The notes beneath the pieces were generated by a model, which was not told the origin of the DNA, searched no databases, and saw only the letters and a list, made by a program, of their open reading frames with translations. The position numbers were made by a program, and so were the translations under genes. Below, in pieces: positions 1-64,000 of a DNA stretch of 64,000 nucleotides; position 1 is the first letter of the stretch, and every line of letters begins with the position of its first letter. Origin of the DNA: Anaerolineae bacterium (lineage in GTDB: Bacteria; Chloroflexota; Anaerolineae; UBA4142; SHND01); assembly GCA_020851635.1 (NCBI GenBank), contig JADZCJ010000144.1:62001-126000 (forward strand), read 5' to 3'.

Positions 1-945
1 CACGGCAACAATGATGAGGACGACCAGAAACACCAGACCCGCGCTATCAATCTCCCGGATGTTGGCGCGCAGTCCGATGCTGACCAAAAAGATCGGCACG
101 AAAAACGAGTAGGTGATGGTGTGCATCCCGCGTTCGATTTCTTGATGAAAAGCGGTGCGACCAAAAAAAACTCCGGCAATGAACGCCCCCGTGATCGCCG
201 CGACTCCGCCCACCACTTCTGCCGCCCAGGCAAAGATCAGCGTTACCGTGATCACAAATGCAAGCAGACCCTGGCTGATTGGCAGGTTGACAATGATGCG
301 GGTGAGCGGGGCGAACAAGCGAGAAGCGATAAACAGGGCGGCGACAAAAAATACAACCATCAATACGATCACAAGCCACAACGGTCTTGACGCATCGCCC
401 ACGCCCGTGATCGCCAAAAAGACCGAGAGGGCAAGGATTGCGACGACATCATCCACCACCGCCGCGCCCAACAAAGCAAGCCCTTCTTTGGTGCGCAGGA
501 CCCCCAATTCGAGGAGCGTTTGAGCAGAAATACTGACGCTCGTTGCCGTAAGGATCAGTCCGACAAAAATTGCCGCGTACAAATCCAGCCCGAACACGAG
601 GGCAGCGCCTGCGCCCAGCAAGAGCGGGAACAACACACCGAGATTGCCTGCAAGGAGGGAGACCTTGCCCGATTTGAGCATTTCCTCGAGGTCAACTTCG
701 AGTCCGGCGACAAACATTAGAAAAATCACGCCAATCTCGGCAAGTTCATAGATCACATCTTTCGAGTGCCCGCCCGCAAAGGGACCGATGCCAAACAAAT
801 TGATGACCGACGGACCCAGAATCAACCCCATCAACAATTCGCCCAACACTGCCGGTTGGCGCAGGCGCGTGGCAAGATAACCGCCGAGCTTGGCAGCCGC
901 AATCACGATCGCAATCGCCAGAATCAGTTCAAGTGTTTCGGTCAT
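1..945 (-). CDS. Kef-type cation/proton antiporter, CPA2 family (partial)
   Basis: An open frame runs from an ATG at 945 leftward off the window edge, giving 315 codons without a stop. Read on the minus strand, it is a polytopic membrane protein. It begins with a hydrophobic TM1 (MTETLELILAIAIV), followed by RQPAVLGELLMGLILGPS, a typical CPA2 TM2 region. Later come VVDDVVAILALS (the paired-Asp type motif of the antiporter core) and FFVPIFLVSIGL, which is highly characteristic of Kef/CPA2 exchangers. By family it exchanges K+ or Na+ for H+ across the cytoplasmic membrane. The C-terminus, including any RCK (TrkA-N) domain, lies outside the window, so the regulatory part cannot be judged. It stands alone, with a repeat-bearing spacer between it and the next gene. 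Confidence 0.85.
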   Translation of the reverse strand, partial: MTETLELILAIAIVIAAAKLGGYLATRLRQPAVLGELLMGLILGPSVINLFGIGPFAGGHSKDVIYELAEIGVIFLMFVAGLEVDLEEMLKSGKVSLLAGNLGVLFPLLLGAGAALVFGLDLYAAIFVGLILTATSVSISAQTLLELGVLRTKEGLALLGAAVVDDVVAILALSVFLAITGVGDASRPLWLVIVLMVVFFVAALFIASRLFAPLTRIIVNLPISQGLLAFVITVTLIFAWAAEVVGGVAAITGAFIAGVFFGRTAFHQEIERGMHTITYSFFVPIFLVSIGLRANIREIDSAGLVFLVVLIIVAV

Positions 946-990
946 CGCACAGCGTTCTCAAAAATGCGGAAGATTAAAGCAGACCCGAAT

Positions 991-1014
991 GGTTTGATTT
1001 CACTCTGCCAACCC
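991..1014 (-). repeat. Dispersed repeat A, copy 1 (inverted)
   Basis: On the minus strand this reads GGGTTGGCAGAGTGAAATCA. It matches 13368-13393 and 30430-30456 on the plus strand with one or two differences. All three copies are intergenic. Confidence 0.6.
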
Positions 1015-1026
1015 GCTCTACTTTAT

Positions 1027-1057
1027 GGAAAATGATTTGGGCTCGTAGTGACGACTT
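1027..1057 (+). repeat. Dispersed repeat A', copy 1
   Basis: Contains the string GTAGTGACGACTT preceded by GAAAATG and a TGG. A second copy, with the same order and spacing, lies at 13404-13432. At both loci it sits within about 40 bp of a copy of repeat A. Confidence 0.55.
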
Positions 1058-1061
1058 GATG

Positions 1062-2843
1062 TTAGCAAGCAACTCGAGTGAGTGCCATAAACGCTTTCAC
1101 ATGCGCCTCCGAATCCAGACGCTCGCAGATATACGCGACCACCTCGCGGGCGCGCGTCCGCTGCTCTGCCGCGAGCGGCGCATTCCCGAGCCGCTCATTT
1201 ATCTCGCTCTGCGCCTGTAGGATCTTCCACAACATACGACGCGAAAGGATCGCAACGGCGGCGCGATGCGCCTCGTCATATACGGCGAGGGCGGCTCTGG
1301 TATCCCCCTGCAAGTCGAGCAGATGCCCTTTTAAATAGAGCAAATCGGACAAATAGGTCGGCAGCCCGCGGGTTTCAAAAAAGCGAATGGCAGGGTCCAA
1401 TTTCTCGATTGCCCGCGCGTGATCTCTGCGCGCCAAAGCGAATTCCGCTTCCGCCAACGCCCTGCTCGCAACCCAGCCGGGATCGAATTTAAAACTGGAC
1501 TCGGCTTGAAATACCGGCTGTTGGCTGATGTTTTCGGCGGTAGCCAGGTCCCCAACCAAAACGGCAACGTGCATCCGCGCAATGAGGACAAAGGTCGTAA
1601 ATGGGGGGACTTGGTCTATCATGGCGACAGCAAGTTCTGCTTCTCTGACCGCCTCTTGATAAAGCCCAATCTCTCCGAGCAGCCAGGCATACTGCGCCCG
1701 GGTCCACGCCTGCGGCGGGTTAAAGCCCGCCCTGGCGGAGGTGAGCAGACACTCTTGCATTACCTTGAATGCCTCGCCATACTCGCCGCGTTCGGCAAAC
1801 ACGCTCCCCATCCGCATCTGGCTGTATGCCTGACCCCACAAACTCCCGGTCAATTGGCTCAGCCGAAAGGATTCGGCATACGCCTGTTTCGCCTTGTCTA
1901 TTGCGCCCATATAGAAATCGAGCGGGATCAAATTCGCGACCGTATCCGACAGCATCGCCAGATTTCCGAGCTCTTGCCAAATGCCTATCGCCTCTTGCGT
2001 CGCAGCGCGACTCTTGTCGAACTGTCCCGTCATCGCATAGGGCGTGGCAAGGTCATTGAGAATAAAGGCATTCAGCTCTTGCAGACCGAGATCGCGCGCA
2101 AGTTCCAAAGCGCGCTCGCCGTATTCAATGGTAAGGGCAATCTCGCCCACGGCGTATTTGGCGTGCAGCGACATGATCCACAGAATCCTGGCTTCTGCCG
2201 CGCGATCATCAATTTCACGCGCGCGCGCCAAGATGCGCGCATTGTGTTCTTTGCCCTCCACACGATCCATCACGGGGGTATAGGTCGAATAGAGAATGGC
2301 GCGCGCAGTCAGACCTGCCAATTCCAGACCGGAATTCTGCTGTGCGCGCCCCAGCATTTCCATTTCGGAATAATTCTCCAATGCCCGATCAAACTGACTG
2401 CTCAATTCAAGCACACGGCCCCGGTTTGTATAAAGACGCAAAACTTCCGCATCAAGCGGAACATTCTTTTCCGGCGTGTTTGTGAGACGGCGGAGCATCT
2501 CTTGCGCGTGGTCATAATGCGCCAACGCCTCTGTGTGGGCATACAAACGCGCGGCAGCGTCGCCCGCCACCAGAGCATAGTGAAAGGTCTTGGCCGCGTC
2601 GCCCGCCCCATCGTAATGATGCGCCAAAAGCGGAGCATAGCGGTCGGGAGCGGTGGCATACAACTGCTCATAGTAGATGGCGACACGCAAATGAATGTCG
2701 CGGCGTGTTTTGACGAGCAGGGATTGATACGTCGCCTCTTGCGCCAAAGCATGTTTGAACTGGTAGGCAAGTTCGACGTCATCCTGTCTGTGAATCAGCT
2801 GCGTGCGTTCCAGCTGACCGAGCTGAAGATAGAGGTCATCCAT
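1062..2843 (-). CDS. TPR protein resembling the C-terminal part of a large AAA/cyclase-type ATPase
   Basis: About 593 residues from ATG 2843; a TTG at 2876 would add 11 residues and overlap the upstream stop. The first 30 residues match the segment that ends the winged-helix/NACHT-like part of large STAND ATPases of the adenylate-cyclase/LuxR type (YQFKHALAQEATYQSLL, then RRDIHLRVAIYYE). The rest is a run of TPR-like helical pairs. No P-loop, cyclase or DNA-binding domain precedes it: the reading frame upstream is occupied by the end of the triple-PA14 gene. It is therefore either a 5'-truncated remnant or a stand-alone TPR scaffold. The frame is long and intact, which argues against advanced decay. 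Its start lies 19 bp after the PA14 gene's stop, so the two could be co-transcribed. Confidence 0.6.
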   Translation of the reverse strand: MDDLYLQLGQLERTQLIHRQDDVELAYQFKHALAQEATYQSLLVKTRRDIHLRVAIYYEQLYATAPDRYAPLLAHHYDGAGDAAKTFHYALVAGDAAARLYAHTEALAHYDHAQEMLRRLTNTPEKNVPLDAEVLRLYTNRGRVLELSSQFDRALENYSEMEMLGRAQQNSGLELAGLTARAILYSTYTPVMDRVEGKEHNARILARAREIDDRAAEARILWIMSLHAKYAVGEIALTIEYGERALELARDLGLQELNAFILNDLATPYAMTGQFDKSRAATQEAIGIWQELGNLAMLSDTVANLIPLDFYMGAIDKAKQAYAESFRLSQLTGSLWGQAYSQMRMGSVFAERGEYGEAFKVMQECLLTSARAGFNPPQAWTRAQYAWLLGEIGLYQEAVREAELAVAMIDQVPPFTTFVLIARMHVAVLVGDLATAENISQQPVFQAESSFKFDPGWVASRALAEAEFALARRDHARAIEKLDPAIRFFETRGLPTYLSDLLYLKGHLLDLQGDTRAALAVYDEAHRAAVAILSRRMLWKILQAQSEINERLGNAPLAAEQRTRAREVVAYICERLDSEAHVKAFMALTRVAC

Positions 2844-2862
2844 GTTGTTCAAAAACGTGACA

Positions 2863-4593
2863 TTAGCGCGCGACAAATTTCACTGCGTCCCACACCAGAG
2901 TGGTCGAGCCAGCCGGTTCGTATGTCACATCCGAAAGCATCACAAATTCACCGCCACGCGCGGCAAAGTCCAGGACACCGAGCGAGACCCATGCGTCGTT
3001 GTATGCCCCTTGCGCGACCGCGACCGAATCAAAGCGCCCATCGTGATAAATCCAATAGCGCGCGTTCCTGGTTGTCGCCGCGCCCGGCGGGATATACACA
3101 AGCACTTGATAGCTCCCTGGCGCGTCGAGCGACGGATACCAGCGCCCCCACCTCGAGAGCGGCTGCATGAACGCATTGTTCTTGCTCAACAGCGCGCTGC
3201 CACCCTGCCCAACCGGGACCGTCTGCCACGCCGAATCGCTCGCGCTCTGCATCCAGCCGGGTCCCTGCGCATCCACGATCGTTTCCTGTGTCGCGCCGAC
3301 CTGGGGCGCGGGAGCAAACACACCCGCGAGAATTTCGACGGCAAGTTGCGCGCCCCCGGACCCCTGAAAATATTCGACGCGCCATTCGTGCGGACCCGCG
3401 TCCAAATAGACCGTCGCGGCATAGCGCGCCGGCGGCTGCTCGCGCCAGGCGTCCAAAATCTGCCGCCCATCCAGATAAATGCGCGCCCCATCGTCCACCG
3501 TCAAACGCACAGTATAAAAACCGGCCGCCAGAGTGTCGAGCGTCGCGCGCCACCGCGCCGAAAAGAGCTGTCCGGGCAGATTGCAGCCGGGGGAACGACC
3601 GCCCCAGTCGAACGCGAGTTTCGGCGCCGCTTGCTCACAGGCCACGGGCGGCATGAGGCGCGCATTGGCAAACAGTTCACCGCGCCATCCCTCATCGAGT
3701 GGAGAAACTGCGGACTCGGGATTGGCCGGTTGATAGAAAAAATTCATGACCGCCTGCCCGTCTTGTTCAAAATACTCGACGCGGACGGGATAGCTGCCGT
3801 CAAGATACAACGTCTTGGTATAGGTCCGCGGCTGCTGGGGCATCCACCCGTCAATCGCCAGCGTGTCCCCCACCCACACGCGCACGCCGTCATCCGCGGT
3901 GGCGGAAAAAGTGTAACTACCCGTGGCAAATTGGATCACGCGAGACCAGCGCACGGAAAAGTTCTCTGTCGCAAGACGCGGGTCGGGTGCGCCGGCACCC
4001 CAGTTAAAGTTAATGTCTACATCGTTGACGCGATAGCGCGGTTCGCCAACCAGATACGGATTGTCAAAATATTCGCCCATCCAATCGGGGAACATTCCCG
4101 GCGGCGTCACGACAAGCTGCGAGGTCATGCTGCCTTCACCCTGAAAATATTCGACGCGCACCAGATGATACCCCGCAGTCAATTCGAGCGTGACCGACCG
4201 CGTAAACGGCTGGTGATCGTACCACATGTCAATGACCAGAGCATTGTCGAGCCACACGCGCCCGCCATCATCCGACGTATAGGTAAATGTCCAGGGTCCG
4301 GCGCGGTCGAGCGAGACCCAACCTTCCCAGCGCGTCGAAAAGTTGGTCGAGGGGACGACCCCCGGCGCGGGCGAGCCGCCGGGGGGATACGACCAATTGA
4401 TCACGGGTTCCAGCCGTGAAACGAGTGGTTTGCCCGAGAGCGTCTTGCCTTGAAAATAGGTTGCCCAAAAACCGTTGTATGGAGTTTGCGCCCGGGCAGA
4501 ATGAGGAGCAAGCAATACAGCGAAAACAGCAAGGAACGCGCACAACGCAGCCCAGGGCGCCAATCGCGAAAAACGAGGCGTGGATACTTGCAT
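2863..4593 (-). CDS. Secreted protein with three PA14 domains and a golvesin-like C-terminal domain
   Basis: 576 residues. A signal peptide occupies about residues 1-36 (hydrophobic core LCAFLAVFAVLL, cleavage near SARA-Q). Three PA14-type modules follow at roughly 40-165, 170-295 and 305-425. Each has the signature of a Trp-Ser/Arg strand, then a T-DDG-R-W-D or DDGVRVW/DDGARIY strand, then VRVEYFQG. PA14 modules bind carbohydrate in many secreted enzymes and adhesins. The last 140 residues (ending LVWDAVKFVAR) look like a golvesin/Xly-type jelly roll with the usual terminal DAVKF strand. No catalytic domain is visible, so a role in glycan binding or surface attachment is inferred. A TATAAA lies 11 bp upstream of the ATG, just past the terminator of the upstream gene. 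Confidence 0.8.
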   Translation of the reverse strand: MQVSTPRFSRLAPWAALCAFLAVFAVLLAPHSARAQTPYNGFWATYFQGKTLSGKPLVSRLEPVINWSYPPGGSPAPGVVPSTNFSTRWEGWVSLDRAGPWTFTYTSDDGGRVWLDNALVIDMWYDHQPFTRSVTLELTAGYHLVRVEYFQGEGSMTSQLVVTPPGMFPDWMGEYFDNPYLVGEPRYRVNDVDINFNWGAGAPDPRLATENFSVRWSRVIQFATGSYTFSATADDGVRVWVGDTLAIDGWMPQQPRTYTKTLYLDGSYPVRVEYFEQDGQAVMNFFYQPANPESAVSPLDEGWRGELFANARLMPPVACEQAAPKLAFDWGGRSPGCNLPGQLFSARWRATLDTLAAGFYTVRLTVDDGARIYLDGRQILDAWREQPPARYAATVYLDAGPHEWRVEYFQGSGGAQLAVEILAGVFAPAPQVGATQETIVDAQGPGWMQSASDSAWQTVPVGQGGSALLSKNNAFMQPLSRWGRWYPSLDAPGSYQVLVYIPPGAATTRNARYWIYHDGRFDSVAVAQGAYNDAWVSLGVLDFAARGGEFVMLSDVTYEPAGSTTLVWDAVKFVAR

Positions 4594-4604
4594 TCTTTCG
4601 CTAT

Positions 4605-4610
4605 TTTATA
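4605..4610 (-). promoter_or_regulatory. Candidate -10 box close to the PA14 start
   Basis: TATAAA on the minus strand, 11 bp upstream of the ATG at 4593. The implied transcript would have almost no 5' leader. No clear -35 box is seen. Confidence 0.35.
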
Positions 4611-4629
4611 CGCGCCCGTTCCATGCGCG

Positions 4630-4662
4630 AAAAAAACCTTCGGGGTGTTTAGCCCCGAAGGT
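4630..4662 (-). terminator. Rho-independent terminator of the PA14-LysM gene
   Basis: The stem ACCTTCGGGG/CCCCGAAGGT encloses a short loop and is followed on the minus strand by seven T. It begins 6 bp after the stop of the PA14-LysM gene. Confidence 0.9.
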
Positions 4663-4667
4663 CTGGT

Positions 4668-5582
4668 TTAGTGAAATCCGCAGACTCGAATGACCATGCC
4701 TGCATAAATCATGTTTGGATTTTGGATGTTGTTCCACTGCTGCAACTGCCAGGTAGTTACGCCAAATCTCCATGCAATGCTGGTCAGCGTGTCGCCGTAG
4801 CGGATGCTGTACCAGCACGTGGCAGGCGGCTTGGGTGGTGGTGGCGGCGGCGGCGGGGGCTGCGGTGGCGGGCAGTTGGGCCACGGCTGGCACGGCGGCT
4901 GCGGTTGGTTGCAATTGGGCCATGGCTGACACGGCGGCTGTGGTTGATTGCAATTGGGCCACGGTTGACACGGCGGTGGCGGACAGCCCTGACAGGGCCA
5001 GCAACCGGGACAGACCGGCGGCGGCGGCGGCGGCGGCTGAGGAGCGGGCGGGAACGGACAGCGCCATGGATAGGGTTGCCCCTTGAGTCCCCACGACACA
5101 CACGCGACGCCCGCATTTGGCGCATTATAGTATTTTACTTCGACATTATAGTAACCCGGAGCAGGGATATTGAAATCGCCCTGATGCCACGTGGGACCCT
5201 GGTCGAACCACGCGTTCATTGCGATGTTGCCCTGCACCCACACGTTCATCCCATCGTCATTGAGGGTATAGACCGTGTACGTCCCGGCGCTCGGAAAGTA
5301 GACCGAGCCGCGCCAACAGACCATATAGTTGATCGTGTTGATGATGCCGGGCACGGGTGAGGTGCCTTCGGGCCAGTATTTGAAAATCTCGGTGTCGGTA
5401 GTTACGAACGACGCCTGGTGGTCCGGACATTCACGCCCTCCCGCATCATAGAAATTAAAGTAGCGCGTTTGGAACACGCCGGTTTGCGAGGAGGGGCTTG
5501 CATTCACTCGAGGCGCCAGCGCAAACGAGAGAAACAGCGCCATTGCCACAACACCAAAGAGGACGATTGCTCGTCTGTACAT
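4668..5582 (-). CDS. Secreted PA14-LysM protein with a Cys/Pro-rich repeat linker
   Basis: 304 residues from ATG 5582, chosen because AAAGGAGAT precedes it; a longer frame exists but lacks a signal peptide at its start. Residues 1-28 form a signal peptide (AIVLFGVVAMALFLSFALA). A PA14-like module (YFPSAGTYTVYTLNDDG, VEVKYYN) covers about 35-165. It is followed by a linker made almost wholly of Pro, Cys, Gln, Trp and Asn, with a 13-residue unit (CQPWPNCNQPQPP) repeated nearly three times, then polyproline. The last 50 residues are a LysM domain (YSIRYGDTLTSIAWRFGV), which in this family binds peptidoglycan or chitin-like glycans. The architecture suggests a wall-anchored sugar-binding protein with a disulfide-stiffened stalk; that role is inferred. 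Confidence 0.82.
   Translation of the reverse strand: MYRRAIVLFGVVAMALFLSFALAPRVNASPSSQTGVFQTRYFNFYDAGGRECPDHQASFVTTDTEIFKYWPEGTSPVPGIINTINYMVCWRGSVYFPSAGTYTVYTLNDDGMNVWVQGNIAMNAWFDQGPTWHQGDFNIPAPGYYNVEVKYYNAPNAGVACVSWGLKGQPYPWRCPFPPAPQPPPPPPPVCPGCWPCQGCPPPPCQPWPNCNQPQPPCQPWPNCNQPQPPCQPWPNCPPPQPPPPPPPPPKPPATCWYSIRYGDTLTSIAWRFGVTTWQLQQWNNIQNPNMIYAGMVIRVCGFH
4873..4990 (-). repeat. 39-bp tandem repeat, about three copies, inside the PA14-LysM gene
   Basis: Near-identical units start at 4873, 4912 and 4951, a 39-bp period encoding 13 residues. Differences are mostly single transitions. Positions 4849-5040 as a whole are low-complexity Pro/Cys coding sequence. Confidence 0.85.
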
Positions 5583-5648
5583 ACAGATCTCCTTTCTGCA
5601 CGTTTGCGCCTGGGCGCGAGGTGCGAAAGTCGCTCGGGTTACACGCGC

Positions 5649-5677
5649 ACTATACCACAAAATTTGTTTTTTGTCGC
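5649..5677 (-). promoter_or_regulatory. Candidate sigma-70-type promoter for the PA14-LysM gene
   Basis: On the minus strand GCGACA, a 17-bp spacer, then TATAGT. It would give a leader of about 60 nt before the ATG at 5582. Confidence 0.4.
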
Positions 5678-5753
5678 GCACAAATTGTTACCATTACAAG
5701 ACGAAGGGGGGGCGGACGGCGTTCCGGGTTCGGATTGCGTATAGTGATGAGAA

Positions 5754-5785
5754 CTGCAAGGGTGGGGTTATCCCACCCCTGCAGA
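5754..5785 (-). terminator. Stem-loop after the beta-helix gene (weak terminator)
   Basis: CTGCA-GGGTGGGG pairs with CCCACCCC-TGCAG around a 4-nt loop, 10 bp after the stop of the beta-helix gene. There is no T tract, so it may only stabilise the 3' end. Confidence 0.5.
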
Positions 5786-5794
5786 GGGCGTTGC

Positions 5795-7288
5795 TTATTG
5801 CAACTCGACAGCGCCGATGTCGGATTTGGGACCCACAGGGCGCGGCGCATTTCGTTGGTCGGTCAGAATACCTGCGTCATTCAGCCCCTTGTTGACGAGG
5901 GGGCTGGGAAACAGCGGCAGATGAGTCAAGGTCGGACCGCCGTTGTTCGCCAGGGGACCGAGATTGGCATTCTTGTTTTTCTTGTCGCCCGGCTGGGTGA
6001 ACGCTCCGCAATTGGAATCACTTGAAATGTTGTAACCGAGCGAGGTGATCGTCGCGCCGTCGCAATTGCCTCCGACGTTGTTGGAGACGACCGTGTTTTG
6101 GAGTTGGATTTCAGATGGTATCGGGCTAGCGCCGTCGGCATAAACGCCGGAGCCATAACCGGCAACATTGCCTGCAAAGGTGACAAATTTGAATAGCGCC
6201 GTGTTTCTGGACTGGAACCAGCCGCCGCCGCCATTGATTGCGCCTGCATTATTTCCACTGAACGTTGAATTGTGGATTTCGGCGTCAGCCGTGCTATACA
6301 CCGCGGCGCCGTCACCGGTCGAACCATTGCCGCTAAAGGTAGATTTCTGAATAAACAACGAGTTGCCGAAATGGCGCATCCCGCCGCCCGTCGCGGCGTG
6401 ATTGTCGCGGATGGTGCTTGCGTCAATGCTCAAAAAGCCGCCGTGAAAGATGCCCCCGCCCTGAGAGACGGCATTGTTCCCGGCAATCGTGTCGAGCACC
6501 AATTGCAGACCGCCAAAGTTTGTGATCCCTGCGCCGGTGTCCGCCGCGTTATTTCGGAGCATGGAATTCTTGATCGAGTTGGTCGAGTTGAATTGGGACC
6601 AGAATGCGCCGCCCGAGTTGGCGTCGTTTTTTATGAAATCACTGCCGTTCACGCTGACATCACCGGCGTCATTCGCAATCGCGCCGCCGGTGCCGCCGCC
6701 CCCCGTCGCCTTGTTGCCCTTGAACCTGCTGTTCTTGACTTTGGCATTTCCACCACTATTCCAGATCGCCCCCCCTCCGTTTGTCGCCTTGTTTTTTGTA
6801 AAGGTCGTGTGGTTGAGGTTCAGGGTGCCATAGTTGGAAATTGCACCGCCCTCCCCCAGAGATTCGTTCTTGTGGAACGTAACGTAATTGGTCTTGAGGA
6901 CGCCAAAATTCTCGATAGAGCCGGCGGAATTGCCAAGCCCACCGGTCAGGCGGAGGTTTTTCAGGGTGAGCGTCCTGCCGCTAAATACCTGAAAGTGATT
7001 ATTGTTGAGCGCGTCCAGGGTGATCTTGTTTCCGCCATCAATCGTCGTATTGCTGCTGATCTGTTTGTACGCGGACAGCACGATGACTATGGGGTTGGGT
7101 CCACAGTTAAAGGTGACGTTCCCGCCGCCGCCGAGCGCGGTATTGAATGCGCTCTCGGTACAGCTGGCAGGATTGCCGGCGCCAACGACGCCTCCGGCGA
7201 ACGCGGGCCGGGCGCCAAAAATTCCAAACACGACAAATAATGCGACAAGCGGCAGCGTCCGGCGCGCCGCACTCGAGAAACGGATCAT
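5795..7288 (-). CDS. Secreted right-handed beta-helix protein with a choice-of-anchor-Q-type end
   Basis: 497 residues from ATG 7288, which has AAAGGAGAG in front; an upstream in-frame start lacks this. A signal peptide ends near AFAG. The body is a series of short strands with N/G-rich turns and the recurrent pattern of GGAI or GGG, then N-x-F/T and F-x-x-N-x-A. This is the repeat of polymorphic outer-membrane/beta-helix proteins. The ending, with NNGGPTLTHLPL, SPLVNKG and SDIGAVELQ, is the terminal segment of choice-of-anchor-Q domain proteins. No catalytic residues of polysaccharide lyases can be identified. A surface or extracellular role is inferred. Codon use is like its neighbours. Confidence 0.82.
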   Translation of the reverse strand: MIRFSSAARRTLPLVALFVVFGIFGARPAFAGGVVGAGNPASCTESAFNTALGGGGNVTFNCGPNPIVIVLSAYKQISSNTTIDGGNKITLDALNNNHFQVFSGRTLTLKNLRLTGGLGNSAGSIENFGVLKTNYVTFHKNESLGEGGAISNYGTLNLNHTTFTKNKATNGGGAIWNSGGNAKVKNSRFKGNKATGGGGTGGAIANDAGDVSVNGSDFIKNDANSGGAFWSQFNSTNSIKNSMLRNNAADTGAGITNFGGLQLVLDTIAGNNAVSQGGGIFHGGFLSIDASTIRDNHAATGGGMRHFGNSLFIQKSTFSGNGSTGDGAAVYSTADAEIHNSTFSGNNAGAINGGGGWFQSRNTALFKFVTFAGNVAGYGSGVYADGASPIPSEIQLQNTVVSNNVGGNCDGATITSLGYNISSDSNCGAFTQPGDKKNKNANLGPLANNGGPTLTHLPLFPSPLVNKGLNDAGILTDQRNAPRPVGPKSDIGAVELQ

Positions 7289-7346
7289 ACACTCTCCTTT
7301 TGGTTTGGTAATTTGTCTTGCGAAAATAGAGATCAATAAAGCGAGC

Positions 7347-7379
7347 GAAAAAAGCCGGTGACACATGTGTCACCGGCTC
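7347..7379 (-). terminator. Rho-independent terminator after the M4 protease
   Basis: A perfect palindrome, GCCGGTGACA/TGTCACCGGC, is followed on the minus strand by six T. It lies just beyond the final stop at 7385 and supports 7385-9970 being one transcription unit. Confidence 0.9.
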
Positions 7380-7384
7380 CTGGT

Positions 7385-9970
7385 TCAGGGCACGACGTCA
7401 AACTTTTTGGCTTTTTTGGATTTCTGACCGTTGCAGTCGGACGTGACCTTGAGTTTATATTTCAAAAATGCCGCAGTGGCCGGAATCTTTTTCTTGATCT
7501 TGAAGTTGTGGCTGCCCGGCGTGACATTATATGTCTTGGTCACATCGTGCAAGATCGTCGCACCGTTTTTCGCAAGATAGCGCACTGTCACCGAACAAGC
7601 CAGTGTGCCGGCGTTGTTCAAAGTGACATGATAGCGCGCCTTGTCACCCCGATGGAATACGGTCTGGTCAACATTACTGTTGTCTGTGACACGCACTTGC
7701 GTGACGGTGACCGGTCCGACTGTGCCTGTGGAACAGGTATAGATGCGCACATCGTCGAGGAACCAGCCACGATCATATCCAACACCATCCACCGCCAGGC
7801 GCCATCGGAAACGCACACTTGATCCCGCCAGCGAAGCGAGGTTGACCCGGCTCGAAATGTAGCCGTGGCTGTCGGACAACCACGCCTGGACCGCGCCGAG
7901 CGGATTACTCACCGCCAGTGCGCCATCATACCCGTTCGCCTCGATCAGCGGACCGGCATTGGTCCACGAAGCGCCATTGTTGGTGCTGTATTCGAGAATC
8001 CCGCCATCCCAGTCCGGGTCTTCAAACCCATACGCATGGTAGAAATGCAGATACGCATTTGCCGGCAGCGCGACGCTCGAGTTCATGGCGGCAAAGGAAT
8101 CACTGTTCGAAGTGGAGTAATCATCGCCATAGAGGTGATGGTTGCCCGAATGGTTAAAATCAAAATCCCAGTTGTCGTAGGACCAGTGTGTGGGGCCGAT
8201 GATTCCGCCAAAGGTCCAGTTCCCCGCGCCGCTTTACATATTATCAAAAAAGAGGTTGGAGGGGTTGCCGGTCGGGCAGACTGCCGCATCCGCGTTATAG
8301 TCGGCGACGGGTTGACCGTTCATTTCTACCGCATCGGTCGCGTCGCGCACCTCCTGACAGTCGCCCGCGCTGGTCACACCGCCGCCGATCAGGTTCTGAC
8401 ATGCCTGATAGAGGGCGTTATACAGATCGCCATAATCGGAACCGCTCAAGAGCAGATGTCTTTGTGCCTCATAATAAATCTTGCCGACTTTGGCGATGCC
8501 CAACCCCGTGACGGTCTTGCCATTGAACGTGTCGCCGTCGGTCATGAGATACGCAGCTTTGTTGTTGACGCCGCTGTTGTAATGGACGCCGCCGTTGTCG
8601 CAGCTCGAACTATAGCTGCCGCAGGTGGTCAGATAGTAATACGCGCTCGTCATCCTGTCGGGGTCGTAAAATACAGTCGGGTCTTTCATGTCGCGCAACT
8701 CGCCATAGCCCTCGATATCTTCACCCAATTTCCAACGCTTGGCGGGAGTATCCGTACCGGAACCGTTGGTCAGGTCCACGAATTCGCCAAATGTGTCCGA
8801 AAGCGATTCGTTGATCGCACCCGATTGATAGTAATAGAACAGACCCGATTCATATTGAGTGACGCCATGACTCAGTTCATGCCCCACCACATCGTCCGCT
8901 CTGGGAAAACCCGCGTCATCGCCATAGACCATCTGCAAACCGTTCCAAAACGCATTGAAATAGTTGGAGCTGTAATGCACGGTCGAGACAAGCGTCATGC
9001 CCGCATTGTCAATGCTGTCGCGCCCGAAATTGCTCGCATAATAGTTATAGGTGTCCCCCGCGTATTTGTGCGCGTCCACCTCGTGCGTGTCGCCGCCCGC
9101 GCAGGTCGGGTTCGCTTCGTTGCAGCGAAAAGTGCCCGGCAAGCTTGTGCCATTATTGGCATCATAGGTCATGCGGTTGAGCGCAAAATCGGTCTGATTA
9201 AACGTCAATGCCAGACTGCCGCGATGGGCATTGATCAACGTCAGCGCATTGATTTCAAGTCGGGTGGGATGCGTGACGTTCATGCGCCACACGAGCTGCG
9301 AGAGATTGGCGGCGGGACGCAAAAGCGTGGGGTTGTAAATCCACAGACTCGGCTCGCTGACGATAAACTCGGAAGCGTCAACACCATATTCGCGAGCCAA
9401 CTGCGCGGCGGCGGATGCTTTGGCAGCATTCGCATCAATGCGCGGCTGAGTGTCAACGCGAATGTTTGGCAAAACTTCGCCGATCACCGACGTCACCTCG
9501 CGATTCGCATTCATGTTTACGATCAGTTCGCCCGCGAGGACGGGAATGCCGCTGTAGGTCTGTTGATAACGCACCATCGAGCGACCATCGGCATCGGTGA
9601 CCGCGCGTTCGACCGTCAAATCCTGTCCCGCGTTTTCGACGCCAAACATGGACCCACAAGCCGCCAAATAGCCCCCGGCCGCCTGTTCCGGAGAACCGGC
9701 GTTGGCGGATTCGGTTGAGCGGAGGATTTGCCCCGCCTCCGTCCCGGCAAAACGAACAACTCCCGTCTGCGCGTTTTCTGCGACAGACGCGCTGCCATTG
9801 GCAATACAAGCCGCGTCCGGCGCGGTTGAAATCGCCGATATAGGTTGAGAAACGGGGCTCGTGTTGGCAGACAGCCGGGCGCCCGTTCCAACAAGCAAAA
9901 GCACCGCCACCAGAGCGATGCCAAACCCGCGCACCGCTCGATGGATATGGACCAGCCGCAAAGTTTTCAT
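7385..9970 (-). pseudogene. M4 (thermolysin-like) secreted metalloprotease with an in-frame TAA at 8234-8236
   Basis: One reading frame of 862 codons runs from ATG 9970 (AAGGAGAGA in front) to a stop at 7385, broken only by TAA at 8234-8236. The first 578 codons give a signal peptide (about 1-36), an FTP/PepSY-type propeptide (about 60-240) and an M4 catalytic domain. Zinc ligands and acid are visible as HELSH (364-368) and GAINES (Glu388), and the substrate His in DNGGVHYNSG (463). After the TAA the same frame continues as a jelly-roll domain of the kind that follows NLFFDN in intact homologues (GAGNWTFGG, WFLDDV), then a CARDB-like domain. GAA to TAA is a one-base change that would restore Glu. 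The catalytic part would still be secreted if translation ends at the TAA. Sequencing error, recent nonsense mutation or stop read-through are all possible. Confidence 0.85.
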
Positions 9971-9982
9971 TAATCTCTCTCC

Positions 9983-10774
9983 TTATTGAACCGCCCCCGC
10001 TATAGGCACGACGACCAAACTAACCAGCAAGCCAAACAAGATAACAAGGACGAACAAGACGCCGATCAACACCACATAACCGAGCGCGATCGCTCCCAAC
10101 GCGCGCAGCCAAGAAAATCCTTGCGCCATGCTCGTCGCCTTGACATAAATGACCGCGCTCCAGATCGCGACGACGAGACCGATGAGCGGCACCAGGAACC
10201 CGAGTGGGATTCCGACAAGCGTTTGGAGAATGTTTAACCCGCTGCTGAGGACAAGCAAGAGTTTTGGCGCGGCTGCCAGCGCGGTCAAGCCGAGCATCTG
10301 TGCAATGCCCGCGCGACCACCCAACCAGCGCGAGGTCAAATGAAACAAGAGTCCTGCAAACAAGAGCCAACCGGACCACGCCCAGCTGAACGGCACGGCT
10401 AACGTCGTGCCAATCAGGGTCAGGATAGAAGAGATAGGGCGCGCGACCTCTCCGGCGCGCGGCGGCAGCACAACGATCTCGTAAATCATCGAGGTAATCT
10501 CTGTGACATACGATTCGATCATGGGACGGATCTCGGAAGGTCCCTGATAACTCGCGCGAAAACTATCGAGCGCTGTGGCAATGACCCGCTCTCTTGTGGG
10601 GGGCGGGGTGAGTTCTTCGGCAACACGCTCCAGCCCCATCCCAAACCCGACAATCAAGCCGACAATCAAGAGCGCCAGAAAACCGCGCAAAAACACATCC
10701 GAACGCTCACGCAGTGTATCAAATGTTTCGCTGCGAAACAAGAGCGCGCCCAGCAACGTGTCAATGAGCGTCAT
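9983..10774 (-). CDS. Yip1-family membrane protein (second of a pair)
   Basis: 263 residues from ATG 10774, preceded by GCAGGAGGT. A longer upstream frame overlaps the neighbouring gene and is ignored. About five hydrophobic segments are visible, including FLALLIVGLIVGFGMGL near the start and VVLIGVLFVLVILFGLLVSLVVV at the end. A periplasmic loop of about 90 residues, rich in charged and polar residues, follows TM1. The central GIAQMLGLTALAAAPKLLLV is typical of bacterial Yip1 domains. Function in bacteria is unknown. Its ATG overlaps the stop of the preceding Yip1 gene (ATGA), and its stop lies 12 bp before the protease start, so three genes appear to be one operon. Confidence 0.75.
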   Translation of the reverse strand: MTLIDTLLGALLFRSETFDTLRERSDVFLRGFLALLIVGLIVGFGMGLERVAEELTPPPTRERVIATALDSFRASYQGPSEIRPMIESYVTEITSMIYEIVVLPPRAGEVARPISSILTLIGTTLAVPFSWAWSGWLLFAGLLFHLTSRWLGGRAGIAQMLGLTALAAAPKLLLVLSSGLNILQTLVGIPLGFLVPLIGLVVAIWSAVIYVKATSMAQGFSWLRALGAIALGYVVLIGVLFVLVILFGLLVSLVVVPIAGAVQ

Positions 10775-11559
10775 CGGGAACCTCCTGCGATTGCCGAGAT
10801 AGAGAACCAGCTCAGGGGGACCAGGATGACGAGCACGAGGACGAACAGCAGCAAAATCGGAAACACGGCGCCCCAGACCGCGCGCCGCACGGTGGTCGCG
10901 TAGGCGGTGCGAATCGCAAAAATGTTGCAGACCAAAGTCCACAAAGCCACGACCGCGGCGCTCGCGCCAACGCCGGGAAACATTCCGAGGACATATAGCA
11001 GTTGGGGCGAGGTTGCCAGAGCCAGCGGCGCCAACAATTCGCTATACGAGGTTTCGGGGTTCCAGCCGCGCGCGACGAGATGCGTCAGCGCGCCATAGAC
11101 CAACCAGGTCAGCACGAGTCCGAGCGGCGTCAACAACAAACCAAGCACGGGCGCGACAAAACCGGCTTGATCCATCGGATAACCGAGAAACAGAGAGCCG
11201 AACCGGTCCCACAGCAACCGGTAGTTGCGGTCAAATTCGGACGCAGACGCCGGGCTAAAGGCAACATAGAACGGCATCGCCTGCAAATGCGCCAGCACCG
11301 TATTCTTGATCGCATCCGCAGAGGGCGAGGCGGCGAAACGCAGCCCTGCGCCGATGATTTGTGACAGCGCGACAATGACGCCGATGATTGCAATATAGAC
11401 GAGTCCGTTGCCAAACGGATTCTTGCCGTCGCGTTCGTATGCGTATGCCTGCGGCTGCAAAAACATGCCGCCGAGCCACAATTCCGCATAACGCCCAATT
11501 TGCTCACGTACCCCCCTGACCGTCGGGCGCGGCACCCCGGTTCCAACTTGTTCGCTCAT
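10771..11559 (-). CDS. Yip1-family membrane protein (first of a pair)
   Basis: 262 residues from the ATG at 11559; an ATG four codons upstream is possible but leaves GGAGGT misplaced, whereas it fits 11559. The N-terminal 40 residues are cytosolic (RPTVRGVREQIGRYAELWLGG, cut short here). TM segments follow at about 55-75, 145-175, 185-205, 210-230 and 235-258. A hydrophilic loop with AFSPASASEFDRNYRLLWDR lies between TM1 and TM2. The LLAPLALATSPQLLYVLGM stretch is the Yip1 signature region and aligns with GLTALAAAPKLLLVL of its downstream partner. A strong promoter sits 55 bp upstream. It is probably translationally coupled to the next gene by the ATGA overlap. Confidence 0.72.
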   Translation of the reverse strand: MSEQVGTGVPRPTVRGVREQIGRYAELWLGGMFLQPQAYAYERDGKNPFGNGLVYIAIIGVIVALSQIIGAGLRFAASPSADAIKNTVLAHLQAMPFYVAFSPASASEFDRNYRLLWDRFGSLFLGYPMDQAGFVAPVLGLLLTPLGLVLTWLVYGALTHLVARGWNPETSYSELLAPLALATSPQLLYVLGMFPGVGASAAVVALWTLVCNIFAIRTAYATTVRRAVWGAVFPILLLFVLVLVILVPLSWFSISAIAGGSR

Positions 11560-11613
11560 CGGACCTCCCATTGGCGTTTTTCCGACAAAGCTGGCTGAAT
11601 AATTGTCGGGTTG

Positions 11614-11642
11614 ATTATCAATCGCGCGGACTCAAGTGTCAA
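11614..11642 (-). promoter_or_regulatory. Sigma-70-type promoter of the Yip1-protease operon
   Basis: On the minus strand a perfect -35 TTGACA, a 17-bp spacer and GATAAT. It is the best promoter match I noticed in the window and would give a leader of about 45 nt. Confidence 0.75.
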
Positions 11643-11671
11643 GCGCATTTTTGGATTTGTATCACATCATT

Positions 11672-11693
11672 TGGATAACAACTGGATAACAAC
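11672..11693 (-). repeat. Tandem 11-mer upstream of the protease operon promoter
   Basis: TGGATAACAAC occurs twice head to tail, about 30 bp upstream of the -35 box. This spacing suits an activator site, but it also lies 23 bp beyond the stop of the FGE-domain gene. Confidence 0.45.
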
Positions 11694-11715
11694 ATTCTGA
11701 TAGCGCGCAAGCCCC

Positions 11716-12918
11716 TCACTGGGCGCAGCGAAACCCCAGATCGTGACGCGCCTGATCGGGCGGCAGAGAAAAACGCGTCGCCAGACGCATCGGTTCCGTC
11801 GCCCATGAACTCCCGCGATACACCTTGGAGCCGGTGTCGAAATCGGGTCCAAAAACGTCCACGGGATAGCCCTGCTGGTAGGCGGTCGGGTCGAACCAGT
11901 TCGAGACCCACTCGCTGACATTTCCGTTCATGTCCGCCACCTCAAAGCCCTTGCTAATGTCCCTGCGGCGCGGTTCGGTCTGACTAAAGGCGCCTATCGG
12001 CGCTGTGGTCGCAAAGCCGTCATTCACATCTTGAATGAAATGGGGCAGGGGGCAGCTGGCTTCGCAAAATGAGAGCGGAGAACCGTTGTATTGTGCCTGC
12101 CATTCAAAATGCGGCGCGGGCTGATTGCTCCAGCTGTAATTCCAGTTGTCCATTCCCTTGGCTGCGCGCTCCCATTCGGCTTCGTTGGGCAGGCGTCGCC
12201 CGATCCACTTGCAGTACGCGTCCGCCTGATACCAGGTTACATTGACGACGGGGAAATTGTCACCGTTCAAATGCTGACCCGCCGGAGAACAGCGTCCCGC
12301 CGCCACACACGCATCATATTGCGCGTTGGTCACCTCGAATTTCTCGATCAAATACGCGCCCATCCCAACATCGTGCTGGGGTTTTTCATTGGGGCTGAAA
12401 TCATCGTTATTGGGCGAACCCATTCGCAGAGTGCCTTCGGGAATCGTCATCAATTCGGTGGGTGCGAATGACGGCGGAGGGGCCGCGGGAGGCGCTTGCG
12501 TTGGCAGAGCCGTCGGCGGGAGCGTCGGTTCGGCAGGTTGGGACAATGCTGTAGGCGGAACATCTGTGGGCACAAGCGTTGGCGTAAGCGTCGGCATCAG
12601 AGTAGGAGCGACCGGCGCGGCGGTTGGCACAGCAGTAGGCGGAACCTGCGTCGGCGCGGGCGCAGTGGGCGGCTCAACAGTAACGACCGGCGCGGGCGTC
12701 GGCGGCGGTGTAATCAAAGGCGCAGACGTCACCGACGGCGCGTTTGTGGCTGTCGGGAGCGGATTCGTGGCTACGACAATCTCGACACGTGTCGTCGGCA
12801 TGGGCGGCGGCGCGGTTGGTGCAACAGTTTGCTCCCCGCATCCTGCCAATACAAGCGCAAGACACAAAAATAAAAGCGAACGGCATTCGTTCGCTTTAAT
12901 CAGGATACACCAGTTCAT
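11716..12918 (-). CDS. Lipoprotein with Thr/Pro linker and an FGE-sulfatase (SUMF1-like) domain
   Basis: 400 residues from ATG 12918; a TTG six codons upstream is less likely. A lipobox LVLAGC near residue 26 predicts membrane anchoring. Residues about 30-145 are a low-complexity Thr/Pro/Ala/Val linker that would hold the domain away from the membrane. The rest is a formylglycine-generating-enzyme/PvdO/NirV-type fold. Recognisable steps are PEGTLRMGSPNNDDF, KFEVTNAQYDACV, PVVNVTWYQADAYCKW, GRRLPNEAEWERAAKG, DMNGNVSEWVSNWF, RGSSWA and the final DLGFRCAQ. Whether it oxidises sulfatase Cys is doubtful: many secreted members are binding proteins, and no sulfatase is nearby. A cysteine-containing insertion (SFCEASC) is present. 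Confidence 0.8.
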   Translation of the reverse strand: MNWCILIKANECRSLLFLCLALVLAGCGEQTVAPTAPPPMPTTRVEIVVATNPLPTATNAPSVTSAPLITPPPTPAPVVTVEPPTAPAPTQVPPTAVPTAAPVAPTLMPTLTPTLVPTDVPPTALSQPAEPTLPPTALPTQAPPAAPPPSFAPTELMTIPEGTLRMGSPNNDDFSPNEKPQHDVGMGAYLIEKFEVTNAQYDACVAAGRCSPAGQHLNGDNFPVVNVTWYQADAYCKWIGRRLPNEAEWERAAKGMDNWNYSWSNQPAPHFEWQAQYNGSPLSFCEASCPLPHFIQDVNDGFATTAPIGAFSQTEPRRRDISKGFEVADMNGNVSEWVSNWFDPTAYQQGYPVDVFGPDFDTGSKVYRGSSWATEPMRLATRFSLPPDQARHDLGFRCAQ

Positions 12919-12993
12919 AGAGAGCGATTTTATCAACGCATTGGAAAAATGTCATGTTGCGGCAAACGCGAAACAAACAAGCGGACAGCGCGG

Positions 12994-13338
12994 TCAGAAA
13001 CTGCCCACCGCATCCACCTGCTTGTCATAGAACTTGAACAATTCATCAAAGCCGCCGAGTTTGAACACTTGCATCAATTTGGGCGAGACACCGGCAAGAT
13101 GCACGTTCCCGCGCCGGGTACCTTTTTTCACCTGCTTGAGCGCGGAAATCAACACCCGAAACGCCGCGCTGCTCATATAATCAACCCCGGTCAAATCCAC
13201 GACAATCCGATAGCGCCCGTCATCAATAATCTTTTGAATCGCAGCTTCGAACTGGGGAGCCGAGCCGGAATCCACGCGCCCGCTCACTTCTACCAAATCA
13301 ACGCGCTTGAGTTGCTTTGAATTAACCTTGAATGCCAT
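12994..13338 (-). CDS. STAS-domain anti-sigma-factor antagonist
   Basis: 114 residues, the usual size, with GGAGGAACACC before the ATG. The STAS fold is seen as VDLVEVSGRVDSG, RIVVDLTGVDYMSSAAFRVL and GFDELFKFY. Ser57 in YMSSAAF is in the place of the serine phosphorylated by partner kinases in SpoIIAA/RsbV, although the usual Gly after it is Ala. By family it would bind an anti-sigma/switch kinase when unphosphorylated. No RsbW-type kinase or sigma factor is adjacent, so the partner must lie elsewhere. Confidence 0.85.
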   Translation of the reverse strand: MAFKVNSKQLKRVDLVEVSGRVDSGSAPQFEAAIQKIIDDGRYRIVVDLTGVDYMSSAAFRVLISALKQVKKGTRRGNVHLAGVSPKLMQVFKLGGFDELFKFYDKQVDAVGSF

Positions 13339-13367
13339 ACGGTGTTCCTCCGTGAAATGCGCTTGCA

Positions 13368-13393
13368 GGTTGTCAGAGCGAAATCAAATCATA
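13368..13393 (+). repeat. Dispersed repeat A, copy 2
   Basis: GGTTGTCAGAGCGAAATCAA followed by ATCA. It matches 30430-30456 and, inverted, 991-1014. Confidence 0.6.
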
Positions 13394-13403
13394 TCGTGCT
13401 TTA

Positions 13404-13432
13404 GAAAATGGTCTGGACGCATAGTGACGACT
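13404..13432 (+). repeat. Dispersed repeat A', copy 2
   Basis: Shares GAAAATG, TGG and ATAGTGACGACT (GTAGTGACGACT in the first copy) with 1027-1057. Confidence 0.55.
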
Positions 13433-13540
13433 GGGGTCTCTCCGATAACCTGCCGGACGCAAAAAAATTCGGCAGTGCAGGATGCGCGAATTATAGCATA
13501 GCCGTTCGCGCGCGGCAATCAAGGCACGGCGAACAAGCGA

Positions 13541-14917
13541 TCAGGGTTTGTATGCCCACAACTCGCGCCCGTGCTCGCCGTCATCGGCGACAAAAAACAA
13601 TGTCCCGTTTACGTTGGTCAGGTCGGTGGGGCGCGCTTCGACTTCGGGATTGAGGTCCGCGACCATGGTTGTGCCATTCGGGGCGCCATCGCTCTGCCAC
13701 AGCTCGCTGCCATACGCCGGAAAGGTTGCGGCAAAGTAGACCGTCCCGTTCACGTCGGCAAGCCATCGCGCGCCCCCCGGCGGATCAACACTCTTGACCA
13801 TCACGGTGCCGTCAGCCGTGCCATCACTCTTCCACAACGTAGCGCCGGTCACACCATCACTGGCTTCAAAAAACAGCGTTCCGTCCACATTGAGGAACGG
13901 AGCGTCAACGGGCAGCGCGTTGCCTGACAGATTAATATCCTTGACCATGACCGTGCCCGTTTTCGTCCCCTCGCTTTTCCAGAGTTCGCGACCATGCGTG
14001 TCATCTCTGGCTTTCAAGTACAGTGTCCCGTTGACATTGACGAACCACTGGGGGTCAGACCCTTTCGTAGGATGGATGTTTTTGACTATGATCGTTCCCT
14101 GGGGCGTGCCATCGCTCTTGAACAATTCGCGCCCGCGCACACCATTGTTGGCGACGAAATATGTTGTCCCTTGCGCATTGGTGATCCAAACGTTGCCGAG
14201 TAACGAATCGCCCGCGCGATTGATGTCCTTGACCATGACTGTGCCGCCCGCCGTGCCGTCACTTTTCCACAGTTCGTAGCCATGTGCGCCATCACTGGCA
14301 GCAAAGAACATTGTGCCATTTACATTGGTGATCCAGGCGGGCCACCCTAGATTGTCCGCGGACGGATTAATGTCCTTGACCATGACCGTGCCATCCGCCA
14401 TGCCGTCACTCTTCCATAGTTCAACCCCATGGAGCTCATCAAACGCAAAAAAGAACACCCCCCCCTGTCCCTTGACAATCCAAATGGGATTGGAACCCCC
14501 TGTCGGGTTGATGTCCTTGACCATGACCGTGCCGTCCGCCGTGCCGTCACTCTTCCACAACTCGCGGCCATGCACACCGTCATCGGCGGCAAAGAACAGC
14601 ATCATTTTCGCCGTTGCTGCCCAAGCAATTCCCGCATCTTTCGTCGGGTGGATGTCCTTGACCAGACGCGTGCCTTTTCTGGAGCCATCGCTCTTCCACA
14701 ATTCGGCACCGTGGAGACCGTCATCGGCAGCAAAGAACAGCACGCCATTTACGTTCACCAGTCCGCTAATCGCGGTGCTTGTCGCGCCGCGACGAATGTC
14801 CTTGACCAGGTAGGGAGCTGCGGCGGCGCCGGAGTTGGGGGGCGGGGATAACCAAAGCCAAAAGCATGCGGCGATGAGGAGGAACGCAACCTGTCGGACG
14901 CTGTGCAAGATCTTCAT
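13541..14917 (-). CDS. Secreted ELWxxDGT-repeat protein
   Basis: 458 residues, signal peptide about 1-34 (VAFLLIAACFWLWL). The remainder is eight full repeats of about 47 residues plus a terminal partial one. Each has a strand pair NVNGTLFFAADDGVHGRELW-like, then KSDGTADGTVMVKDI. This is the ELWxxDGT repeat family, expected to fold as a beta-propeller or similar blade array. Repeats 2, 3 and 4 are very alike at DNA level, suggesting recent duplication or gene conversion. The final repeat stops at GRELWAYKP and probably closes the array. Function is unknown; calcium-binding or surface roles have been suggested only by resemblance. It is followed by the repeat-bearing spacer upstream of the STAS gene. 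Confidence 0.85.
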   Translation of the reverse strand: MKILHSVRQVAFLLIAACFWLWLSPPPNSGAAAAPYLVKDIRRGATSTAISGLVNVNGVLFFAADDGLHGAELWKSDGSRKGTRLVKDIHPTKDAGIAWAATAKMMLFFAADDGVHGRELWKSDGTADGTVMVKDINPTGGSNPIWIVKGQGGVFFFAFDELHGVELWKSDGMADGTVMVKDINPSADNLGWPAWITNVNGTMFFAASDGAHGYELWKSDGTAGGTVMVKDINRAGDSLLGNVWITNAQGTTYFVANNGVRGRELFKSDGTPQGTIIVKNIHPTKGSDPQWFVNVNGTLYLKARDDTHGRELWKSEGTKTGTVMVKDINLSGNALPVDAPFLNVDGTLFFEASDGVTGATLWKSDGTADGTVMVKSVDPPGGARWLADVNGTVYFAATFPAYGSELWQSDGAPNGTTMVADLNPEVEARPTDLTNVNGTLFFVADDGEHGRELWAYKP

Positions 14918-15067
14918 GACAAGCTCCTTTCGCGAATACAGCTTGTGCCTTTAGCTGATTGGCACAGCACTTGCCACCATAAATTCTATCCTTGAGCATT
15001 TGCACTCTGGTTCGATTTCGGTCAAAATTAGGTCTGTTGTGAGACGCTGAGCGGGATGATTCCTGGT

Positions 15068-16009
15068 ATGATTACTATATTGGGCGACTTGATTGCCGAC
15101 CTATCCCTTCGAATTTCCGATTTTCCCATCAACGCGCAGGACCTCAAACCGATTTCGTATCTCGAAATCGGACCCGGCGGCGCGACCAATATTGCGATCA
15201 TGGCGGCGCGGTTTGGGCTGCCAGTCGCATGTTTGGGCGAGCTGGGGCAGGACACCTTTGGCGAAATTGTGCGCGCGGGGCTGGACCGCGAAGGCATTGA
15301 CACGCGCCGTATCATCACAACGGACGAAAGCAAAACTCCCGTGGCGGGCGTAGTTGTAGATGAAAATCGTGAACCGGCGTATTTGGGTTATCCCGGCAAC
15401 CTGGTCGTGCGCGCGCTGCCCGAAATCTGGCACGCGCCGATCAAGACCGCACAGGCGTTGTTTGCCGATGGGTGGGTCGAGATTCCCGAAATGCCCGCGA
15501 TGATTTTGGAGGCGTTCTCAAGGGCGCGGCAGGCGGGCGTCAAGACTTTTTTTGATCCCGGTCCCGGCAACGGCGCATTCGACCGGACATGGCATCTTGA
15601 TGCGGCAGCGCTGACGACCGTTTTGCTCGTCAATCAAGCAGAGGCCCAGCGTCTCGCCGGAATTTCGGACCCGCTCGATGCCGCGCGCCAACTCGTTCGA
15701 AACGGTTCCGAGCTCGTCGTGCTCAAGCGCGGCGCAGAGGGGCTTGTGCTTGTCACGGCAGCGCGGGAACAAACCGTCGGCGGTTTCAGGGTCGAGCCGC
15801 GCGATTTTACGGGCGCGGGTGACAGCGTGACGGGCGCAATGCTTTACGGCTATTTGCGGGGCATGGACCTGGAGCCGCTGGGTGTGCTTGGCAACGCGAC
15901 CGGCGCCGCCAAAGTAGAAAAACTGGGCACCGGGCACAACATGCCCACCCTTGCCGAAATTCGCGCTATCCTCGCCCGCCATGCTCCCGGCTATGCGAAT
16001 TTGATCTAG
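15068..16009 (+). CDS. PfkB-family sugar/nucleoside kinase
   Basis: 313 residues from ATG 15068, so that strand one starts immediately (ITILGDLIADL); an ATG at 15056 is equally open. Ribokinase-fold markers are GPGGATNIAIMAARFGL with LGELGQDTFG near the N-terminus, and DFTGAGDSVTGAMLYGYLRG, which contains the GAGD anion hole and catalytic Asp. Length is normal for the family. It phosphorylates a sugar, sugar acid or nucleoside with ATP, but the substrate cannot be read from the sequence. The gene stands alone: divergent from the ELWxxDGT gene and followed by a promoter for the roadblock gene. Confidence 0.85.
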   Translation: MITILGDLIADLSLRISDFPINAQDLKPISYLEIGPGGATNIAIMAARFGLPVACLGELGQDTFGEIVRAGLDREGIDTRRIITTDESKTPVAGVVVDENREPAYLGYPGNLVVRALPEIWHAPIKTAQALFADGWVEIPEMPAMILEAFSRARQAGVKTFFDPGPGNGAFDRTWHLDAAALTTVLLVNQAEAQRLAGISDPLDAARQLVRNGSELVVLKRGAEGLVLVTAAREQTVGGFRVEPRDFTGAGDSVTGAMLYGYLRGMDLEPLGVLGNATGAAKVEKLGTGHNMPTLAEIRAILARHAPGYANLI

Positions 16010-16032
16010 AAACGCGCGCGTTCCGATTCCTA

Positions 16033-16061
16033 TTGACACCCTATTTTACTTGTGCTACGCT
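16033..16061 (+). promoter_or_regulatory. Promoter for the roadblock gene
   Basis: TTGACA, a 17-bp spacer, then TACGCT. The predicted leader before the ATG at 16126 is about 60 nt. Confidence 0.6.
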
Positions 16062-16125
16062 TGCGCCAATTTGTTTCACCCGCTTGACCGCACAGACCAC
16101 CCATTATTTCAAGGAGACGGATTGT

Positions 16126-18281
<2,156 letters not shown>

Positions 18282-18431
18282 CCGGGCAGAACCCCCGCTT
18301 GATTTTGTTTCAAGTTCGCGTACAATTTTGGCGTCAACGGATCTCTCGATGCCCCCGGCGGGTCCGCTTCGGTTGAAGGTTGAACGGATTTTGATCGTTT
18401 GTGATTTAAAATCCATTTTTGAGATGCGCTG

Positions 18432-18460
18432 GTGTGAAATCACCCCATTATATTTCACAC
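18432..18460. promoter_or_regulatory. Inverted repeat upstream of the HEAT-repeat gene
   Basis: GTGTGAAAT, an 11-bp spacer, then ATTTCACAC: a perfect 9-bp dyad ending 12 bp before the start at 18473. It could be an operator, or a hairpin over the ribosome-binding region. The remainder of the 190 bp after pyrG shows nothing else. Confidence 0.5.
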
Positions 18461-18472
18461 GAGGACAGAGAC

Positions 18473-19420
18473 ATGAACCGTAATCATCGAATGTCGAAAA
18501 AAGACAAGCTGAACTGGTTGGCAGACATTGCGGACGGGCTGCGCCCGCTGGACGCGCGCGCGTCCAAACTCGTCCTGCGTCTGCTGGATGACCCCGACGC
18601 CCAAGTGCGCGCCGAGGCGGTCTCGTGTCTCTGGCACACGGCAGACCCAATGTGGATAGAAGAGCTCCTGACCAAGTCGCAACTCGACCCCGATCTCGAT
18701 GTGCGGACGCGCGCGATTTCGACCCTCGGACATTACATTGTGGATGCCGAAATCGAACTGTTTAATGATATGGACAGCGAGGAACGCGCGTTGAGCGAAG
18801 CCGACATTCAGCGTGTGATAGATTTTCTCTTTGAGACGGCACAGAATACGCACTTGTCCGTGGATGAGCGACGCTATTCGATCGAGGCGCTCGCCTTTTT
18901 GGATGACCCCGAAGTGGACGTGCTGATCGAGTGGGCGTATGTCCAGAATGACCCGCGCTATCGCGCCAGCGCGATCTTTGCCATGGGGCGCAGCGGAAAC
19001 CCGCGCTGGACCGACCAGGTCTTGATGGAAATGCACAGCGCCAACCGTGAAGTGCAGTACGAAGCGGTGCGTTCGGCGGGTGAACTGGGACTGCAGGAAG
19101 CAACCGAAGATTTAATCCGGCTCGTGCGCGGGCGCGGGGTGGAAAAGGCGCTGCGCTTGCGCGCCATTTATTCGCTGGGCGAAGCGGGCGACGACCGCGC
19201 CTATCCCGTGCTCGAAGAATTGTGTCACGCGCGCGACCGTGAAGTACGCGAAGCGGCACGCGAAGCCGCCGAAGAATGGCTGATGAGCTCGATGGCTGAC
19301 CGTTTCGAGTTGGATGACGACGATGAAAACTCGCTGTGGGTCGAAACGGAAAACGGTCCCGTGTCGGGCTATCCGACCAATATTTGGGACAATGTGCTGG
19401 GCACGTTCTCCCTGAACTAG
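18473..19420 (+). CDS. HEAT-repeat protein
   Basis: 315 residues from ATG 18473 (GAGGACAGAG in front); an ATG six codons later is also possible. It is built of paired helices with the HEAT/PBS-lyase pattern: DARASKLVLRLLDDPDAQVR, then RYSIEALAFLDDPEVDVL, DPRYRASAIFAMGRSGNPRW and REVQYEAVRSAGELGLQEA. The C-terminus is acidic (DDDDENS) and ends with a Gly/Pro-containing tail. Such proteins are protein-protein scaffolds. No catalytic site is seen, and no phycobilin pathway genes are nearby. It is monocistronic, with its own terminator. Confidence 0.8.
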   Translation: MNRNHRMSKKDKLNWLADIADGLRPLDARASKLVLRLLDDPDAQVRAEAVSCLWHTADPMWIEELLTKSQLDPDLDVRTRAISTLGHYIVDAEIELFNDMDSEERALSEADIQRVIDFLFETAQNTHLSVDERRYSIEALAFLDDPEVDVLIEWAYVQNDPRYRASAIFAMGRSGNPRWTDQVLMEMHSANREVQYEAVRSAGELGLQEATEDLIRLVRGRGVEKALRLRAIYSLGEAGDDRAYPVLEELCHARDREVREAAREAAEEWLMSSMADRFELDDDDENSLWVETENGPVSGYPTNIWDNVLGTFSLN

Positions 19421-19440
19421 CTCCTCTCACGAAAAAACAC

Positions 19441-19488
19441 AAGGGTCAAGCCATTTCATTTTAAAAGTGAAACGGCTTGACCCTTTTC
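19441..19488 (+). terminator. Terminator of the HEAT-repeat gene
   Basis: AAGGGTCAAGCC pairs with GGCTTGACCCTT, continued inward by TTTCA/TGAAA, and is followed by TTTTC. It lies 21 bp after the stop codon. The next gene starts just beyond it. Confidence 0.85.
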
Positions 19489-19494
19489 ATTTCT

Positions 19495-20139
19495 GTGAAC
19501 CCCGAACCCACCGAACCCAAGGTCGAACGCTCGTTTGACCTGGAACGGCTCGTCTTTTTCAGCGATGCCGTTTTTGCGATTGCCATTACCTTGATGGCTA
19601 TCGAACTACGCCCACCCACCGGTCTGGAACCCAACACTTCGGCGCAACTGCTCCGCGAACTGCTGGCGGACTGGTCCCACTTTTTTGCATTTGGGCTGAG
19701 TTTTTGGATTATCGCCGTGTATTGGGTCGCGCACCACCGGCTCTTTCGCTATATCATTCGCTGTGACGAAGGGCTAATCTGGCGAAACATGGTCCTATTG
19801 TTCTTTGTCGCCCTGGTCCCGTTTACGACGCTCATGATGGGAGAGGATGGAGACCTTGCGGCGGCGGTGGTCATTTACGCGTCAAGCATCACACTCCTCG
19901 GCTTGAGCGGAGCGTGGCTCTGGCATCATGCGAGCAAAGGGCACCGACTAACCCTCCCCGACCTGGAACCGGTCCTGATTCGGCGCATCCTGTATCGCTC
20001 GCTCGCCACTCCCATCGCAGGCGTAATTGTCATTCTACTTGCGCCGTTTCTGGGGAGCGTTGCCACGCTGGGATTCTTGCTCGCCTTTGTGTTTCAGCGT
20101 TTGCTGTATCACGCTTATTCGATCCCGGGTCCTCCATGA
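19495..20139 (+). CDS. TMEM175-like (DUF1211) potassium channel
   Basis: About 214 residues from a GTG at 19495; a TTG at 19477 would fall inside the preceding terminator hairpin and is rejected. Six hydrophobic segments are visible. TM1 carries LVFFSDAVFAIAITLMAIEL, the hallmark FSD motif of bacterial TMEM175 channels, whose TM1 lines the pore. VAHHRLFRYI and LFFVALVPFTTLMMGE are also typical. Bacterial members form tetrameric, weakly selective K+ channels in the cytoplasmic membrane. The 3' end overlaps that of alr by 25 bp in tail-to-tail arrangement, so transcripts could interfere. The start is uncertain, as no clear ribosome site is seen. Confidence 0.82.
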   Translation: MNPEPTEPKVERSFDLERLVFFSDAVFAIAITLMAIELRPPTGLEPNTSAQLLRELLADWSHFFAFGLSFWIIAVYWVAHHRLFRYIIRCDEGLIWRNMVLLFFVALVPFTTLMMGEDGDLAAAVVIYASSITLLGLSGAWLWHHASKGHRLTLPDLEPVLIRRILYRSLATPIAGVIVILLAPFLGSVATLGFLLAFVFQRLLYHAYSIPGPP

Positions 20140-21281
20140 TACACGCGCGGCACCCGCGCCGAAATGGTCGTGACCGTTTCATAGTTGTTGGTGCCCAGCT
20201 GCGCCCCAACCTCTTCGGCAGTCAATTCCTCCGCGCCCTGTTTCCCGATCAACACAACCTCATCCCCCGCCCGCGCGTTGGGAATGTCGGTCACGTCAAT
20301 CATTGCCTGGTCCATGCAGACGCGTCCCACAATGGGTGCGCGGCTGCCCCGCACCAGCACCGTGCGATAGTTTTTGGGTCCGCGCCGAAAACCATCAGCA
20401 TAACCCACCATCAAGACCCCGATCCGTGACGGGCGAGTCGTCTCGAAGGTCGCGCCATAGCTGACAAAGCGACCCGCCGGGACCTCGCGCACCAACGCGA
20501 GACGAGTCTTGAAAGTGAGCGCCGGTTCCAAGCCGTCAGGACGCGGCGCATCGGACGACGGGTGCAGTCCATAAACCAAGATGCCGTCGCGCACAAGATT
20601 CAGACGCGGATGTTGATACGAGACCGAGCCGGGGCTGTTGGCGGCGTGCAGGTATTTGATACGCATCCCTGCCTCTTCCAATTGGTCCATCACGCCAAGA
20701 AACGTCTCGAGCTGGTTGCGCGTAAAGGCGTCGCCCCACGCCGTTTTTCCGCGCGCGTTTGGGTCATCGGCGACAGCAAAATGAGTGAGGATGCCTTGAA
20801 CCTCAAGCGCATCCGATTGGGCAAACTCCCGGATCGCCGCCGCCGCCGCCTCCGGTTCCAGCCCCAGTCGCGTCATGCCCGTGTTGATTTTGACGTGGAC
20901 GCGCGCTCGTTTCCCCGACGCTTGTGCCGCTTGAATCAACGGCGGCACGTATTCCGGCGCGGGAATGGTCAAAGCCAGGTCGTGCGCGAGCGCAAAAGGC
21001 ATCCATGCGGGCAAGGTCGGACCCAGCACCAGAATCGGCGCGTCAATGCCCGCTTGACGCAGTTCGATCCCCTCGCCCGCGGCAAAAACTCCGAGCCAGT
21101 CTGCGCCACCGCGCAGCGCGGCACGCGCCGATTCGACAGCACCGTGACCGTACGCATTCGCCTTGACCATTGCCATCAGCGCGGTGTTGTGGCCCACTAT
21201 ACTCTTGAGGCGCCGCGTATTGTTTTCGATTGCCTGCAGGTTGATTTCCACCCATGCGGGGCGGAGCGGAAGTTCAATCAT
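20115..21281 (-). CDS. alr: Alanine racemase
   Basis: 388 residues, full length. The PLP-binding lysine is in AMVKANAYGHGA (Lys40), and the second catalytic residue is the Tyr of RFVSYGATFE. Other markers are VHVKINTGMTRLGL, LHAANSPGS, RDGILVYGLHPS, IVGRVCMDQAMIDVTDI and LGTNNYETVTTISARVPRVY. It interconverts L- and D-alanine for peptidoglycan synthesis in the cytosol. The N-terminus fits the family without extension. No ribosome site of consensus strength precedes the ATG. Neighbours are unrelated. Confidence 0.97.
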   Translation of the reverse strand: MIELPLRPAWVEINLQAIENNTRRLKSIVGHNTALMAMVKANAYGHGAVESARAALRGGADWLGVFAAGEGIELRQAGIDAPILVLGPTLPAWMPFALAHDLALTIPAPEYVPPLIQAAQASGKRARVHVKINTGMTRLGLEPEAAAAAIREFAQSDALEVQGILTHFAVADDPNARGKTAWGDAFTRNQLETFLGVMDQLEEAGMRIKYLHAANSPGSVSYQHPRLNLVRDGILVYGLHPSSDAPRPDGLEPALTFKTRLALVREVPAGRFVSYGATFETTRPSRIGVLMVGYADGFRRGPKNYRTVLVRGSRAPIVGRVCMDQAMIDVTDIPNARAGDEVVLIGKQGAEELTAEEVGAQLGTNNYETVTTISARVPRVYHGGPGIE

Positions 21282-21286
21282 GTGTA

Positions 21287-21320
21287 TTAAAAAACGGGAA
21301 GGTCGCTTGACCTTCCCGTT
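21287..21320 (-). terminator. Terminator of the NBR1-type lipoprotein gene
   Basis: ACGGGAAGGTC pairs with GACCTTCCCGT over a 4-nt loop, followed on the minus strand by six T. It separates this gene from alr. Confidence 0.9.
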
Positions 21321-21331
21321 GTGTTTTGCGT

Positions 21332-23335
21332 TTACTGCGCCGGCACGCTCTTGCAGGCAAGGTCACTGCCGCTCTTGCCGACAATGCACACCTGAAAGGT
21401 CCTGACTATCCTTTTGACATTGATTTTGGTCAGAGTGATGCCCACGATCTGCCGCTCATGTGGCTCGGCGACGGGTGAAGTCGAGGTAGTCACCTCGCGC
21501 TGGTCCTGGTTCAGACCAACAGCATCAATCCGCGCAGGCGCGTCCTGCCCATTCCAAAAATAGACGACTCGAACTCGGTATTGCGCGTCGTTCATAACGT
21601 TAAAAGATACTTCGGTGACCTGACTCGGCTGCGGCGGTGGTTGTGTTGGGGGCGGCGGAGTGTTGACCTTGACCGTCACCGACATCTGCCTTGATGCATT
21701 GTAGCAATACGCAATCAAGGTATAGGTGGTTGTGCCGGACGGGCTTACCGTGATCGAGTCGGGAGTGGCAACCCCACTCGTGCCCTGAGGCGTTTGCAGC
21801 ACAACTGAGGTCGCATTGGTCACAACACCCCAACTGAGGACAGACGACTGCCCCTTGTTGATCGTGCTTGGGTTGGCAGTAAAGCCGTTAAAGTTGGGCT
21901 GTCCGACGCAACCGGCGTTGACGTTGACTGTCGTCGAGATAGATGCCTGATTGCTGCCGCAGTATGCCGTCAGCGTGTATGTTGTCGTCTGCGATGGTTT
22001 CACGACACGGCTTCCTGGCGAAGCTACCCCTTCGCTGCGGTTGGGCAGCTGCAAATAGACCGCGTTGGCATTTGCAACCAGTCCCCACTGCAGGGTCGTC
22101 TCCTGCCCGCCGTTGATAGTCTGCGGGCTGGCGAAAAAGCCATTAAAGAAAGGTGTGCCGCTGCAACCGCCGCCGCCCCCCTGCACCGTGACCGTGATCT
22201 GCGCTTGTTTGGGAATATTGTTGCAGTACGCGGTCAAAGTATAGACGGTGGTTTGTGAAAGTTGCGCCTGAATCGAGCCGGGAGTGCCCACACCTTGCGT
22301 GCCGCTGGGCGAGGTCAGAAACACCGCATTCGCGTTGCTGACAAGTCCCCAACTGATCGTGGTCACCTGGTTGGGACCGATGACCGAAGGATTTGCGACA
22401 AAGCTCGAAATGTTCGGTGTGCCACTGCAGCCCGCAGGGGGAACCGACGTCGGCGGAACGGGCGTCGGCGGTGGCGGCGGTGGCGCGCCCGGGACTCGTA
22501 TCACCACATCAAACCGCGTGCCAAAGGGGACCCCGTTCGACGCTTGCAGCTGCCAGACGCCGCTGTGATTTCCCGGCGTCGTCGGCGCAATCATGGCGAG
22601 AGAAATATTGATCACGTCGCCGGGTCCTGCGGAAGGAATCGGCTGCGGAGATGCCGCATTCATCCGATCACCGGTGATAAAGACGACGTTGTAGCCGCCG
22701 CCCCATGAACAGGTGCCGGAATTTTGAATCGCCCAGGTCTTGATAAAACTGCCGCCCGGCGCGATGGTGGTGCCATCGGGAATTGTCACATCACTGATGA
22801 ATGTCGAAGAAAGCGTGCAGGTCGCAGGACCCGACGCCGTCGGCGGCGGTCCACTGGGCGTGCTGGTGGCGGCGATGGATGTGGCTGTGGCAATTACATT
22901 GGTGGGGTTGACGACGAGCGTCGCCGTCGCCTGGGCAATCTTTTGCGTGACATTGATCGTGATGCTGGCTTCGCCCACGCCCAAACCCGCGTTTGTAGCT
23001 CTGACGGTAACAACATGCGTGCCGGGAGTAGTGGCGGTCCACGTCTGAATCACCGAAAACTGTGCCTGCGGCTGGCTGTTTGGAGTCGGGCTGTTTTGGA
23101 CCGACTGACCGTCCACCAAAAGCTCGACAAGGACCACTCCTTGAAGATCCCGAGACGTAGATTGGACCTTTACCGTGTCGCCCTGGTCAAATGTGGCATT
23201 GCTCGCGGGCGAGTCAATCACGACAACGGGACGATTATCGGATGGGGTTGGTGTAGGGGTCGTCGAGGGACCTTGCTGGCAGGCAACAATAATCAGGGTG
23301 AAAATCAACGTGCCAAGGATCGAAAGTCGTTTCAT
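21332..23335 (-). CDS. Lipoprotein with an NBR1-type FW domain and three Ig-like repeats
   Basis: 667 residues from ATG 23335, which has AGGAGGAGCGG in front. Lipobox LIIVAC with Cys19, then a short Thr/Pro linker. An Ig-like module (about 35-135) starts RPVVVIDSPASNATF. A second linker leads to a domain at about 175-290 with PGGSFIKTWAIQNSGTCSW, GPGDVINISLAMIAP and TPGNHSGVWQLQ. That is the four-tryptophan FW domain of NBR1, common in Chloroflexota surface proteins. Three homologous modules of about 90 residues follow. Each starts like PNISSFVANPSVIGPNQ, continues TISWGLVSNANAVFL and ends TTVYTLTAYC, with conserved Cys at the end. The C-terminal 90 residues are distinct. An extracellular adhesive or structural role is inferred. 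Confidence 0.8.
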   Translation of the reverse strand: MKRLSILGTLIFTLIIVACQQGPSTTPTPTPSDNRPVVVIDSPASNATFDQGDTVKVQSTSRDLQGVVLVELLVDGQSVQNSPTPNSQPQAQFSVIQTWTATTPGTHVVTVRATNAGLGVGEASITINVTQKIAQATATLVVNPTNVIATATSIAATSTPSGPPPTASGPATCTLSSTFISDVTIPDGTTIAPGGSFIKTWAIQNSGTCSWGGGYNVVFITGDRMNAASPQPIPSAGPGDVINISLAMIAPTTPGNHSGVWQLQASNGVPFGTRFDVVIRVPGAPPPPPPTPVPPTSVPPAGCSGTPNISSFVANPSVIGPNQVTTISWGLVSNANAVFLTSPSGTQGVGTPGSIQAQLSQTTVYTLTAYCNNIPKQAQITVTVQGGGGGCSGTPFFNGFFASPQTINGGQETTLQWGLVANANAVYLQLPNRSEGVASPGSRVVKPSQTTTYTLTAYCGSNQASISTTVNVNAGCVGQPNFNGFTANPSTINKGQSSVLSWGVVTNATSVVLQTPQGTSGVATPDSITVSPSGTTTYTLIAYCYNASRQMSVTVKVNTPPPPTQPPPQPSQVTEVSFNVMNDAQYRVRVVYFWNGQDAPARIDAVGLNQDQREVTTSTSPVAEPHERQIVGITLTKINVKRIVRTFQVCIVGKSGSDLACKSVPAQ

Positions 23336-23517
23336 GCCACCGCTCCTCCTGAAAAATAGATACCTGGATGCCGGGGTTGAATTCGCGTGTGCCATTCTAA
23401 ACCAAATGCAAGTCAATGCAAAGAACCATGCCAAAACGCATGGAGTTGCAATCAAGAGACGCCTCTCACGCTCCTACAGTTCCAATAACCGCAAAAAAAG
23501 GCACAAGAAGCACAATT

Positions 23518-24285
23518 CTACCTGTTGAGTTCATAGATCAACTGCAAGCCGCGCAGTGTCAATTGCTCATCGCGCACATCCACAATCGGACTCTGCGCCA
23601 CCACCAGGGATATCTGCTCCCCCGTTGCAATCACCCGCGCGTCTTGACCCAATTCCCGCTTAAAGCGCGCGACCATCCCTTCGATCATGCTGATGTAACC
23701 ATACACAAGCCCCGAACGCAGAGCGTTGCTGGTATTCTTGCCAATGGGCGCGGCGGGCTCCGGCGGAGCAAGCTCAACGCGCAAGAGCCGCGCCGCAGAA
23801 CGAAACAGGGCGTCAGCGCTGATATTCAGACCGGGCGCAATTGCCGAACCAACGTATTCCCCTTGCGCGTTCAAGGCGTCAAAAATCGTAATCGGCGAAA
23901 AATCAATCACAATGGCGGGCGCGCCGTGCAGAGTCCTGGCAGCGAGCGCGTTGGCGACGCGGTCTGCGCCAACTTCGCGCGGATTGTCGGTCCGAATCTT
24001 GACCCCTGTCTTGACGCCCGCGCCCACCACAAGGGGCGTCCAGCCGAATTGTGCTTGACACAATTCGACAAACGTAGGAATCATGGGCGGCACCGAGGAT
24101 GCCAACACACCACCCGCGAATTTATAGGCGCTGTCAGAACGGCGCAACAGCGTGTTGAGCAGCACCGCATATTCGTCCGGAGTGCCCTCCACCCGCGTTG
24201 AAATGCGCCACGACGCGCGCAAAACGTCCCGGTCAAACACTCCGAAATTGATATGCTGGTTGCCGATGTCAAAAGCTAGGATCAT
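23518..24285 (-). CDS. coaX: Type III pantothenate kinase
   Basis: 255 residues from ATG 24285; a longer frame upstream has no support. The ASKHA-type N-terminus MILAFDIGNQHINFGVFD holds the phosphate loop. EVGADRVANALAARTL carries the conserved GADR of the family, and PAIVIDFSPITIFDALN and GSAIAPGLNISADALF follow the CoaX pattern. It phosphorylates pantothenate with ATP as the first step of CoA synthesis; type III enzymes are not inhibited by CoA. The usual Gly-Thr in AxxxDxGTA(x)T is DFSPITIF here, a modest deviation. A DmpA/ThnT-like hydrolase lies 66 bp upstream on the same strand. The 180 bp between coaX and the lipoprotein gene hold nothing I can identify. Confidence 0.92.
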   Translation of the reverse strand: MILAFDIGNQHINFGVFDRDVLRASWRISTRVEGTPDEYAVLLNTLLRRSDSAYKFAGGVLASSVPPMIPTFVELCQAQFGWTPLVVGAGVKTGVKIRTDNPREVGADRVANALAARTLHGAPAIVIDFSPITIFDALNAQGEYVGSAIAPGLNISADALFRSAARLLRVELAPPEPAAPIGKNTSNALRSGLVYGYISMIEGMVARFKRELGQDARVIATGEQISLVVAQSPIVDVRDEQLTLRGLQLIYELNR

Positions 24286-24351
24286 TGGACGGGTGAAAAA
24301 ATCTGTTGCCGGGTCTTTTGCGGATTGATGCGACCAAATTGGCAATTTTTC

Positions 24352-25284
24352 CTACTGCTTGAACGATTTGACGCCACCGAGCGAATGGGCGAGTTTTACG
24401 CCGCGCACGATTGCCCCTGCCACACATTCTGCGGCAGCATGTCCCATCATTGTAATATCAGGACACGCGTGCACCCCGCTTGCGAGAACAAAAAGCGTGT
24501 CCCCGTCAAAAAGCGTGTGCGAAGGGCGCGTCGCGCGCGCAATGCCATCATGCGCCATCATGGCGACCAGATTTGCCTGCTCGACCGTCAGCGCGGCATC
24601 AGTCAAGACGACTCCGATGGTTGTGTTGCCAATGGCGACGTCGGAGTTGCCCGCCCCCAATACGAATGTGCTCGTGTCCAGCCAGCTGCCGTCATCGGTG
24701 CGCGCGCCGCCGACGATGCTGCCGTCCGCAGGGTCTATCACATCACCCACCGCATTGACCGCGACGAGCGCGCCCAACGTGATGTCGTTGACCAGAAACA
24801 TTTCTTGATAGCCAAGTCCGCCTTTGGTCGCATACGCCATCCCTCTGATTTTGCCGATGGTGGCGCCGGTGCCCGCGCCGACACACCCCTGAGTGGCGCT
24901 ACCGCTCGCGGCAAGGCATGCGGCATAGCCATTTTCCGCCGTAGGGCGAACGCGCGGGTTGCCGATGGACAGATCAAACAAGATCGCCCCCGCCACAATC
25001 GGCACACGGACGTTCCCGATCTTGAACCCAATTTCGCGCTCTTCGAGAAAACGCATGACGCCGGATGCTGTGTCCAACCCGAACGCGCTGCCGCCCGAGA
25101 GAATGATCGCGTGCGCCCGTTCGATGGCGCGTCCCGTGTTGAGTGTTTCGGTGCCGAGCGTGCCCGGCGCGGGTCCGCGCACTTGGACGCCGCCCACCGC
25201 GCCCTCCTGCGGCGCCAGCACGACTGTGCAACCCGTGACATTTTCCAGGTCGGTATAATGTCCCACGCGAAAACCGGGAACCAA
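24352..25284 (-). CDS. P1-family Ntn hydrolase (DmpA/ThnT-like)
   Basis: About 310 residues from a TTG at 25284 with GAGGGGAAA upstream; a GTG at 25356 would overlap the divergent gene. The fold is that of DmpA aminopeptidases and the pantetheine hydrolase ThnT. Markers are FRVGHYTDLENVTGCTVVL, ILSGGSAFGLDTASGVMRFL, VPIVAGAILFDL, GCVGAGTGATIGKIRG and the auto-cleavage junction GNTTIGVVLTDA. Cleavage between Asn220 and Thr221 would expose Thr as the nucleophile, as in ThnT; in DmpA the nucleophile is Ser. Substrates in the family include N-terminal amino acids, beta-peptides and pantetheine. The adjacent coaX makes a pantetheine-type amide an attractive guess but no more. Confidence 0.85.
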   Translation of the reverse strand: MVPGFRVGHYTDLENVTGCTVVLAPQEGAVGGVQVRGPAPGTLGTETLNTGRAIERAHAIILSGGSAFGLDTASGVMRFLEEREIGFKIGNVRVPIVAGAILFDLSIGNPRVRPTAENGYAACLAASGSATQGCVGAGTGATIGKIRGMAYATKGGLGYQEMFLVNDITLGALVAVNAVGDVIDPADGSIVGGARTDDGSWLDTSTFVLGAGNSDVAIGNTTIGVVLTDAALTVEQANLVAMMAHDGIARATRPSHTLFDGDTLFVLASGVHACPDITMMGHAAAECVAGAIVRGVKLAHSLGGVKSFKQ

Positions 25285-25303
25285 TTTACGTTTCCCCTCT
25301 TTT

Positions 25304-25312
25304 TGGTATAAT
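25304..25312 (+). promoter_or_regulatory. Extended -10 box immediately before the 25320 gene
   Basis: TGG then TATAAT, ending 7 bp before the ATG. Transcription would begin at or next to the start codon, giving a leaderless message; no ribosome-binding site is present. Confidence 0.5.
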
Positions 25313-25319
25313 TGTTTTG

Positions 25320-26054
25320 ATGAATCTCGGCGTTTTGATTCTCGTTGCAATCCCACTGGCGGTCTATCTGCTGGTCCTGGTATTTTCGTCGCGTGATTTC
25401 AGCGCGACCGGGACCCACGACACGCACGCGGAATCTGCCTCTCACGATGCGTCGGAAGCGGCGGACCAAGCCCGGACGGATCAAGCAGTAATCGAGACAC
25501 CCGACCAGACGATAGAGTCGGCGCAAGGCAGCGCCCGCGAACAAAATGTGCCGACGCCGGTTGCGGACCAAACTCTCACGGCTGAACCCGGCACGACTGT
25601 GACAGCCGTCGGCATGATCGCACAGACACAAACGCTCTCGCCCGACGAGCCGTCCTCTCCCGTCGAATCCTCCGTCCTCGCCCAAGCATCGCCAACAGAG
25701 AACGCGATGACCGAGGCGCAGACCCCACCCTCAGCAATAACAGAGCAGCCCGCAGATTCCGCCGATTCCTCCGAACCGGTTCCGAGTCCTGAATCGCAAA
25801 CCGCATCCCCGCCAACAACCGCGCAGCCGACAGACGCCACACCGCCAAGCGGCGAGACCTCCCAGGCGACCGAGAACAAGGGACCGCAGCCGGTCTTGTC
25901 CGGTCAACCGCTCATCCTTCCGGACGATGCGCCCAAGTATGCGTTTGATTATAGCGGACGCTTGTGGGTGGAAAAAAAGCGGCGCGGTTTCTTTCGCCAG
26001 CTGCGTCGTCCGCAATTGCCGCCCGAAGACCCCGAAAACAAGTCAAAGCGGTAA
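25320..26054 (+). CDS. Single-pass membrane protein with a long acidic/Pro-rich tail
   Basis: 244 residues from ATG 25320. TM segment at about 2-22 (NLGVLILVAIPLAVYLLVLV). Residues 30-190 are low-complexity, rich in Thr, Ser, Ala, Pro, Glu and Gln and probably disordered. The C-terminal 45 residues are more ordered and basic, with DDAPKYAFDYSGRLWVEKKR and RRPQLPP. I recognise no family. The ordered tail could be a short docking motif held by the TM anchor. It lies convergent with the Nramp-type gene: the two stops abut at 26054/26055. No shared operon. Confidence 0.7.
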   Translation: MNLGVLILVAIPLAVYLLVLVFSSRDFSATGTHDTHAESASHDASEAADQARTDQAVIETPDQTIESAQGSAREQNVPTPVADQTLTAEPGTTVTAVGMIAQTQTLSPDEPSSPVESSVLAQASPTENAMTEAQTPPSAITEQPADSADSSEPVPSPESQTASPPTTAQPTDATPPSGETSQATENKGPQPVLSGQPLILPDDAPKYAFDYSGRLWVEKKRRGFFRQLRRPQLPPEDPENKSKR

Positions 26055-27368
26055 TCAGACCGGAAAAAGTGTCGTTACGATCAAGATCGCGGACAAGCCG
26101 ATCAGCACGATCGTAGTTCCCCACCCCATGACGTTCACCACGTGAGAATTGACAAAGGCGCCCATGAGCCGCTTGTTGTTGGCAAGCCGCAGCATCAACA
26201 CCAGCAACACGGGCAATAGAATGCCGTTCAAGAGATAGACATAAACAAAAATCTCAAACAGCGGCAGCCCCGGAATCATTGCGACGATGGCGCCAACCAC
26301 AATCAGCGCGGTATAAATGCCGTAAAAAATCGGCGCATCCGACAATTCCTGGTTGACACCCCGTTCCCACCCGAACGCCTCGCAAATCGCATAGGTCGTT
26401 GAAAGCGGCAAAATGGACGCCGCGAGCAGCGACGCCCCCAATAGACCTATCCCAAAGAGCGCGACCGCAAGCGGACCGGCAATTGGCTCCAGCGCCAGCG
26501 CGGCTTGTTCTGCTGTTTCGATGGATGTGACGCCGTTCGCATTGAGCGTCGCCGCCGTGGCGATAATGATAAAATAGGCAAACGCCCCTGACAGAATGAC
26601 CCCCAAAAGGGTCTCCCAGAAGACGAAACTGTATTCTTCGGGCTTGGTGCCCTTGTCGAGCGTCGCCGCCGACAGCGTGAACTGCATATACGGGCTGATC
26701 GTCGTGCCGATGATGGCGATGGTCAACAGGACAAAGTCGCGGTCGGGATAAATCGTCGGAACGAACGTGCCATAAATCACCGCCCCCCAATCCGGTTCCG
26801 CCAGGAACGCCGCAAAAACATAAACCACAAGCACGGCGGAAAGCGCGAGAAAAATTTTTTCGGCGCGTTTGTAATTGCCGCGCGCCACAATAAACCAGAC
26901 GGCAACAGCTGCCACCGGGACGGGGAGATAACGGCTGATGCCAAACAATTCACTCGCCGCCGCAATGCCGACAAATTCGCTGATGGTCACTGCCGCGTTT
27001 GCAATAAAGAGCGTGAGCATGGCAAACCCGGTTGTGCGGACACCAAATTGTTCGCGAATCAGGTCGGACAAACCCTTGCCGGTGACAATCGCAATGCGCG
27101 CCGTCATTTCCTGAACGACCGCGAGCGCAATGATGACAACGACCAGCGCCCAGAGCAGCGTGTAACCGTATTTTGCGCCAACAACCGAATACGTGCCGAT
27201 CCCACCCGCGTCATCGCCGGCAATGGCTGACACGAGACCGGGACCGAGAATCGAGAGGAACGTCACGACCGCCAGCGCGCGACCCGTCGCGGGGATGCGC
27301 GGGAACACGCGCCGTTTGACAGAGGCACGTCGCGGAACGAGTCGCTGAAGCCATGTCCGCAACTTCAT
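26055..27368 (-). CDS. Nramp-family divalent cation transporter, divergent at the metal site
   Basis: 437 residues, eleven hydrophobic segments as in Nramp/SLC11. The first helix has GPGLVSAIAGDDAGG where Mn/Fe transporters have DPGN; the sixth has IIGTTISPYMQF where they have the MPH motif. The metal-coordinating Asp is thus kept, but the Asn and the soft-metal-selecting Met appear to be replaced (Gly and Ser). Loss of this Met is known in Nramp-related magnesium transporters and in aluminium transporters. The N-terminal 30 residues are strongly basic. It lies 45 bp downstream of a soluble MgtE-N/CBS protein at the end of the ccm run. I infer a hard-ion substrate, perhaps Mg2+; canonical MntH function is less likely. 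Confidence 0.8.
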   Translation of the reverse strand: MKLRTWLQRLVPRRASVKRRVFPRIPATGRALAVVTFLSILGPGLVSAIAGDDAGGIGTYSVVGAKYGYTLLWALVVVIIALAVVQEMTARIAIVTGKGLSDLIREQFGVRTTGFAMLTLFIANAAVTISEFVGIAAASELFGISRYLPVPVAAVAVWFIVARGNYKRAEKIFLALSAVLVVYVFAAFLAEPDWGAVIYGTFVPTIYPDRDFVLLTIAIIGTTISPYMQFTLSAATLDKGTKPEEYSFVFWETLLGVILSGAFAYFIIIATAATLNANGVTSIETAEQAALALEPIAGPLAVALFGIGLLGASLLAASILPLSTTYAICEAFGWERGVNQELSDAPIFYGIYTALIVVGAIVAMIPGLPLFEIFVYVYLLNGILLPVLLVLMLRLANNKRLMGAFVNSHVVNVMGWGTTIVLIGLSAILIVTTLFPV

Positions 27369-27413
27369 ATAGAGTCTGCGCCAAATAAAAGATTCCGGCA
27401 GCGAACCGTCCGC

Positions 27414-28667
27414 TTAGCGGAACAGACGCGGGAGTTTCACTTTCCATTCTTGCGGTAAAAGCATTTCGAGCGCATCGTCGGCAGTGACGATTCCCTGCAA
27501 TTGGTTGTCCTCGTTGACAACGGGGATTGCGAGCAAATTGTATTTCGAGAGTTCTTCCAAAACCTCATCGCGCGGCGTCGTCAGCCCGGCATACACCGGG
27601 TTGGTCCGCATGAGCTGCTCGATTGGTGTCTCCGGCGCTGCCAAAACAAGATTGCTCAGTGACAATACTCCGAGCAGCTTGTCATCAGGGTCGAGCACAT
27701 AGACATAATAGATCATTTCCGCTTCCTGGGCATCCGGATCATTACGCAGGTATTCCAACGCCTGTCCAACCGAGATCTCGGGCGGCACCGAAGCGTAATT
27801 GGTCGTCATCAACCCGCCCGCGGTATCCTCCTGGTGCGCCAGCAGCTCTTGCACATCCTCGCGCTCTTCTTGCTCCATCAAGTCCAAGACCGCCTGGCGT
27901 TTTTCGGGCTCGAGTTCGTTCAACAAGTCAGCCGCCTCGTCCGGCTCCATCTCTTCGACAATGTCAGCCGCCCGTTCTTTGCTGAATGATTCCAGCACTT
28001 CTGCCTGAAAATCGGTCTCGAGTTCCATCAAGGTGTCGGCAATCTTTTCGTCGCCCAGATCGCGGATCAAATCGCCCGCGCGCCGCGGACCCACGTCCTC
28101 GAGAATTTCGGCAATGTCCGCGGGATGCAACTCGTTAAAGTTCTGACGCGACACATTCAAACGCACGCCCACCTCGGGCAAAAACGACAGGTCACACCAT
28201 GCGACGGCGTGGTTCGGGATTTGCCGATTGAATCGTTCGACAATGCGCTCGGCGAAATTCTCTACGCCCAGACGACGCAGCAGCCCGCGCCCGCCAACGT
28301 CAACGTTCAGCAGGCGATAATCGCTGCCGATGCGGCCCAATTCCAGATCGTTCACTCGCACCATACGGTGGTCTTCGACATCAATCACCTGCTTGTCCAT
28401 GACATCGCGCGCGAGATAGATTTCCTGCCCGGTCTCCTGATACGGTTGGGGCTGGGTCTGGAGGACAATGATGTTACCCGCCAAATCCTCAGTGCCAAGC
28501 CATGCGAGCAGGTTGGCTGCAGCATTCCCGTTTTTGAGCGCGAGCGCGACGACGCGCGGATAAGCCGATTTCTCTTCCGGCAGGATGAGCAAATCGTTCA
28601 AGCGCCCCAGCGTCATGCCGCGATGATCGCGGACCGCGCGCCCAATCAGTTCGGATAAATATGCCAT
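27414..28667 (-). CDS. Soluble PRC/MgtE-N/CBS protein
   Basis: 417 residues without any membrane segment. Two PRC-barrel-like modules (YLSELIGRAVRDHRGMTLG at the start, then DVMDKQVIDVEDHRMVRVND) occupy about 1-150. An MgtE intracellular N domain of acidic helical repeats follows (about 175-290: LHPADIAEILEDVGPRRAG, MEPDEAADLLNELEPEKR). The C-terminus is a CBS pair (about 295-405: AGGLMTTNYASVPPEISVG, LGVLSLSNLV, GIVTADDALEML). In MgtE channels the same N-CBS unit senses cytosolic Mg2+ and gates the pore, but here the pore is missing. Its partner may be the Nramp-type transporter 45 bp downstream. It starts 15 bp after the ccdA stop, so it is probably co-transcribed with the ccm run. Confidence 0.85.
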   Translation of the reverse strand: MAYLSELIGRAVRDHRGMTLGRLNDLLILPEEKSAYPRVVALALKNGNAAANLLAWLGTEDLAGNIIVLQTQPQPYQETGQEIYLARDVMDKQVIDVEDHRMVRVNDLELGRIGSDYRLLNVDVGGRGLLRRLGVENFAERIVERFNRQIPNHAVAWCDLSFLPEVGVRLNVSRQNFNELHPADIAEILEDVGPRRAGDLIRDLGDEKIADTLMELETDFQAEVLESFSKERAADIVEEMEPDEAADLLNELEPEKRQAVLDLMEQEEREDVQELLAHQEDTAGGLMTTNYASVPPEISVGQALEYLRNDPDAQEAEMIYYVYVLDPDDKLLGVLSLSNLVLAAPETPIEQLMRTNPVYAGLTTPRDEVLEELSKYNLLAIPVVNEDNQLQGIVTADDALEMLLPQEWKVKLPRLFR

Positions 28668-28682
28668 CAGCCGATTTTGAGA

Positions 28683-29441
28683 TTATTGGTTGAGCGAAAT
28701 GCCCATGATCCGGGCAAAGGTCTCTTCAAATTCAAAAATGAACGCGGGGGTGAGTTGGTAGAAATAGGCGTTCAGTACCTGAAAGCGGTCAGTCACCAGC
28801 ATGATGCCCACGAGGATCAGAATCGCGCCGCTGACCATCTCGATTGGGCGCAGATATTTGTTAAAGTTCCGGAGCCGCATCACCATCGTATCCAGCGCAA
28901 ACGCGGTGAGCAGAAACGGGACCCCCAAGCCCGCCGAATAGACCAGCAGCAGCGCCGTACCCTCCAACGCGGTCTGGGTCTGAGTGGCGGCGGTCAGGAT
29001 CAACGAAAGCATGGGACCCACACAGGGCGTCCATCCCGCCGCAAACGCCATGCCCGTAAGAAACGAACGCGGATAGCCGAGCTCGTTCATCCGCAGCTGG
29101 ACGCGCGTGTCTCGGTACAAAAACGGAAGCTTGATAATTCCGAGCATATTGACTCCGAAAATGATCAGAATCACGCCCGACACATGCGCCAGCCAGAACT
29201 TGTCAATAAATTGGGTGAGGGCAAACAAGGCGGACCAGATGGCGACAAAAATCGTCGTAAAGCCCGCGACAAAGACGAGCGCGTGCGACATGACCTGACC
29301 GCGCGGGACCGTCACGCCTTCGGGTGTCACTGCCGCACCGCTCAGATAGCCCAGATAAATTGGCACAAGCGGCAGCACACAGGGGGATAAAAACGACAAC
29401 ATGCCTGCCCCAAATGCCAGGATCAACAATGGCATATTCAT
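28683..29441 (-). CDS. ccdA: CcdA-type thiol-disulfide transporter
   Basis: 252 residues, six to seven TM segments. The two redox cysteines are in LSFLSPCVLPLVPIY (TM1) and AAGWTPCVGPMLSL (TM4), the defining pair of CcdA/DsbD-beta proteins. It carries reducing equivalents across the membrane to reduce apocytochrome c CxxCH thiols before heme ligation. It is embedded in the ccm cluster directly after the ccmD-like gene, with no extracytoplasmic thioredoxin (CcmG) in view. The C-terminal 25 residues (FEFEETFARIMGISLNQ) are amphipathic. Confidence 0.92.
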   Translation of the reverse strand: MNMPLLILAFGAGMLSFLSPCVLPLVPIYLGYLSGAAVTPEGVTVPRGQVMSHALVFVAGFTTIFVAIWSALFALTQFIDKFWLAHVSGVILIIFGVNMLGIIKLPFLYRDTRVQLRMNELGYPRSFLTGMAFAAGWTPCVGPMLSLILTAATQTQTALEGTALLLVYSAGLGVPFLLTAFALDTMVMRLRNFNKYLRPIEMVSGAILILVGIMLVTDRFQVLNAYFYQLTPAFIFEFEETFARIMGISLNQ

Positions 29442-29456
29442 ACGTACGTGCCCGTC

Positions 29457-29651
29457 CTACTCTTGGTCTTGGTCGTCCGATTCCGCAGGGCGCAGTTTTT
29501 TCAGCTCATCCACCTCCCTTTTCAGATCGCGATTGCGCCGCGAAATCGTCCACAAATACAAAAACAACAAGGTCCAAATGACGCCATAGGCAAAAAACAG
29601 AAAAGAGAGATTGCGTACTTCGCGCAAAATTTCGATCAGTCGTTCTTCCAT
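29457..29651 (-). CDS. CcmD-like small membrane protein
   Basis: 64 residues from ATG 29651 (GGGGATGAC before it); a TTG eight codons upstream is less likely. One TM segment (LSFLFFAYGVIWTLLFLYLW), then a basic stretch and a charged tail (RRNRDLKREVDELKKL, probably coiled). Size, topology and position immediately after ccmC match CcmD, which releases holo-CcmE from CcmC/CcmAB. Sequence conservation in CcmD is low, so the assignment depends on context. Short genes like this are often missed. Confidence 0.75.
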   Translation of the reverse strand: MEERLIEILREVRNLSFLFFAYGVIWTLLFLYLWTISRRNRDLKREVDELKKLRPAESDDQDQE

Positions 29652-29711
29652 GTCATCCCCACACGCGTCCAACAACAGGTCCGCCGCCGGTCATTGGACG
29701 CGTTGTTCTAT

Positions 29712-30404
29712 TTATTCTGCGTATTGTTCGCGCAGCTCTGCCACGTCACTTTCCAGTTCCGCCAACTTGGTGCGTTGGTACAACAAATAAAGATACAACA
29801 GAATCATCGCTGAAATGCACACAAACAGAGTAATGAGCATATTGGGCGTCATCCCAAAGGTAAATTCGCCGCCCGCCTCGCCTTCCAGCACCGGATGCAA
29901 GCCCTTCCATATACGCGGGGCAACCATGATAAACGGCACATCAATCGCGCCGATAAACGTAAAGACTGCCGCAATGCGCGCAATGGTCACATCATCGCGC
30001 GCTGACGCGCGCAGCATGATATAAGCGACATAGACAAGCCATAAAATCAGAAACGAGGTCAGGCGCGCTTCCCACGTCCACCAGGTGCCCCAGACGGGGC
30101 GCGCCCAGAGCATTCCGGTCGCAAGCGAAATCGCGCCAAAGAGGACGCCGAGCTCCATGCACGAATAACTGATGCGGTCATATTTGGGCTTGCCCGTCCG
30201 CAAAAAGAGGGCGGCCGTCACTGCCGCGAGAATGATCGAAATGATGGACGCGGCGTTCGAGCCCATGTGAAAGTAAAAAATCCGCTGGATCGAGCCCATG
30301 CTCGCTTCGGTCGGCGCAAAGACAAACGCAAAATAGAGCGCGACGGCGATGGCAATGAACGCCGCAATTCCAAGAAAGTCAGACCAGTTGCGTGTTTTGG
30401 TCAT
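29712..30404 (-). CDS. ccmC: Heme transfer protein CcmC
   Basis: 230 residues from ATG 30404, chosen because GAGGT lies seven bases before it; the ATG at 30410 abuts that site. Six TM segments. The tryptophan-rich WWD loop is WGTWWTWEARLTSFLILW, and the flanking heme-ligand histidine of the first outer loop is in RIFYFHMGSN. The second histidine-bearing loop has RIWKGLHPVLEG. It loads heme on CcmE at the outer face of the membrane. The C-terminal 25 residues form a charged coiled segment (KLAELESDVAELREQY) that resembles the tail of the ccmD-like protein. Confidence 0.93.
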   Translation of the reverse strand: MTKTRNWSDFLGIAAFIAIAVALYFAFVFAPTEASMGSIQRIFYFHMGSNAASIISIILAAVTAALFLRTGKPKYDRISYSCMELGVLFGAISLATGMLWARPVWGTWWTWEARLTSFLILWLVYVAYIMLRASARDDVTIARIAAVFTFIGAIDVPFIMVAPRIWKGLHPVLEGEAGGEFTFGMTPNMLITLFVCISAMILLYLYLLYQRTKLAELESDVAELREQYAE

Positions 30405-30429
30405 TCGCATACCTCACAGCCGGAGTTAA

Positions 30430-30456
30430 CGGGTTGTCAGAGTGAAATCAAATCAC
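30430..30456 (+). repeat. Dispersed repeat A, copy 3
   Basis: GGGTTGTCAGAGTGAAATCA followed by AATCAC, in the 76-bp gap between ccmB and ccmC. It is the only sizeable gap inside the ccm run. Confidence 0.6.
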
Positions 30457-30486
30457 GGTTATCGCGGGGATATGATGTCATACGCA

Positions 30487-31158
30487 CTATTCTTCGACGA
30501 CATATTCAAACGTCAAAAAGGCGGCTGTCACAAAAATGATATCGTACGCGACGAGCAGGGTGAACCAACCCTGATAATCGGAAAAAGGCAGGTTTTGCAG
30601 CGCGCCCTGCGTGATTTTGACAGCGGCGACCAGCAGCGGGACGAGCACCGGAAACATCAGGACGGGCAGCATTACCTCGCGCATGCGGGTGGACGCCGCA
30701 ATTGCCGAGAGGAGCGTTCCAATCGCCGAAAAGCCAAGCGTGCCCAGTATAATATACCCAACCAGCGGAAACCACATGATAGGCACGTTGAACAAAATCA
30801 CAAACAACGGCAGAGTCACCGCTTCCATCAACACGATAAAAATAAAATTGGCTGTCGCTTTGGCGAGAAAAATGGCGCCGCGATCAACGGGCGCCAAAAG
30901 CATCCCTTCCAAACTGCCCTTGTCGCGTTCGCGCGCAAACGAGCGCCCCAAACCCAGGATTCCGCTGAAACAGATTGCCACCCACAACAAGCCCGGTCCC
31001 AGGACCAGTATATCCACACCCTGCAATTCGAACGCGAAATTGAAAATGACAAGGACAAGGAGCGAAAAGACCAGCATGGCGCTCAAGACTTCACGAGTGC
31101 GCCATTCGATGGCGAGTTCTTTGCCAAGAATGGCGTAAACCTGACGGAGAAATCTCAT
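30487..31158 (-). CDS. ccmB: Heme exporter permease CcmB
   Basis: 223 residues, six TM segments, normal length. N-terminal IAIEWRTREVLSAMLVFSLL-like sequence (here LAIEWRTREVLSAMLVFSLL) and FARERDKGSLEGMLLAPVDR are strongly characteristic of CcmB. It forms the membrane part of the CcmAB ABC complex that helps release holo-CcmE from CcmC. Its ATG follows the ccmA stop directly (TAA then ATG), so translation is coupled. Confidence 0.93.
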   Translation of the reverse strand: MRFLRQVYAILGKELAIEWRTREVLSAMLVFSLLVLVIFNFAFELQGVDILVLGPGLLWVAICFSGILGLGRSFARERDKGSLEGMLLAPVDRGAIFLAKATANFIFIVLMEAVTLPLFVILFNVPIMWFPLVGYIILGTLGFSAIGTLLSAIAASTRMREVMLPVLMFPVLVPLLVAAVKITQGALQNLPFSDYQGWFTLLVAYDIIFVTAAFLTFEYVVEE

Positions 31159-31908
31159 TTACGCCTTTTTCTTGGCGGTCCCGCCGCGTTTGTCCGCCTG
31201 CTCTGCCGCCTGCGCCAACCGTCCCGCATACAGCTGCGCAAAGCCCGCCGCGTCCGTCCATTCACTGCGCGCGCCGTCATAAATGATTCTGCCGTTCCGC
31301 ATGATCAGCGCGCGGTCTGCCGCAACCAGACTGCGCTCGAATTCGTGCGACGAAAAAAGGACGGTCGCCCCATCCCCCCGCGCCTTTTCAAACAGTCCTG
31401 TCAGCACGATCGAAGAATTCTGGTCCAGCCCCGTCCAGGGTTCATCGAATAGCAAGACCCTGGGGTTGTGCAAGAGCGCCCGCGCCAGCGCCACCCTCTG
31501 CTGATAGCCCCGTGATAGAGTGCGGATCGTGTCGTCCAGACGCTTGTCAATGCCTACCTGTCTGGACACCTCCAGAATTCTTGCGTCAAGCCCGCCCAGA
31601 GCATACAGCCGCCCATAGTAGCGCAGGTTTTCATAGATTGACAACTCGTCGTACAACAACGTCTGGTGCCCAACATAACCGATGGTCGCCCGCGCCTTCA
31701 TCGCGCCATCGGGGATTTCGATGCGGTTGACCGCCACACGTCCGCGAGTGGGACGCGCGAGCGTGGCAAGAATCTTGAGGAGCGTGGACTTGCCTGCGCC
31801 ATTGGGACCGGCGAGCACGACCACCTGCCCCGCCTCGATCGTCAGCGTCGTGTTCTTGAGCGCCTGCCGCACGCCGTATGTCTTTTCCAGTCCAAGAGTC
31901 TCTATCAT
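31159..31908 (-). CDS. ccmA: Heme exporter ATPase CcmA
   Basis: 249 residues. ABC ATPase motifs: Walker A AGPNGAGKSTLLK, Q-loop region VGHQTLLYDEL, signature LSRGYQQRVALARALL, Walker B PRVLLFDEPWTGLD and switch His in FSSHEFE. It energises the CcmAB complex at the cytoplasmic membrane. The C-terminal 35 residues extend past the ABC fold and are Ala/Gln/Lys-rich. Its ATG overlaps the stop of the upstream membrane protein gene (ATGA). Confidence 0.93.
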   Translation of the reverse strand: MIETLGLEKTYGVRQALKNTTLTIEAGQVVVLAGPNGAGKSTLLKILATLARPTRGRVAVNRIEIPDGAMKARATIGYVGHQTLLYDELSIYENLRYYGRLYALGGLDARILEVSRQVGIDKRLDDTIRTLSRGYQQRVALARALLHNPRVLLFDEPWTGLDQNSSIVLTGLFEKARGDGATVLFSSHEFERSLVAADRALIMRNGRIIYDGARSEWTDAAGFAQLYAGRLAQAAEQADKRGGTAKKKA

Positions 31909-33056
31909 GGCACGACGTGCAGCTTGTCCTGAAGCAGTTCTGCTTTCAAGGCGGCGCGTTCTGTCATATACGTCTCATCGTCAATTTGTCCCGCGTCGTG
32001 CGCATCATCCAGACGCGCAAGCGCTTGCAGTTGTTCCATGCGTTCGCTGACCCGGCTCGATTTGGATCGGGTCGCGCGGCGTTGATAAAGCGGATACGCC
32101 AGCAGCGCCAGTCCGCCCAATCCCCCCCCCACCAAAAGAACAGCCTGCATCGTGCCGCTACTGTCAACTCCCGGCAGGTTGGATAGGGTTGCGATGAAAC
32201 GAGAACCCGCCTGCTGTGCGGGTCCCGTCCGCACAGTATAGAGCTGCCCGTTTTGCGATGTAAACGGCGCGCCGGGAGTGAGGTTGCTGCCGGACACGTT
32301 CACCCCTCCCGTCTCTGAAACGAGCAAACTAAAACCGCCGACATTCGTCGCCAACGGAATCTCGAGCCGGTAATCGGGCGGAGTAAAGGGCAGGGTAATG
32401 CCATAAAAAATAGAGGTCGTCGTCGGCAGGACGGGATACGAGACCGAGCCGTCCGGCTGTCGTTGAACGATGGTTTGATCGCGAACGTCCTCAAACTGCA
32501 CATCGCCCGCATTGTCGGGAACGGGCAGCGGCAAATAAAATGCGCGGTCGCTCGGGTTTGTCACCTGGACGAGTTGCAGACCATCAAAGCGTTTTGACTG
32601 CACATCCAGAATCAAATGGACGCGGTCCACAACAAAATCGGCAGGCAGAGTCTGCGTTTCGTATACCGTCACCGTGATGGGCGTGACGGCGGCGATTTCG
32701 GGAGGCATAATGTCCGAAAAGTAGCGGATGCCCGCATAGTCCACGCGCGTAAAATACGCTGTCCCATCGGTGATCACATCCGTAAACAGAAACTGGCCTT
32801 GCGCGTCAGTTGGCACGGTGCGTGTCACGGGTCCTGCCGTTGTGATTTGAAAGAGCGTCACCGGCACGTTCGCAATATTGGTTGCAGGCGCCGTCTGCGT
32901 ACCGTTGACAAGAACGCCCCGTATCTCGGTCGGTCCCGACACTTGCGCCTGAACCAAAGCGACCGTGAACCAGCCACCGGCGAGGAACAAGACAAGCGCC
33001 GCGCTAAAAAACGCGGCGCCTCGCACATGCATCAACCTATTTTTTCGCTCTGCCAT
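31905..33056 (-). CDS. ccm-cluster membrane protein with a CNA-type domain and a CcmI-like tail
   Basis: 383 residues. Signal peptide or TM at about 10-38 (FFSAALVLFLAGGWFTVALVQA). Residues 40-120 resemble a carboxypeptidase-regulatory/transthyretin-like module (EIRGVLVNGTQTAPATNIANV, DAQGQFLFTDV). A second beta-rich extracytoplasmic region follows (FDGLQLVQVTNPSDRAFYLPL, typical of proteins near ccm genes). A TM segment lies at about 313-333, and a cytosolic tail has ALARLDDAHDAGQIDDETYMTERAAL, cut here to its core LDDAHDAGQIDDETYM. That tail matches the CcmI-type pattern of the neighbouring gene. It may couple heme delivery to an extracytoplasmic sensor or assembly step; function is unproven. 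Confidence 0.7.
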   Translation of the reverse strand: MAERKNRLMHVRGAAFFSAALVLFLAGGWFTVALVQAQVSGPTEIRGVLVNGTQTAPATNIANVPVTLFQITTAGPVTRTVPTDAQGQFLFTDVITDGTAYFTRVDYAGIRYFSDIMPPEIAAVTPITVTVYETQTLPADFVVDRVHLILDVQSKRFDGLQLVQVTNPSDRAFYLPLPVPDNAGDVQFEDVRDQTIVQRQPDGSVSYPVLPTTTSIFYGITLPFTPPDYRLEIPLATNVGGFSLLVSETGGVNVSGSNLTPGAPFTSQNGQLYTVRTGPAQQAGSRFIATLSNLPGVDSSGTMQAVLLVGGGLGGLALLAYPLYQRRATRSKSSRVSERMEQLQALARLDDAHDAGQIDDETYMTERAALKAELLQDKLHVVP

Positions 33057-33545
33057 TCAACTCAACGCGTGTCCGCACTTGGCGCAAAATTTGTCACCCA
33101 CGTTGTGGGGTCGCCCGCAGTTCGTGCAAAACCTGCTTTCCGGTTCGACTTGGGGCAAAGATTTCGGTGACGTCGACGTTTTTTTTGCGGGCGCAGACGG
33201 GCGGTGACGCAGCGCCGCCACTTCTTGTTCGATTTCGTCGCTCGCTTTCTGCCCCTCGCCCTGTCCCCGCAAAATATCCAGCTCGCGTAAAATATCTGCG
33301 GCGCGCGCCATGTATTTTTCTCGCAGCGCCGTATAGTCGGCAGCGTCTAGTTTGCCCAGCTGGCGGTCCGTTTCCAGATCGCGCAGAGTCGCATAGACGC
33401 CGTCGCGCTGGGCGAGCAAATCGTCGAGCGTGGACGCGTTCACCGCGACGGGCTGAGAACGCGCGCGATACAACGGATACGCCAAAACGAGGAGCGCCAG
33501 TCCCAGAACAAGAACGGCGAGGACAAAATCCAGATTCGTTCCCAC
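33057..33545 (-). CDS. CcmI-like protein with a C-terminal zinc ribbon
   Basis: 162 residues from a GTG at 33545. TM at about 6-26 (FVLAVLVLGLALLVLAYPLY), then a cytosolic helical hairpin (LLAQRDGVYATLRDLETDRQ, LGKLDAADYTALREKYMARA) that matches CcmI N-terminal segments in c-type cytochrome assembly loci. A flexible Ser/Pro/Lys linker leads to a zinc ribbon with two CxxC motifs: CTNCGRPHNVGDKFCAKC. Classical CcmI carries a TPR chaperone domain outside the membrane instead. This version lacks it and puts a ribbon in the cytosol. Start and stop nearly abut its neighbours (4 bp to ccmF). Confidence 0.75.
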   Translation of the reverse strand: MGTNLDFVLAVLVLGLALLVLAYPLYRARSQPVAVNASTLDDLLAQRDGVYATLRDLETDRQLGKLDAADYTALREKYMARAADILRELDILRGQGEGQKASDEIEQEVAALRHRPSAPAKKTSTSPKSLPQVEPESRFCTNCGRPHNVGDKFCAKCGHALS

Positions 33546-33549
33546 TCGC

Positions 33550-35571
33550 TCACTCGCTCGGCGTCACATAACCACCCGCCGCGACCTGACGGCGCACACG
33601 TTCGCGAGCGCGCAGTTCCTGCGGGTCGGGCAGCATAGTCAAAAGGGTCGAGACCAGAAACAGAATCCCGCCCAACCAAACGAGCATCACCAGCGGGTTC
33701 ACAAAGGCGCGAAAACTGACGGTCTGGAAATTGTCCGTCCAACCCTGCACAATCAGATACAAATCGCGGCGCAGCCATGGGGTATCGTGCCAGATCGCCG
33801 GGTCGGTCATCTGCTGTTGCTGGCGTTCAAAGAATTTGACGGCAGGTTGCAAGGTGGTGATGCGTCGCCCGTTTTCATAGACGCCCACCGTTGCCGTCGT
33901 CACAATCGCTTCGCCGCTAATTTCGCCCGGCGTCAATCCTTCAAACACCAGCGTATAGCCGTTCGTCGTCCAGCTCTCGCCTTGCGAGAGCGCGGCAACC
34001 TGGTCCGTCGCATACGCGCGCGAGCCGATGATGCCGAGCGCAAGAATAAACACCGACAGGTGGACCAGATAGCCGCCGTAACGGCGGTGATTGCGCGAAA
34101 TGAGCTGCCAGAGCGCAGTCGGCAACCGTTCACGGGTGTTTTTCTGCCGCGCCTGTGCCGCCAACAAAATGTCGGTCGCCGTCGTGATGAATGAAAAGGC
34201 GAGGAGAGCGACGGCGAAAATGGAAAGCGGGTCGCGCGCGCCCAGAACAAAGCCGACGACCGTGAGCGCCGCCGTAAGCGCAAGCGGCACGACCATCTTT
34301 TTGCCCAATTTTGCCAGACTTGCTCCGCCCCAGCCAATCAGCGGTATCACGCCCATCAGCAGCACGATCAATCCCAAAAGCACGCCGACGACCAGATCGT
34401 AATAGGGCGCGCCCACGGTCAGCGTCTCACCCGTCAGCACCTCGCTAAAGACGGGCCACATGACCCCGATCAGAATCGCAATCGCCGCGCCGAGAAACAG
34501 CACGTTGTTGACGAGAAAAAGCACTTGACGCGACAAGAGCGAATCAAAATCGCTTTCGCTCCGCAGCTTGTCGAGGCGGAAAAACAACAGCGCCGTAGCG
34601 CCGAGCGCCATGAGCGCGGTGAAACCCAAAAACAGCGGACCGATCTCTGACTGGGCAAAGGCATGCACCGATTGCACGACGCCGCTGCGGGTGAGGAACG
34701 TCCCAAACAGGGTGAGGGTAAAGGTGATGATAATCAACCCCATGTTCCACACCTTGAGCATGCCTTTGCGCTCCTGCACCATGACCGAGTGCAAGAATGC
34801 TGTCCCGGCGAGCCAGGGCATCAACGCCGCGTTCTCGACCGGGTCCCAGCCCCAGTATCCGCCCCACCCCAACACGTCATACGCCCAGCGCCCACCGACG
34901 AGCAGACCGATAAACAAAAACATCCAGGGCACCAGCGTCCAGCGTCGTGTGGCGCGGATCCATGAATCATTCAGCCGGCCCGACAATAGCGCCGCCATCG
35001 CAAAACAAAACGGAATCGCAAAACCCACATAGCCGAGATACAACAGGGGGGGGTGAACCGACATGAGGGGATGCTGCAGCAGTGGATTCAATCCCGCGCC
35101 ATCCGGCGGCACGACTTGCATCCGCTCAAATGGTGAGGTGATAAAAGCGAGCAAAAATGCAAAAAACGTTTGAATCACCATCAACACCGCGACCACATAC
35201 GGCATGAGGTCTTGGTTGCTCTCCCATTTTTTCAGCACCACCACAAGCCCATAGATGGCAAGCACCCACGACCAAAAAAGCAGTGACCCGGACTGCCCGC
35301 CCCACAGCGCGGTCAACGAATAGGGAAAAATCGGCAGATCGCGCGAAGTATGATTCGCCACGAGCACGAGTGAAAAATCGCGCGTCAACAGCGAAAAAGC
35401 GATCGCAATCATCGCCACCGTAACCAGCGCGCCAAAGACGATGACGCCGTTGCGCGCGCTATCTGTCAGTTCCTGTATACGCTTGCGCCCGCCAATAAAC
35501 CCTGCAACCACGCTATACAGGGCGACCACAAACGAGACGGTCAAGGCAATAGAGCCAAGAGTTACGACCAT
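33550..35571 (-). CDS. ccmF: Cytochrome c heme lyase subunit CcmF
   Basis: 673 residues from ATG 35571; a TTG two codons earlier is possible. About 14 TM segments. The WWD domain is GGYWGWDPVENAALMPWLAG, with flanking His-bearing loops (QHPLMSVHPPLLYLGYVG, FLHSVMVQERKGM). A large outer loop near the C-terminus (about 500-630) contains LFLIV-poor beta structure (YTLVFEGLTPGEISGEAIVT) and KFFERQQQQMTDPAIW. CcmF takes heme from CcmE and ligates it to apocytochrome c. No CcmH gene is found in the cluster, as in some system-I variants. Confidence 0.93.
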   Translation of the reverse strand: MVVTLGSIALTVSFVVALYSVVAGFIGGRKRIQELTDSARNGVIVFGALVTVAMIAIAFSLLTRDFSLVLVANHTSRDLPIFPYSLTALWGGQSGSLLFWSWVLAIYGLVVVLKKWESNQDLMPYVVAVLMVIQTFFAFLLAFITSPFERMQVVPPDGAGLNPLLQHPLMSVHPPLLYLGYVGFAIPFCFAMAALLSGRLNDSWIRATRRWTLVPWMFLFIGLLVGGRWAYDVLGWGGYWGWDPVENAALMPWLAGTAFLHSVMVQERKGMLKVWNMGLIIITFTLTLFGTFLTRSGVVQSVHAFAQSEIGPLFLGFTALMALGATALLFFRLDKLRSESDFDSLLSRQVLFLVNNVLFLGAAIAILIGVMWPVFSEVLTGETLTVGAPYYDLVVGVLLGLIVLLMGVIPLIGWGGASLAKLGKKMVVPLALTAALTVVGFVLGARDPLSIFAVALLAFSFITTATDILLAAQARQKNTRERLPTALWQLISRNHRRYGGYLVHLSVFILALGIIGSRAYATDQVAALSQGESWTTNGYTLVFEGLTPGEISGEAIVTTATVGVYENGRRITTLQPAVKFFERQQQQMTDPAIWHDTPWLRRDLYLIVQGWTDNFQTVSFRAFVNPLVMLVWLGGILFLVSTLLTMLPDPQELRARERVRRQVAAGGYVTPSE

Positions 35572-35575
35572 AATC

Positions 35576-35629
35576 AAGTTGCAAGCCGCAGGTTACAGGT
35601 CGCCAGAAACTTGTAACCCGCAACTTGTC
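35576..35629. repeat. Imperfect inverted repeat between ccmE and ccmF
   Basis: AAGTTGC and GGTTACA are mirrored by TGTAACC and GCAACTT around a 14-nt centre, filling the 55-bp gap. It may act as a stabilising mRNA hairpin or partial terminator. Confidence 0.55.
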
Positions 35630-35631
35630 CG

Positions 35632-36111
35632 TTACTGCCCGTAGTTTATATTACCGCTGGCGTTCGAATCATACCATTCCAATTTCGACTCGTCGTATTT
35701 GCTGGGACACTTGGCAAGCACATTTGTCGCGGTGAACGAGCCATCCGCGTTCAATTTCCCTTCGGCGACGATTTCGACCGCGCGGTCAAATGTGTCAGGC
35801 ACCACGCCGCGATAAGAAACGGGCAGGCGATTCACCCCATCGGTGAGCACAAACGCGATCTTGTTCGCCTTGACATCCTTGGAAACGGAATTTGCCTCCA
35901 ATTGCCCGGTCACGCGCACGCCTTGCCCAATCGCCGCATCGCCCTTGGCGCTCAGTTCTGCCAGATTAACTGCCCATTGACCCGTTTGTGTGAGACCAAA
36001 GGCGATCAGCCCGACAATGACCGCAAGAATAATGCCCGCGCCAACAAGGTATTTGGCTTGATATTTGGGTTTGGTTTTGGATTTTGGTTGAGAAAAGGTT
36101 GAATTTGTCAT
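35632..36111 (-). CDS. ccmE: Heme chaperone CcmE, CxxxY type
   Basis: 159 residues. A basic N-terminus, TM at about 21-42 (LVGAGIILAVIVGLIAFGL), then the OB-fold domain with GVRVTGQLEANSV and VSYRGVVPDTFD, both CcmE hallmarks. The heme-binding site of standard CcmE is HxxxY; here it is Cys135-Pro-Ser-Lys-Tyr139 in NVLAKCPSKYD. Cys-type CcmE proteins are known from some archaea and sulfate reducers, in clusters that lack CcmH. It holds heme covalently at the outer face of the membrane and passes it to CcmF. It is the first gene of the ccm run. Confidence 0.92.
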   Translation of the reverse strand: MTNSTFSQPKSKTKPKYQAKYLVGAGIILAVIVGLIAFGLTQTGQWAVNLAELSAKGDAAIGQGVRVTGQLEANSVSKDVKANKIAFVLTDGVNRLPVSYRGVVPDTFDRAVEIVAEGKLNADGSFTATNVLAKCPSKYDESKLEWYDSNASGNINYGQ

Positions 36112-36160
36112 AGGAATAGACTCGCTCCCACCTGCAGCGAGGGACAGCGACAGGCATCAG

Positions 36161-36239
36161 TAGCGCAACAATACGAGATTGCGGGGCAGAGTGTCGAGTT
36201 GTTCAACCCGCGCGCTGTCACCTGACTTATTTATCATGC
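36161..36239 (+). repeat. Dispersed 80-94 bp element D, copy 1 (degraded right end)
   Basis: Shares GAGATTGCGG, TGTCGA/CGTCGA, CTCGCG-type spacing and the block TCACCTGACT with 47238-47331. The terminal inverted repeat is intact only on the left (GCGCAACAATACGAGA). It lies 50 bp upstream of ccmE, on the side where a ccm promoter should be. The rest of 36112-36329 shows no gene. Confidence 0.6.
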
Positions 36240-36329
36240 AGAGCGGCTCATTCTAGCATCCTCAAAATGGGGTGTCAATTAAAGCCGCTCGCCACAATTT
36301 CCTTTCGGTAGTGAGGTCGCAGACGCGGG

Positions 36330-37133
36330 TCACTCGATCACAATATTGCTAAAATCCAGGTCCGATTCGGGAAATTGCGGGTTCAAATCCCTGAGCGTGT
36401 CCTGCACGATGCGCGCAACGACAATGTTGCGATACCAGTTGCGGTTCGCGGGAATGACATACCACGGGGCATAGGCGGTGCTCGTCTTGCTCAAGACATC
36501 TTTGAATGCATCTTGGTATTCGCCCCACAGCTTGCGCTCGTCCAGGTCCTTGGGATTAAATTTCCAGCGCTTGGTCGGGTCCTCGATGCGTTCTTCCAAT
36601 CGTTTCTTTTGTTCCTCTTTGCTGATGTGCAAATAGAACTTGACGATGGTCGTCCCCTCTTCGGTCAGCATCCGTTCAAACGCATTGATCTGGTCATAGC
36701 GCTTGCTCCAGACCTCTTTCGGCGTCAGGTTGTGCACCCGCACAACCAGCACATCCTCATAATGACTCCGATTAAACACCCCGATCATGCCGCGCCGGGG
36801 CGTTGCCTGATGGATCCGCCATAAATAATCGTGCGCCAGTTCGTTGGACGTGGGCGCTTTAAATGCTTCGACACGACAGCCCGCAGGATTCAGGTCGCCA
36901 AAGACGCTGCGAATCGTCCCATCTTTGCCGCCCGTATCCATCGCTTGAATCACAAACAAGACCGCGTGCTTGCCTTCGGCATAAAGTCGCTCCTGAAGGT
37001 CATCCAGGTCCTTGGCGATTTCCTTTAATGCGTCTTTTGCCTCTGCTTTGTCGCCGTCGAATTCGCTCTTGTCGTCGGCGTCGAACTCGTCCAAATTCAC
37101 ATTGGCGCCAGGTTTGATACGGTATTTTTCCAT
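36330..37133 (-). CDS. Polyphosphate kinase 2 family protein
   Basis: 267 residues from ATG 37133 (GAGGAGACCC ahead); the longer frame reaches into a palindromic repeat and is rejected. PPK2 markers are the Walker A-like AMDTGGKDGTIRSVFG, GCRVEAFKAPTSNELAHDYL, GMIGVFNRSHYEDVLVVRVH (lid/Walker B region) and KFYLHISKEEQKKRLEERI. The end, AYAPWYVIPANRNWYRNIVV, is typical of the single-domain PPK2 group that phosphorylates nucleotides with polyphosphate. Class (AMP or ADP/GDP user) cannot be fixed by eye. It is alone on its transcript. Confidence 0.9.
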   Translation of the reverse strand: MEKYRIKPGANVNLDEFDADDKSEFDGDKAEAKDALKEIAKDLDDLQERLYAEGKHAVLFVIQAMDTGGKDGTIRSVFGDLNPAGCRVEAFKAPTSNELAHDYLWRIHQATPRRGMIGVFNRSHYEDVLVVRVHNLTPKEVWSKRYDQINAFERMLTEEGTTIVKFYLHISKEEQKKRLEERIEDPTKRWKFNPKDLDERKLWGEYQDAFKDVLSKTSTAYAPWYVIPANRNWYRNIVVARIVQDTLRDLNPQFPESDLDFSNIVIE

Positions 37134-37311
37134 GCTGGGTCTCCTCTGCCCCCGGAAACTATCTCTGGATAGCTGCTTGCGCCCGGATGAGGTTGTGAAA
37201 AACGGCAGCTTGCGCGATAGCGTTCTCAACTTTCGTTCAGAGATAGATTCACTGCCCCATTTTACGTCTGCGCGCGCTGATTTCCAAGACAACTCTCGCT
37301 GCGGCGAGCGT

Positions 37312-37380
37312 GCTCGCCGCAGCGTGCCACGCGGGGAACGAAACAGCGTTCGTTCCCTACCACCCAACAGCGTGCCGCAC
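37312..37380 (+). repeat. Palindromic dispersed element B, copy 1
   Basis: GCTCGCCGCAGCGTGCC, then GGGAACGAAACAGCGTTCGTT, ending GTGCCGCAC. It also forms GCGGCGAG/CTCGCCGC (37301-37320) and GGGAACGAA/TTCGTTCCC (37334-37357). Copy 2 is at 47089-47157. It occupies the 355-bp gap between the PPK2 and acyltransferase genes; apart from the terminator below, nothing else is seen there. Confidence 0.7.
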
Positions 37381-37416
37381 GATGTCGTTTTTCACAAGAT
37401 CAGACAAGCCGGATGA

Positions 37417-37447
37417 ACAAAAGAGCGGCGCCTACGGTCCGCTCTTG
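37417..37447 (-). terminator. Terminator of the WS/DGAT gene
   Basis: AAGAGCGG pairs with CCGCTCTT around a 10-nt loop, followed on the minus strand by TTTTG. Confidence 0.7.
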
Positions 37448-37488
37448 TTCAATATTTGTTTCCTTGTGTAACTGTTCCGGGCGTCCTG

Positions 37489-38943
37489 TTATTTTGATGC
37501 GACAGTCTTGCGTGATTTGGTTTTGGCGGTCTTGTTCGCCGCTTGTTTTTTCTTGAACGCTTTTACCCGGGCAACCGCGATCCGGTCCAGCGCGTCAAAT
37601 TCTTTGAGAAACGCTTGAACAATTTCATCCGGATCAGGCACAAGGCGCGCGTCCGTCCCTACCCCTACAATCACCTCGCCCGCGTAGCTGATGATGCTGA
37701 CTCCCAAGCCAAGACGCGCCGGCGTCGGCACCCAGAACATGATCCCACGAATCGGGTTGCCCATCAGATAAATTGGCTCGCGCGGACCGGGCACGTTAGT
37801 CATCACCGCAGTCGCTTTCATTCCAAAAATGCGATTGATGATTCGCTCTACACCGGTCGGCGTTGCGCCAATCAAGCCCAGGATTCCAAACGCGACCGCC
37901 GCTTCAGGCGTGCGTTTGATCGCATCCATACGGCGCTTGAGGACCGCGATGCGCTTGAGGGGGTCTTGAATGCCCACAGGCAAATCCAAAAAGACCAACC
38001 CAAACCGGTTGCCCAAATCGTCCAAATCCAGCTCGGTGGGTGCGCGCAAGTTCACGGGGACCATCGCGCGCAGATTCAGACCATCCGTGTCCTGTCCGCG
38101 TCCTTCCAGGTAACGCCGCATCGCGCCGGTAACGCAAGAAATCAAAACATCATTGATCGTCGCGCCCAACGCTTTCGAAACGTATTTGACATCGGCGAGC
38201 GGCAGGGGCTGTGACCACGCCGCGCGTTTGACTACGCCGACCGCGCCCTTGAACAATGAAGGTTCATCGGGCAGAGTCAACAACAACTTGCCCAACGCCA
38301 TCGTCCCGCTTGCGCCCAGCCGTGCCGCGTCACGCAATTTCTCGGCATCCGTCACCAGCCCAATCGCCTGCTCTGCGTATTTTGTTCCCGTGCGCGCGAG
38401 TTTTGTCGCCTGCCCTCGCATACCGCCGTTTTTGCGCGCGCCGTTTTCGCGCGTCGCGGGTCCTTGCTCCACCGGCGCCGCATCATCCGCCAACGAGAGC
38501 AAGACCTGCACCAGCGCAAGACCGTCGCCCATCGAATGATGCACCCGACAAATCAAAGCACACCCGCCGTCGTATCCATCAACGAGGTGAAACTGCCACA
38601 GCGGCTTTGTGAAATCAAGCGGTGTGGACATGAGGTCGCCAACCAGCTGATGCAGTGCGCTCTGATCATGCGGGGGTGGCAGACCAATGTGGTGCAGATG
38701 CGCGTCCAGGTCGAAATGTGGGTCGGGCTCCCATTCCGGGATTCCGACGCCGAAACGAGGTTCGCGCACCCGTTGAGTGAAACGCGGCACACGCAGCAGA
38801 CGGTCTTGGATCAAATCTTGCAGTGTCGCAAAATCGATCGGGTCCCGAAACATGATGACGCCGATAATCATTGCCATACTGACCGGTTCGTCCATGTGCA
38901 GCCAAGCCGCGTCCACCAATGAAAAAGATTCACGCCTGCTCAT
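37489..38943 (-). CDS. Wax-ester synthase/diacylglycerol acyltransferase (WS/DGAT family)
   Basis: 484 residues from ATG 38943, placed six bases after GAGAGGG; earlier in-frame starts lack a ribosome site. The catalytic motif HHxxxDG is present in ICRVHHSMGDGLALVQVL. Other family markers are the N-terminal SLVDAAWLHMDEPVSMAMI, PLWQFHLVDG, ATINDVLISCVTGAMRRYL, NVPGPREPIYLMGNPI and IISYAGEVIVGVGTDARLV. It joins acyl-CoA to fatty alcohol or diacylglycerol at the membrane face, producing storage lipid. The C-terminal 25 residues are Lys/Ala/Thr-rich. No lipid-droplet gene adjoins, although a phasin-like gene lies 8 kb away. Confidence 0.9.
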   Translation of the reverse strand: MSRRESFSLVDAAWLHMDEPVSMAMIIGVIMFRDPIDFATLQDLIQDRLLRVPRFTQRVREPRFGVGIPEWEPDPHFDLDAHLHHIGLPPPHDQSALHQLVGDLMSTPLDFTKPLWQFHLVDGYDGGCALICRVHHSMGDGLALVQVLLSLADDAAPVEQGPATRENGARKNGGMRGQATKLARTGTKYAEQAIGLVTDAEKLRDAARLGASGTMALGKLLLTLPDEPSLFKGAVGVVKRAAWSQPLPLADVKYVSKALGATINDVLISCVTGAMRRYLEGRGQDTDGLNLRAMVPVNLRAPTELDLDDLGNRFGLVFLDLPVGIQDPLKRIAVLKRRMDAIKRTPEAAVAFGILGLIGATPTGVERIINRIFGMKATAVMTNVPGPREPIYLMGNPIRGIMFWVPTPARLGLGVSIISYAGEVIVGVGTDARLVPDPDEIVQAFLKEFDALDRIAVARVKAFKKKQAANKTAKTKSRKTVASK

Positions 38944-39042
38944 TCGCATCCCTCTCTCGTGATCTATCCTTGCCATAGTATAAAGCTTGCCGCGCCCATT
39001 TACCAGCCCCTTTCTGTCCAATGCCCGCCATTTTTCTCACGC

Positions 39043-39072
39043 TTGAAATTCATCGGTTGATAGGCGTATAAT
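39043..39072 (+). promoter_or_regulatory. Promoter of the duplicated Cys-domain gene
   Basis: TTGAAA, an 18-bp spacer, then TATAAT. Leader of about 85 nt before the ATG at 39165. Confidence 0.65.
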
Positions 39073-39164
39073 GGCGCCACGAGCACGACGTGGGGAGGGC
39101 GCGCCGCGTTCGAGTCCGAACATTTACGGACAATACCCGGTCCCAGATTCAAAGGAGGAATAGC

Positions 39165-39956
39165 ATGAATCGTCTCCGCGCTCTGTTTTTTATCTGTCTT
39201 GCGCTTGTTCTGGGAGGGTTTACGCTGGCGCTGACTGCCAGCGAAACCAACGCTGCGGTCCGCACTCGGGACGCCGCGGCAACCGCGCTCAACGCCCCCG
39301 ACGCTCGGATCCTCGACCACTTTTGGTGCTACCAAACCAACAGCACGCCTGTTGACAAACAAATCGGCTTGCAAGACCAATTTACCACTGCCGTGATTCC
39401 CCATCTCGTCGGACCGCCCACGCACCTGTGCAATCCCGCGAAAAAACGCCACGGGGATAATATCTCTGACATCATTGACCGCAACGCGCATTTAATGCTC
39501 TATGAAATCGGAGCGCCCACTGCCAGGATCCTGAAAGTCGAGGTCAGACATCAATTTGGCACGCGCGTGCTCAAAGTCTTTGGTCCTGCCAAGGCGGTTG
39601 CCGTGCCGACCCAGAAAAACAACCACGAGGCGCCCACAGACTTGGACCATTTCAAATGCTACCGCGTCAAAGGCGAATCGGCACTGGCGGTGGTGTCATT
39701 AAAAGACCAGTTTCAACGCGCAGGCAATTTGGCGGTGGGCAGACCCATTATGCTCTGCAATCCGGCGCTCAAAGTGCACGGCGCAAATACCTTTCCGATC
39801 TTGCACCCGAAAGCGCACCTGGTCTGCTACAAGATAACTGTCGTCCCATTCCAGATCAATGTCCAAACCAAGAATCAATTCCGCGCCGAGCCGTTGGCCG
39901 TCTGGAATCCCAATATGCTGTGTGTGCCCTCCAAAAAAAAGATTCTTACGATTTGA
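39165..39956 (+). CDS. Secreted protein with a duplicated cysteine-containing domain
   Basis: 263 residues from ATG 39165 with a strong AAAGGAGGAA. Signal peptide about 1-32. Two homologous halves of about 105 residues follow. Each begins LDHFWCYQ or LDHFKCYRVKG, continues IGLQDQF or VSLKDQFQ, then a LCNPAKKRHG or LCNPALKVHG motif, and a strand HLMLYEI or HLVCYKI. The second half ends LCVPSKK. This looks like the DUF7450-type domain found in secreted proteins of environmental bacteria; function is unknown. Conserved Cys pairs suggest disulfides outside the cell. Monocistronic, with promoter and terminator. Confidence 0.75.
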   Translation: MNRLRALFFICLALVLGGFTLALTASETNAAVRTRDAAATALNAPDARILDHFWCYQTNSTPVDKQIGLQDQFTTAVIPHLVGPPTHLCNPAKKRHGDNISDIIDRNAHLMLYEIGAPTARILKVEVRHQFGTRVLKVFGPAKAVAVPTQKNNHEAPTDLDHFKCYRVKGESALAVVSLKDQFQRAGNLAVGRPIMLCNPALKVHGANTFPILHPKAHLVCYKITVVPFQINVQTKNQFRAEPLAVWNPNMLCVPSKKKILTI

Positions 39957-39977
39957 GGGTCGCCCTTGCCCATACAG

Positions 39978-40009
39978 AGGACGGCGGAGTAATTCCGCCG
40001 TCCTTTTTG
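39978..40009 (+). terminator. Terminator of the duplicated Cys-domain gene
   Basis: AGGACGGCGGA pairs with TCCGCCGTCCT over a 5-nt loop, followed by five T. Confidence 0.92.
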
Positions 40010-40043
40010 TTGTCGTTCGGATTCGGGCGTCCGCGCCGCCGTC

Positions 40044-41237
40044 CTAATCAATTGTCAACATAAAATTGCGCAGCTCGAACCCTTTGATATTTTCATTCCG
40101 CAGCACATCCGGCTCTCGTTCGATTTTCAGACCCTGGACGCGCAACAGTCGCTGAAGGAACACATCCGATTCCGCCAGCGCGACAAATTCGCCGACACAA
40201 CGGTGAGGTCCCCCGCCAAAACCCATCACCGAGCGCGGAATCCCTTTTTCCATCGAGCGATGTGGGTTTATTTTGAGAGGTTCCGCCCCCGCGGCGCGCG
40301 CATCCGCATTGACTTCGTTCAAGTGCAAGTCAATCAGCGCGCCCGCCGGAATCGTCACTTGAGTGCCCGCACTGCCGACCATCAGGTCCGCTTTGGCGCG
40401 CCGCAGCAAATGGGCGACGACGGGATCGAGCCGCAGTAATTCGTGCAAGACATGATAGCGTGTCTCCTGATCGCCCTGCAGATACTCGTTTTTCAATTCC
40501 TCATTCTGCAGCATCTGCCAGGCGGCAAGACAAATAAACTCTTGCGTGGTCGCCATCCCCGCCGCGCCATAGGTGATACATTCGATCAAGATCTCGGGTC
40601 CAGTGCGTCCTTTCGATATGAGGTGTGAGATCACATCCTGTTGTGGGGCGCGCTTGCGCGCTCGAATCGCGGGGCGCACATCCTTGAGATAGAACCATAA
40701 CATGTTCCACTGGACCTTGAGATAGCTCCACACCTGTTTGGGGCTTGACATGCCAAAGTTCATATCCCCGTGCAGAATCGCGTTGAGTCGGTTTGCCATT
40801 TTGAGGCGGTCGCTGTTGGTAAGCCCCACCACATCCCCTGCCACCGCCAGCGCCATTTGCGCCGTCACCTTGTTCAAGTCACCGCCGCGCCGGTTGATAA
40901 ACTCGGCAATCAGCCGGTCAGCATATTTTTCCATCACCGGCAGATGCTGCTGCTGTGTCGCCGTGGGCGTAAAGAACTTGGCGATCTGCGACCGCTGCTC
41001 TCGATGTTCCGGTCCGTCTTGAAAGAGCACGGGTGAGGTGATTCGCACCGGCATCTGCCGCGCCAGCTCTGAGCTAAATCCCGCCTGCAGAGTCTCACCC
41101 AGCAGGATCGTTTTGGCTTGGACATATCCGCGCACGTGCCAAACGCCGCGCGCGTCCCGCTCAATCGGCGGTTTATCCGCGCCAAAATCAGAAAAAGTTT
41201 TGGAATCCGTATGTTCTCGTTCGATAATTTTTTCCAT
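40044..41237 (-). CDS. Cytochrome P450
   Basis: 397 residues from ATG 41237; the longer frame overlaps the upstream gene. P450 signatures: I-helix ITYGAAGMATTQEF (oxygen-binding AGxxTT), K-helix ExxR in HELLRLDP, and the heme loop GFGGGPHRCVGEFVALAE with the axial Cys. The usual Phe of FxxGxHxC is kept. It lies 13 bp downstream of a GNAT-type acyltransferase and is probably in its operon. No dedicated ferredoxin or reductase is adjacent. Substrate unknown; a lipid or acylated metabolite is plausible from context. Confidence 0.92.
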   Translation of the reverse strand: MEKIIEREHTDSKTFSDFGADKPPIERDARGVWHVRGYVQAKTILLGETLQAGFSSELARQMPVRITSPVLFQDGPEHREQRSQIAKFFTPTATQQQHLPVMEKYADRLIAEFINRRGGDLNKVTAQMALAVAGDVVGLTNSDRLKMANRLNAILHGDMNFGMSSPKQVWSYLKVQWNMLWFYLKDVRPAIRARKRAPQQDVISHLISKGRTGPEILIECITYGAAGMATTQEFICLAAWQMLQNEELKNEYLQGDQETRYHVLHELLRLDPVVAHLLRRAKADLMVGSAGTQVTIPAGALIDLHLNEVNADARAAGAEPLKINPHRSMEKGIPRSVMGFGGGPHRCVGEFVALAESDVFLQRLLRVQGLKIEREPDVLRNENIKGFELRNFMLTID

Positions 41238-41250
41238 GTCGTTATCCGTT

Positions 41251-42369
41251 CTACTTGATTTGCGTTCGCCAGGCGCGCGCCATTTCCAGCGCATCTTCTT
41301 GCATTGCCTGCAAGTGTACATACGCCCGCCCGCGCGGACGGTTAGCAGCAAGCAGCAGGTTTTCTGTCATGCGCGGCGCGGCGCCAAACCAATATTTGTA
41401 GGGTTGTGCTCCGCGTCCCATGACGAAACTGTGCGCGCCCTGCTCGATTGCCCACCGAATGAGCTCGATTGTGACCAATTGGCCCGGACTCGCACAGCCA
41501 AGGCGCAAATCATACGTCGTCAAATAGTCCGCGACGATACCGTTCGTGACGAATGCCAGATCCCAGGCGACAGCGATTCGGTCTACTTGCAAACAAGCTA
41601 GCCACACGCAGCCGCGTGCCGCGAGTTTCAGACAAATATCGGTGAGCGTGCTCCAATAGCCGGGATTGCGCTGAACCGCAACCATGCGGTGCAGCTGTTT
41701 GCGCGCGCGCCAGTTGTCCATGCGCGCCGCAAAAAATTGAGGGGGCGCCTCAGCCAGTGCGCCCGGTTCAGTCAGTATCCGGCAAGTCACCTCTCCGTGC
41801 GCCTCTAACCGCCGTCGCGCAAGTCGCAAGCTCTTGCGCCGACGAGCCGAGAGTCCTGACCAGTAATCTTGCCATGTATCCGGCAGGGTTATTGTCGGCA
41901 CCGGGCAGGGTCTCTGTCGCAAGAGCCGCGCCGCGGGCATTTGACATCGGATGTGCTGCGCCCAAATCTCGTCCTCATCCAACCCTCTCAACTGCAACAC
42001 ATCCCATTTGTCGGCATGTTGACCGAACGCTTGCAAGACCAGCGCGTGCAGTTGCGATGCCTCAGCCGGTTCGGCAAGGAGACAGTTGCTGTCGTTGTGC
42101 TCGCCGCCCATAAACCGCACCACGCGCACGCCCCACGTCGTCTCGATATACAGTGGGGCAAGACCGACCAATTGCTCCCCCGCCCAATGAGCTATCGCAA
42201 AGGGCAGCACACGCCGCTCGCAGGCGCGCAGCCATCCCAATGCCCATTCCGGGGTCTGAAAAACCGTGACGCCGCTCGTCCGCTCGACCAGTTGCCGCCA
42301 ATGCACGTCAAGCGTCTCAAGGGCGCTTGTATCGGTATACAGGCGAACGGTCGGCATGGGTAAATCCAT
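41251..42369 (-). CDS. GNAT-superfamily acyltransferase (FemAB/BioF2-like)
   Basis: 372 residues; ATG 42369 or four codons later. The N-terminal half has WALGWLRACERRVLPFAIAH and LVGLAPLYIETTWGVRVVRF. The C-terminal half is the clearer Acetyltransf_6-like module, with LPDTWQDYWSGLSARRRKSL and GCVWLACLQVDRIAVAWDL, VADYLTTYDLRLGCASPGQL and IEQGAHSFVMGRGAQPYKYW. Such proteins transfer acyl or aminoacyl groups in envelope polysaccharide or lipid metabolism. It is head-to-head with a LpxL-like acyltransferase, sharing a very short intergenic region with a TATAAT. Confidence 0.85.
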   Translation of the reverse strand: MDLPMPTVRLYTDTSALETLDVHWRQLVERTSGVTVFQTPEWALGWLRACERRVLPFAIAHWAGEQLVGLAPLYIETTWGVRVVRFMGGEHNDSNCLLAEPAEASQLHALVLQAFGQHADKWDVLQLRGLDEDEIWAQHIRCQMPAARLLRQRPCPVPTITLPDTWQDYWSGLSARRRKSLRLARRRLEAHGEVTCRILTEPGALAEAPPQFFAARMDNWRARKQLHRMVAVQRNPGYWSTLTDICLKLAARGCVWLACLQVDRIAVAWDLAFVTNGIVADYLTTYDLRLGCASPGQLVTIELIRWAIEQGAHSFVMGRGAQPYKYWFGAAPRMTENLLLAANRPRGRAYVHLQAMQEDALEMARAWRTQIK

Positions 42370-42375
42370 TATAAT
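42370..42375 (+). promoter_or_regulatory. -10 box next to the LpxL-like start
   Basis: TATAAT lies between the two divergent start codons. Transcription on the plus strand would begin near 42382, making a message with almost no leader if 42386 is the start codon. Confidence 0.4.
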
Positions 42376-42385
42376 GCATCCCGCG

Positions 42386-43324
42386 ATGCCACCGGTCCAG
42401 GGGTTTGATCTCTATTTGCTTTGCATAGTTGCCTTGATTGAGATAGCGCGCAGGGTCCAAAGCGACCGCTTGCAGCGCCTGATCGTCTCGACGCTCGCAG
42501 TTTCAGCTTTTCATCTCTCGCAGCACAAACGCCAACACATCATAACCAATTTGCAATGCGCCTTGCCCGAGTCAATGGCGCCCGCACAGATAGAACAAAT
42601 TACGCGCAATGTGTTTCACGCTTTTTGGCAAGAGGTCCTGGACTGGTCGCACGAGGACTCGCGCGCTCTCGCCGCGCACGCGCAGATCATCGGGGCGGAA
42701 CATTTGTGGACTGCACTGGCGCAAAACCGCGGGGCAATCTTGTGGGAGAGCGGTTCGTTCGGCAAGCGCGTCATCAGCAAGCATATCTTGAAGGCAAACG
42801 GTTTTGCTGTGACCCAGATACACGCGCGCCTGCACGCGGGAGGGTTGGGGGCGGGAGGGCGCGGCATGAGCCGACTGCTGGAGCGCGTCATTCTGCCGTA
42901 TTTTGACCGGCGCACCCGCAGCATCGTTCACGACACGATTTATCTTGATCAAGACCGGGGACTGGGATTCACACGGAATCTTGCACAGCGACTGGCGCAG
43001 AACGCCATCCTGTGCGTGGCGGTTGACGGGCGGGCTGGGCAAAAACATCTCACCTTGCCCTTTTTGGGCAAGCGCGTTCGTTTTGCAACGGGGATTGCAA
43101 GTCTGGCGCGACTTGCGGACGCACCCCTGCTGCCGCTCTATTGCACACCCGCGCCCAACGGCGGCTGGTTATTGGAAATCGGTCCGCCCCTGCCATTCTC
43201 CCCGGACCTGACGCGGGACGCGCTGACGGCATCCTTGCTCACGCGTGTGGTTGGCGAACTGGACGCCCGCATCCGACACAATCCCGATTGGTACTGGGGC
43301 TGGAACCTGCTCCAAGGGGAATAG
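42386..43324 (+). CDS. LpxL/HtrB-like lysophospholipid acyltransferase
   Basis: About 312 residues from ATG 42386; an ATG at 42374 overlaps the -10 box. An N-terminal hydrophobic stretch (LYLLCIVALIEIARRV) is followed by QHKRQHIITNLQCALPE and VFHAFWQEVLDWS, as in the LpxL acyltransferase family. The HxxxxD/E block is modified: GAILWESGSFGKRVISKHIL has no clear His in the usual place. Later, AVDGRAGQKHLTLPFLGKRV and TGIASLARLADAPLLPLY fit the substrate-binding half. In Gram-negatives such enzymes acylate lipid A; in lineages without lipid A they act on glycolipids. It is divergent from the GNAT-P450 pair. Confidence 0.82.
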   Translation: MPPVQGFDLYLLCIVALIEIARRVQSDRLQRLIVSTLAVSAFHLSQHKRQHIITNLQCALPESMAPAQIEQITRNVFHAFWQEVLDWSHEDSRALAAHAQIIGAEHLWTALAQNRGAILWESGSFGKRVISKHILKANGFAVTQIHARLHAGGLGAGGRGMSRLLERVILPYFDRRTRSIVHDTIYLDQDRGLGFTRNLAQRLAQNAILCVAVDGRAGQKHLTLPFLGKRVRFATGIASLARLADAPLLPLYCTPAPNGGWLLEIGPPLPFSPDLTRDALTASLLTRVVGELDARIRHNPDWYWGWNLLQGE

Positions 43325-43353
43325 CCCAACTGATTTCAACAAGGCGCTCGCGA

Positions 43354-43941
43354 CTATCTGTGCCGCGCAACCTGGCTGTAACGGAAACAATCAACCACAT
43401 GGTCATTCACCATCCCCGTCGCCTGCATGTGGGCATAGACGATGGTCGGTCCCACAAACCGAAATCCCCGCTTGAGCAGGTCCCGGCTGATTGTTTCGCT
43501 CAAAGGCGTTTTCGCGGGAATCTCATTTAACGTTTGCCATTCGTTGCGAATCGGCTTGCCGTTCACGAATCCCCAAATGTACTTGTCAAAACTGCCAAAC
43601 TCGGCTTGCGCCTGAAGGAACGCGCGCGCATTGCCAACCGTCGCGAGAATTTTCTGGCGATTGCGAATGATGCCCGCATCCTGCATTAACGCATTGATTT
43701 TGTGTTCCTTGTAATGCGCGACCTTGTTCACATCAAAATTGTCAAACGCTTTACGAAAATTTTCGCGTTTGCGGAGAATCGTGAGCCAACTAAGCCCCGC
43801 TTGCATTCCTTCCAACACAAGAAACTCGAATAACTGCTGTTCGTCATGCAGCGGCACACCCCATTCCTCGTCGTGATATTGGATGTAGAGTGGATCGCTC
43901 ACGCTCCACCCGCAGCGTTGTTTGATTTTCTCTTTTTTCAT
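43354..43941 (-). CDS. tag: DNA-3-methyladenine glycosylase I
   Basis: 195 residues, usual length. Tag hallmarks: RCGWSVSDPLYIQYHDEEWG (zinc Cys and aromatic base pocket), LFEFLVLEGMQAGLSW, LTILRKRENFRKAFDNFD and the C-terminal RFVGPTIVYAHMQATGMVNDH with the zinc His residues. It removes 3-methyladenine from alkylated DNA. The ATG overlaps the stop of the GH63 gene (ATGA), an odd coupling of a DNA repair enzyme to a glycosidase. Confidence 0.96.
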   Translation of the reverse strand: MKKEKIKQRCGWSVSDPLYIQYHDEEWGVPLHDEQQLFEFLVLEGMQAGLSWLTILRKRENFRKAFDNFDVNKVAHYKEHKINALMQDAGIIRNRQKILATVGNARAFLQAQAEFGSFDKYIWGFVNGKPIRNEWQTLNEIPAKTPLSETISRDLLKRGFRFVGPTIVYAHMQATGMVNDHVVDCFRYSQVARHR

Positions 43942-46691
43942 GTTTTTGACGCCGACGACGTTACTTTGTCTTTTTGATTAAAATCGTCAACATACAAAGC
44001 GTTGCTGTCAAACTCTATATTTTGGCGACTCTCGCCGACATGCTCGAGCACTTTGGCGATCAAGCCGGTCCAACCCGTTTGATGGCTCGCGCCGCGCCCC
44101 GAACCATTGTCGCCATGAAAATATTCGTGAAACAGTATATAGTCCTTCCAATGCGGGTCGTTTTGCAAACGATCGTAATCATTAAACACGGCGCGTCTCC
44201 CCGATTCGTCGCGCACAAAAATCCGCACGAGCCGCCGCAGCAGTTCGTTTGCCACCTCGCCCAGGGTCATCATTTGCCCCGACCCCGTCGGACATTCCAC
44301 CTTGAAATCATCTTGAAAATAACGATGAAAGAGCAACAAACTCTCGATCACGAGATAATTGAGCGAAAACCAGATGGGACCGCGCCAATTGGAATTGCCG
44401 CCAAACAGATTGTCGGTGGACTCGCCGGGAGCATAATTCAATTGGAGATGATACCCCAGCACGTCCGCCATAAATGGGTGCCGGTCGTAGATTTTGGAAA
44501 CACTACGCAGCCCATAGGGCGAAAGAAACTCGTTCTCGTCGAGCATATACCCAAGCAAGCGCCGCAGCTGTTCGGGCTTGACCACCGCAAGAAGCACCCG
44601 GTTGCCCTCACTCTGCGCCGTCAAAAACGTAATCTTGTCCGCAAGATCGGGGCGATGCTCGGTGAACCAGCGAAGCCGTTTCTGAAATTCGGGAAAATCG
44701 GCGAGAAATTTTGAAAAGGTGCTCACGACGGCAAACAGAGGGACAAACCCAACCATGGTGCGCGTCGGAACCGCAATATGCTCGCCATCCTTGAACCGAA
44801 GATGGTCGTAAAAAAATCCGTCCTTTTCATCCCACAAACTGCTGTCAGTTTCGTTGTTCATGGCGCCGGCGATCAAGAGCGCGTGCTCGACAAATTTCGT
44901 CGCCATGCCCTGATAGATCGGGTTCGTTTCCGCAAGTATCAAGGCAAGCGCCAGCATCCGCATGGAAAAGGTTGCCATCCAACTCGTGCCATCCGATTGT
45001 TCGAGGATGACGCCCGGCGGCAATTTCATATTGCGGTCAAATGCCCCGATATTGTCCAACCCCAGAAAGCCGCCCTGAAACAAGTTGTTTGACTCGACAT
45101 CCTTGCGGTTGACCCACCAGGTAAAGTTGAGCAAGAGTTTCTGAAATAGCTCTTCCAACCAGGGCAGGTCCGGCTTGCCCGTTTTCAAAGATTCGAATTC
45201 GATGATCCGTTGGGCAGCCCAGGCATGCACGGGCGGGTTGACGTCGTCGAAATCCCACTCGCACGCGGGAATCTGTCCATTCGGGCTCGTATACCACTCG
45301 CGCAGCATCAACAACAGCTGCTCCTTGGCGAATTCAATGTCCACGAGCGCCAGCGCCACACAGTGGAATGCAAGGTCCCACGACGCATACCACGGAAACT
45401 CCCACTTGTCCGGCATCGAAATGACATCGGCGTTATACAGGTGCTGCCAACCCCTGTTGCGCCCGAACCAGCGTTCCGCGGGCGGCGGCGGTTGTTTTGG
45501 GTCGCCTTGCAGCCACCGGCGGACGTTATAGTGATAATACTGTTTCGACCACAACAAACCGCCAAGCGCCTGGCGCATGACGCGCGCCTCGTCCTCCGAG
45601 AGCGAGCCGGGGATCACCCCCGTATAAAACTCGTCCGCCTCGCGTCGGCGCGCCGTCAAGACGGTTTCAAATTCCGCGCCCAGCGGGTCTTGGAGCGCGT
45701 TATTTGCAAAACGCAAGCGGACGCGCGCCGATTCGCCCGCGCCGATTTGCAGCGAATAATACGGCGCAGCTTTGGTCCCGCGATGGGCAGGATTTACAGC
45801 TTGCGTCTTGTGCCAGACCAGATATTCATGAAACGCGTCCTTGACATACGGCGTCGCGTTTACTCCGCCATAGAGACGCTCGACATTCGTTTCGTTCTCG
45901 GTAAACAGCGTCACCGCCGTCGGCTCGAAATACAGAAACATGGTCCCGTATATATCATGCACGAGTCGGATGTGCGGCGCGCTCTTGTTTGCCAGCGCGA
46001 GGACGGGCTTGGGGTTCGCGTCGTCCCAGCTCCACATGTTGCGAAACCAGACCGTTGGTAGCAAATCCAAGCGCGCGGTCTCGGGACCGCGATTGTATGC
46101 CGTGATTTCGATCAGGATGTCGTCGGGCGCGGCTTTGGCATACTCGACAAACACATCAAAGTAACGTGACCCGTCGAAAACGCCCGTGTCAATCAATTCG
46201 TATTCGGGGTCCGATTTACCGCGACGGCTGCTCTCGGCAATCAAGTCCGCATAAGGATATTCCGCCTGCGGATACTTGTACAGATATTTCATGTACGAGT
46301 GCGTGGGCGTGGAATCAAGATAATAGTAATATTCTTTGACGTCTTCGCCGTGATTGCTCTGCGAGCCGGTCAGTCCGAAAGCGCGCTCTTTGAGGATCGG
46401 GTCCTTGCCATTCCACAGGGCGAGGGCGAAACAAATGCGCTGATGCTCGTCGCAAATGCCACCCATGCCATCTTCACTCCAACGATAGGCGCGCGAACGC
46501 GCGTGGTCATGTGGAAAATAGTTCCAGGCGTCGCCGTCTGCCGAGTAATCTTCGCGCACCGTGCCCCACGCGCGCTCGCTGAGATAAGGTCCCCATCGTT
46601 TCCACGCGGCGACCCCACGATCCGCATCATTCAGACGCGCCTGTTCGGCAGAGACGGCGTTTGCGGCAGATTTCATTTTTTGGGTTGGCAT
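43938..46691 (-). CDS. GH63-type glucosidase
   Basis: About 917 residues from ATG 46691; an ATG five codons later and a longer frame also exist. The protein has the MGS-like/GH63 plan: RWGPYLSERAWGTVREDYS, GMGGICDEHQRICFALALW and a beta-sandwich N-terminal half, then an (alpha/alpha)6 barrel with FPWYASWDLAFHCVALA, ACEWDFDDVNPPVHAW, GGFLGLDNIG, DGTSWMATFSMRM and NSNWRGPIWFSLNYL. By family it hydrolyses alpha-glucosides such as glucosylglycerate, kojibiose or related oligosaccharides in the cytosol; no signal peptide is seen. It is translationally coupled to tag downstream. Confidence 0.88.
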   Translation of the reverse strand: MPTQKMKSAANAVSAEQARLNDADRGVAAWKRWGPYLSERAWGTVREDYSADGDAWNYFPHDHARSRAYRWSEDGMGGICDEHQRICFALALWNGKDPILKERAFGLTGSQSNHGEDVKEYYYYLDSTPTHSYMKYLYKYPQAEYPYADLIAESSRRGKSDPEYELIDTGVFDGSRYFDVFVEYAKAAPDDILIEITAYNRGPETARLDLLPTVWFRNMWSWDDANPKPVLALANKSAPHIRLVHDIYGTMFLYFEPTAVTLFTENETNVERLYGGVNATPYVKDAFHEYLVWHKTQAVNPAHRGTKAAPYYSLQIGAGESARVRLRFANNALQDPLGAEFETVLTARRREADEFYTGVIPGSLSEDEARVMRQALGGLLWSKQYYHYNVRRWLQGDPKQPPPPAERWFGRNRGWQHLYNADVISMPDKWEFPWYASWDLAFHCVALALVDIEFAKEQLLLMLREWYTSPNGQIPACEWDFDDVNPPVHAWAAQRIIEFESLKTGKPDLPWLEELFQKLLLNFTWWVNRKDVESNNLFQGGFLGLDNIGAFDRNMKLPPGVILEQSDGTSWMATFSMRMLALALILAETNPIYQGMATKFVEHALLIAGAMNNETDSSLWDEKDGFFYDHLRFKDGEHIAVPTRTMVGFVPLFAVVSTFSKFLADFPEFQKRLRWFTEHRPDLADKITFLTAQSEGNRVLLAVVKPEQLRRLLGYMLDENEFLSPYGLRSVSKIYDRHPFMADVLGYHLQLNYAPGESTDNLFGGNSNWRGPIWFSLNYLVIESLLLFHRYFQDDFKVECPTGSGQMMTLGEVANELLRRLVRIFVRDESGRRAVFNDYDRLQNDPHWKDYILFHEYFHGDNGSGRGASHQTGWTGLIAKVLEHVGESRQNIEFDSNALYVDDFNQKDKVTSSASKT

Positions 46692-46963
46692 AAGCTCAGG
46701 GCTTTTTCTTTCCCCGCCCCCGTCTTGTTCTGTCGTCCGATTCAATTTGCCGGTCCGGACAGCTTGCAAAAACCCCGGCATCCTCAATAAAGGGCATTTT
46801 CGACAACCCGCTGTAACAAAAAGAAATGGTGTGTCCTGAGCGCATCAGTACGCACCATCCGGCGGACCCGGGCAATCTTTGCTGCCTGGCGACAGTATAA
46901 AGCTATGCCAAAACAAGTTCAAGGCACAATCGCAAATTCCAAACCGCTGAATATTCGCTTGTA

Positions 46964-47011
46964 TACACCCAATGTACTCCACGATGGGGGATGCCAACGC
47001 CGTAAATCGGC
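46964..47011 (+). repeat. Dispersed structured element C, copy 1
   Basis: TACACCCAATGTACTCC followed by GGGGGATGCCAACGCCG and AAATCGGC. Copy 2 is at 52054-52102 with six to eight differences. Two adjacent short stems can form, and the second stem is kept although its bases differ. Confidence 0.65.
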
Positions 47012-47088
47012 ATATATTGGATAATTGGCGGCGGCGCAACCCGTCCCCGTCAGGGATGTGCGCCCCATCTTGATTGCGAGTAGGGCGC

Positions 47089-47157
47089 GCTCGCCGCAGC
47101 GTGCCGGGTAGGGAACGAAACAGCGTTCGTTGCTTATCATTCAAAAACGTGTCGCAC
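47089..47157 (+). repeat. Palindromic dispersed element B, copy 2
   Basis: GCTCGCCGCAGCGTGCC, then GGGAACGAAACAGCGTTCGTT, then GTGTCGCAC, same orientation as 37312-37380. Confidence 0.7.
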
Positions 47158-47174
47158 ACCTTCCCGCCAAAGCA

Positions 47175-47183
47175 TGCTATAAT
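47175..47183 (+). promoter_or_regulatory. Extended -10 box upstream of the phasin-like gene
   Basis: TGC then TATAAT; transcription would start near 47190, so element D (47238-47331) would be in the 5' leader. The 570-bp gap 46788-47361 holds this, elements B, C and D, and no gene. Confidence 0.5.
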
Positions 47184-47237
47184 CCAAGTTTGGCAGCACA
47201 GACCTGCTCAAACCGGTTGACGAGCGATACACTCTAT

Positions 47238-47331
47238 TAGTGCAACAACATGAGATTGCGGCGTTGAGCGTCGAATTTTGTAACTCGCGTGCCATCACCT
47301 GACTCGGCAATTTCATCATGTTGTTGCACTA
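47238..47331 (+). repeat. Element D, copy 2, with perfect terminal inverted repeats
   Basis: A 94-bp element bounded by TAGTGCAACAACATGA and its exact reverse complement TCATGTTGTTGCACTA. Its interior matches 36161-36239. It is either a miniature inverted-repeat element or a structured leader. Confidence 0.75.
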
Positions 47332-47361
47332 TCGGCTGCAAATTCATTCAGGAGAAAAAAC

Positions 47362-47772
47362 ATGGCAATTGAAAACCCAATCCCGGCAGACCAAACGTCC
47401 ATACCGGCAGAAAATGAACGTCCGCTCACAGAGGCGGCGAGCAAGCTGGTGCTTGCTTCGATTGGCGGCGTAGCGCTGGCTCAAGATGCCGTCGAGGGCA
47501 TGCTCAAGAAAATGGTCGAACGGGGCGAAAAGAGCCAAAAACAAGCTCGCCTCCGCATGGACAAGTTGCGCGCCAAGGGACCCAAATTCTCGCGCAGCGG
47601 TGTGCGTGATTTGACCGGTTCCGTTCGGGATGCAGCAGAGTTGCCCTCCAAAGCCGATATTCAGGGACTGCACGATCAAATCGCCGCGCTGTCCGCCAAA
47701 GTGGACCAACTCACCAAAGAAAAAGCTGAATCGGCGATCCCCACCCCGCCCAAACCATCTTCGAAACCATAG
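47362..47772 (+). CDS. Phasin-like/coiled-coil protein
   Basis: 136 residues, CAGGAGAAAAAAC ahead of the ATG. N-terminal 20 residues polar, then an amphipathic helix (SKLVLASIGGVALAQDAVEG), a Lys/Arg-rich segment (KKMVERGEKSQKQARLRMDK) and a C-terminal coiled coil (LHDQIAALSAKVDQLTKE), ending in a Pro/Ser-rich tail. This matches the layout of PhaF/phasin-type granule-associated proteins, with a surface-binding helix followed by a basic region. No PHA synthase is in the window, though a WS/DGAT is 8 kb away. Binding to a lipid body or membrane is inferred. Confidence 0.6.
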   Translation: MAIENPIPADQTSIPAENERPLTEAASKLVLASIGGVALAQDAVEGMLKKMVERGEKSQKQARLRMDKLRAKGPKFSRSGVRDLTGSVRDAAELPSKADIQGLHDQIAALSAKVDQLTKEKAESAIPTPPKPSSKP

Positions 47773-47895
47773 TTCTCTTGCCGCACCCGGCGCGCAATTT
47801 GAATGGGCATACCCCACCGTCAAGATGAAAGGGGGTTTATTTGTTGTTCCCGAAAATTCCGACATTCGCGTTGATGGTCATGGCAAGGAGGAACA

Positions 47896-48615
47896 ATGCC
47901 TGTTGATTCGAGTCCTGAGGAATGGATGGAACCCGAACAAGATTGGGCACGCGACCGCGAACAGCGCAACGGCGCGGTGCGAATTGTGATCGAGGGACCT
48001 GCGCCGGAACGATACACCCTCGAGATGCTGGCGAGTCTGCTCCTGGGGAGCGCGACAGAAGGCAGCGAACAATTTGCGCGCCGTTTGGATCGTTGGCAAG
48101 CCAACATTGACGCTCGCGGCAAAAAAATCTATTCAGAATCTCCTCACGAGACCGAGGAGGAACGACTGCGCTATGCGCTCATCGGGTTACTCTCGACTGC
48201 GCCGGGAGCGGCGCAAAGAACTTTGGCGGCTGCGGTACGCGCGTCCGACTCGGCATATGGTCTGATGTCGCAAATTCTCAGTCCCGTGTCAAACAGTCGC
48301 TTCGGACGACCCCTACAGCGTCGCTATGACCGCTACGCGGCGCATGGCGCAACCATCGTCGAACGCTGGATTGACCTTGGGCGCGCGACAGAGCAGCGTG
48401 GGCGTGCGATGGCGCGCGAGGCAGCGTTTGACGGTGAGGATGAAGCGTTCGACCACGTAATCGGCGTCCTGGCGACCAAACCGGAGGTGCGCGATCTCGT
48501 TACCCAGCAAAGCATGGGCATGGCGCAAGAATTGATGGAGGTTTTGCGCGAGCGAACATACGAGTCGGACTCGAAATGGGAGGTTCGCATCCGTCGCCTG
48601 CTGCGGCGAGGTTAG
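47896..48615 (+). CDS. Protein of unknown function, helical
   Basis: 239 residues, strong AAGGAGGAACA. Mostly helical with many Arg/Glu: YTLEMLASLLLGSATEGSEQ, ALIGLLSTAPGAAQRTLAAA, TIVERWIDLGRATEQRGRAM and VLATKPEVRDLVTQQSMGMA. No TM segment or signal peptide. The pair ERWIDLGRATEQRGRAMAR and VRDLVTQQSMGMAQELMEVL resembles helices in phasin-adjacent or membrane-surface proteins, but I recognise no family. It starts 124 bp after the phasin-like gene and runs 6 bp into the RDD gene, so it belongs to an operon with the membrane proteins that follow. Confidence 0.6.
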   Translation: MPVDSSPEEWMEPEQDWARDREQRNGAVRIVIEGPAPERYTLEMLASLLLGSATEGSEQFARRLDRWQANIDARGKKIYSESPHETEEERLRYALIGLLSTAPGAAQRTLAAAVRASDSAYGLMSQILSPVSNSRFGRPLQRRYDRYAAHGATIVERWIDLGRATEQRGRAMAREAAFDGEDEAFDHVIGVLATKPEVRDLVTQQSMGMAQELMEVLRERTYESDSKWEVRIRRLLRRG

Positions 48616-48621
48616 CCGGAG

Positions 48622-49233
48622 ATGACAAAACTTGTGGATCGAGACGCGAGCACATTCCAGATGATGAGAACAACGCCCACTCTGGCAGCGGTTGCAGCGA
48701 TGCCGCTCCATCAAGCCGGTTTTGTGAGTCGCGCGGCGGCGTTCGTGCTGGACGTGCTCCTGGTGACCGCAGGCAGCATCATCTTTGCCGCGCTTGTAAG
48801 TTTGCTTTTGAGTTTTTTTGGGTTTGATACGCAGACTTTATCAATTGACAATCCCGCGACCAGCATCCTGGGCGTCATCCAAATCATCATCATCGCAATT
48901 TCAACCATATCCGTTTTTCTCTTTGTTCCCGGCTATTTCATCCTTTCTTGGGTGCTCGTGGGAGCGACACCCGGCAAACAAGTTCTTGGGCTGCGCGTTA
49001 TTCGCACAAACAAGACCCCGTTGGGCTGGGGACGCGCCATCGTTCGCTTTGTTGGTTATTATATCTCTGCCATTGCTTTTTTCCTTGGTTATCTCTGGGT
49101 TTTTGTGGACGGCAGACGCCAGGCATGGCACGACAAAATGGCGGATACGTTTGTGGTCTATAGCTGGGATATCGCCAAGTTCGAAACTGACCGCGCAGAT
49201 ACGGCTTCGGGACAGGCAGGGACAAAGAATTGA
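48622..49233 (+). CDS. RDD-family membrane protein
   Basis: 203 residues. The defining R..D..D pattern appears as GFVSRAAAFVLDVLLVTAG in TM1, and the characteristic GATPGKQVLGLRVIRTN followed by RAIVRFVGYYISA and DGRRQAWHDKMADTFVV is present. Four or so TM segments. The role of RDD proteins is poorly defined; some exchange Na+ or H+. Its TGA overlaps the squalene synthase ATG by one base (TGATG), so the two are translationally coupled. Confidence 0.85.
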   Translation: MTKLVDRDASTFQMMRTTPTLAAVAAMPLHQAGFVSRAAAFVLDVLLVTAGSIIFAALVSLLLSFFGFDTQTLSIDNPATSILGVIQIIIIAISTISVFLFVPGYFILSWVLVGATPGKQVLGLRVIRTNKTPLGWGRAIVRFVGYYISAIAFFLGYLWVFVDGRRQAWHDKMADTFVVYSWDIAKFETDRADTASGQAGTKN

Positions 49234-50321
49234 TGCAACCGATTGATTCATTCATACCAACGGCGCACCAACAGAGTTATCTCCAACAGAAATTGCAGGA
49301 CGTCTCGCGCTCTTTTGCGCTCGTCGTGCCATTTCTCGAAACACCCTTGCAGCATTACCTGGCGACCGCCTACCTGATTTGTCGGGTCGTTGACAATATC
49401 GAGGATTCCGGACAGGATGCCGAGTGGAAATTTCAACGTTTTGCCGAATTTTCGCGTTTGCTGGGCGCGCCTGAAAACGCAGTCGAGATCCTGGCAACTT
49501 GGACCCGCGAGGACTGGCCCGCCCTGACCGAACGGGAGCGGGACATGATGAACCTCAACGGAGGGCTTGAATTGTGGCAAATTTTTGCCGCAATGCCTCC
49601 TGCAACGCAGGCAACCACGCGGTTCTGGGTGGGAATTATGACAGAGGGCATGAAACAGCAGAGCGACTCGGCGCACCCGTACGCAATGATCCATCGGAAC
49701 GGACATCAGATTCTGGAATCGAAAGACGCATATGACCGGTATTGTTATTATGTGGCGGGGACGGTCGGGCATCTTGTCACCGAGCTTGTCATAGTTCAGT
49801 ACGATTTTCCCGAAGAGGTTGCGCGCCCCCTGCGCGCACGCGCAGAAGCTTGCGGGCGCGCCCTGCAAAAAACAAACATCATCAAAGATTTTGTTCAAGA
49901 CCTCGAACGGCAGGTTTCATATTTGCCGGACAGCTGGCTGCAGTTGGCTGACTATAGCCCGCTTGCGCTTTGCGGCGCCGCACCGAGCTGGACCGAAATG
50001 GTGCTTGACGACCTGCTCTCCGACTTGGGGATGGCGACCGAATACGTAGTAACCCTGCCTCTTGCGGCAACGGGGTATCGGCGCGCCGCGCTTTTGTGCC
50101 TCTTGCCCGCCTACCAGACGGTTTTATTGGCAGCCCGGCGACGAGATGCCCTTTTCACAAGCGAGCACCAAATAAAAATCTCTCACGCTGCGATGGCACA
50201 ATGCCTTGCGGATTCGGAGGCAATGCTGCAAGATAACGAGCTGCTGATAACATACAGCCGACGAATTACCGAGGACATACAGGACCGGTTGAGTCAGCGG
50301 GTTATGGTTCCCGCGGCTTGA
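49233..50321 (+). CDS. Squalene synthase-like prenyltransferase
   Basis: 362 residues from ATG 49233. Two Asp-rich motifs of head-to-head synthases: ICRVVDNIEDSGQD, and QKTNIIKDFVQDLERQVSYL. CYYVAGTVGHLVTELVI is the squalene/phytoene signature helix, and YLATAYLICR precedes the first motif. It condenses two farnesyl (or geranylgeranyl) diphosphates at the membrane; the sequence favours squalene synthase over CrtB. No hopene cyclase or desaturase is next to it. It follows an RDD protein and precedes a UbiB-type kinase by 24 bp. Confidence 0.87.
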   Translation: MQPIDSFIPTAHQQSYLQQKLQDVSRSFALVVPFLETPLQHYLATAYLICRVVDNIEDSGQDAEWKFQRFAEFSRLLGAPENAVEILATWTREDWPALTERERDMMNLNGGLELWQIFAAMPPATQATTRFWVGIMTEGMKQQSDSAHPYAMIHRNGHQILESKDAYDRYCYYVAGTVGHLVTELVIVQYDFPEEVARPLRARAEACGRALQKTNIIKDFVQDLERQVSYLPDSWLQLADYSPLALCGAAPSWTEMVLDDLLSDLGMATEYVVTLPLAATGYRRAALLCLLPAYQTVLLAARRRDALFTSEHQIKISHAAMAQCLADSEAMLQDNELLITYSRRITEDIQDRLSQRVMVPAA

Positions 50322-50345
50322 CCCTACTCTCTTTACGGGTCTCTA

Positions 50346-52013
50346 GTGCCAAACGAGCACGCGTCGCATGCCACCGGTTCGGAGTTTGAACTCTTTCGAG
50401 AGCAGCGCCCGGCGGGGTTGGTCAGCCGCTTTTTCATCACCTTCGGGCAGCTCCTTGGTTTGTTGCTGGGTGGCATCAATGTCTATCTGACAGATCAAAA
50501 AGCAAGGGGTCAGGCAAATCGCCTCCCCTTGCTGTTTTTGCGTTTCTGGCTTTTCTTGCTGCGCCCCTTTCTCGACAAAAAAATCATCTACAAACCGTTT
50601 CCGGTACAGTTTCGGTTGCGGCTGGAGCAGCTGGGACCAACCTATATCAAACTCGGTCAAATCCTCAGTCTCCGCGAAGATCTGCTGCCAAGTTCGATCA
50701 CGAATGAACTCAAAAATCTGCTCGACCGACTTCCCGCCGTGCCGATCGAGCGCTTTCAAGAGCTGGTCCTCGCTGATCTCAAGCGCCCCCTCGATACGCT
50801 TTTCCGTTGGATAGACCCCAAACCTCTCGGCTCGGCTTCGCTTGCCCAAACGCACCGGGCGCGGCTCGTGTCCGGCGAACGCGTGGCGCTCAAGGTCCTG
50901 AAACCCGGCGTCCGCCGAACCGTCGAGACCGACACGCGATTGCTTGGCTTATTTGGCCGGTTTTTGCAGATTTTCCTCGCGCGCTATCAACCCAAACGCC
51001 TGATTGATGAATTTTGTCGCTACACACTGCATGAAGTAGACCTGCGTTTTGAGGCAGACAACGCCGAGGCGTTTGCCGCAAATTTCAAGTCCCAGCCCGA
51101 GATCCATTTTCCCAAGATCTATCGCGAATACAGCAACCGCGACGTATTGTGCATGGAATATTTTCGAGGGATCAAACCGGACGCGCGGGCGGCGGCAGTC
51201 CTGACACCGCAGGAAAAGAACAAAGTCGTGCAGTTGGGGATTGGCGCGATTATTCAAATGATTTTCCGCGATGGTTTTTTCCACGCCGACCTGCATCCGG
51301 GAAATCTTATAATCTTCAAGGATGCGAGTGTCGGTTTTATTGACCTGGGAATGGTAGGGCGTTTCGAACACGAGACCAAGAGACGTCTCTTTTACTATTT
51401 CTATTCGCTCGTGATGAACGAGCCGGAAAATGCAGCTCGCTATCTCGCCTCCCTGTCACTGCCGGTCCAGAACAGCGATGTAGAAGGTTTTCAGCGGGCG
51501 GTTTCGGGGCTTTACGCTCGCTTTTTGCGTTCGCCGAGTTTCAAGGATTTTTCACTGGCGCAGGTGATCCTGCAATCTATTTTGCTTGCGGGACAATATC
51601 GCATCGAGTATCCGAGTGAGATCATTTTGATGGTCAAGGCGCTCGTCACGGTGGAAGGCGTCGGCAACGTGATCGTCCCCGGGATTGATATTGTCCAGGC
51701 CTCGCGCCAACATGTTCGCCGTCTGCTGATAGATGAATTCAACCCCGCAAAAATACTCCGATCGAATCTTCTGGTTGTGCCCGAAATCATTGACATTTTG
51801 AACCGGAGCCCTCTTGTGCTGACCGAGGGGCTGGCGCTCGTCGAAAAAAACCTCAAGAAACCAACAAACGACAAACCGCTCGTCGGGGTTGAACGCGCCA
51901 TCGTCGTCGCAGCCGCGCTGGTCGCCGTCGCCATTTTGTATGGCGTAAATGCGCCGTGGTACATCCTCGCCGGAGTAGGAGTCGTCGCGCTGGTAGCTCT
52001 TTTACGCAAATGA
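50346..52013 (+). CDS. ABC1/UbiB-family atypical kinase
   Basis: 555 residues from a GTG. Family motifs: KxGQ in LGPTYIKLGQILSLREDLLP, PLGSASLAQTHRARL (modified nucleotide loop, Ala-rich), VALKVLKPGV (Lys), FFHADLHPGNLIIF and FIDLGMVGRF. N-terminal and C-terminal TM segments (FFITFGQLLGLLLGG at the start; AIVVAAALVAVAILYG at the end) fit the UbiB plan. These proteins regulate quinone or prenyl-lipid metabolism through ATPase activity. Its position after a squalene synthase suggests involvement in isoprenoid lipid handling. Confidence 0.9.
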   Translation: MPNEHASHATGSEFELFREQRPAGLVSRFFITFGQLLGLLLGGINVYLTDQKARGQANRLPLLFLRFWLFLLRPFLDKKIIYKPFPVQFRLRLEQLGPTYIKLGQILSLREDLLPSSITNELKNLLDRLPAVPIERFQELVLADLKRPLDTLFRWIDPKPLGSASLAQTHRARLVSGERVALKVLKPGVRRTVETDTRLLGLFGRFLQIFLARYQPKRLIDEFCRYTLHEVDLRFEADNAEAFAANFKSQPEIHFPKIYREYSNRDVLCMEYFRGIKPDARAAAVLTPQEKNKVVQLGIGAIIQMIFRDGFFHADLHPGNLIIFKDASVGFIDLGMVGRFEHETKRRLFYYFYSLVMNEPENAARYLASLSLPVQNSDVEGFQRAVSGLYARFLRSPSFKDFSLAQVILQSILLAGQYRIEYPSEIILMVKALVTVEGVGNVIVPGIDIVQASRQHVRRLLIDEFNPAKILRSNLLVVPEIIDILNRSPLVLTEGLALVEKNLKKPTNDKPLVGVERAIVVAAALVAVAILYGVNAPWYILAGVGVVALVALLRK

Positions 52014-52053
52014 GCGGTTTTTGGCTGTCCCTCTGACGGCGCGCTTTCATAGA

Positions 52054-52102
52054 TACACCCAAGGTACTCCGCGTTGGGGGATGCCAACGCCGGAAATCCG
52101 GC
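52054..52102 (+). repeat. Dispersed structured element C, copy 2
   Basis: TACACCCAAGGTACTCC then GCGTTGGGGGATGCCAACGC and GCCGGAAATCCGGC. Both segments fold into perfect short hairpins. It ends 14 bp before the ktrA start codon. Confidence 0.65.
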
Positions 52103-52116
52103 TAGACTGTTGAGCA

Positions 52117-52785
52117 ATGGCTCACCGGCAGGTCAATTCCGAGTTTGCAGTGATCGGTCTGGGACGTTTTGGCGCCAGTGTGGCAAAGGCATTGACCGAG
52201 CGCGGCTTGACCGTCCTCGGCATTGACCTGAACATGCAGATCGTCCAGGAGCTCGCGGATGAAATTACCCAAACCGTCGCCCTTGACGCCACGGACCAGG
52301 ACGCGCTGAGCGCGGTAGATATCGGGCTCTATCCGATCGTGATTGTAAGCATTGGCAATGATTTCGAGGACAAGATTTTGACAACGCTTGCCCTCAAAGC
52401 ACTCGGTGTTCAACGGGTGATCTGCAGCGCCGCAAATGAGCGCGAGAAAATGATTCTGCTCAAGATCGGCGCCGACGAGATCGTGCTGCCCGAATACGAT
52501 TCGGGACGCCGTCTTGCGCTGGGGCTGGCAATGCCCAGTCTGCTCGACTATCTGCCCCTGGGGCGGGGTTATTCCATCAGCGAACTTGAGCTGCCCGCCG
52601 ATTTTGTGGGCAAGACGGTGCGCGATGCTGACTTGCGAATAGAGTTTGGTTTGACGTTGGTCGCGATTCGGCGCGGCGAGGAGGTCATCATCTCTCCACC
52701 CGCGGACGAGATCTACAGGCAGGGCGACCAACTCGTCCTCATTGGCAAGGTTGCCGATTTGGACCGGTTGGCAGAACGCGCATGA
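52117..52785 (+). CDS. ktrA: Potassium uptake regulator KtrA/TrkA
   Basis: 222 residues. The RCK N-domain binds nucleotide through FAVIGLGRFGASVAKALTE and the acidic end of strand 2 (LGIDLN), with VALDATDQDAL after it. A linker leads to a TrkA-C domain (ELPADFVGKTVRDADLRIEF, LVLIGKVADLDRL). KtrA forms an octameric ring that gates KtrB in response to ATP/ADP and, in some species, c-di-AMP. It overlaps ktrB by four bases (ATGA). A small structured repeat lies directly before its start, and I see no clear ribosome site. Confidence 0.93.
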   Translation: MAHRQVNSEFAVIGLGRFGASVAKALTERGLTVLGIDLNMQIVQELADEITQTVALDATDQDALSAVDIGLYPIVIVSIGNDFEDKILTTLALKALGVQRVICSAANEREKMILLKIGADEIVLPEYDSGRRLALGLAMPSLLDYLPLGRGYSISELELPADFVGKTVRDADLRIEFGLTLVAIRRGEEVIISPPADEIYRQGDQLVLIGKVADLDRLAERA

Positions 52786-54161
52786 GGCAGGCGGGTCCGC
52801 GCGTCAGTTCAAACAAGACCGAGCGTTCACCCCGCGCAAGGACCTATTTCCGCGTTCCGGTGTATGTCCGAATCATCGGCGGATTGCTGATGTTGATCGT
52901 CATCGGGACGCTACTCTTGATGCTGCCCGCGGCGGGCGCCAAAGGCCCCCTGACCTTTCAACAGGCGCTCTTTACATCGGTATCGGCGCTCTGCGTGACC
53001 GGATTGAGCATTATCACACCCTCTGCCGATTTGACGTGGTTCGGGCAGTTGGTTCTGCTGTTCGAGATTCAGGTGGGCGGTGTGGGTTTCATGTTCATGG
53101 TCGTCCTGACGCTGCGCCTCTTGCGCCGCCGCGTAGGTCTGGTGGACCGGCTTGCGATTCGCGATTCACTTGGCTTGCCCGAACACGTCGCCTATGCGCC
53201 AATATTGCGACGGACGTTGATTGCCATCGCCATCATCGAGGGAGTGGGGACGCTCCTGCTGTGGCTCAATTGGCGGCACAATCTGGAAGGTTTACCGGCG
53301 CTGTGGTACGCGCTCTTTCATTCTGTCTCGGCGTTCTGCAACGCGGGCTTTGACTTGTTTACGGGACTGCCACAGTATCCCACCGGGCTGCCGCACGATC
53401 TCGGCACGTTGGCGATCATGGGCATCATCATCATGTTGGGAGGGTTGGGCTTTCCTGTGATGGCAGAAATGGCGCATTGGCGGCCTCACAAGCGGCTCAC
53501 CTTGCACTCGCGCCTCGGCATCGGCATCGCGTTGGTCCTTGTGCTGGTTGGCGCATCCGGACTGCTCATCAGCGAGCGTGGCTTGCTGGCACAAATAGAA
53601 AATCCGGCACAACGCGTAGTTTATGCGCTGTTTCAATCCATTTCGACGCGCTCGGCGGGATTCGCCCTCGGTGATTTGGACCAACTGACACCGGCGAGCC
53701 AATTCCTGATAATCGTCTTGATGTTTATCGGCAGCGGCGCAGCTTCGATGGGCGGCGGCATCACAACCGGAACACTGCTCGTCCTGCTCATTTCACTTTT
53801 GAGTTATGCGCGGGGGTATCCTGAACCGCGCGTCGAGGGGCGCACACTCCCGGCAGAACTGCCGCGACGTGCCGCCGCTGTCCTGACGGTTGCGGCAGCC
53901 AGCGTCATCGTCGCAACGTGGCTGCTGTTGATAACCGAAAACGGCACCCTTGACCAGGCATTGTTTGAGGTCGTCTCGGCTTTTTCAACGACGGGGTTGG
54001 CTCTATCGTTCACAACCGAGCTGAATCCGGTCGGACTGGTCATCATTATGGGAATGATGATCTGGGGACGTCTCGGCGCACTGACAATTGTTTTCGCGTT
54101 GGCGCGAACACAGCCCGCGCCGCCGATTCGTTATCCCGAAGAATCGTTGTTAATTGGGTAA
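52782..54161 (+). CDS. ktrB: Potassium uptake channel subunit KtrB/TrkH
   Basis: 459 residues, full length. Four M1-P-M2 repeats with filter-like loops: TSVSALCVTGLSIIT, FHSVSAFCNAGFDLFTGLP, FQSISTRSAGFALGDLD and FEVVSAFSTTGLALSFT. Each carries the single conserved Gly of the SKT family. The second loop matches the highly conserved SAFCNAGFD. The N-terminal 20 residues are basic and cytosolic. It works with KtrA to import K+ (Na+-dependent in several species). Confidence 0.94.
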   Translation: MRQAGPRVSSNKTERSPRARTYFRVPVYVRIIGGLLMLIVIGTLLLMLPAAGAKGPLTFQQALFTSVSALCVTGLSIITPSADLTWFGQLVLLFEIQVGGVGFMFMVVLTLRLLRRRVGLVDRLAIRDSLGLPEHVAYAPILRRTLIAIAIIEGVGTLLLWLNWRHNLEGLPALWYALFHSVSAFCNAGFDLFTGLPQYPTGLPHDLGTLAIMGIIIMLGGLGFPVMAEMAHWRPHKRLTLHSRLGIGIALVLVLVGASGLLISERGLLAQIENPAQRVVYALFQSISTRSAGFALGDLDQLTPASQFLIIVLMFIGSGAASMGGGITTGTLLVLLISLLSYARGYPEPRVEGRTLPAELPRRAAAVLTVAAASVIVATWLLLITENGTLDQALFEVVSAFSTTGLALSFTTELNPVGLVIIMGMMIWGRLGALTIVFALARTQPAPPIRYPEESLLIG

Positions 54162-54185
54162 AACCCTACAGGAGGAAAAAGGCAA

Positions 54186-54707
54186 ATGGGGAAAAATAAA
54201 CAACTGGTGCTTGCGTTCTTTGCCACAGAATCTGCGGCGGACAATGCGGTGAACGAACTCAAGAACTGGGACAAGGCAAGCAAGGAAATCAAGTTGGGGT
54301 CAATTGGCATTCTCGTCAAGGATGACAAGGGCAAAATCAAGACTCAAAAGCTGGGCGCGCGTCACACCGGCGCGGGAGTCGTGCTCGGTGCGGTCGCCGG
54401 CGTCTTGACGGGTGGTCTTTCGCTGCTCGGGGGCGCCGTGATTGGCGGGGTGCTCGGCACGCTGATGCACAAAGGTCTGGGCATGTCAAAAGAGGACCTC
54501 GCGCGCATTAGCGGCGAGCTGGATGGCGGCAAGGCCGCGGTTGGAGTCCTGGCGGATGATTCCGAAGCTGCCGCCGTGAGCGCCAAGCTGGCAGAATTGG
54601 GCGGCAAGCCGGAAACGCACGAGGTGACGGAAGAAGCAGTCCAACAAGCGGCCGCGGCTGTAGATGCGGCTTCGACAGACACCAACGCAGAGACACCTGC
54701 CGCTTGA
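54186..54707 (+). CDS. DUF1269-type membrane-insertion protein (plus-strand arm)
   Basis: 173 residues, CAGGAGGAAAAAGG ahead of the ATG. N-terminal ferredoxin-like strand/helix (QLVLAFFATESAADNAVNEL), then a Gly-rich hydrophobic hairpin (GAGVVLGAVAGVLTGGLSLL, GAVIGGVLGTLMHKGLG). The C-terminal strand-helix (LDGGKAAVGVLADDSEAAAV) is followed by an acidic Ala-rich tail. This is the plan of DUF1269 proteins such as the one encoded at 63166-63684, although the two are only distantly alike. Function is unknown. It is first in the plus-strand arm of the unusual cluster. Confidence 0.7.
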   Translation: MGKNKQLVLAFFATESAADNAVNELKNWDKASKEIKLGSIGILVKDDKGKIKTQKLGARHTGAGVVLGAVAGVLTGGLSLLGGAVIGGVLGTLMHKGLGMSKEDLARISGELDGGKAAVGVLADDSEAAAVSAKLAELGGKPETHEVTEEAVQQAAAAVDAASTDTNAETPAA

Positions 54708-54774
54708 AAACTCGGCTCGTGACGTCGCGGGCTGAAAAAAATACAGCACGTCTTGCCAAAAGGAGGCAAAAGAA

Positions 54775-55104
54775 ATGCGCAGTAGCAACGCAGGTTGTCT
54801 GAATGCTCTCATCAGCGGTTTTTCACGCATCGTGCTTTTGATGTTTTGGATTGCCCGTCCGGTCCAGTGGAATGCCGCGTTTGGGGACGCGTGGCTCTTG
54901 GCGTGTCTCGGCTTTCTCTTTTTGCCGTTCACGACCTTGATGTATCTCTTTTTGCAGCTCGCAACCCCCGGACCCATTCAGGGCTTGGACTGGTTGTGGC
55001 TGGGGCTGGCAGTGGTCTGCGATGTGGTCAGCACCGGCAGCGCCGCCTATACGAACCGCGACCGCATTCCGGCAGGCATGCCCGGCTCGGCACAGAATCC
55101 CTGA
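54775..55104 (+). CDS. Small membrane protein with three hydrophobic segments
   Basis: 109 residues, AAAGGAGGCAAAAG before the ATG. TM segments at about 12-27 (LISGFSRIVLLMFWI), 40-62 (WLLACLGFLFLPFTTLMYLF) and 73-88 (WLWLGLAVVCDVVS). It has RPVQWNAAF between TM1 and TM2, TPGPIQGLDW between TM2 and TM3, and a short polar C-terminus. Homologues of this type are common next to DUF1269 genes, but the function is unknown to me. Confidence 0.65.
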   Translation: MRSSNAGCLNALISGFSRIVLLMFWIARPVQWNAAFGDAWLLACLGFLFLPFTTLMYLFLQLATPGPIQGLDWLWLGLAVVCDVVSTGSAAYTNRDRIPAGMPGSAQNP

Positions 55105-55144
55105 GCAGCATTTACGCGCAACGCGCGCCAATGTTCTATTCCGC

Positions 55145-55190
55145 CCTGCCTCTCAATGCAATCCTGCATGCCAGACGCTGCAGAGGCAGG
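55145..55190 (+). other. Structured palindromic segment
   Basis: CCTGCCTCT pairs with AGAGGCAGG at the ends, and ATGCA/TGCAT forms an inner stem. It lies in the 322-bp gap 55105-55426, which also holds the terminator below; no gene is seen there. Confidence 0.4.
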
Positions 55191-55293
55191 CAGCACTGGA
55201 TTAGCCCGCAGCGTGGCGGGATAATCCTCATCCCATTCCTCAAGGCGCCGACAAAAGAAATCCATATTCTGTCGCGATGAGATGGGCAGTTCA

Positions 55294-55331
55294 CGAAATA
55301 GGGAGCGTTGGTCAAAACGCGCCCTATTTTG
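55294..55331 (+). terminator. Terminator-like hairpin before the glutamate-receptor gene
   Basis: AAATAGGG pairs with CCCTATTT, continued inward by GCG/CGC, and ends TTTT. Confidence 0.6.
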
Positions 55332-55416
55332 ATGCAGAGTGGTGGTTGTGTTGTGGAAGGCTTGAATCCGAGTTTGCTGTTTTTGTCCCGTTGCAGTAGA
55401 TTAGCGGATGATGGAT

Positions 55417-55422
55417 TATAAT
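55417..55422 (+). promoter_or_regulatory. -10 box just before the glutamate-receptor-like start
   Basis: TATAAT ends four bases before the ATG at 55427, too close for a leader. Either the message is leaderless or translation starts further inside. Confidence 0.4.
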
Positions 55423-55426
55423 AGCT

Positions 55427-56521
55427 ATGGTTAAACGTTTTGCGGTTTGGCTCGGACTGGGTCTGTTTGCGCTGCTGTTTGCCGTCACTGCGCTCCCGTT
55501 GCACGCATCTCCGTCCGCACAAGGGCAGCGCTTGCGGGTCGCGACACGTCAGACTCTGCCCTTTATCATCGGACAGGAGGGCGAGCCGGAGGGTTTTACT
55601 GCCGAATTGTGGGACGCACTGTCGCGTCGAATGAATATCGAGTCCGAGTGGGTCCACTACCAGACAGATGACGAGCTGATCCGGGCAGTGCGAGACGGTC
55701 AAGCCGATGTTGCCGTCGCCGCGCTTGCAATGACGCCCGAACGCGAACTTGCCGTTGATTTTTCAGCCGGCTATTTTGACTCGGGACTTCAGATTCTGGT
55801 CAAACCACAACCCACCCGCCCGATTCTGGATTTCCTGACCGGATTTTTTTCACCGGCGCTCTTGCAGTTTTTCTTTGTCGCATTCGTGATTGTGTTTGTG
55901 TTGGCGCACGTGCTCTGGCTTCATGAACGTCGCGAAAACCCTGCCTTTCAACGCGGCTATTTTCGAGGCATCGGCGAAGGGCTTTGGGGCGTCATATTGA
56001 TTTTTGCCACGGGCGAATTTGGCGACCGCGATCTGCCAGACGGCATCAAACGCTTGATCGTCGCCGCGATGTGGTTGATGGGCGTCGTCCTCATCGCGCA
56101 GTTTACCGCCACCGTGACCTCGGCGCTGACGGTCCAACAACTGACCTCGAACATCCGCGGACCGTCCGACTTGCCCGGCAAGACCATTGCGACTGCGCCA
56201 AATTCCTCGGCGGCACAATATTTGAACAATCTTGGTATACCATTTGTTCCCGTCAGCACTGCCGATCAAGCGTACGAAGCCATTATGACGGACCAGGTAC
56301 AGGCGATCGTCTATGATGCGCCAACACTCCAGTGGTGGGCGGCGACCAAAGGCAAAGGCACCGTCCAGGTTGTGGGACCCATCTTTCGCCCCCTCAAATA
56401 CGGCTTTGCCGTCAAAACCGGAAGCCCGCTGCGCAAGCAAATCAATCAGGCGCTGCTTGAAGTGTATGATAATGGAACATACGAAGATATCTACAACAAG
56501 TGGTTCAGTCTTGGTAATTGA
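55427..56521 (+). CDS. Prokaryotic ionotropic glutamate-receptor-like channel
   Basis: 364 residues. Signal peptide about 1-27, then the first half of a periplasmic-binding-protein fold (LRVATRQTLPFIIGQEGEPE, VRDGQADVAVAALAMTPERE, VDFSAGYFDSGLQILV). It is interrupted by a membrane unit: TM at about 147-166, a pore-loop region at about 182-200 (GLWGVILIFATGEFGD), and TM at about 208-232 (MWLMGVVLIAQFTATVTSAL). The binding fold then resumes (GPSDLPGKTIATAPNSSAAQ, FAVKTGSPLRKQINQALLEV). This S1-M1-P-M2-S2 order is that of GluR0. The P-loop FATGEFGD resembles a K+ filter TVGYGD, with changes. It is predicted to open a cation channel on binding an amino acid. Confidence 0.88.
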   Translation: MVKRFAVWLGLGLFALLFAVTALPLHASPSAQGQRLRVATRQTLPFIIGQEGEPEGFTAELWDALSRRMNIESEWVHYQTDDELIRAVRDGQADVAVAALAMTPERELAVDFSAGYFDSGLQILVKPQPTRPILDFLTGFFSPALLQFFFVAFVIVFVLAHVLWLHERRENPAFQRGYFRGIGEGLWGVILIFATGEFGDRDLPDGIKRLIVAAMWLMGVVLIAQFTATVTSALTVQQLTSNIRGPSDLPGKTIATAPNSSAAQYLNNLGIPFVPVSTADQAYEAIMTDQVQAIVYDAPTLQWWAATKGKGTVQVVGPIFRPLKYGFAVKTGSPLRKQINQALLEVYDNGTYEDIYNKWFSLGN

Positions 56522-56592
56522 AACAAGCAAAAAACCAAACAATTGGTCAACCGCTACGCGTTGACGATGAAAGCAAAGAGAGGAGAAATCTC

Positions 56593-57099
56593 ATGTTGGA
56601 TCTTCCATTGGAATATGCTCTGATTGAATTCAAGGGCAACAAATTCACAGGCAAGATTGTTCCGGAACTGCTGGAGCTTGCAAACCTGGGAATTGTTCGC
56701 TTTGTGGACATTGTCTTTATCCAAAAAGATAAAGACGGCACGGTGCGGACCGTCGAGCTGAATGACCTGGACCCCAAAGGGTACAAAGAATTTGTGCCGA
56801 TTGGCAAGCACGTGTCGAGCTTGTTCACGACAGAGGACCTTGAAATTGCGGCGAGCAAGTTGAAAAAGAATACAGCAGCAGTGCTGTTTTTGTGGGAGAA
56901 TCTGTGGGTGGCGAACCTCCGCAAGGCAATCAAACAGGCAGGCGGCACGCTGATTGAGCGCGCCCAGATCGCGCCCGAGGTTGTCAAACAAGTTGAAAAG
57001 GAGCTCGAGGCGGACCGGCGCAAACAAGCTGCCGCAAAAAAGCGTGCTGCCGCAAAAAAACCGTCCGCAAAAAAGAAAGCGGCAGCCAAGAAAAAGTGA
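56593..57099 (+). CDS. DUF6325-type protein with a Lys/Ala-rich tail
   Basis: 168 residues from ATG 56593 (GAGGAGAAATC). Residues 1-135 share the plan of 62570-62998: strand LPLEYALIEFKGNKFTGKIV, helix LLELANLGIVRFVDIVFIQK, EDLEIAASKLKKNTAAVLFL, WENLWVANLRKAIKQAGGTL. These are DUF6325 features (an E-x-x-W motif within a strand-helix). The last 33 residues are almost wholly Lys, Ala and Arg (AAAKKRAAAKKPSAKKKAAA), like histone H1 or bacterial HU tails, and could contact acidic surfaces. Function is unknown. Confidence 0.7.
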   Translation: MLDLPLEYALIEFKGNKFTGKIVPELLELANLGIVRFVDIVFIQKDKDGTVRTVELNDLDPKGYKEFVPIGKHVSSLFTTEDLEIAASKLKKNTAAVLFLWENLWVANLRKAIKQAGGTLIERAQIAPEVVKQVEKELEADRRKQAAAKKRAAAKKPSAKKKAAAKKK

Positions 57100-57182
57100 C
57101 TGCGAATCACTTGGACCTCAGATAGCTGACATTGAAAACAGAGCCGGACCATTGTCCGGACAAGCACGAGGAGGGTATTATT

Positions 57183-57893
57183 ATGCGTGGTAGACGAGGA
57201 CCGGGCGGGCCTGGTGGAGTGGGCGGTCCCGGTGGCATCGGCGGACCGGGGGGCGTGGGTGGTCCCGGAGGAGTTGATGTTGGACGGCGCGGTGGACCCG
57301 GATTGCTGGGCGCCGCAGCCGCCACAGCCGTAGTGGTTGGCACCGCATCGGCAGTCTCGGGCGCGGCGGCACAACCGCAAGCCGCCCCGGCGGCGGCAGC
57401 GGGAGGCGCGCAGCGTTACAAAATGACCGAGAAACTGGCGTCAATTGGCGACGATTTTTGGATCGAAAACGCCGCAGGCCAGCGCGTCTTTAAAGTGGAC
57501 GGCAAAGCGCTGCGGGTGCGCGACAATCTCAAAATTCGAGACGCACAAGGGAACGTTGTTGCGGAAATTCAGGAAAAAGCCGTGCGCGTCAAGGATACAA
57601 TGGACATTGAGCGCGGGGGCAGACCTGTCGCCACAGTCAAAAAAGCGCTGGTCACACCCTTGAGAGGTCGCTTTTCCGTGAATGTGCAGGGCGGCGCGGA
57701 CATGGACGTGGATGGAAACATTCTCGGGCACGAATTCAACATCACGCAAGGCGGACGTCAAATCGCCGAAATCTCGAAAAAGTGGTTCCACATTCGTGAC
57801 TCGTACGGCATCGAAATTCAGCCGGGGCAGGACGATGCGCTGATTCTGGCAGTCGCGGTTGTGATCGACCAGATGACAAGCGACATCGCCTGA
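57183..57893 (+). CDS. LURP-one-related (DUF567) protein with a collagen-like N-terminus
   Basis: 236 residues from ATG 57183 (GAGGAGGG upstream). Residues 1-35 are Gly/Pro-rich, with the pattern GGPGGVGGPGGIGGPGG; a hydrophobic Ala/Val stretch (about 37-70) could insert in a membrane. The C-terminal 165 residues have the tubby-like LOR pattern: YKMTEKLASIGDDFWIENAA, VFKVDGKALRVRDNLKIRDA, VRVKDTMDIERGG, NILGHEFNITQGG, KWFHIRDSYGIEI. LOR proteins have a barrel resembling phospholipid scramblases and may bind lipid. The Gly-rich segment is unusual for this family. Confidence 0.8.
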   Translation: MRGRRGPGGPGGVGGPGGIGGPGGVGGPGGVDVGRRGGPGLLGAAAATAVVVGTASAVSGAAAQPQAAPAAAAGGAQRYKMTEKLASIGDDFWIENAAGQRVFKVDGKALRVRDNLKIRDAQGNVVAEIQEKAVRVKDTMDIERGGRPVATVKKALVTPLRGRFSVNVQGGADMDVDGNILGHEFNITQGGRQIAEISKKWFHIRDSYGIEIQPGQDDALILAVAVVIDQMTSDIA

Positions 57894-58008
57894 AATCGGA
57901 AAATCACCCCCCCCTCTTTAGCCAAGCTATAAGCAGAAGGTGGGACCCTTGTATTGTGACGCGGTCAACCCGATGACAGGGAACGGTTGACTGCGCCTTG
58001 CCTTTACC

Positions 58009-58875
58009 ATGAAAACCAAAAATCAATTTATCGCTGTCGGATTCACCATCGTCATGCTCGGCGCGATCTTGTTTGTGGCAATCAATGCGCTTGCGCCATC
58101 GCTCGACCTCTCTCCCCTGCAGGCGCTGCAATCCGCAACCGCGACACCCGCGTCAACCGCGCCGCAGGGTGATGTTATACCCATCAAACCACTCACGGAA
58201 CTCAAATCACTCAGCGCGACCGTAAATCTCGGCGTCAACGGTCTCCTTGACGGAAAACGGACCCAGGGCGACCTGAAAGCCATCGTGACAACAAACGACG
58301 AGGACAAGAGCCAGATTTCGGTGAGCGGGAGTCTCTTGGGTCCCATCGCCGCCCAAATCGGCGGTTCACTGGTGGGTCTCTTTACCCCCAAACAGGCAGA
58401 CGTTTTCAAAGTGCCCCAGGGTACCTTTGTCAGCATCCCCGGATTTCTGCCGATTTGCATCAAGCCGAATGCGCCCGAGGCAACCGAGGCGCTTGAAGAG
58501 CTCTCCCCATCAGAGCTGATGACCATGTTGACAAACAACGATGTGGCGCGCGGCAAGTTTGTAGGCAATGAAACGCTCAACGGCGTTGCCGTCAAACACT
58601 ATGTCATAAATGGCGACGCGTTCCTTCAAGCCGCCCAAAAGAGCAGCAACGATAGAGTCAAGACCTTTGGCCAAGCGCTATGGTCGGCTGAGGATGCTGA
58701 CCTGTATATTGACGCGCAAGGCGGGCACGCCGTTGCATTTCGCGGCAGCTATAGCGGTGAATTCGAGCCGCTCAAATTCCAGGGTGATTTTGACGTGGCA
58801 ATTGATCTGACCTCTGTGAATCAGAACACGCCAATCAATCTGCCGTCGTCCTGCAACAACCCAATAACCCCATAA
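58009..58875 (+). CDS. Membrane-anchored protein of unknown function, possibly LolA/LppX-like
   Basis: 288 residues. A single TM at about 8-28 (FIAVGFTIVMLGAILFVAINAL) with a short cytosolic start. A Thr/Ala/Pro linker (about 40-55) leads to a beta-rich extracytoplasmic domain. It contains TVNLGVNGLLDGKRTQGDLK, GSLVGLFTPKQADVFKV and LYIDAQGGHAVAFRGSYSGE. The alternating strands are compatible with the LolA/LppX barrel seen in lipid carriers, but no motif proves it. No ribosome site is visible. A strong terminator follows. Confidence 0.6.
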   Translation: MKTKNQFIAVGFTIVMLGAILFVAINALAPSLDLSPLQALQSATATPASTAPQGDVIPIKPLTELKSLSATVNLGVNGLLDGKRTQGDLKAIVTTNDEDKSQISVSGSLLGPIAAQIGGSLVGLFTPKQADVFKVPQGTFVSIPGFLPICIKPNAPEATEALEELSPSELMTMLTNNDVARGKFVGNETLNGVAVKHYVINGDAFLQAAQKSSNDRVKTFGQALWSAEDADLYIDAQGGHAVAFRGSYSGEFEPLKFQGDFDVAIDLTSVNQNTPINLPSSCNNPITP

Positions 58876-58888
58876 GTTTGGTGATGTA

Positions 58889-58927
58889 AAGAACCGTCCG
58901 CAGCGGATGCTGCGGACGGTTCTTTTT
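58889..58927 (+). terminator. Terminator between convergent genes
   Basis: GAACCGTCCGCAGC pairs perfectly with GCTGCGGACGGTTC over a 4-nt loop, followed by five T. The opposite strand also has a short T run, so it may serve both the 58009 gene and the 58940 gene. Confidence 0.92.
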
Positions 58928-58939
58928 GGTCAGGTTGAA

Positions 58940-61027
58940 TCAAGGATTTGTCTGGGCAGGCGATTCGGACCGACCGGACAAGCCCTGTGCCTGGTCGCGC
59001 CAGCCACGCAATAGTCTGTAGAGACCCGTGGCATGCACGACCGGCGTGCCGTCGTACGGCAGTGTCGAGGGATAGAGGAGGAACGGACGGTTCTGCGGAC
59101 CGCCCAAGCCGCCATGATGGCTCACCTGATTCTCGAACCCGCACAATTCTTCAGTGACAGGGTCGAACCTGGTGTTGACAATGATGTCGGGGCAATCCAC
59201 AAAACTGCTTTCGCGCCGGATGTGCATGGCAGCATTTGGCGGATAAACGGCGAGCGGGTCTATATTCCCCTCACGCCTGTTCAGGTCCACAAAGTTGATT
59301 CCACCCTTGGTCATCACCATCGTTCCGTTGGTCTCGGATTTGACAATGATAAAGCCGACGCCGGGATGATTGATCAACCCGAGGATCAGGTCGGGGTGCG
59401 CGTCCTGAATCTGCTCGTATGTCAGACGCTGCTTGGAATCGGTAAAATAGATCAAACCGGTGCTGCCCGAGCCGAATACGACCACATTCGCCTTTTCCAG
59501 TTCCTGTTCTTCCGGTTCGCTCTCTTTGGCATCTCGTTCGGGACCCAGCGCCACCGCCCCATCTTTGGTCTTGCTCGCCAGCGCGCGCCTGACGACCTCT
59601 GCGCTGCGGGTATTATCCTGAGTGGACTCGCTCAAGACAGCATTCAGGTTATCCCAGGCCTCGTTCGTGTTGAGCGCCGCAAACACCTGCCCTTTTACCA
59701 GCCCTTTGACCAAATCCTCAAGCGAAATGCCGTATGCTGTTTTGAATGTAGGGCCAAGACTCTGTCCGTGGTCCGAAAGCACAAAGACATGATATGGGCG
59801 CGGCGCGTTGGGCAGCGCGCGTTCGATTCGCGCAAAGTAGCGGTCCGTCTCGTGCAAGGATTCGAACGCCTCGGGAGACGACATCCCCGCAAAATGGGCG
59901 AGGTCATCATAGCCCGCATAGAGGGCATAGATCGCTGGCACTCCGCGCAAAACGTCGCCGATGACGGTATAGGTCGTCAAATCCTGGAGCATGGGTCCCA
60001 TAAACGCGCGCAGGAATGCGTAGGCGGCGTTGCGCGAGCTCACAATATACTTGTCGTCTCTGGACCCGCGTTTGTGTCTGCCTCGCTGTCTTGCCGCTTC
60101 GAACCATTCTTTGATAACTTCGATGATAAAGCGCGTAATCAGGCGCGCAAGAATAAACGGGTTAAAGAGGTAGGTGTAAAAACCCGGACCGCGCCCGCGG
60201 TTGCGGTTCAAGGTCACGCTCATGGTAAAGAGCGATTCCGTCGCATCGCCGCTAAACATATTGCCGCGCGAAGCCCCGCCATCCGACAACAACCCCCTGC
60301 CCGTCGAAAGCCGCTTTTCAATTTCGACCGCATCTTTGGGATTTCCCGACATGATCATTTTGCCCGCGGCACGGTCCCACCAGCGATACGCGGGCACATT
60401 GTCATTGTTTCCCATCAAGATGCCCGTTTGCATTGCGCCCGTCTGCGAAGTAAAGTCCGTCTCCCATTGGAGCAGCTTGTGGTCGCCGCTGTCGAGCCAT
60501 TTCTTGAGCGTTGGCATGTGTCCTTCATCCAACGCGCGCCGCAAAATGTCTATGCTCAAGCCGTCAATTTCGAGAAACAAAAAACCCGGCACATCGGTCT
60601 TTTTGACATCGCCATACTTGGAAACCATCTTGCCGGTCACATTACGGTCAAAGTTCGAATCCTCGTCCAACACCAATATGCTCGCCAGGATCGCGTTGAC
60701 GACGGTCAGCCCAACGGCAATCCACAAGCCGGGCCAGAATCCGTCAATTTGCACGCCCGGAATGTAATTCCCAAAAAGGGTTACACCGATGCCTGTGAGG
60801 ACGAATGTCAGGACCGGAAAGAGAATTGCCGGCAAATGCGCAAAAAAGTTGATAAAGAGCCACCACACGATGCCCTGAATAATAGAGACGCCAATTACCA
60901 TAACGATGGCTGACGCAAAGGTCGTAATGGCAACTCCCGGCGCCAAGAGCGAAAGCAGAAACAGAACAATCGCGTCAACAATGACAACGGACAGGAATTG
61001 AATGATACGCGATCGCGACAATTTCAT
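58940..61027 (-). CDS. Membrane protein with a type I phosphodiesterase domain
   Basis: 695 residues from ATG 61027 (GGGGAACA before it). Residues 1-125 have four TM segments of the phage-holin-4/Mycobacteriophage-type superfamily (FLSVVIVDAIVLFLLSLLAP onward). A linker leads to an alkaline-phosphatase-fold domain: FLFLEIDGLSIDILRRALDE (metal Asp), TSQTGAMQTGILMGNN (Thr/Ser nucleophile region), LYAGYDDLAHFAG (Asp and His), VFVLSDHGQSLG (Asp-His) and NQVSHHGGLGG (final His). All two-metal-site residues seem present. By family it hydrolyses phosphodiesters or pyrophosphates. Which face of the membrane the domain is on is unclear. It is divergent in function from its neighbours but co-oriented with the minus arm. 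Confidence 0.85.
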   Translation of the reverse strand: MKLSRSRIIQFLSVVIVDAIVLFLLSLLAPGVAITTFASAIVMVIGVSIIQGIVWWLFINFFAHLPAILFPVLTFVLTGIGVTLFGNYIPGVQIDGFWPGLWIAVGLTVVNAILASILVLDEDSNFDRNVTGKMVSKYGDVKKTDVPGFLFLEIDGLSIDILRRALDEGHMPTLKKWLDSGDHKLLQWETDFTSQTGAMQTGILMGNNDNVPAYRWWDRAAGKMIMSGNPKDAVEIEKRLSTGRGLLSDGGASRGNMFSGDATESLFTMSVTLNRNRGRGPGFYTYLFNPFILARLITRFIIEVIKEWFEAARQRGRHKRGSRDDKYIVSSRNAAYAFLRAFMGPMLQDLTTYTVIGDVLRGVPAIYALYAGYDDLAHFAGMSSPEAFESLHETDRYFARIERALPNAPRPYHVFVLSDHGQSLGPTFKTAYGISLEDLVKGLVKGQVFAALNTNEAWDNLNAVLSESTQDNTRSAEVVRRALASKTKDGAVALGPERDAKESEPEEQELEKANVVVFGSGSTGLIYFTDSKQRLTYEQIQDAHPDLILGLINHPGVGFIIVKSETNGTMVMTKGGINFVDLNRREGNIDPLAVYPPNAAMHIRRESSFVDCPDIIVNTRFDPVTEELCGFENQVSHHGGLGGPQNRPFLLYPSTLPYDGTPVVHATGLYRLLRGWRDQAQGLSGRSESPAQTNP

Positions 61028-61079
61028 AATGTTCCCCGTTCCATCCAATCAATTTGGCAAAACTCGATTCCCTGAACAA

Positions 61080-61117
61080 CAAAGCGGTCCGGGCAATCGT
61101 GCAGCGCCCGGACCGCA
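61080..61117 (-). terminator. Terminator after the Ala/Gly-rich repeat gene
   Basis: GCGGTCCGGGC pairs with GCCCGGACCGC over an 11-nt loop, followed on the minus strand by TTTGTTG. It lies between that gene and the phosphodiesterase gene. The 200-bp gap holds otherwise only a small CCGGC/GCCGG stem at 61201-61212. Confidence 0.75.
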
Positions 61118-61229
61118 TCTAATGACACCTACAAAAGTCATGCTGCGCGCACCGCATGTCAGCCCTCCTGCCAAAAGCCATAAGCTTGTGCGATAACATG
61201 CCGGCAAGCCGGTGCACGCGCGCAAGACG

Positions 61230-62072
61230 TTATTCTGCCGCTTCGGCAAGCGCCTCGGCAGTTGCCACAGTCGCTTCGGCGACGCCAACCGAATGTGCGC
61301 CTTCGGCGACGCTAGCCACGCCCATCTCTGCGAGCTCACCTGCCGCTTCACCCATTGCTGTGGATTCTTCGACCTGCACTATACCCTCAGCAGCTTGGAT
61401 CGCGCCCGACAGGGCGACCATTTGACCGGCGGCAACCGCTTGTTGACCAATGGCAAGACGGGCGACGCCTTCGGCTTCTTCGTTAATGCCGAGTTCTGCT
61501 ACGCCGTCCGCAACTCCACGAGCTTTTGCGGATAGGAGGCGCGTTTCCTGCGCGCGGATAATGTTATAGACGGCGACCGCATGCAATTTGGTCGTCATCC
61601 CGCCCATGAAATCGCTCAGCTGGCTCATGCCCAGCATTTCGACCACGTCATGGACCGCGCGCATTTGTCCCGCCATGCCCGCCAGTTCCATCCCTTGCGC
61701 AATCTCATCCTGACCCAGCTCTTTGATCAGATTGGCAATAACCGCCGCGTCCTCCGCCGCCTCAAGCATTGCCGCGCCCTGCGCCAAATCCGCCACACCG
61801 GCTGCCGTAACAACCTCGCCAACCTGCGACACACGCGTGCCCACGCGCATCTTGTCCACCCCGCGTGTCAAATCGGCGGCGCCCCGCACGGCAGTTGCTT
61901 TGCTGGCGCGATTCAGATCGCGCGCCACACCCAACTCGGCGGCGCCCGTCTTGAGCTGGTCCACCCCGACAGCCGCGGACATTGCGCCGACGACTGCCAA
62001 CTCACCGGAAGTCTCGCGCAACGCGGCTTTGCTGCGGACAACATTTTTCTTGTTCGATTTACCTTTCGCCAT
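61230..62072 (-). CDS. Ala/Gly-rich repetitive helical protein of unknown function
   Basis: 280 residues; basic N-terminus (MAKGKSNKKNVVRSKAAL), no signal peptide. The body is a chain of short amphipathic units with the pattern G-x3-L-x2-G-x3-L/M. Examples are VGVDQLKTGAAELGVAR, RGAADLTRGVDKMRVGT and AGVADLAQGAAMLEAAE, and similar units at the end (AEMGVASVAEGAHSVG). The C-terminus is strongly acidic. The central part (QLSDFMGGMTTKLHAVAVYN) is less repetitive. I do not recognise a family. Such Ala/Gly-heavy helices may pack as an oligomer or lie on a membrane. It is last in the four-gene minus arm. Confidence 0.6.
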   Translation of the reverse strand: MAKGKSNKKNVVRSKAALRETSGELAVVGAMSAAVGVDQLKTGAAELGVARDLNRASKATAVRGAADLTRGVDKMRVGTRVSQVGEVVTAAGVADLAQGAAMLEAAEDAAVIANLIKELGQDEIAQGMELAGMAGQMRAVHDVVEMLGMSQLSDFMGGMTTKLHAVAVYNIIRAQETRLLSAKARGVADGVAELGINEEAEGVARLAIGQQAVAAGQMVALSGAIQAAEGIVQVEESTAMGEAAGELAEMGVASVAEGAHSVGVAEATVATAEALAEAAE

Positions 62073-62117
62073 GAATATTCACCTTGAGAGAGATTTCTTT
62101 GGGTCCCTTTGCAGGAT

Positions 62118-62510
62118 TTAGCCGCCTGACAATAGCTTGGCTTTGGCTTGCGCAAATTCCTGATCGTTCAGCACACCCGCGCTGTGGAGCTGTGCCAGTT
62201 GCGTCAGTTGGCTGTTCAAGTCATTTGCGGGCGCCGCGGCGGCGGGCGCCGGGGGCGGCGCCGCTTGCTGCGCCTTCATCTGCTCAATTTGCTGTTGCTG
62301 GGCAGCCATTTGTTGCTGCATCTGCGCCACTTGCGCGTCCTGCGCCTGCGCGTCATATTGTGCGTCGGCGGCGGCTTGTTGTTCCGCGGCCTGGTTGGCA
62401 TATCGTTGCTCTTGATGGTGTCGAACAGCGCCGGCTGTTCCCGCCATCACCGCAGTTCCGGCGGCAAGCCGTACCGCGCTGCGTGCAATTCCTCGTCTGC
62501 GTGCAATCAT
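62118..62510 (-). CDS. SHOCT-domain protein with a Gln-rich coiled coil
   Basis: 130 residues from ATG 62510 (CAAGGAGATTG). N-terminus basic with a weakly hydrophobic helix (AVRLAAGTAVMAGTAGAV). Then a long Gln/Ala-rich coiled coil (MQQQMAAQQQQIEQMKAQQA) and a Pro/Ala hinge. The C-terminal SHOCT motif is LTQLAQLHSAGVLNDQEFAQ, then AKAKLLSGG. SHOCT is a small oligomerisation or regulatory motif found at protein ends. It is in the minus arm between the DUF6325 and Ala/Gly-rich genes, each with its own strong ribosome site. Confidence 0.85.
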   Translation of the reverse strand: MIARRRGIARSAVRLAAGTAVMAGTAGAVRHHQEQRYANQAAEQQAAADAQYDAQAQDAQVAQMQQQMAAQQQQIEQMKAQQAAPPPAPAAAAPANDLNSQLTQLAQLHSAGVLNDQEFAQAKAKLLSGG

Positions 62511-62569
62511 TTCAATCTCCTTGAAAAACGCTCGCCATACCACCACGAGCATTGCCAATTGTATTCAGA

Positions 62570-62998
62570 TCAGACAACTTGGGCAATCAGCTCGAGGTTC
62601 TCCTCCACCACCTCGGGCATCAAGAGCCGGTTCATGACCACCTTGCCGCCAGCGGATTGGATTGCCTCTGCCAGTTTGGTCGCCCAGAGATGTTCGATGA
62701 CGAGCAAACCCGCAGCCGAGTTGTTGTCAAGCGACGCTGCGATATCACCAATATCAGTGTCGGACAACAGCCCGGTGATTTCAGCTTTCAACGGATCAAA
62801 AACATGCAAATCATTCGCCGGCAGCTGTTCGATTTCGAGCGACTCTATTTTACCATTGGCGTCTTTTTTCACCGCAACCGCATCAATCACGCGGACCTGA
62901 CCGTTTCGGACCAGGTCAACGAGCGCGGCAAGAATTTGTCCCCTCATCTTGTCGCCGGAGAATTGGATTGCGAGAACTGATGTCGGACCAAGTGCCAT
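62570..62998 (-). CDS. DUF6325-type protein (minus-strand arm)
   Basis: 142 residues, AAGGAGGCAGGC ahead of the ATG. Strand-helix-strand start (TSVLAIQFSGDKMRGQILAA, LVRNGQVRVIDAVAVKKDAN), then DIGDIAASLDNNSAAGLLVI and EHLWATKLAEAIQSAGGKVV, with the E-x-x-W of the family. It parallels 56593-57099 but lacks the Lys-rich tail. Function is unknown. It is often found with SHOCT and DUF1269 genes in bacteria, as here. Confidence 0.78.
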   Translation of the reverse strand: MALGPTSVLAIQFSGDKMRGQILAALVDLVRNGQVRVIDAVAVKKDANGKIESLEIEQLPANDLHVFDPLKAEITGLLSDTDIGDIAASLDNNSAAGLLVIEHLWATKLAEAIQSAGGKVVMNRLLMPEVVEENLELIAQVV

Positions 62999-63165
62999 TG
63001 CCTGCCTCCTTGTAATACTCTGATGAGACTAAACCATTGCCCGGAAAATTATAGAGCGCGTTGTCCATACAGCCCCACACCACACACGAGTAGGACCATG
63101 CCGGCTCCTTTGCGGAAACATGACACGATCCACTGACTGTGCGCTCGAATCTTTTCCGCGACGAA

Positions 63166-63684
63166 TTAGCTCGCTGCGGGCGCCGGGGCGCTCGGTTCGT
63201 CTTCGGCAAACGCTGCGCGAAGCTTGGCTTCCTGCTCCTGAGACAGGTTCGTCTGGATGATCTCGAACTTTTGTCCCCTGACCGCCGCCACGACCTTGTC
63301 AATGACTGCGCCGCTGGTCAACAAAAACAGGGCTGACGTCCCTTCTGTAACCTTGTCCTGGGTCGCCTTGATAAACTTGTCGTCAATCCCGTAATCGGAA
63401 AAGTGCCCGGCGAGCGCACCCATAGCCGCGCCGATTGCCAGTCCCAAAAAGGGCACGAAAAAGAGCAGTCCAAAAAGCATGCCCCAAAAAGCGCCGCCCA
63501 GCGCGCCGGCACCTGCCATGCTGTGTAATTGCTCGGTTTTGGGTTTCTTTTTTCCCGCGGGCCAGGTGACGATTGCAGCATCCTGGACCTCGATGAGCTG
63601 CTGCTTTTGCAGAGATTCGAGAGTGGACAAAAGATTCCTTGCCCCCTCTGCGGTATCAAACTTGAGAACACTCAATGTCGCCAT
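63166..63684 (-). CDS. DUF1269-family protein (minus-strand arm)
   Basis: 172 residues. Ferredoxin-like start (LSVLKFDTAEGARNLLSTLE, LIEVQDAAIVTWP) then a Gly-rich double membrane segment (GALGGAFWGMLFGLLFFVPF, LGLAIGAAMGALAGHFSDYG), and the C-terminal strand-helix (VTEGTSALFLLTSGAVIDKV). This is the standard DUF1269 plan, classed as membrane proteins of unknown function. The C-terminus has an acidic Ala/Pro tail. First gene of the minus-strand arm; a 167-bp gap with no gene follows. Confidence 0.85.
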   Translation of the reverse strand: MATLSVLKFDTAEGARNLLSTLESLQKQQLIEVQDAAIVTWPAGKKKPKTEQLHSMAGAGALGGAFWGMLFGLLFFVPFLGLAIGAAMGALAGHFSDYGIDDKFIKATQDKVTEGTSALFLLTSGAVIDKVVAAVRGQKFEIIQTNLSQEQEAKLRAAFAEDEPSAPAPAAS

Positions 63685-63812
63685 TCTTTCGTCCTTTCCT
63701 TCCTGTATACTGTTGATATACGGTTCATCTTAACCTCATTTGTGCTTGTTTCATCCCCCATCATGGAGTACTTTTAGCGTATTGGATTGCTCCTTGTCAA
63801 GCTCCGGAACTG

Positions 63813-63940
63813 TCTCCCTCAGACGGAGGTGCTGAGCAGGTTTGGGGTGCGATGCGGCGACGGCGGGTGACTGGTGATGAAAGAGATCAATTTCGGAGCC
63901 CGCGGACGCAAATCCTGCTCAGGTACTCTTGTTCGGGGGA
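63813..63940 (+). ncRNA. Possible long-hairpin non-coding RNA
   Basis: Nested pairings in one direction: TCTCCC with GGGGGA at the ends, an internal bubble of about 12 nt on each side, then CTGAGCAGG with CCTGCTCAG, TTTG with CAAA, GCGGG with CCCGC and TGAT with ATCA at the tip. The layout is like 6S RNA, but it is shorter and I see no firm promoter or terminator. No other gene is found in 63685-64000. Confidence 0.3.
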
Positions 63941-64000
63941 TGTAAATCCTTCAAATTCTGTTAGAATCTGACCGTCTGACTATTCTTGCGTGAGAGTGTG

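Follow-up and report, generated by a model that had tools for sequence, protein, structure and literature searches.

A pore-less MgtE-type protein encoded beside an NRMT-class Nramp carrier: a candidate two-gene Mg2+-uptake unit in an Anaerolineae bacterium

What could the cytosolic, Mg2+-sensing half of an MgtE channel be doing when it is encoded as a separate protein, next to a carrier of the Nramp superfamily? The question is raised by two genes on the minus strand of a 64,000-nucleotide stretch of an Anaerolineae (Chloroflexota) genome, hereafter the window. A gene for a 417 aa pore-less MgtE-like protein (27414-28667, minus strand), which we call the partner, lies upstream of a gene for a 437 aa NRMT-type Nramp carrier (26055-27368, minus strand), with a gap of 45 nt between them. 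The original prediction was that the Mg2+-sensing half of MgtE had been joined to a different transporter as a regulated importer. We favor this reading, to which we assign a probability of roughly 55%: the two genes would form one Mg2+-uptake unit, an NRMT importer with a detachable MgtE-type sensor acting on the carrier.

The gene pairing itself is common among bacteria and has been known since 2014, when Shin et al. (PMC4072509) described NrmT with an adjacent gene for an MgtE cytosolic domain, linked the pair to riboswitches and proposed cytoplasmic feedback, so that this part of the prediction had been anticipated; the role of the MgtE-like fragment was left open. The window pair resembles their operons (Ca_c0685 and the Acidobacterium capsulatum genes Acp2976-2977) in that an NRMT gene adjoins a homologue of the MgtE cytosolic domain with the same proposed feedback role, and Acp2976-2977 also has the same order, with the fragment upstream. 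It differs from these operons in having no M-box, and from C. acetobutylicum, where the partner is split, in having a single intact gene. The PRC domain is unmentioned in that paper, and Mg2+-ligand retention, the basic tail and the membrane-bearing form of Coriobacteriales are not found in it. What is added here is the PRC architecture, the ligand conservation, the basic tail, the mutual exclusion of NRMTs and MgtE channels and the Coriobacteriales intermediate, none of which we found in the literature searched, the coverage of which is incomplete; within the same coverage, subsequent tests of the partner were not found.

The upstream gene had been predicted to carry PRC, MgtE-N and CBS modules without a membrane domain, and Pfam, hydropathy and an AF2 model all bear this out. 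MgtE_N (2.4e-27, residues 180-281) and two CBS domains (2.7e-21, residues ~288-404) are well matched in the window partner, whereas its PRC barrel (residues ~1-75) scores 19.6 bits, below the curated cut-off of 21.2; PRC is clear in the family, with a match in 46/52 members (best 2.1e-14). A possible second, diverged PRC-like repeat (residues ~85-157) has weak support (hhalign probability 51%, E 1.5e-4). The window partner has no membrane segment (maximum 19-residue hydropathy 1.39), and its AF2 model is that of a soluble, confidently folded protein (pLDDT 90.3), for which the best PDB match in a fold search is the MgtE cytosolic domain in its Mg2+-bound form (E 1.1e-20, TM-score 0.84 on the target). 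When compared with the T. thermophilus MgtE channel (2yvx/2zy9), the N domain and CBS pair align over residues 173-404 (1e-34 to 1e-35). Unlike that channel, the partner has no transmembrane domain (PF01769), has a PRC domain added at its N terminus and, ending 13 residues past CBS2, lacks the plug helix that bears E258/D259 (Mg2 and Mg3 sites). This acidic helix is replaced by a basic C-terminal tail, WKVKLPRLFR (residues 408-417; 27417-27446, minus strand). Partners in general end 12-13 residues beyond CBS2 in a basic tail, with a median net charge of +4 versus -4 for the TtMgtE plug stretch; in carrier-linked Chloroflexota partners the tail often reads LPxxWKKRLPRLF, and partners linked to pyrG have no Trp.

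The Mg2+-sensing residues of MgtE are largely kept in the partner. After checking the TtMgtE numbering on 15 residues and taking the Mg2+ sites from PMC5882242, we counted ligands in 69 Chloroflexota partners and in 63 partners from other phyla. The Mg6 ligand D95 is Asp in 69/69 and 63/63 of them, respectively; the Mg4 ligands D91 (64/69 and 52/63) and D247 (68/69 and 55/63) are mostly Asp, and an acidic residue (Asp or Glu) occupies the position of the Mg7 ligand E59 in 62/69 and 53/63. The Mg4, Mg6 and Mg7 ligands of T. thermophilus MgtE are kept or conservatively changed. The window partner carries D211, D243, D247, N377, D398 and E401 in its own numbering; its codons D243 to D247 (27927-27941, minus strand) hold the equivalents of TtMgtE D91 and D95, and codon D398 (27474-27476, minus strand) that of TtMgtE D247. 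The Mg5 ligand D226 is Asn in the window partner and in most others. Since 41 of the 232 columns of the MgtE part are conserved at least as strongly as the ligand positions, the retention of ligands is selective but partly inherited. The MgtE ATP pocket (F227, N203) is lost in partners. Its Phe227, kept in T. thermophilus MgtE, is Leu in the window partner, which also has Ser/Asn at R187/D188, and in 69/69 Chloroflexota partners; because these residues are replaced, ATP regulation as in MgtE is disfavored.

The downstream gene had been predicted to encode an Nramp-like carrier with the Asn and Met of the metal site replaced, and this proved correct. The product matches Pfam Nramp (1.8e-91) and has D53-x-x-G56 in place of DxxN in helix 1 (Asn to Gly; D53-A-G-G56 codons at 27201-27212, minus strand), T222-x-x-S225 in place of AxxM in helix 6 (Met to Ser; T222-T-I-S225 codons at 26694-26705, minus strand), and neither of the proton-path histidines of helix 6b (Y227, L232). 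Ramanadane et al. (PMC8806188) defined NRMTs by DxxG-TxxA/T versus DxxN-A/CxxM in Mn/Fe carriers, and described them as lacking the helix 6b histidines and proton coupling. By its sequence, the window carrier is an NRMT. Its closest solved structure is EleNRMT of Eggerthella lenta (7qia; 1.7e-108, phmmer 367 bits), the next family being MntH (4e-24, 89 bits), and in a quick ML tree with SH-aLRT values and no bootstrap it groups with EleNRMT (SH-aLRT 90) and is separate from MntH; the M-box-controlled NrmT of locus L115 joins them in a larger clade (SH-aLRT 84). The window carrier and EleNRMT have the DxxG/T changes, the lost histidines and the clade in common, but the Met position is Ser in the former and Ala in the latter. 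With canonical MntH/Nramp proteins (the MntH of the window genome, DraNramp) the carrier shares the fold, the superfamily and the metal-site Asp, whereas DxxN/AxxM and the proton-path His are replaced. The Gly of DxxG was found in 53/56 sequences of one set and 81/81 of a wider one. Ser at the Met position occurs in 11/56 and 8/81 relatives, a minor allowed state with respect to the published consensus TxxA/T, and in none of 12 M-box-linked Bacillota carriers.

From this class assignment we infer that Mg2+ is the main substrate of the window carrier. It would be unlikely, in our estimate, that the carrier mainly imports Mn2+ and that the partner responds to Mn2+ or to the general divalent load, as has been suggested for the A. 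capsulatum pair. The A. capsulatum NrmT gave full rescue of a Mn2+ defect but partial rescue of a Mg2+ defect, the latter only at low millimolar Mg2+, and the pair behaved as a Mn2+ carrier on which co-expression of the MgtE-like gene had no effect (PMC4072509), which weighs against the functional part of the original prediction. Transport of Mn2+ persists in EleNRMT and EcoDMT triple mutants, and the site residues do not by themselves predict Mg2+ transport (PMC8806188). When the 64-kb window was scanned for the M-box (RF00380) or any other Rfam element, there was no match at the gathering threshold, which is consistent with a Mn2+ carrier and led us to reject a riboswitch within the window. 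However, the window genome encodes a separate canonical MntH elsewhere (locus L001, with DPGN and MPH), and in the tree the window carrier sides with EleNRMT and is separated from L174 and L183, carriers of Acidobacteriia gp1 that are possibly related to the A. capsulatum protein. The distribution of MgtE channels also argues against the Mn2+ reading.

In Chloroflexota, the NRMT and its sensor stand in for the MgtE channel. Among 400 genomes of this phylum, 16 have both an NRMT and the MgtE channel domain (PF01769), 178 only the NRMT, 111 only MgtE and 95 neither, a near-exclusion with an odds ratio of 0.077 (p 3e-24, a value that, like the one for genera, is inflated by shared ancestry). The counts by genus, in the same order, are 17, 96, 65 and 44 (odds ratio 0.12, p 3e-12), while the test on hand-counted families is weak (odds ratio 0.43, p 0.087). 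Thus part of the genome-level signal reflects shared ancestry, and the genus-level signal holds. This near-exclusion points to a shared Mg2+ role. The window genome itself has one CorA, and a genome-wide search found no PF01769 and no MgtE_N protein besides the partner. An M-box is present upstream of 12/13 Bacillota loci tested, and also at L115. In a Pelosinus MAG, a partner-NRMT operon has two M-box riboswitches in tandem upstream (163 and 161 bits; L114:3082-3571).

The original prediction depended on the two genes occurring together in other genomes, and the pair is widespread, with conserved order and strand. In the 400 Chloroflexota genomes, the carrier query matched 194 at E<=1e-40 and the partner query 289 at E<=1e-15, a count that includes full MgtE proteins. 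Ninety of the 134 long partner matches have a listed carrier no more than 1.5 kb away, and in 87 of these 90 adjacent pairs the genes share a strand with the partner upstream; several apparent orphan partners adjoin more divergent NRMTs. A search with only the carrier also gave 80 named NRMT loci, which come from Bacillota, Thermodesulfobacteriota, Nitrospirota, Acidobacteriota, Omnitrophota, Actinomycetota and others. A PRC-MgtE_N-CBS gene is immediately upstream in 63 of them; two have another order, 11 are without a partner (some of these being M-box-controlled) and four are without upstream sequence. Because the pair recurs across many phyla, its arrangement is not due to chance. Viral copies were limited to one partial match.

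How the partner would act can be outlined as follows. The carrier, a proton-uncoupled NRMT, would import Mg2+, and could also pass Mn2+, through a widened site made of hard ligands only, and the partner would be the cytosolic half of an MgtE that has lost its channel. At high cytosolic Mg2+ its acidic N domain and CBS dimer would bind the ion and close up, and falling Mg2+ would change its shape. By touching the carrier or the inner face of the membrane, the partner may shut or slow the carrier in Mg2+-replete cells, with contact perhaps made by the PRC domain and by the basic tail that takes the place of the plug helix, although these contact points are a guess. Ca_c0685 works without its partner (PMC4072509), and a partner that basal transport can do without is more like a brake than an obligatory subunit.

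The same dispensability would be expected if the partner were a Mg2+ sensor or buffer acting elsewhere, on another transporter, a regulator or PRC-linked targets, with the two genes merely co-expressed. Carriers without a nearby partner are in line with this, as are the Ktedonobacteria-type genomes (L091-L101, L103), where a PRC-MgtE_N-CBS gene with a different C-terminal tail lies beside the CTP synthase gene (pyrG) with no adjoining carrier. The ~560 aa ORF upstream of these orphan partners was considered as a second transporter class, and reads by sequence as PyrG. Such loci, together with the NRMT loci that have no partner, indicate that neither gene strictly needs the other in cis. Nor did any of the surveyed loci encode partner and carrier naturally fused in a single ORF, an arrangement that would suggest contact; long open frames that resembled fusions contain the genes in different frames or parted by a stop. 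These partner-less and carrier-less loci and the missing fusion also count against the Mg2+-uptake unit, together with the lack of a window riboswitch, the Ser at the Met position and the Asn at Mg5. However, the tight adjacency of the genes, in fixed order and strand over many phyla, makes action elsewhere improbable, and the membrane-bound partners of Coriobacteriales, which keep a plug helix, are what would be expected of a protein working at the membrane beside the carrier.

In Coriobacteriales MAGs related to the host of EleNRMT, a partner homologue is present in 54/61 genomes. The related carriers adjoin a partner with a membrane domain, in contrast to the soluble partner of the window; in the lineage of the best-studied NRMT, as seen in relatives, the partner has kept plug helix and membrane domain. 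At 28 of 30 inspected loci the protein continues for 195-239 residues after CBS2, and at the other two for only ~40. In this extension the acidic residues of the plug helix are retained (EEEHxEDL, with little or no variation); it lacks the GGNxGxQ pore signature that is present in the MgtE of locus L070, and PF01769 gave no match in the two proteins scanned. An AF2 model, with an overall pLDDT of only 72.7, predicts a continuous plug helix followed by about five long helices, and the best Foldseek matches are full-length MgtE structures over ~450 columns with poor superposition (rmsd 18). From these relatives of E. lenta and such models, we interpret the extended form as an MgtE channel that has decayed and been retained as a membrane-bound partner, possibly an intermediate between the MgtE channel and the soluble partner. 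Loci L123:3099-4991(+), L149:56-1918(+) and L187-L215 combine a kept plug helix with a fast-evolving region of about five membrane helices and no pore signature, while L207 and L216 have a single membrane helix after the plug helix.

Although the decayed membrane domain and the NRMT/MgtE near-exclusion would also suit a partner that is a functionless vestige, left when the NRMT displaced an old MgtE channel, the Mg6 and Mg4 aspartates, the PRC residues and the gene order are strongly conserved in many phyla and therefore under purifying selection, which leaves the vestige very improbable. Returning to the regulated unit, we tentatively propose that the gating module of MgtE now serves as an independent regulatory subunit controlling a carrier of the unrelated LeuT-type fold, and that a PRC-MgtE channel encoded next to an NRMT gene decayed step by step to give rise to it. 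The putative series would run from the Coriobacteriales form, with plug helix and signature-less membrane domain, through the few with a single anchor, to the soluble basic-tail form of most phyla, window included. If the partner gates the carrier, one Mg2+-sensing module would control both a channel and an unrelated carrier. With the pairing general and the Mg2+ ligands under selection, the old speculation on the partner is now directly testable.

A few loci have unusual arrangements. In a Geothermincola MAG (L164:3336-5225), the NRMT is followed by a 199 aa PRC-only protein with no MgtE part, and in one Chloroflexota genome (G281, L070:3001-6982) the genes for a partner, a divergent NRMT and a full MgtE channel are consecutive. 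In the window, the Mg2+ pair lies directly behind a cytochrome c maturation-type run (27414-31908 for the whole) of an ABC ATPase, a membrane subunit, a CcmC-like gene (29712-30410) and a CcdA/DsbD-type gene (28683-29441), all on the strand of the partner and carrier; only 15 nt separate the stop of the CcdA/DsbD-type gene from the start of the partner gene.
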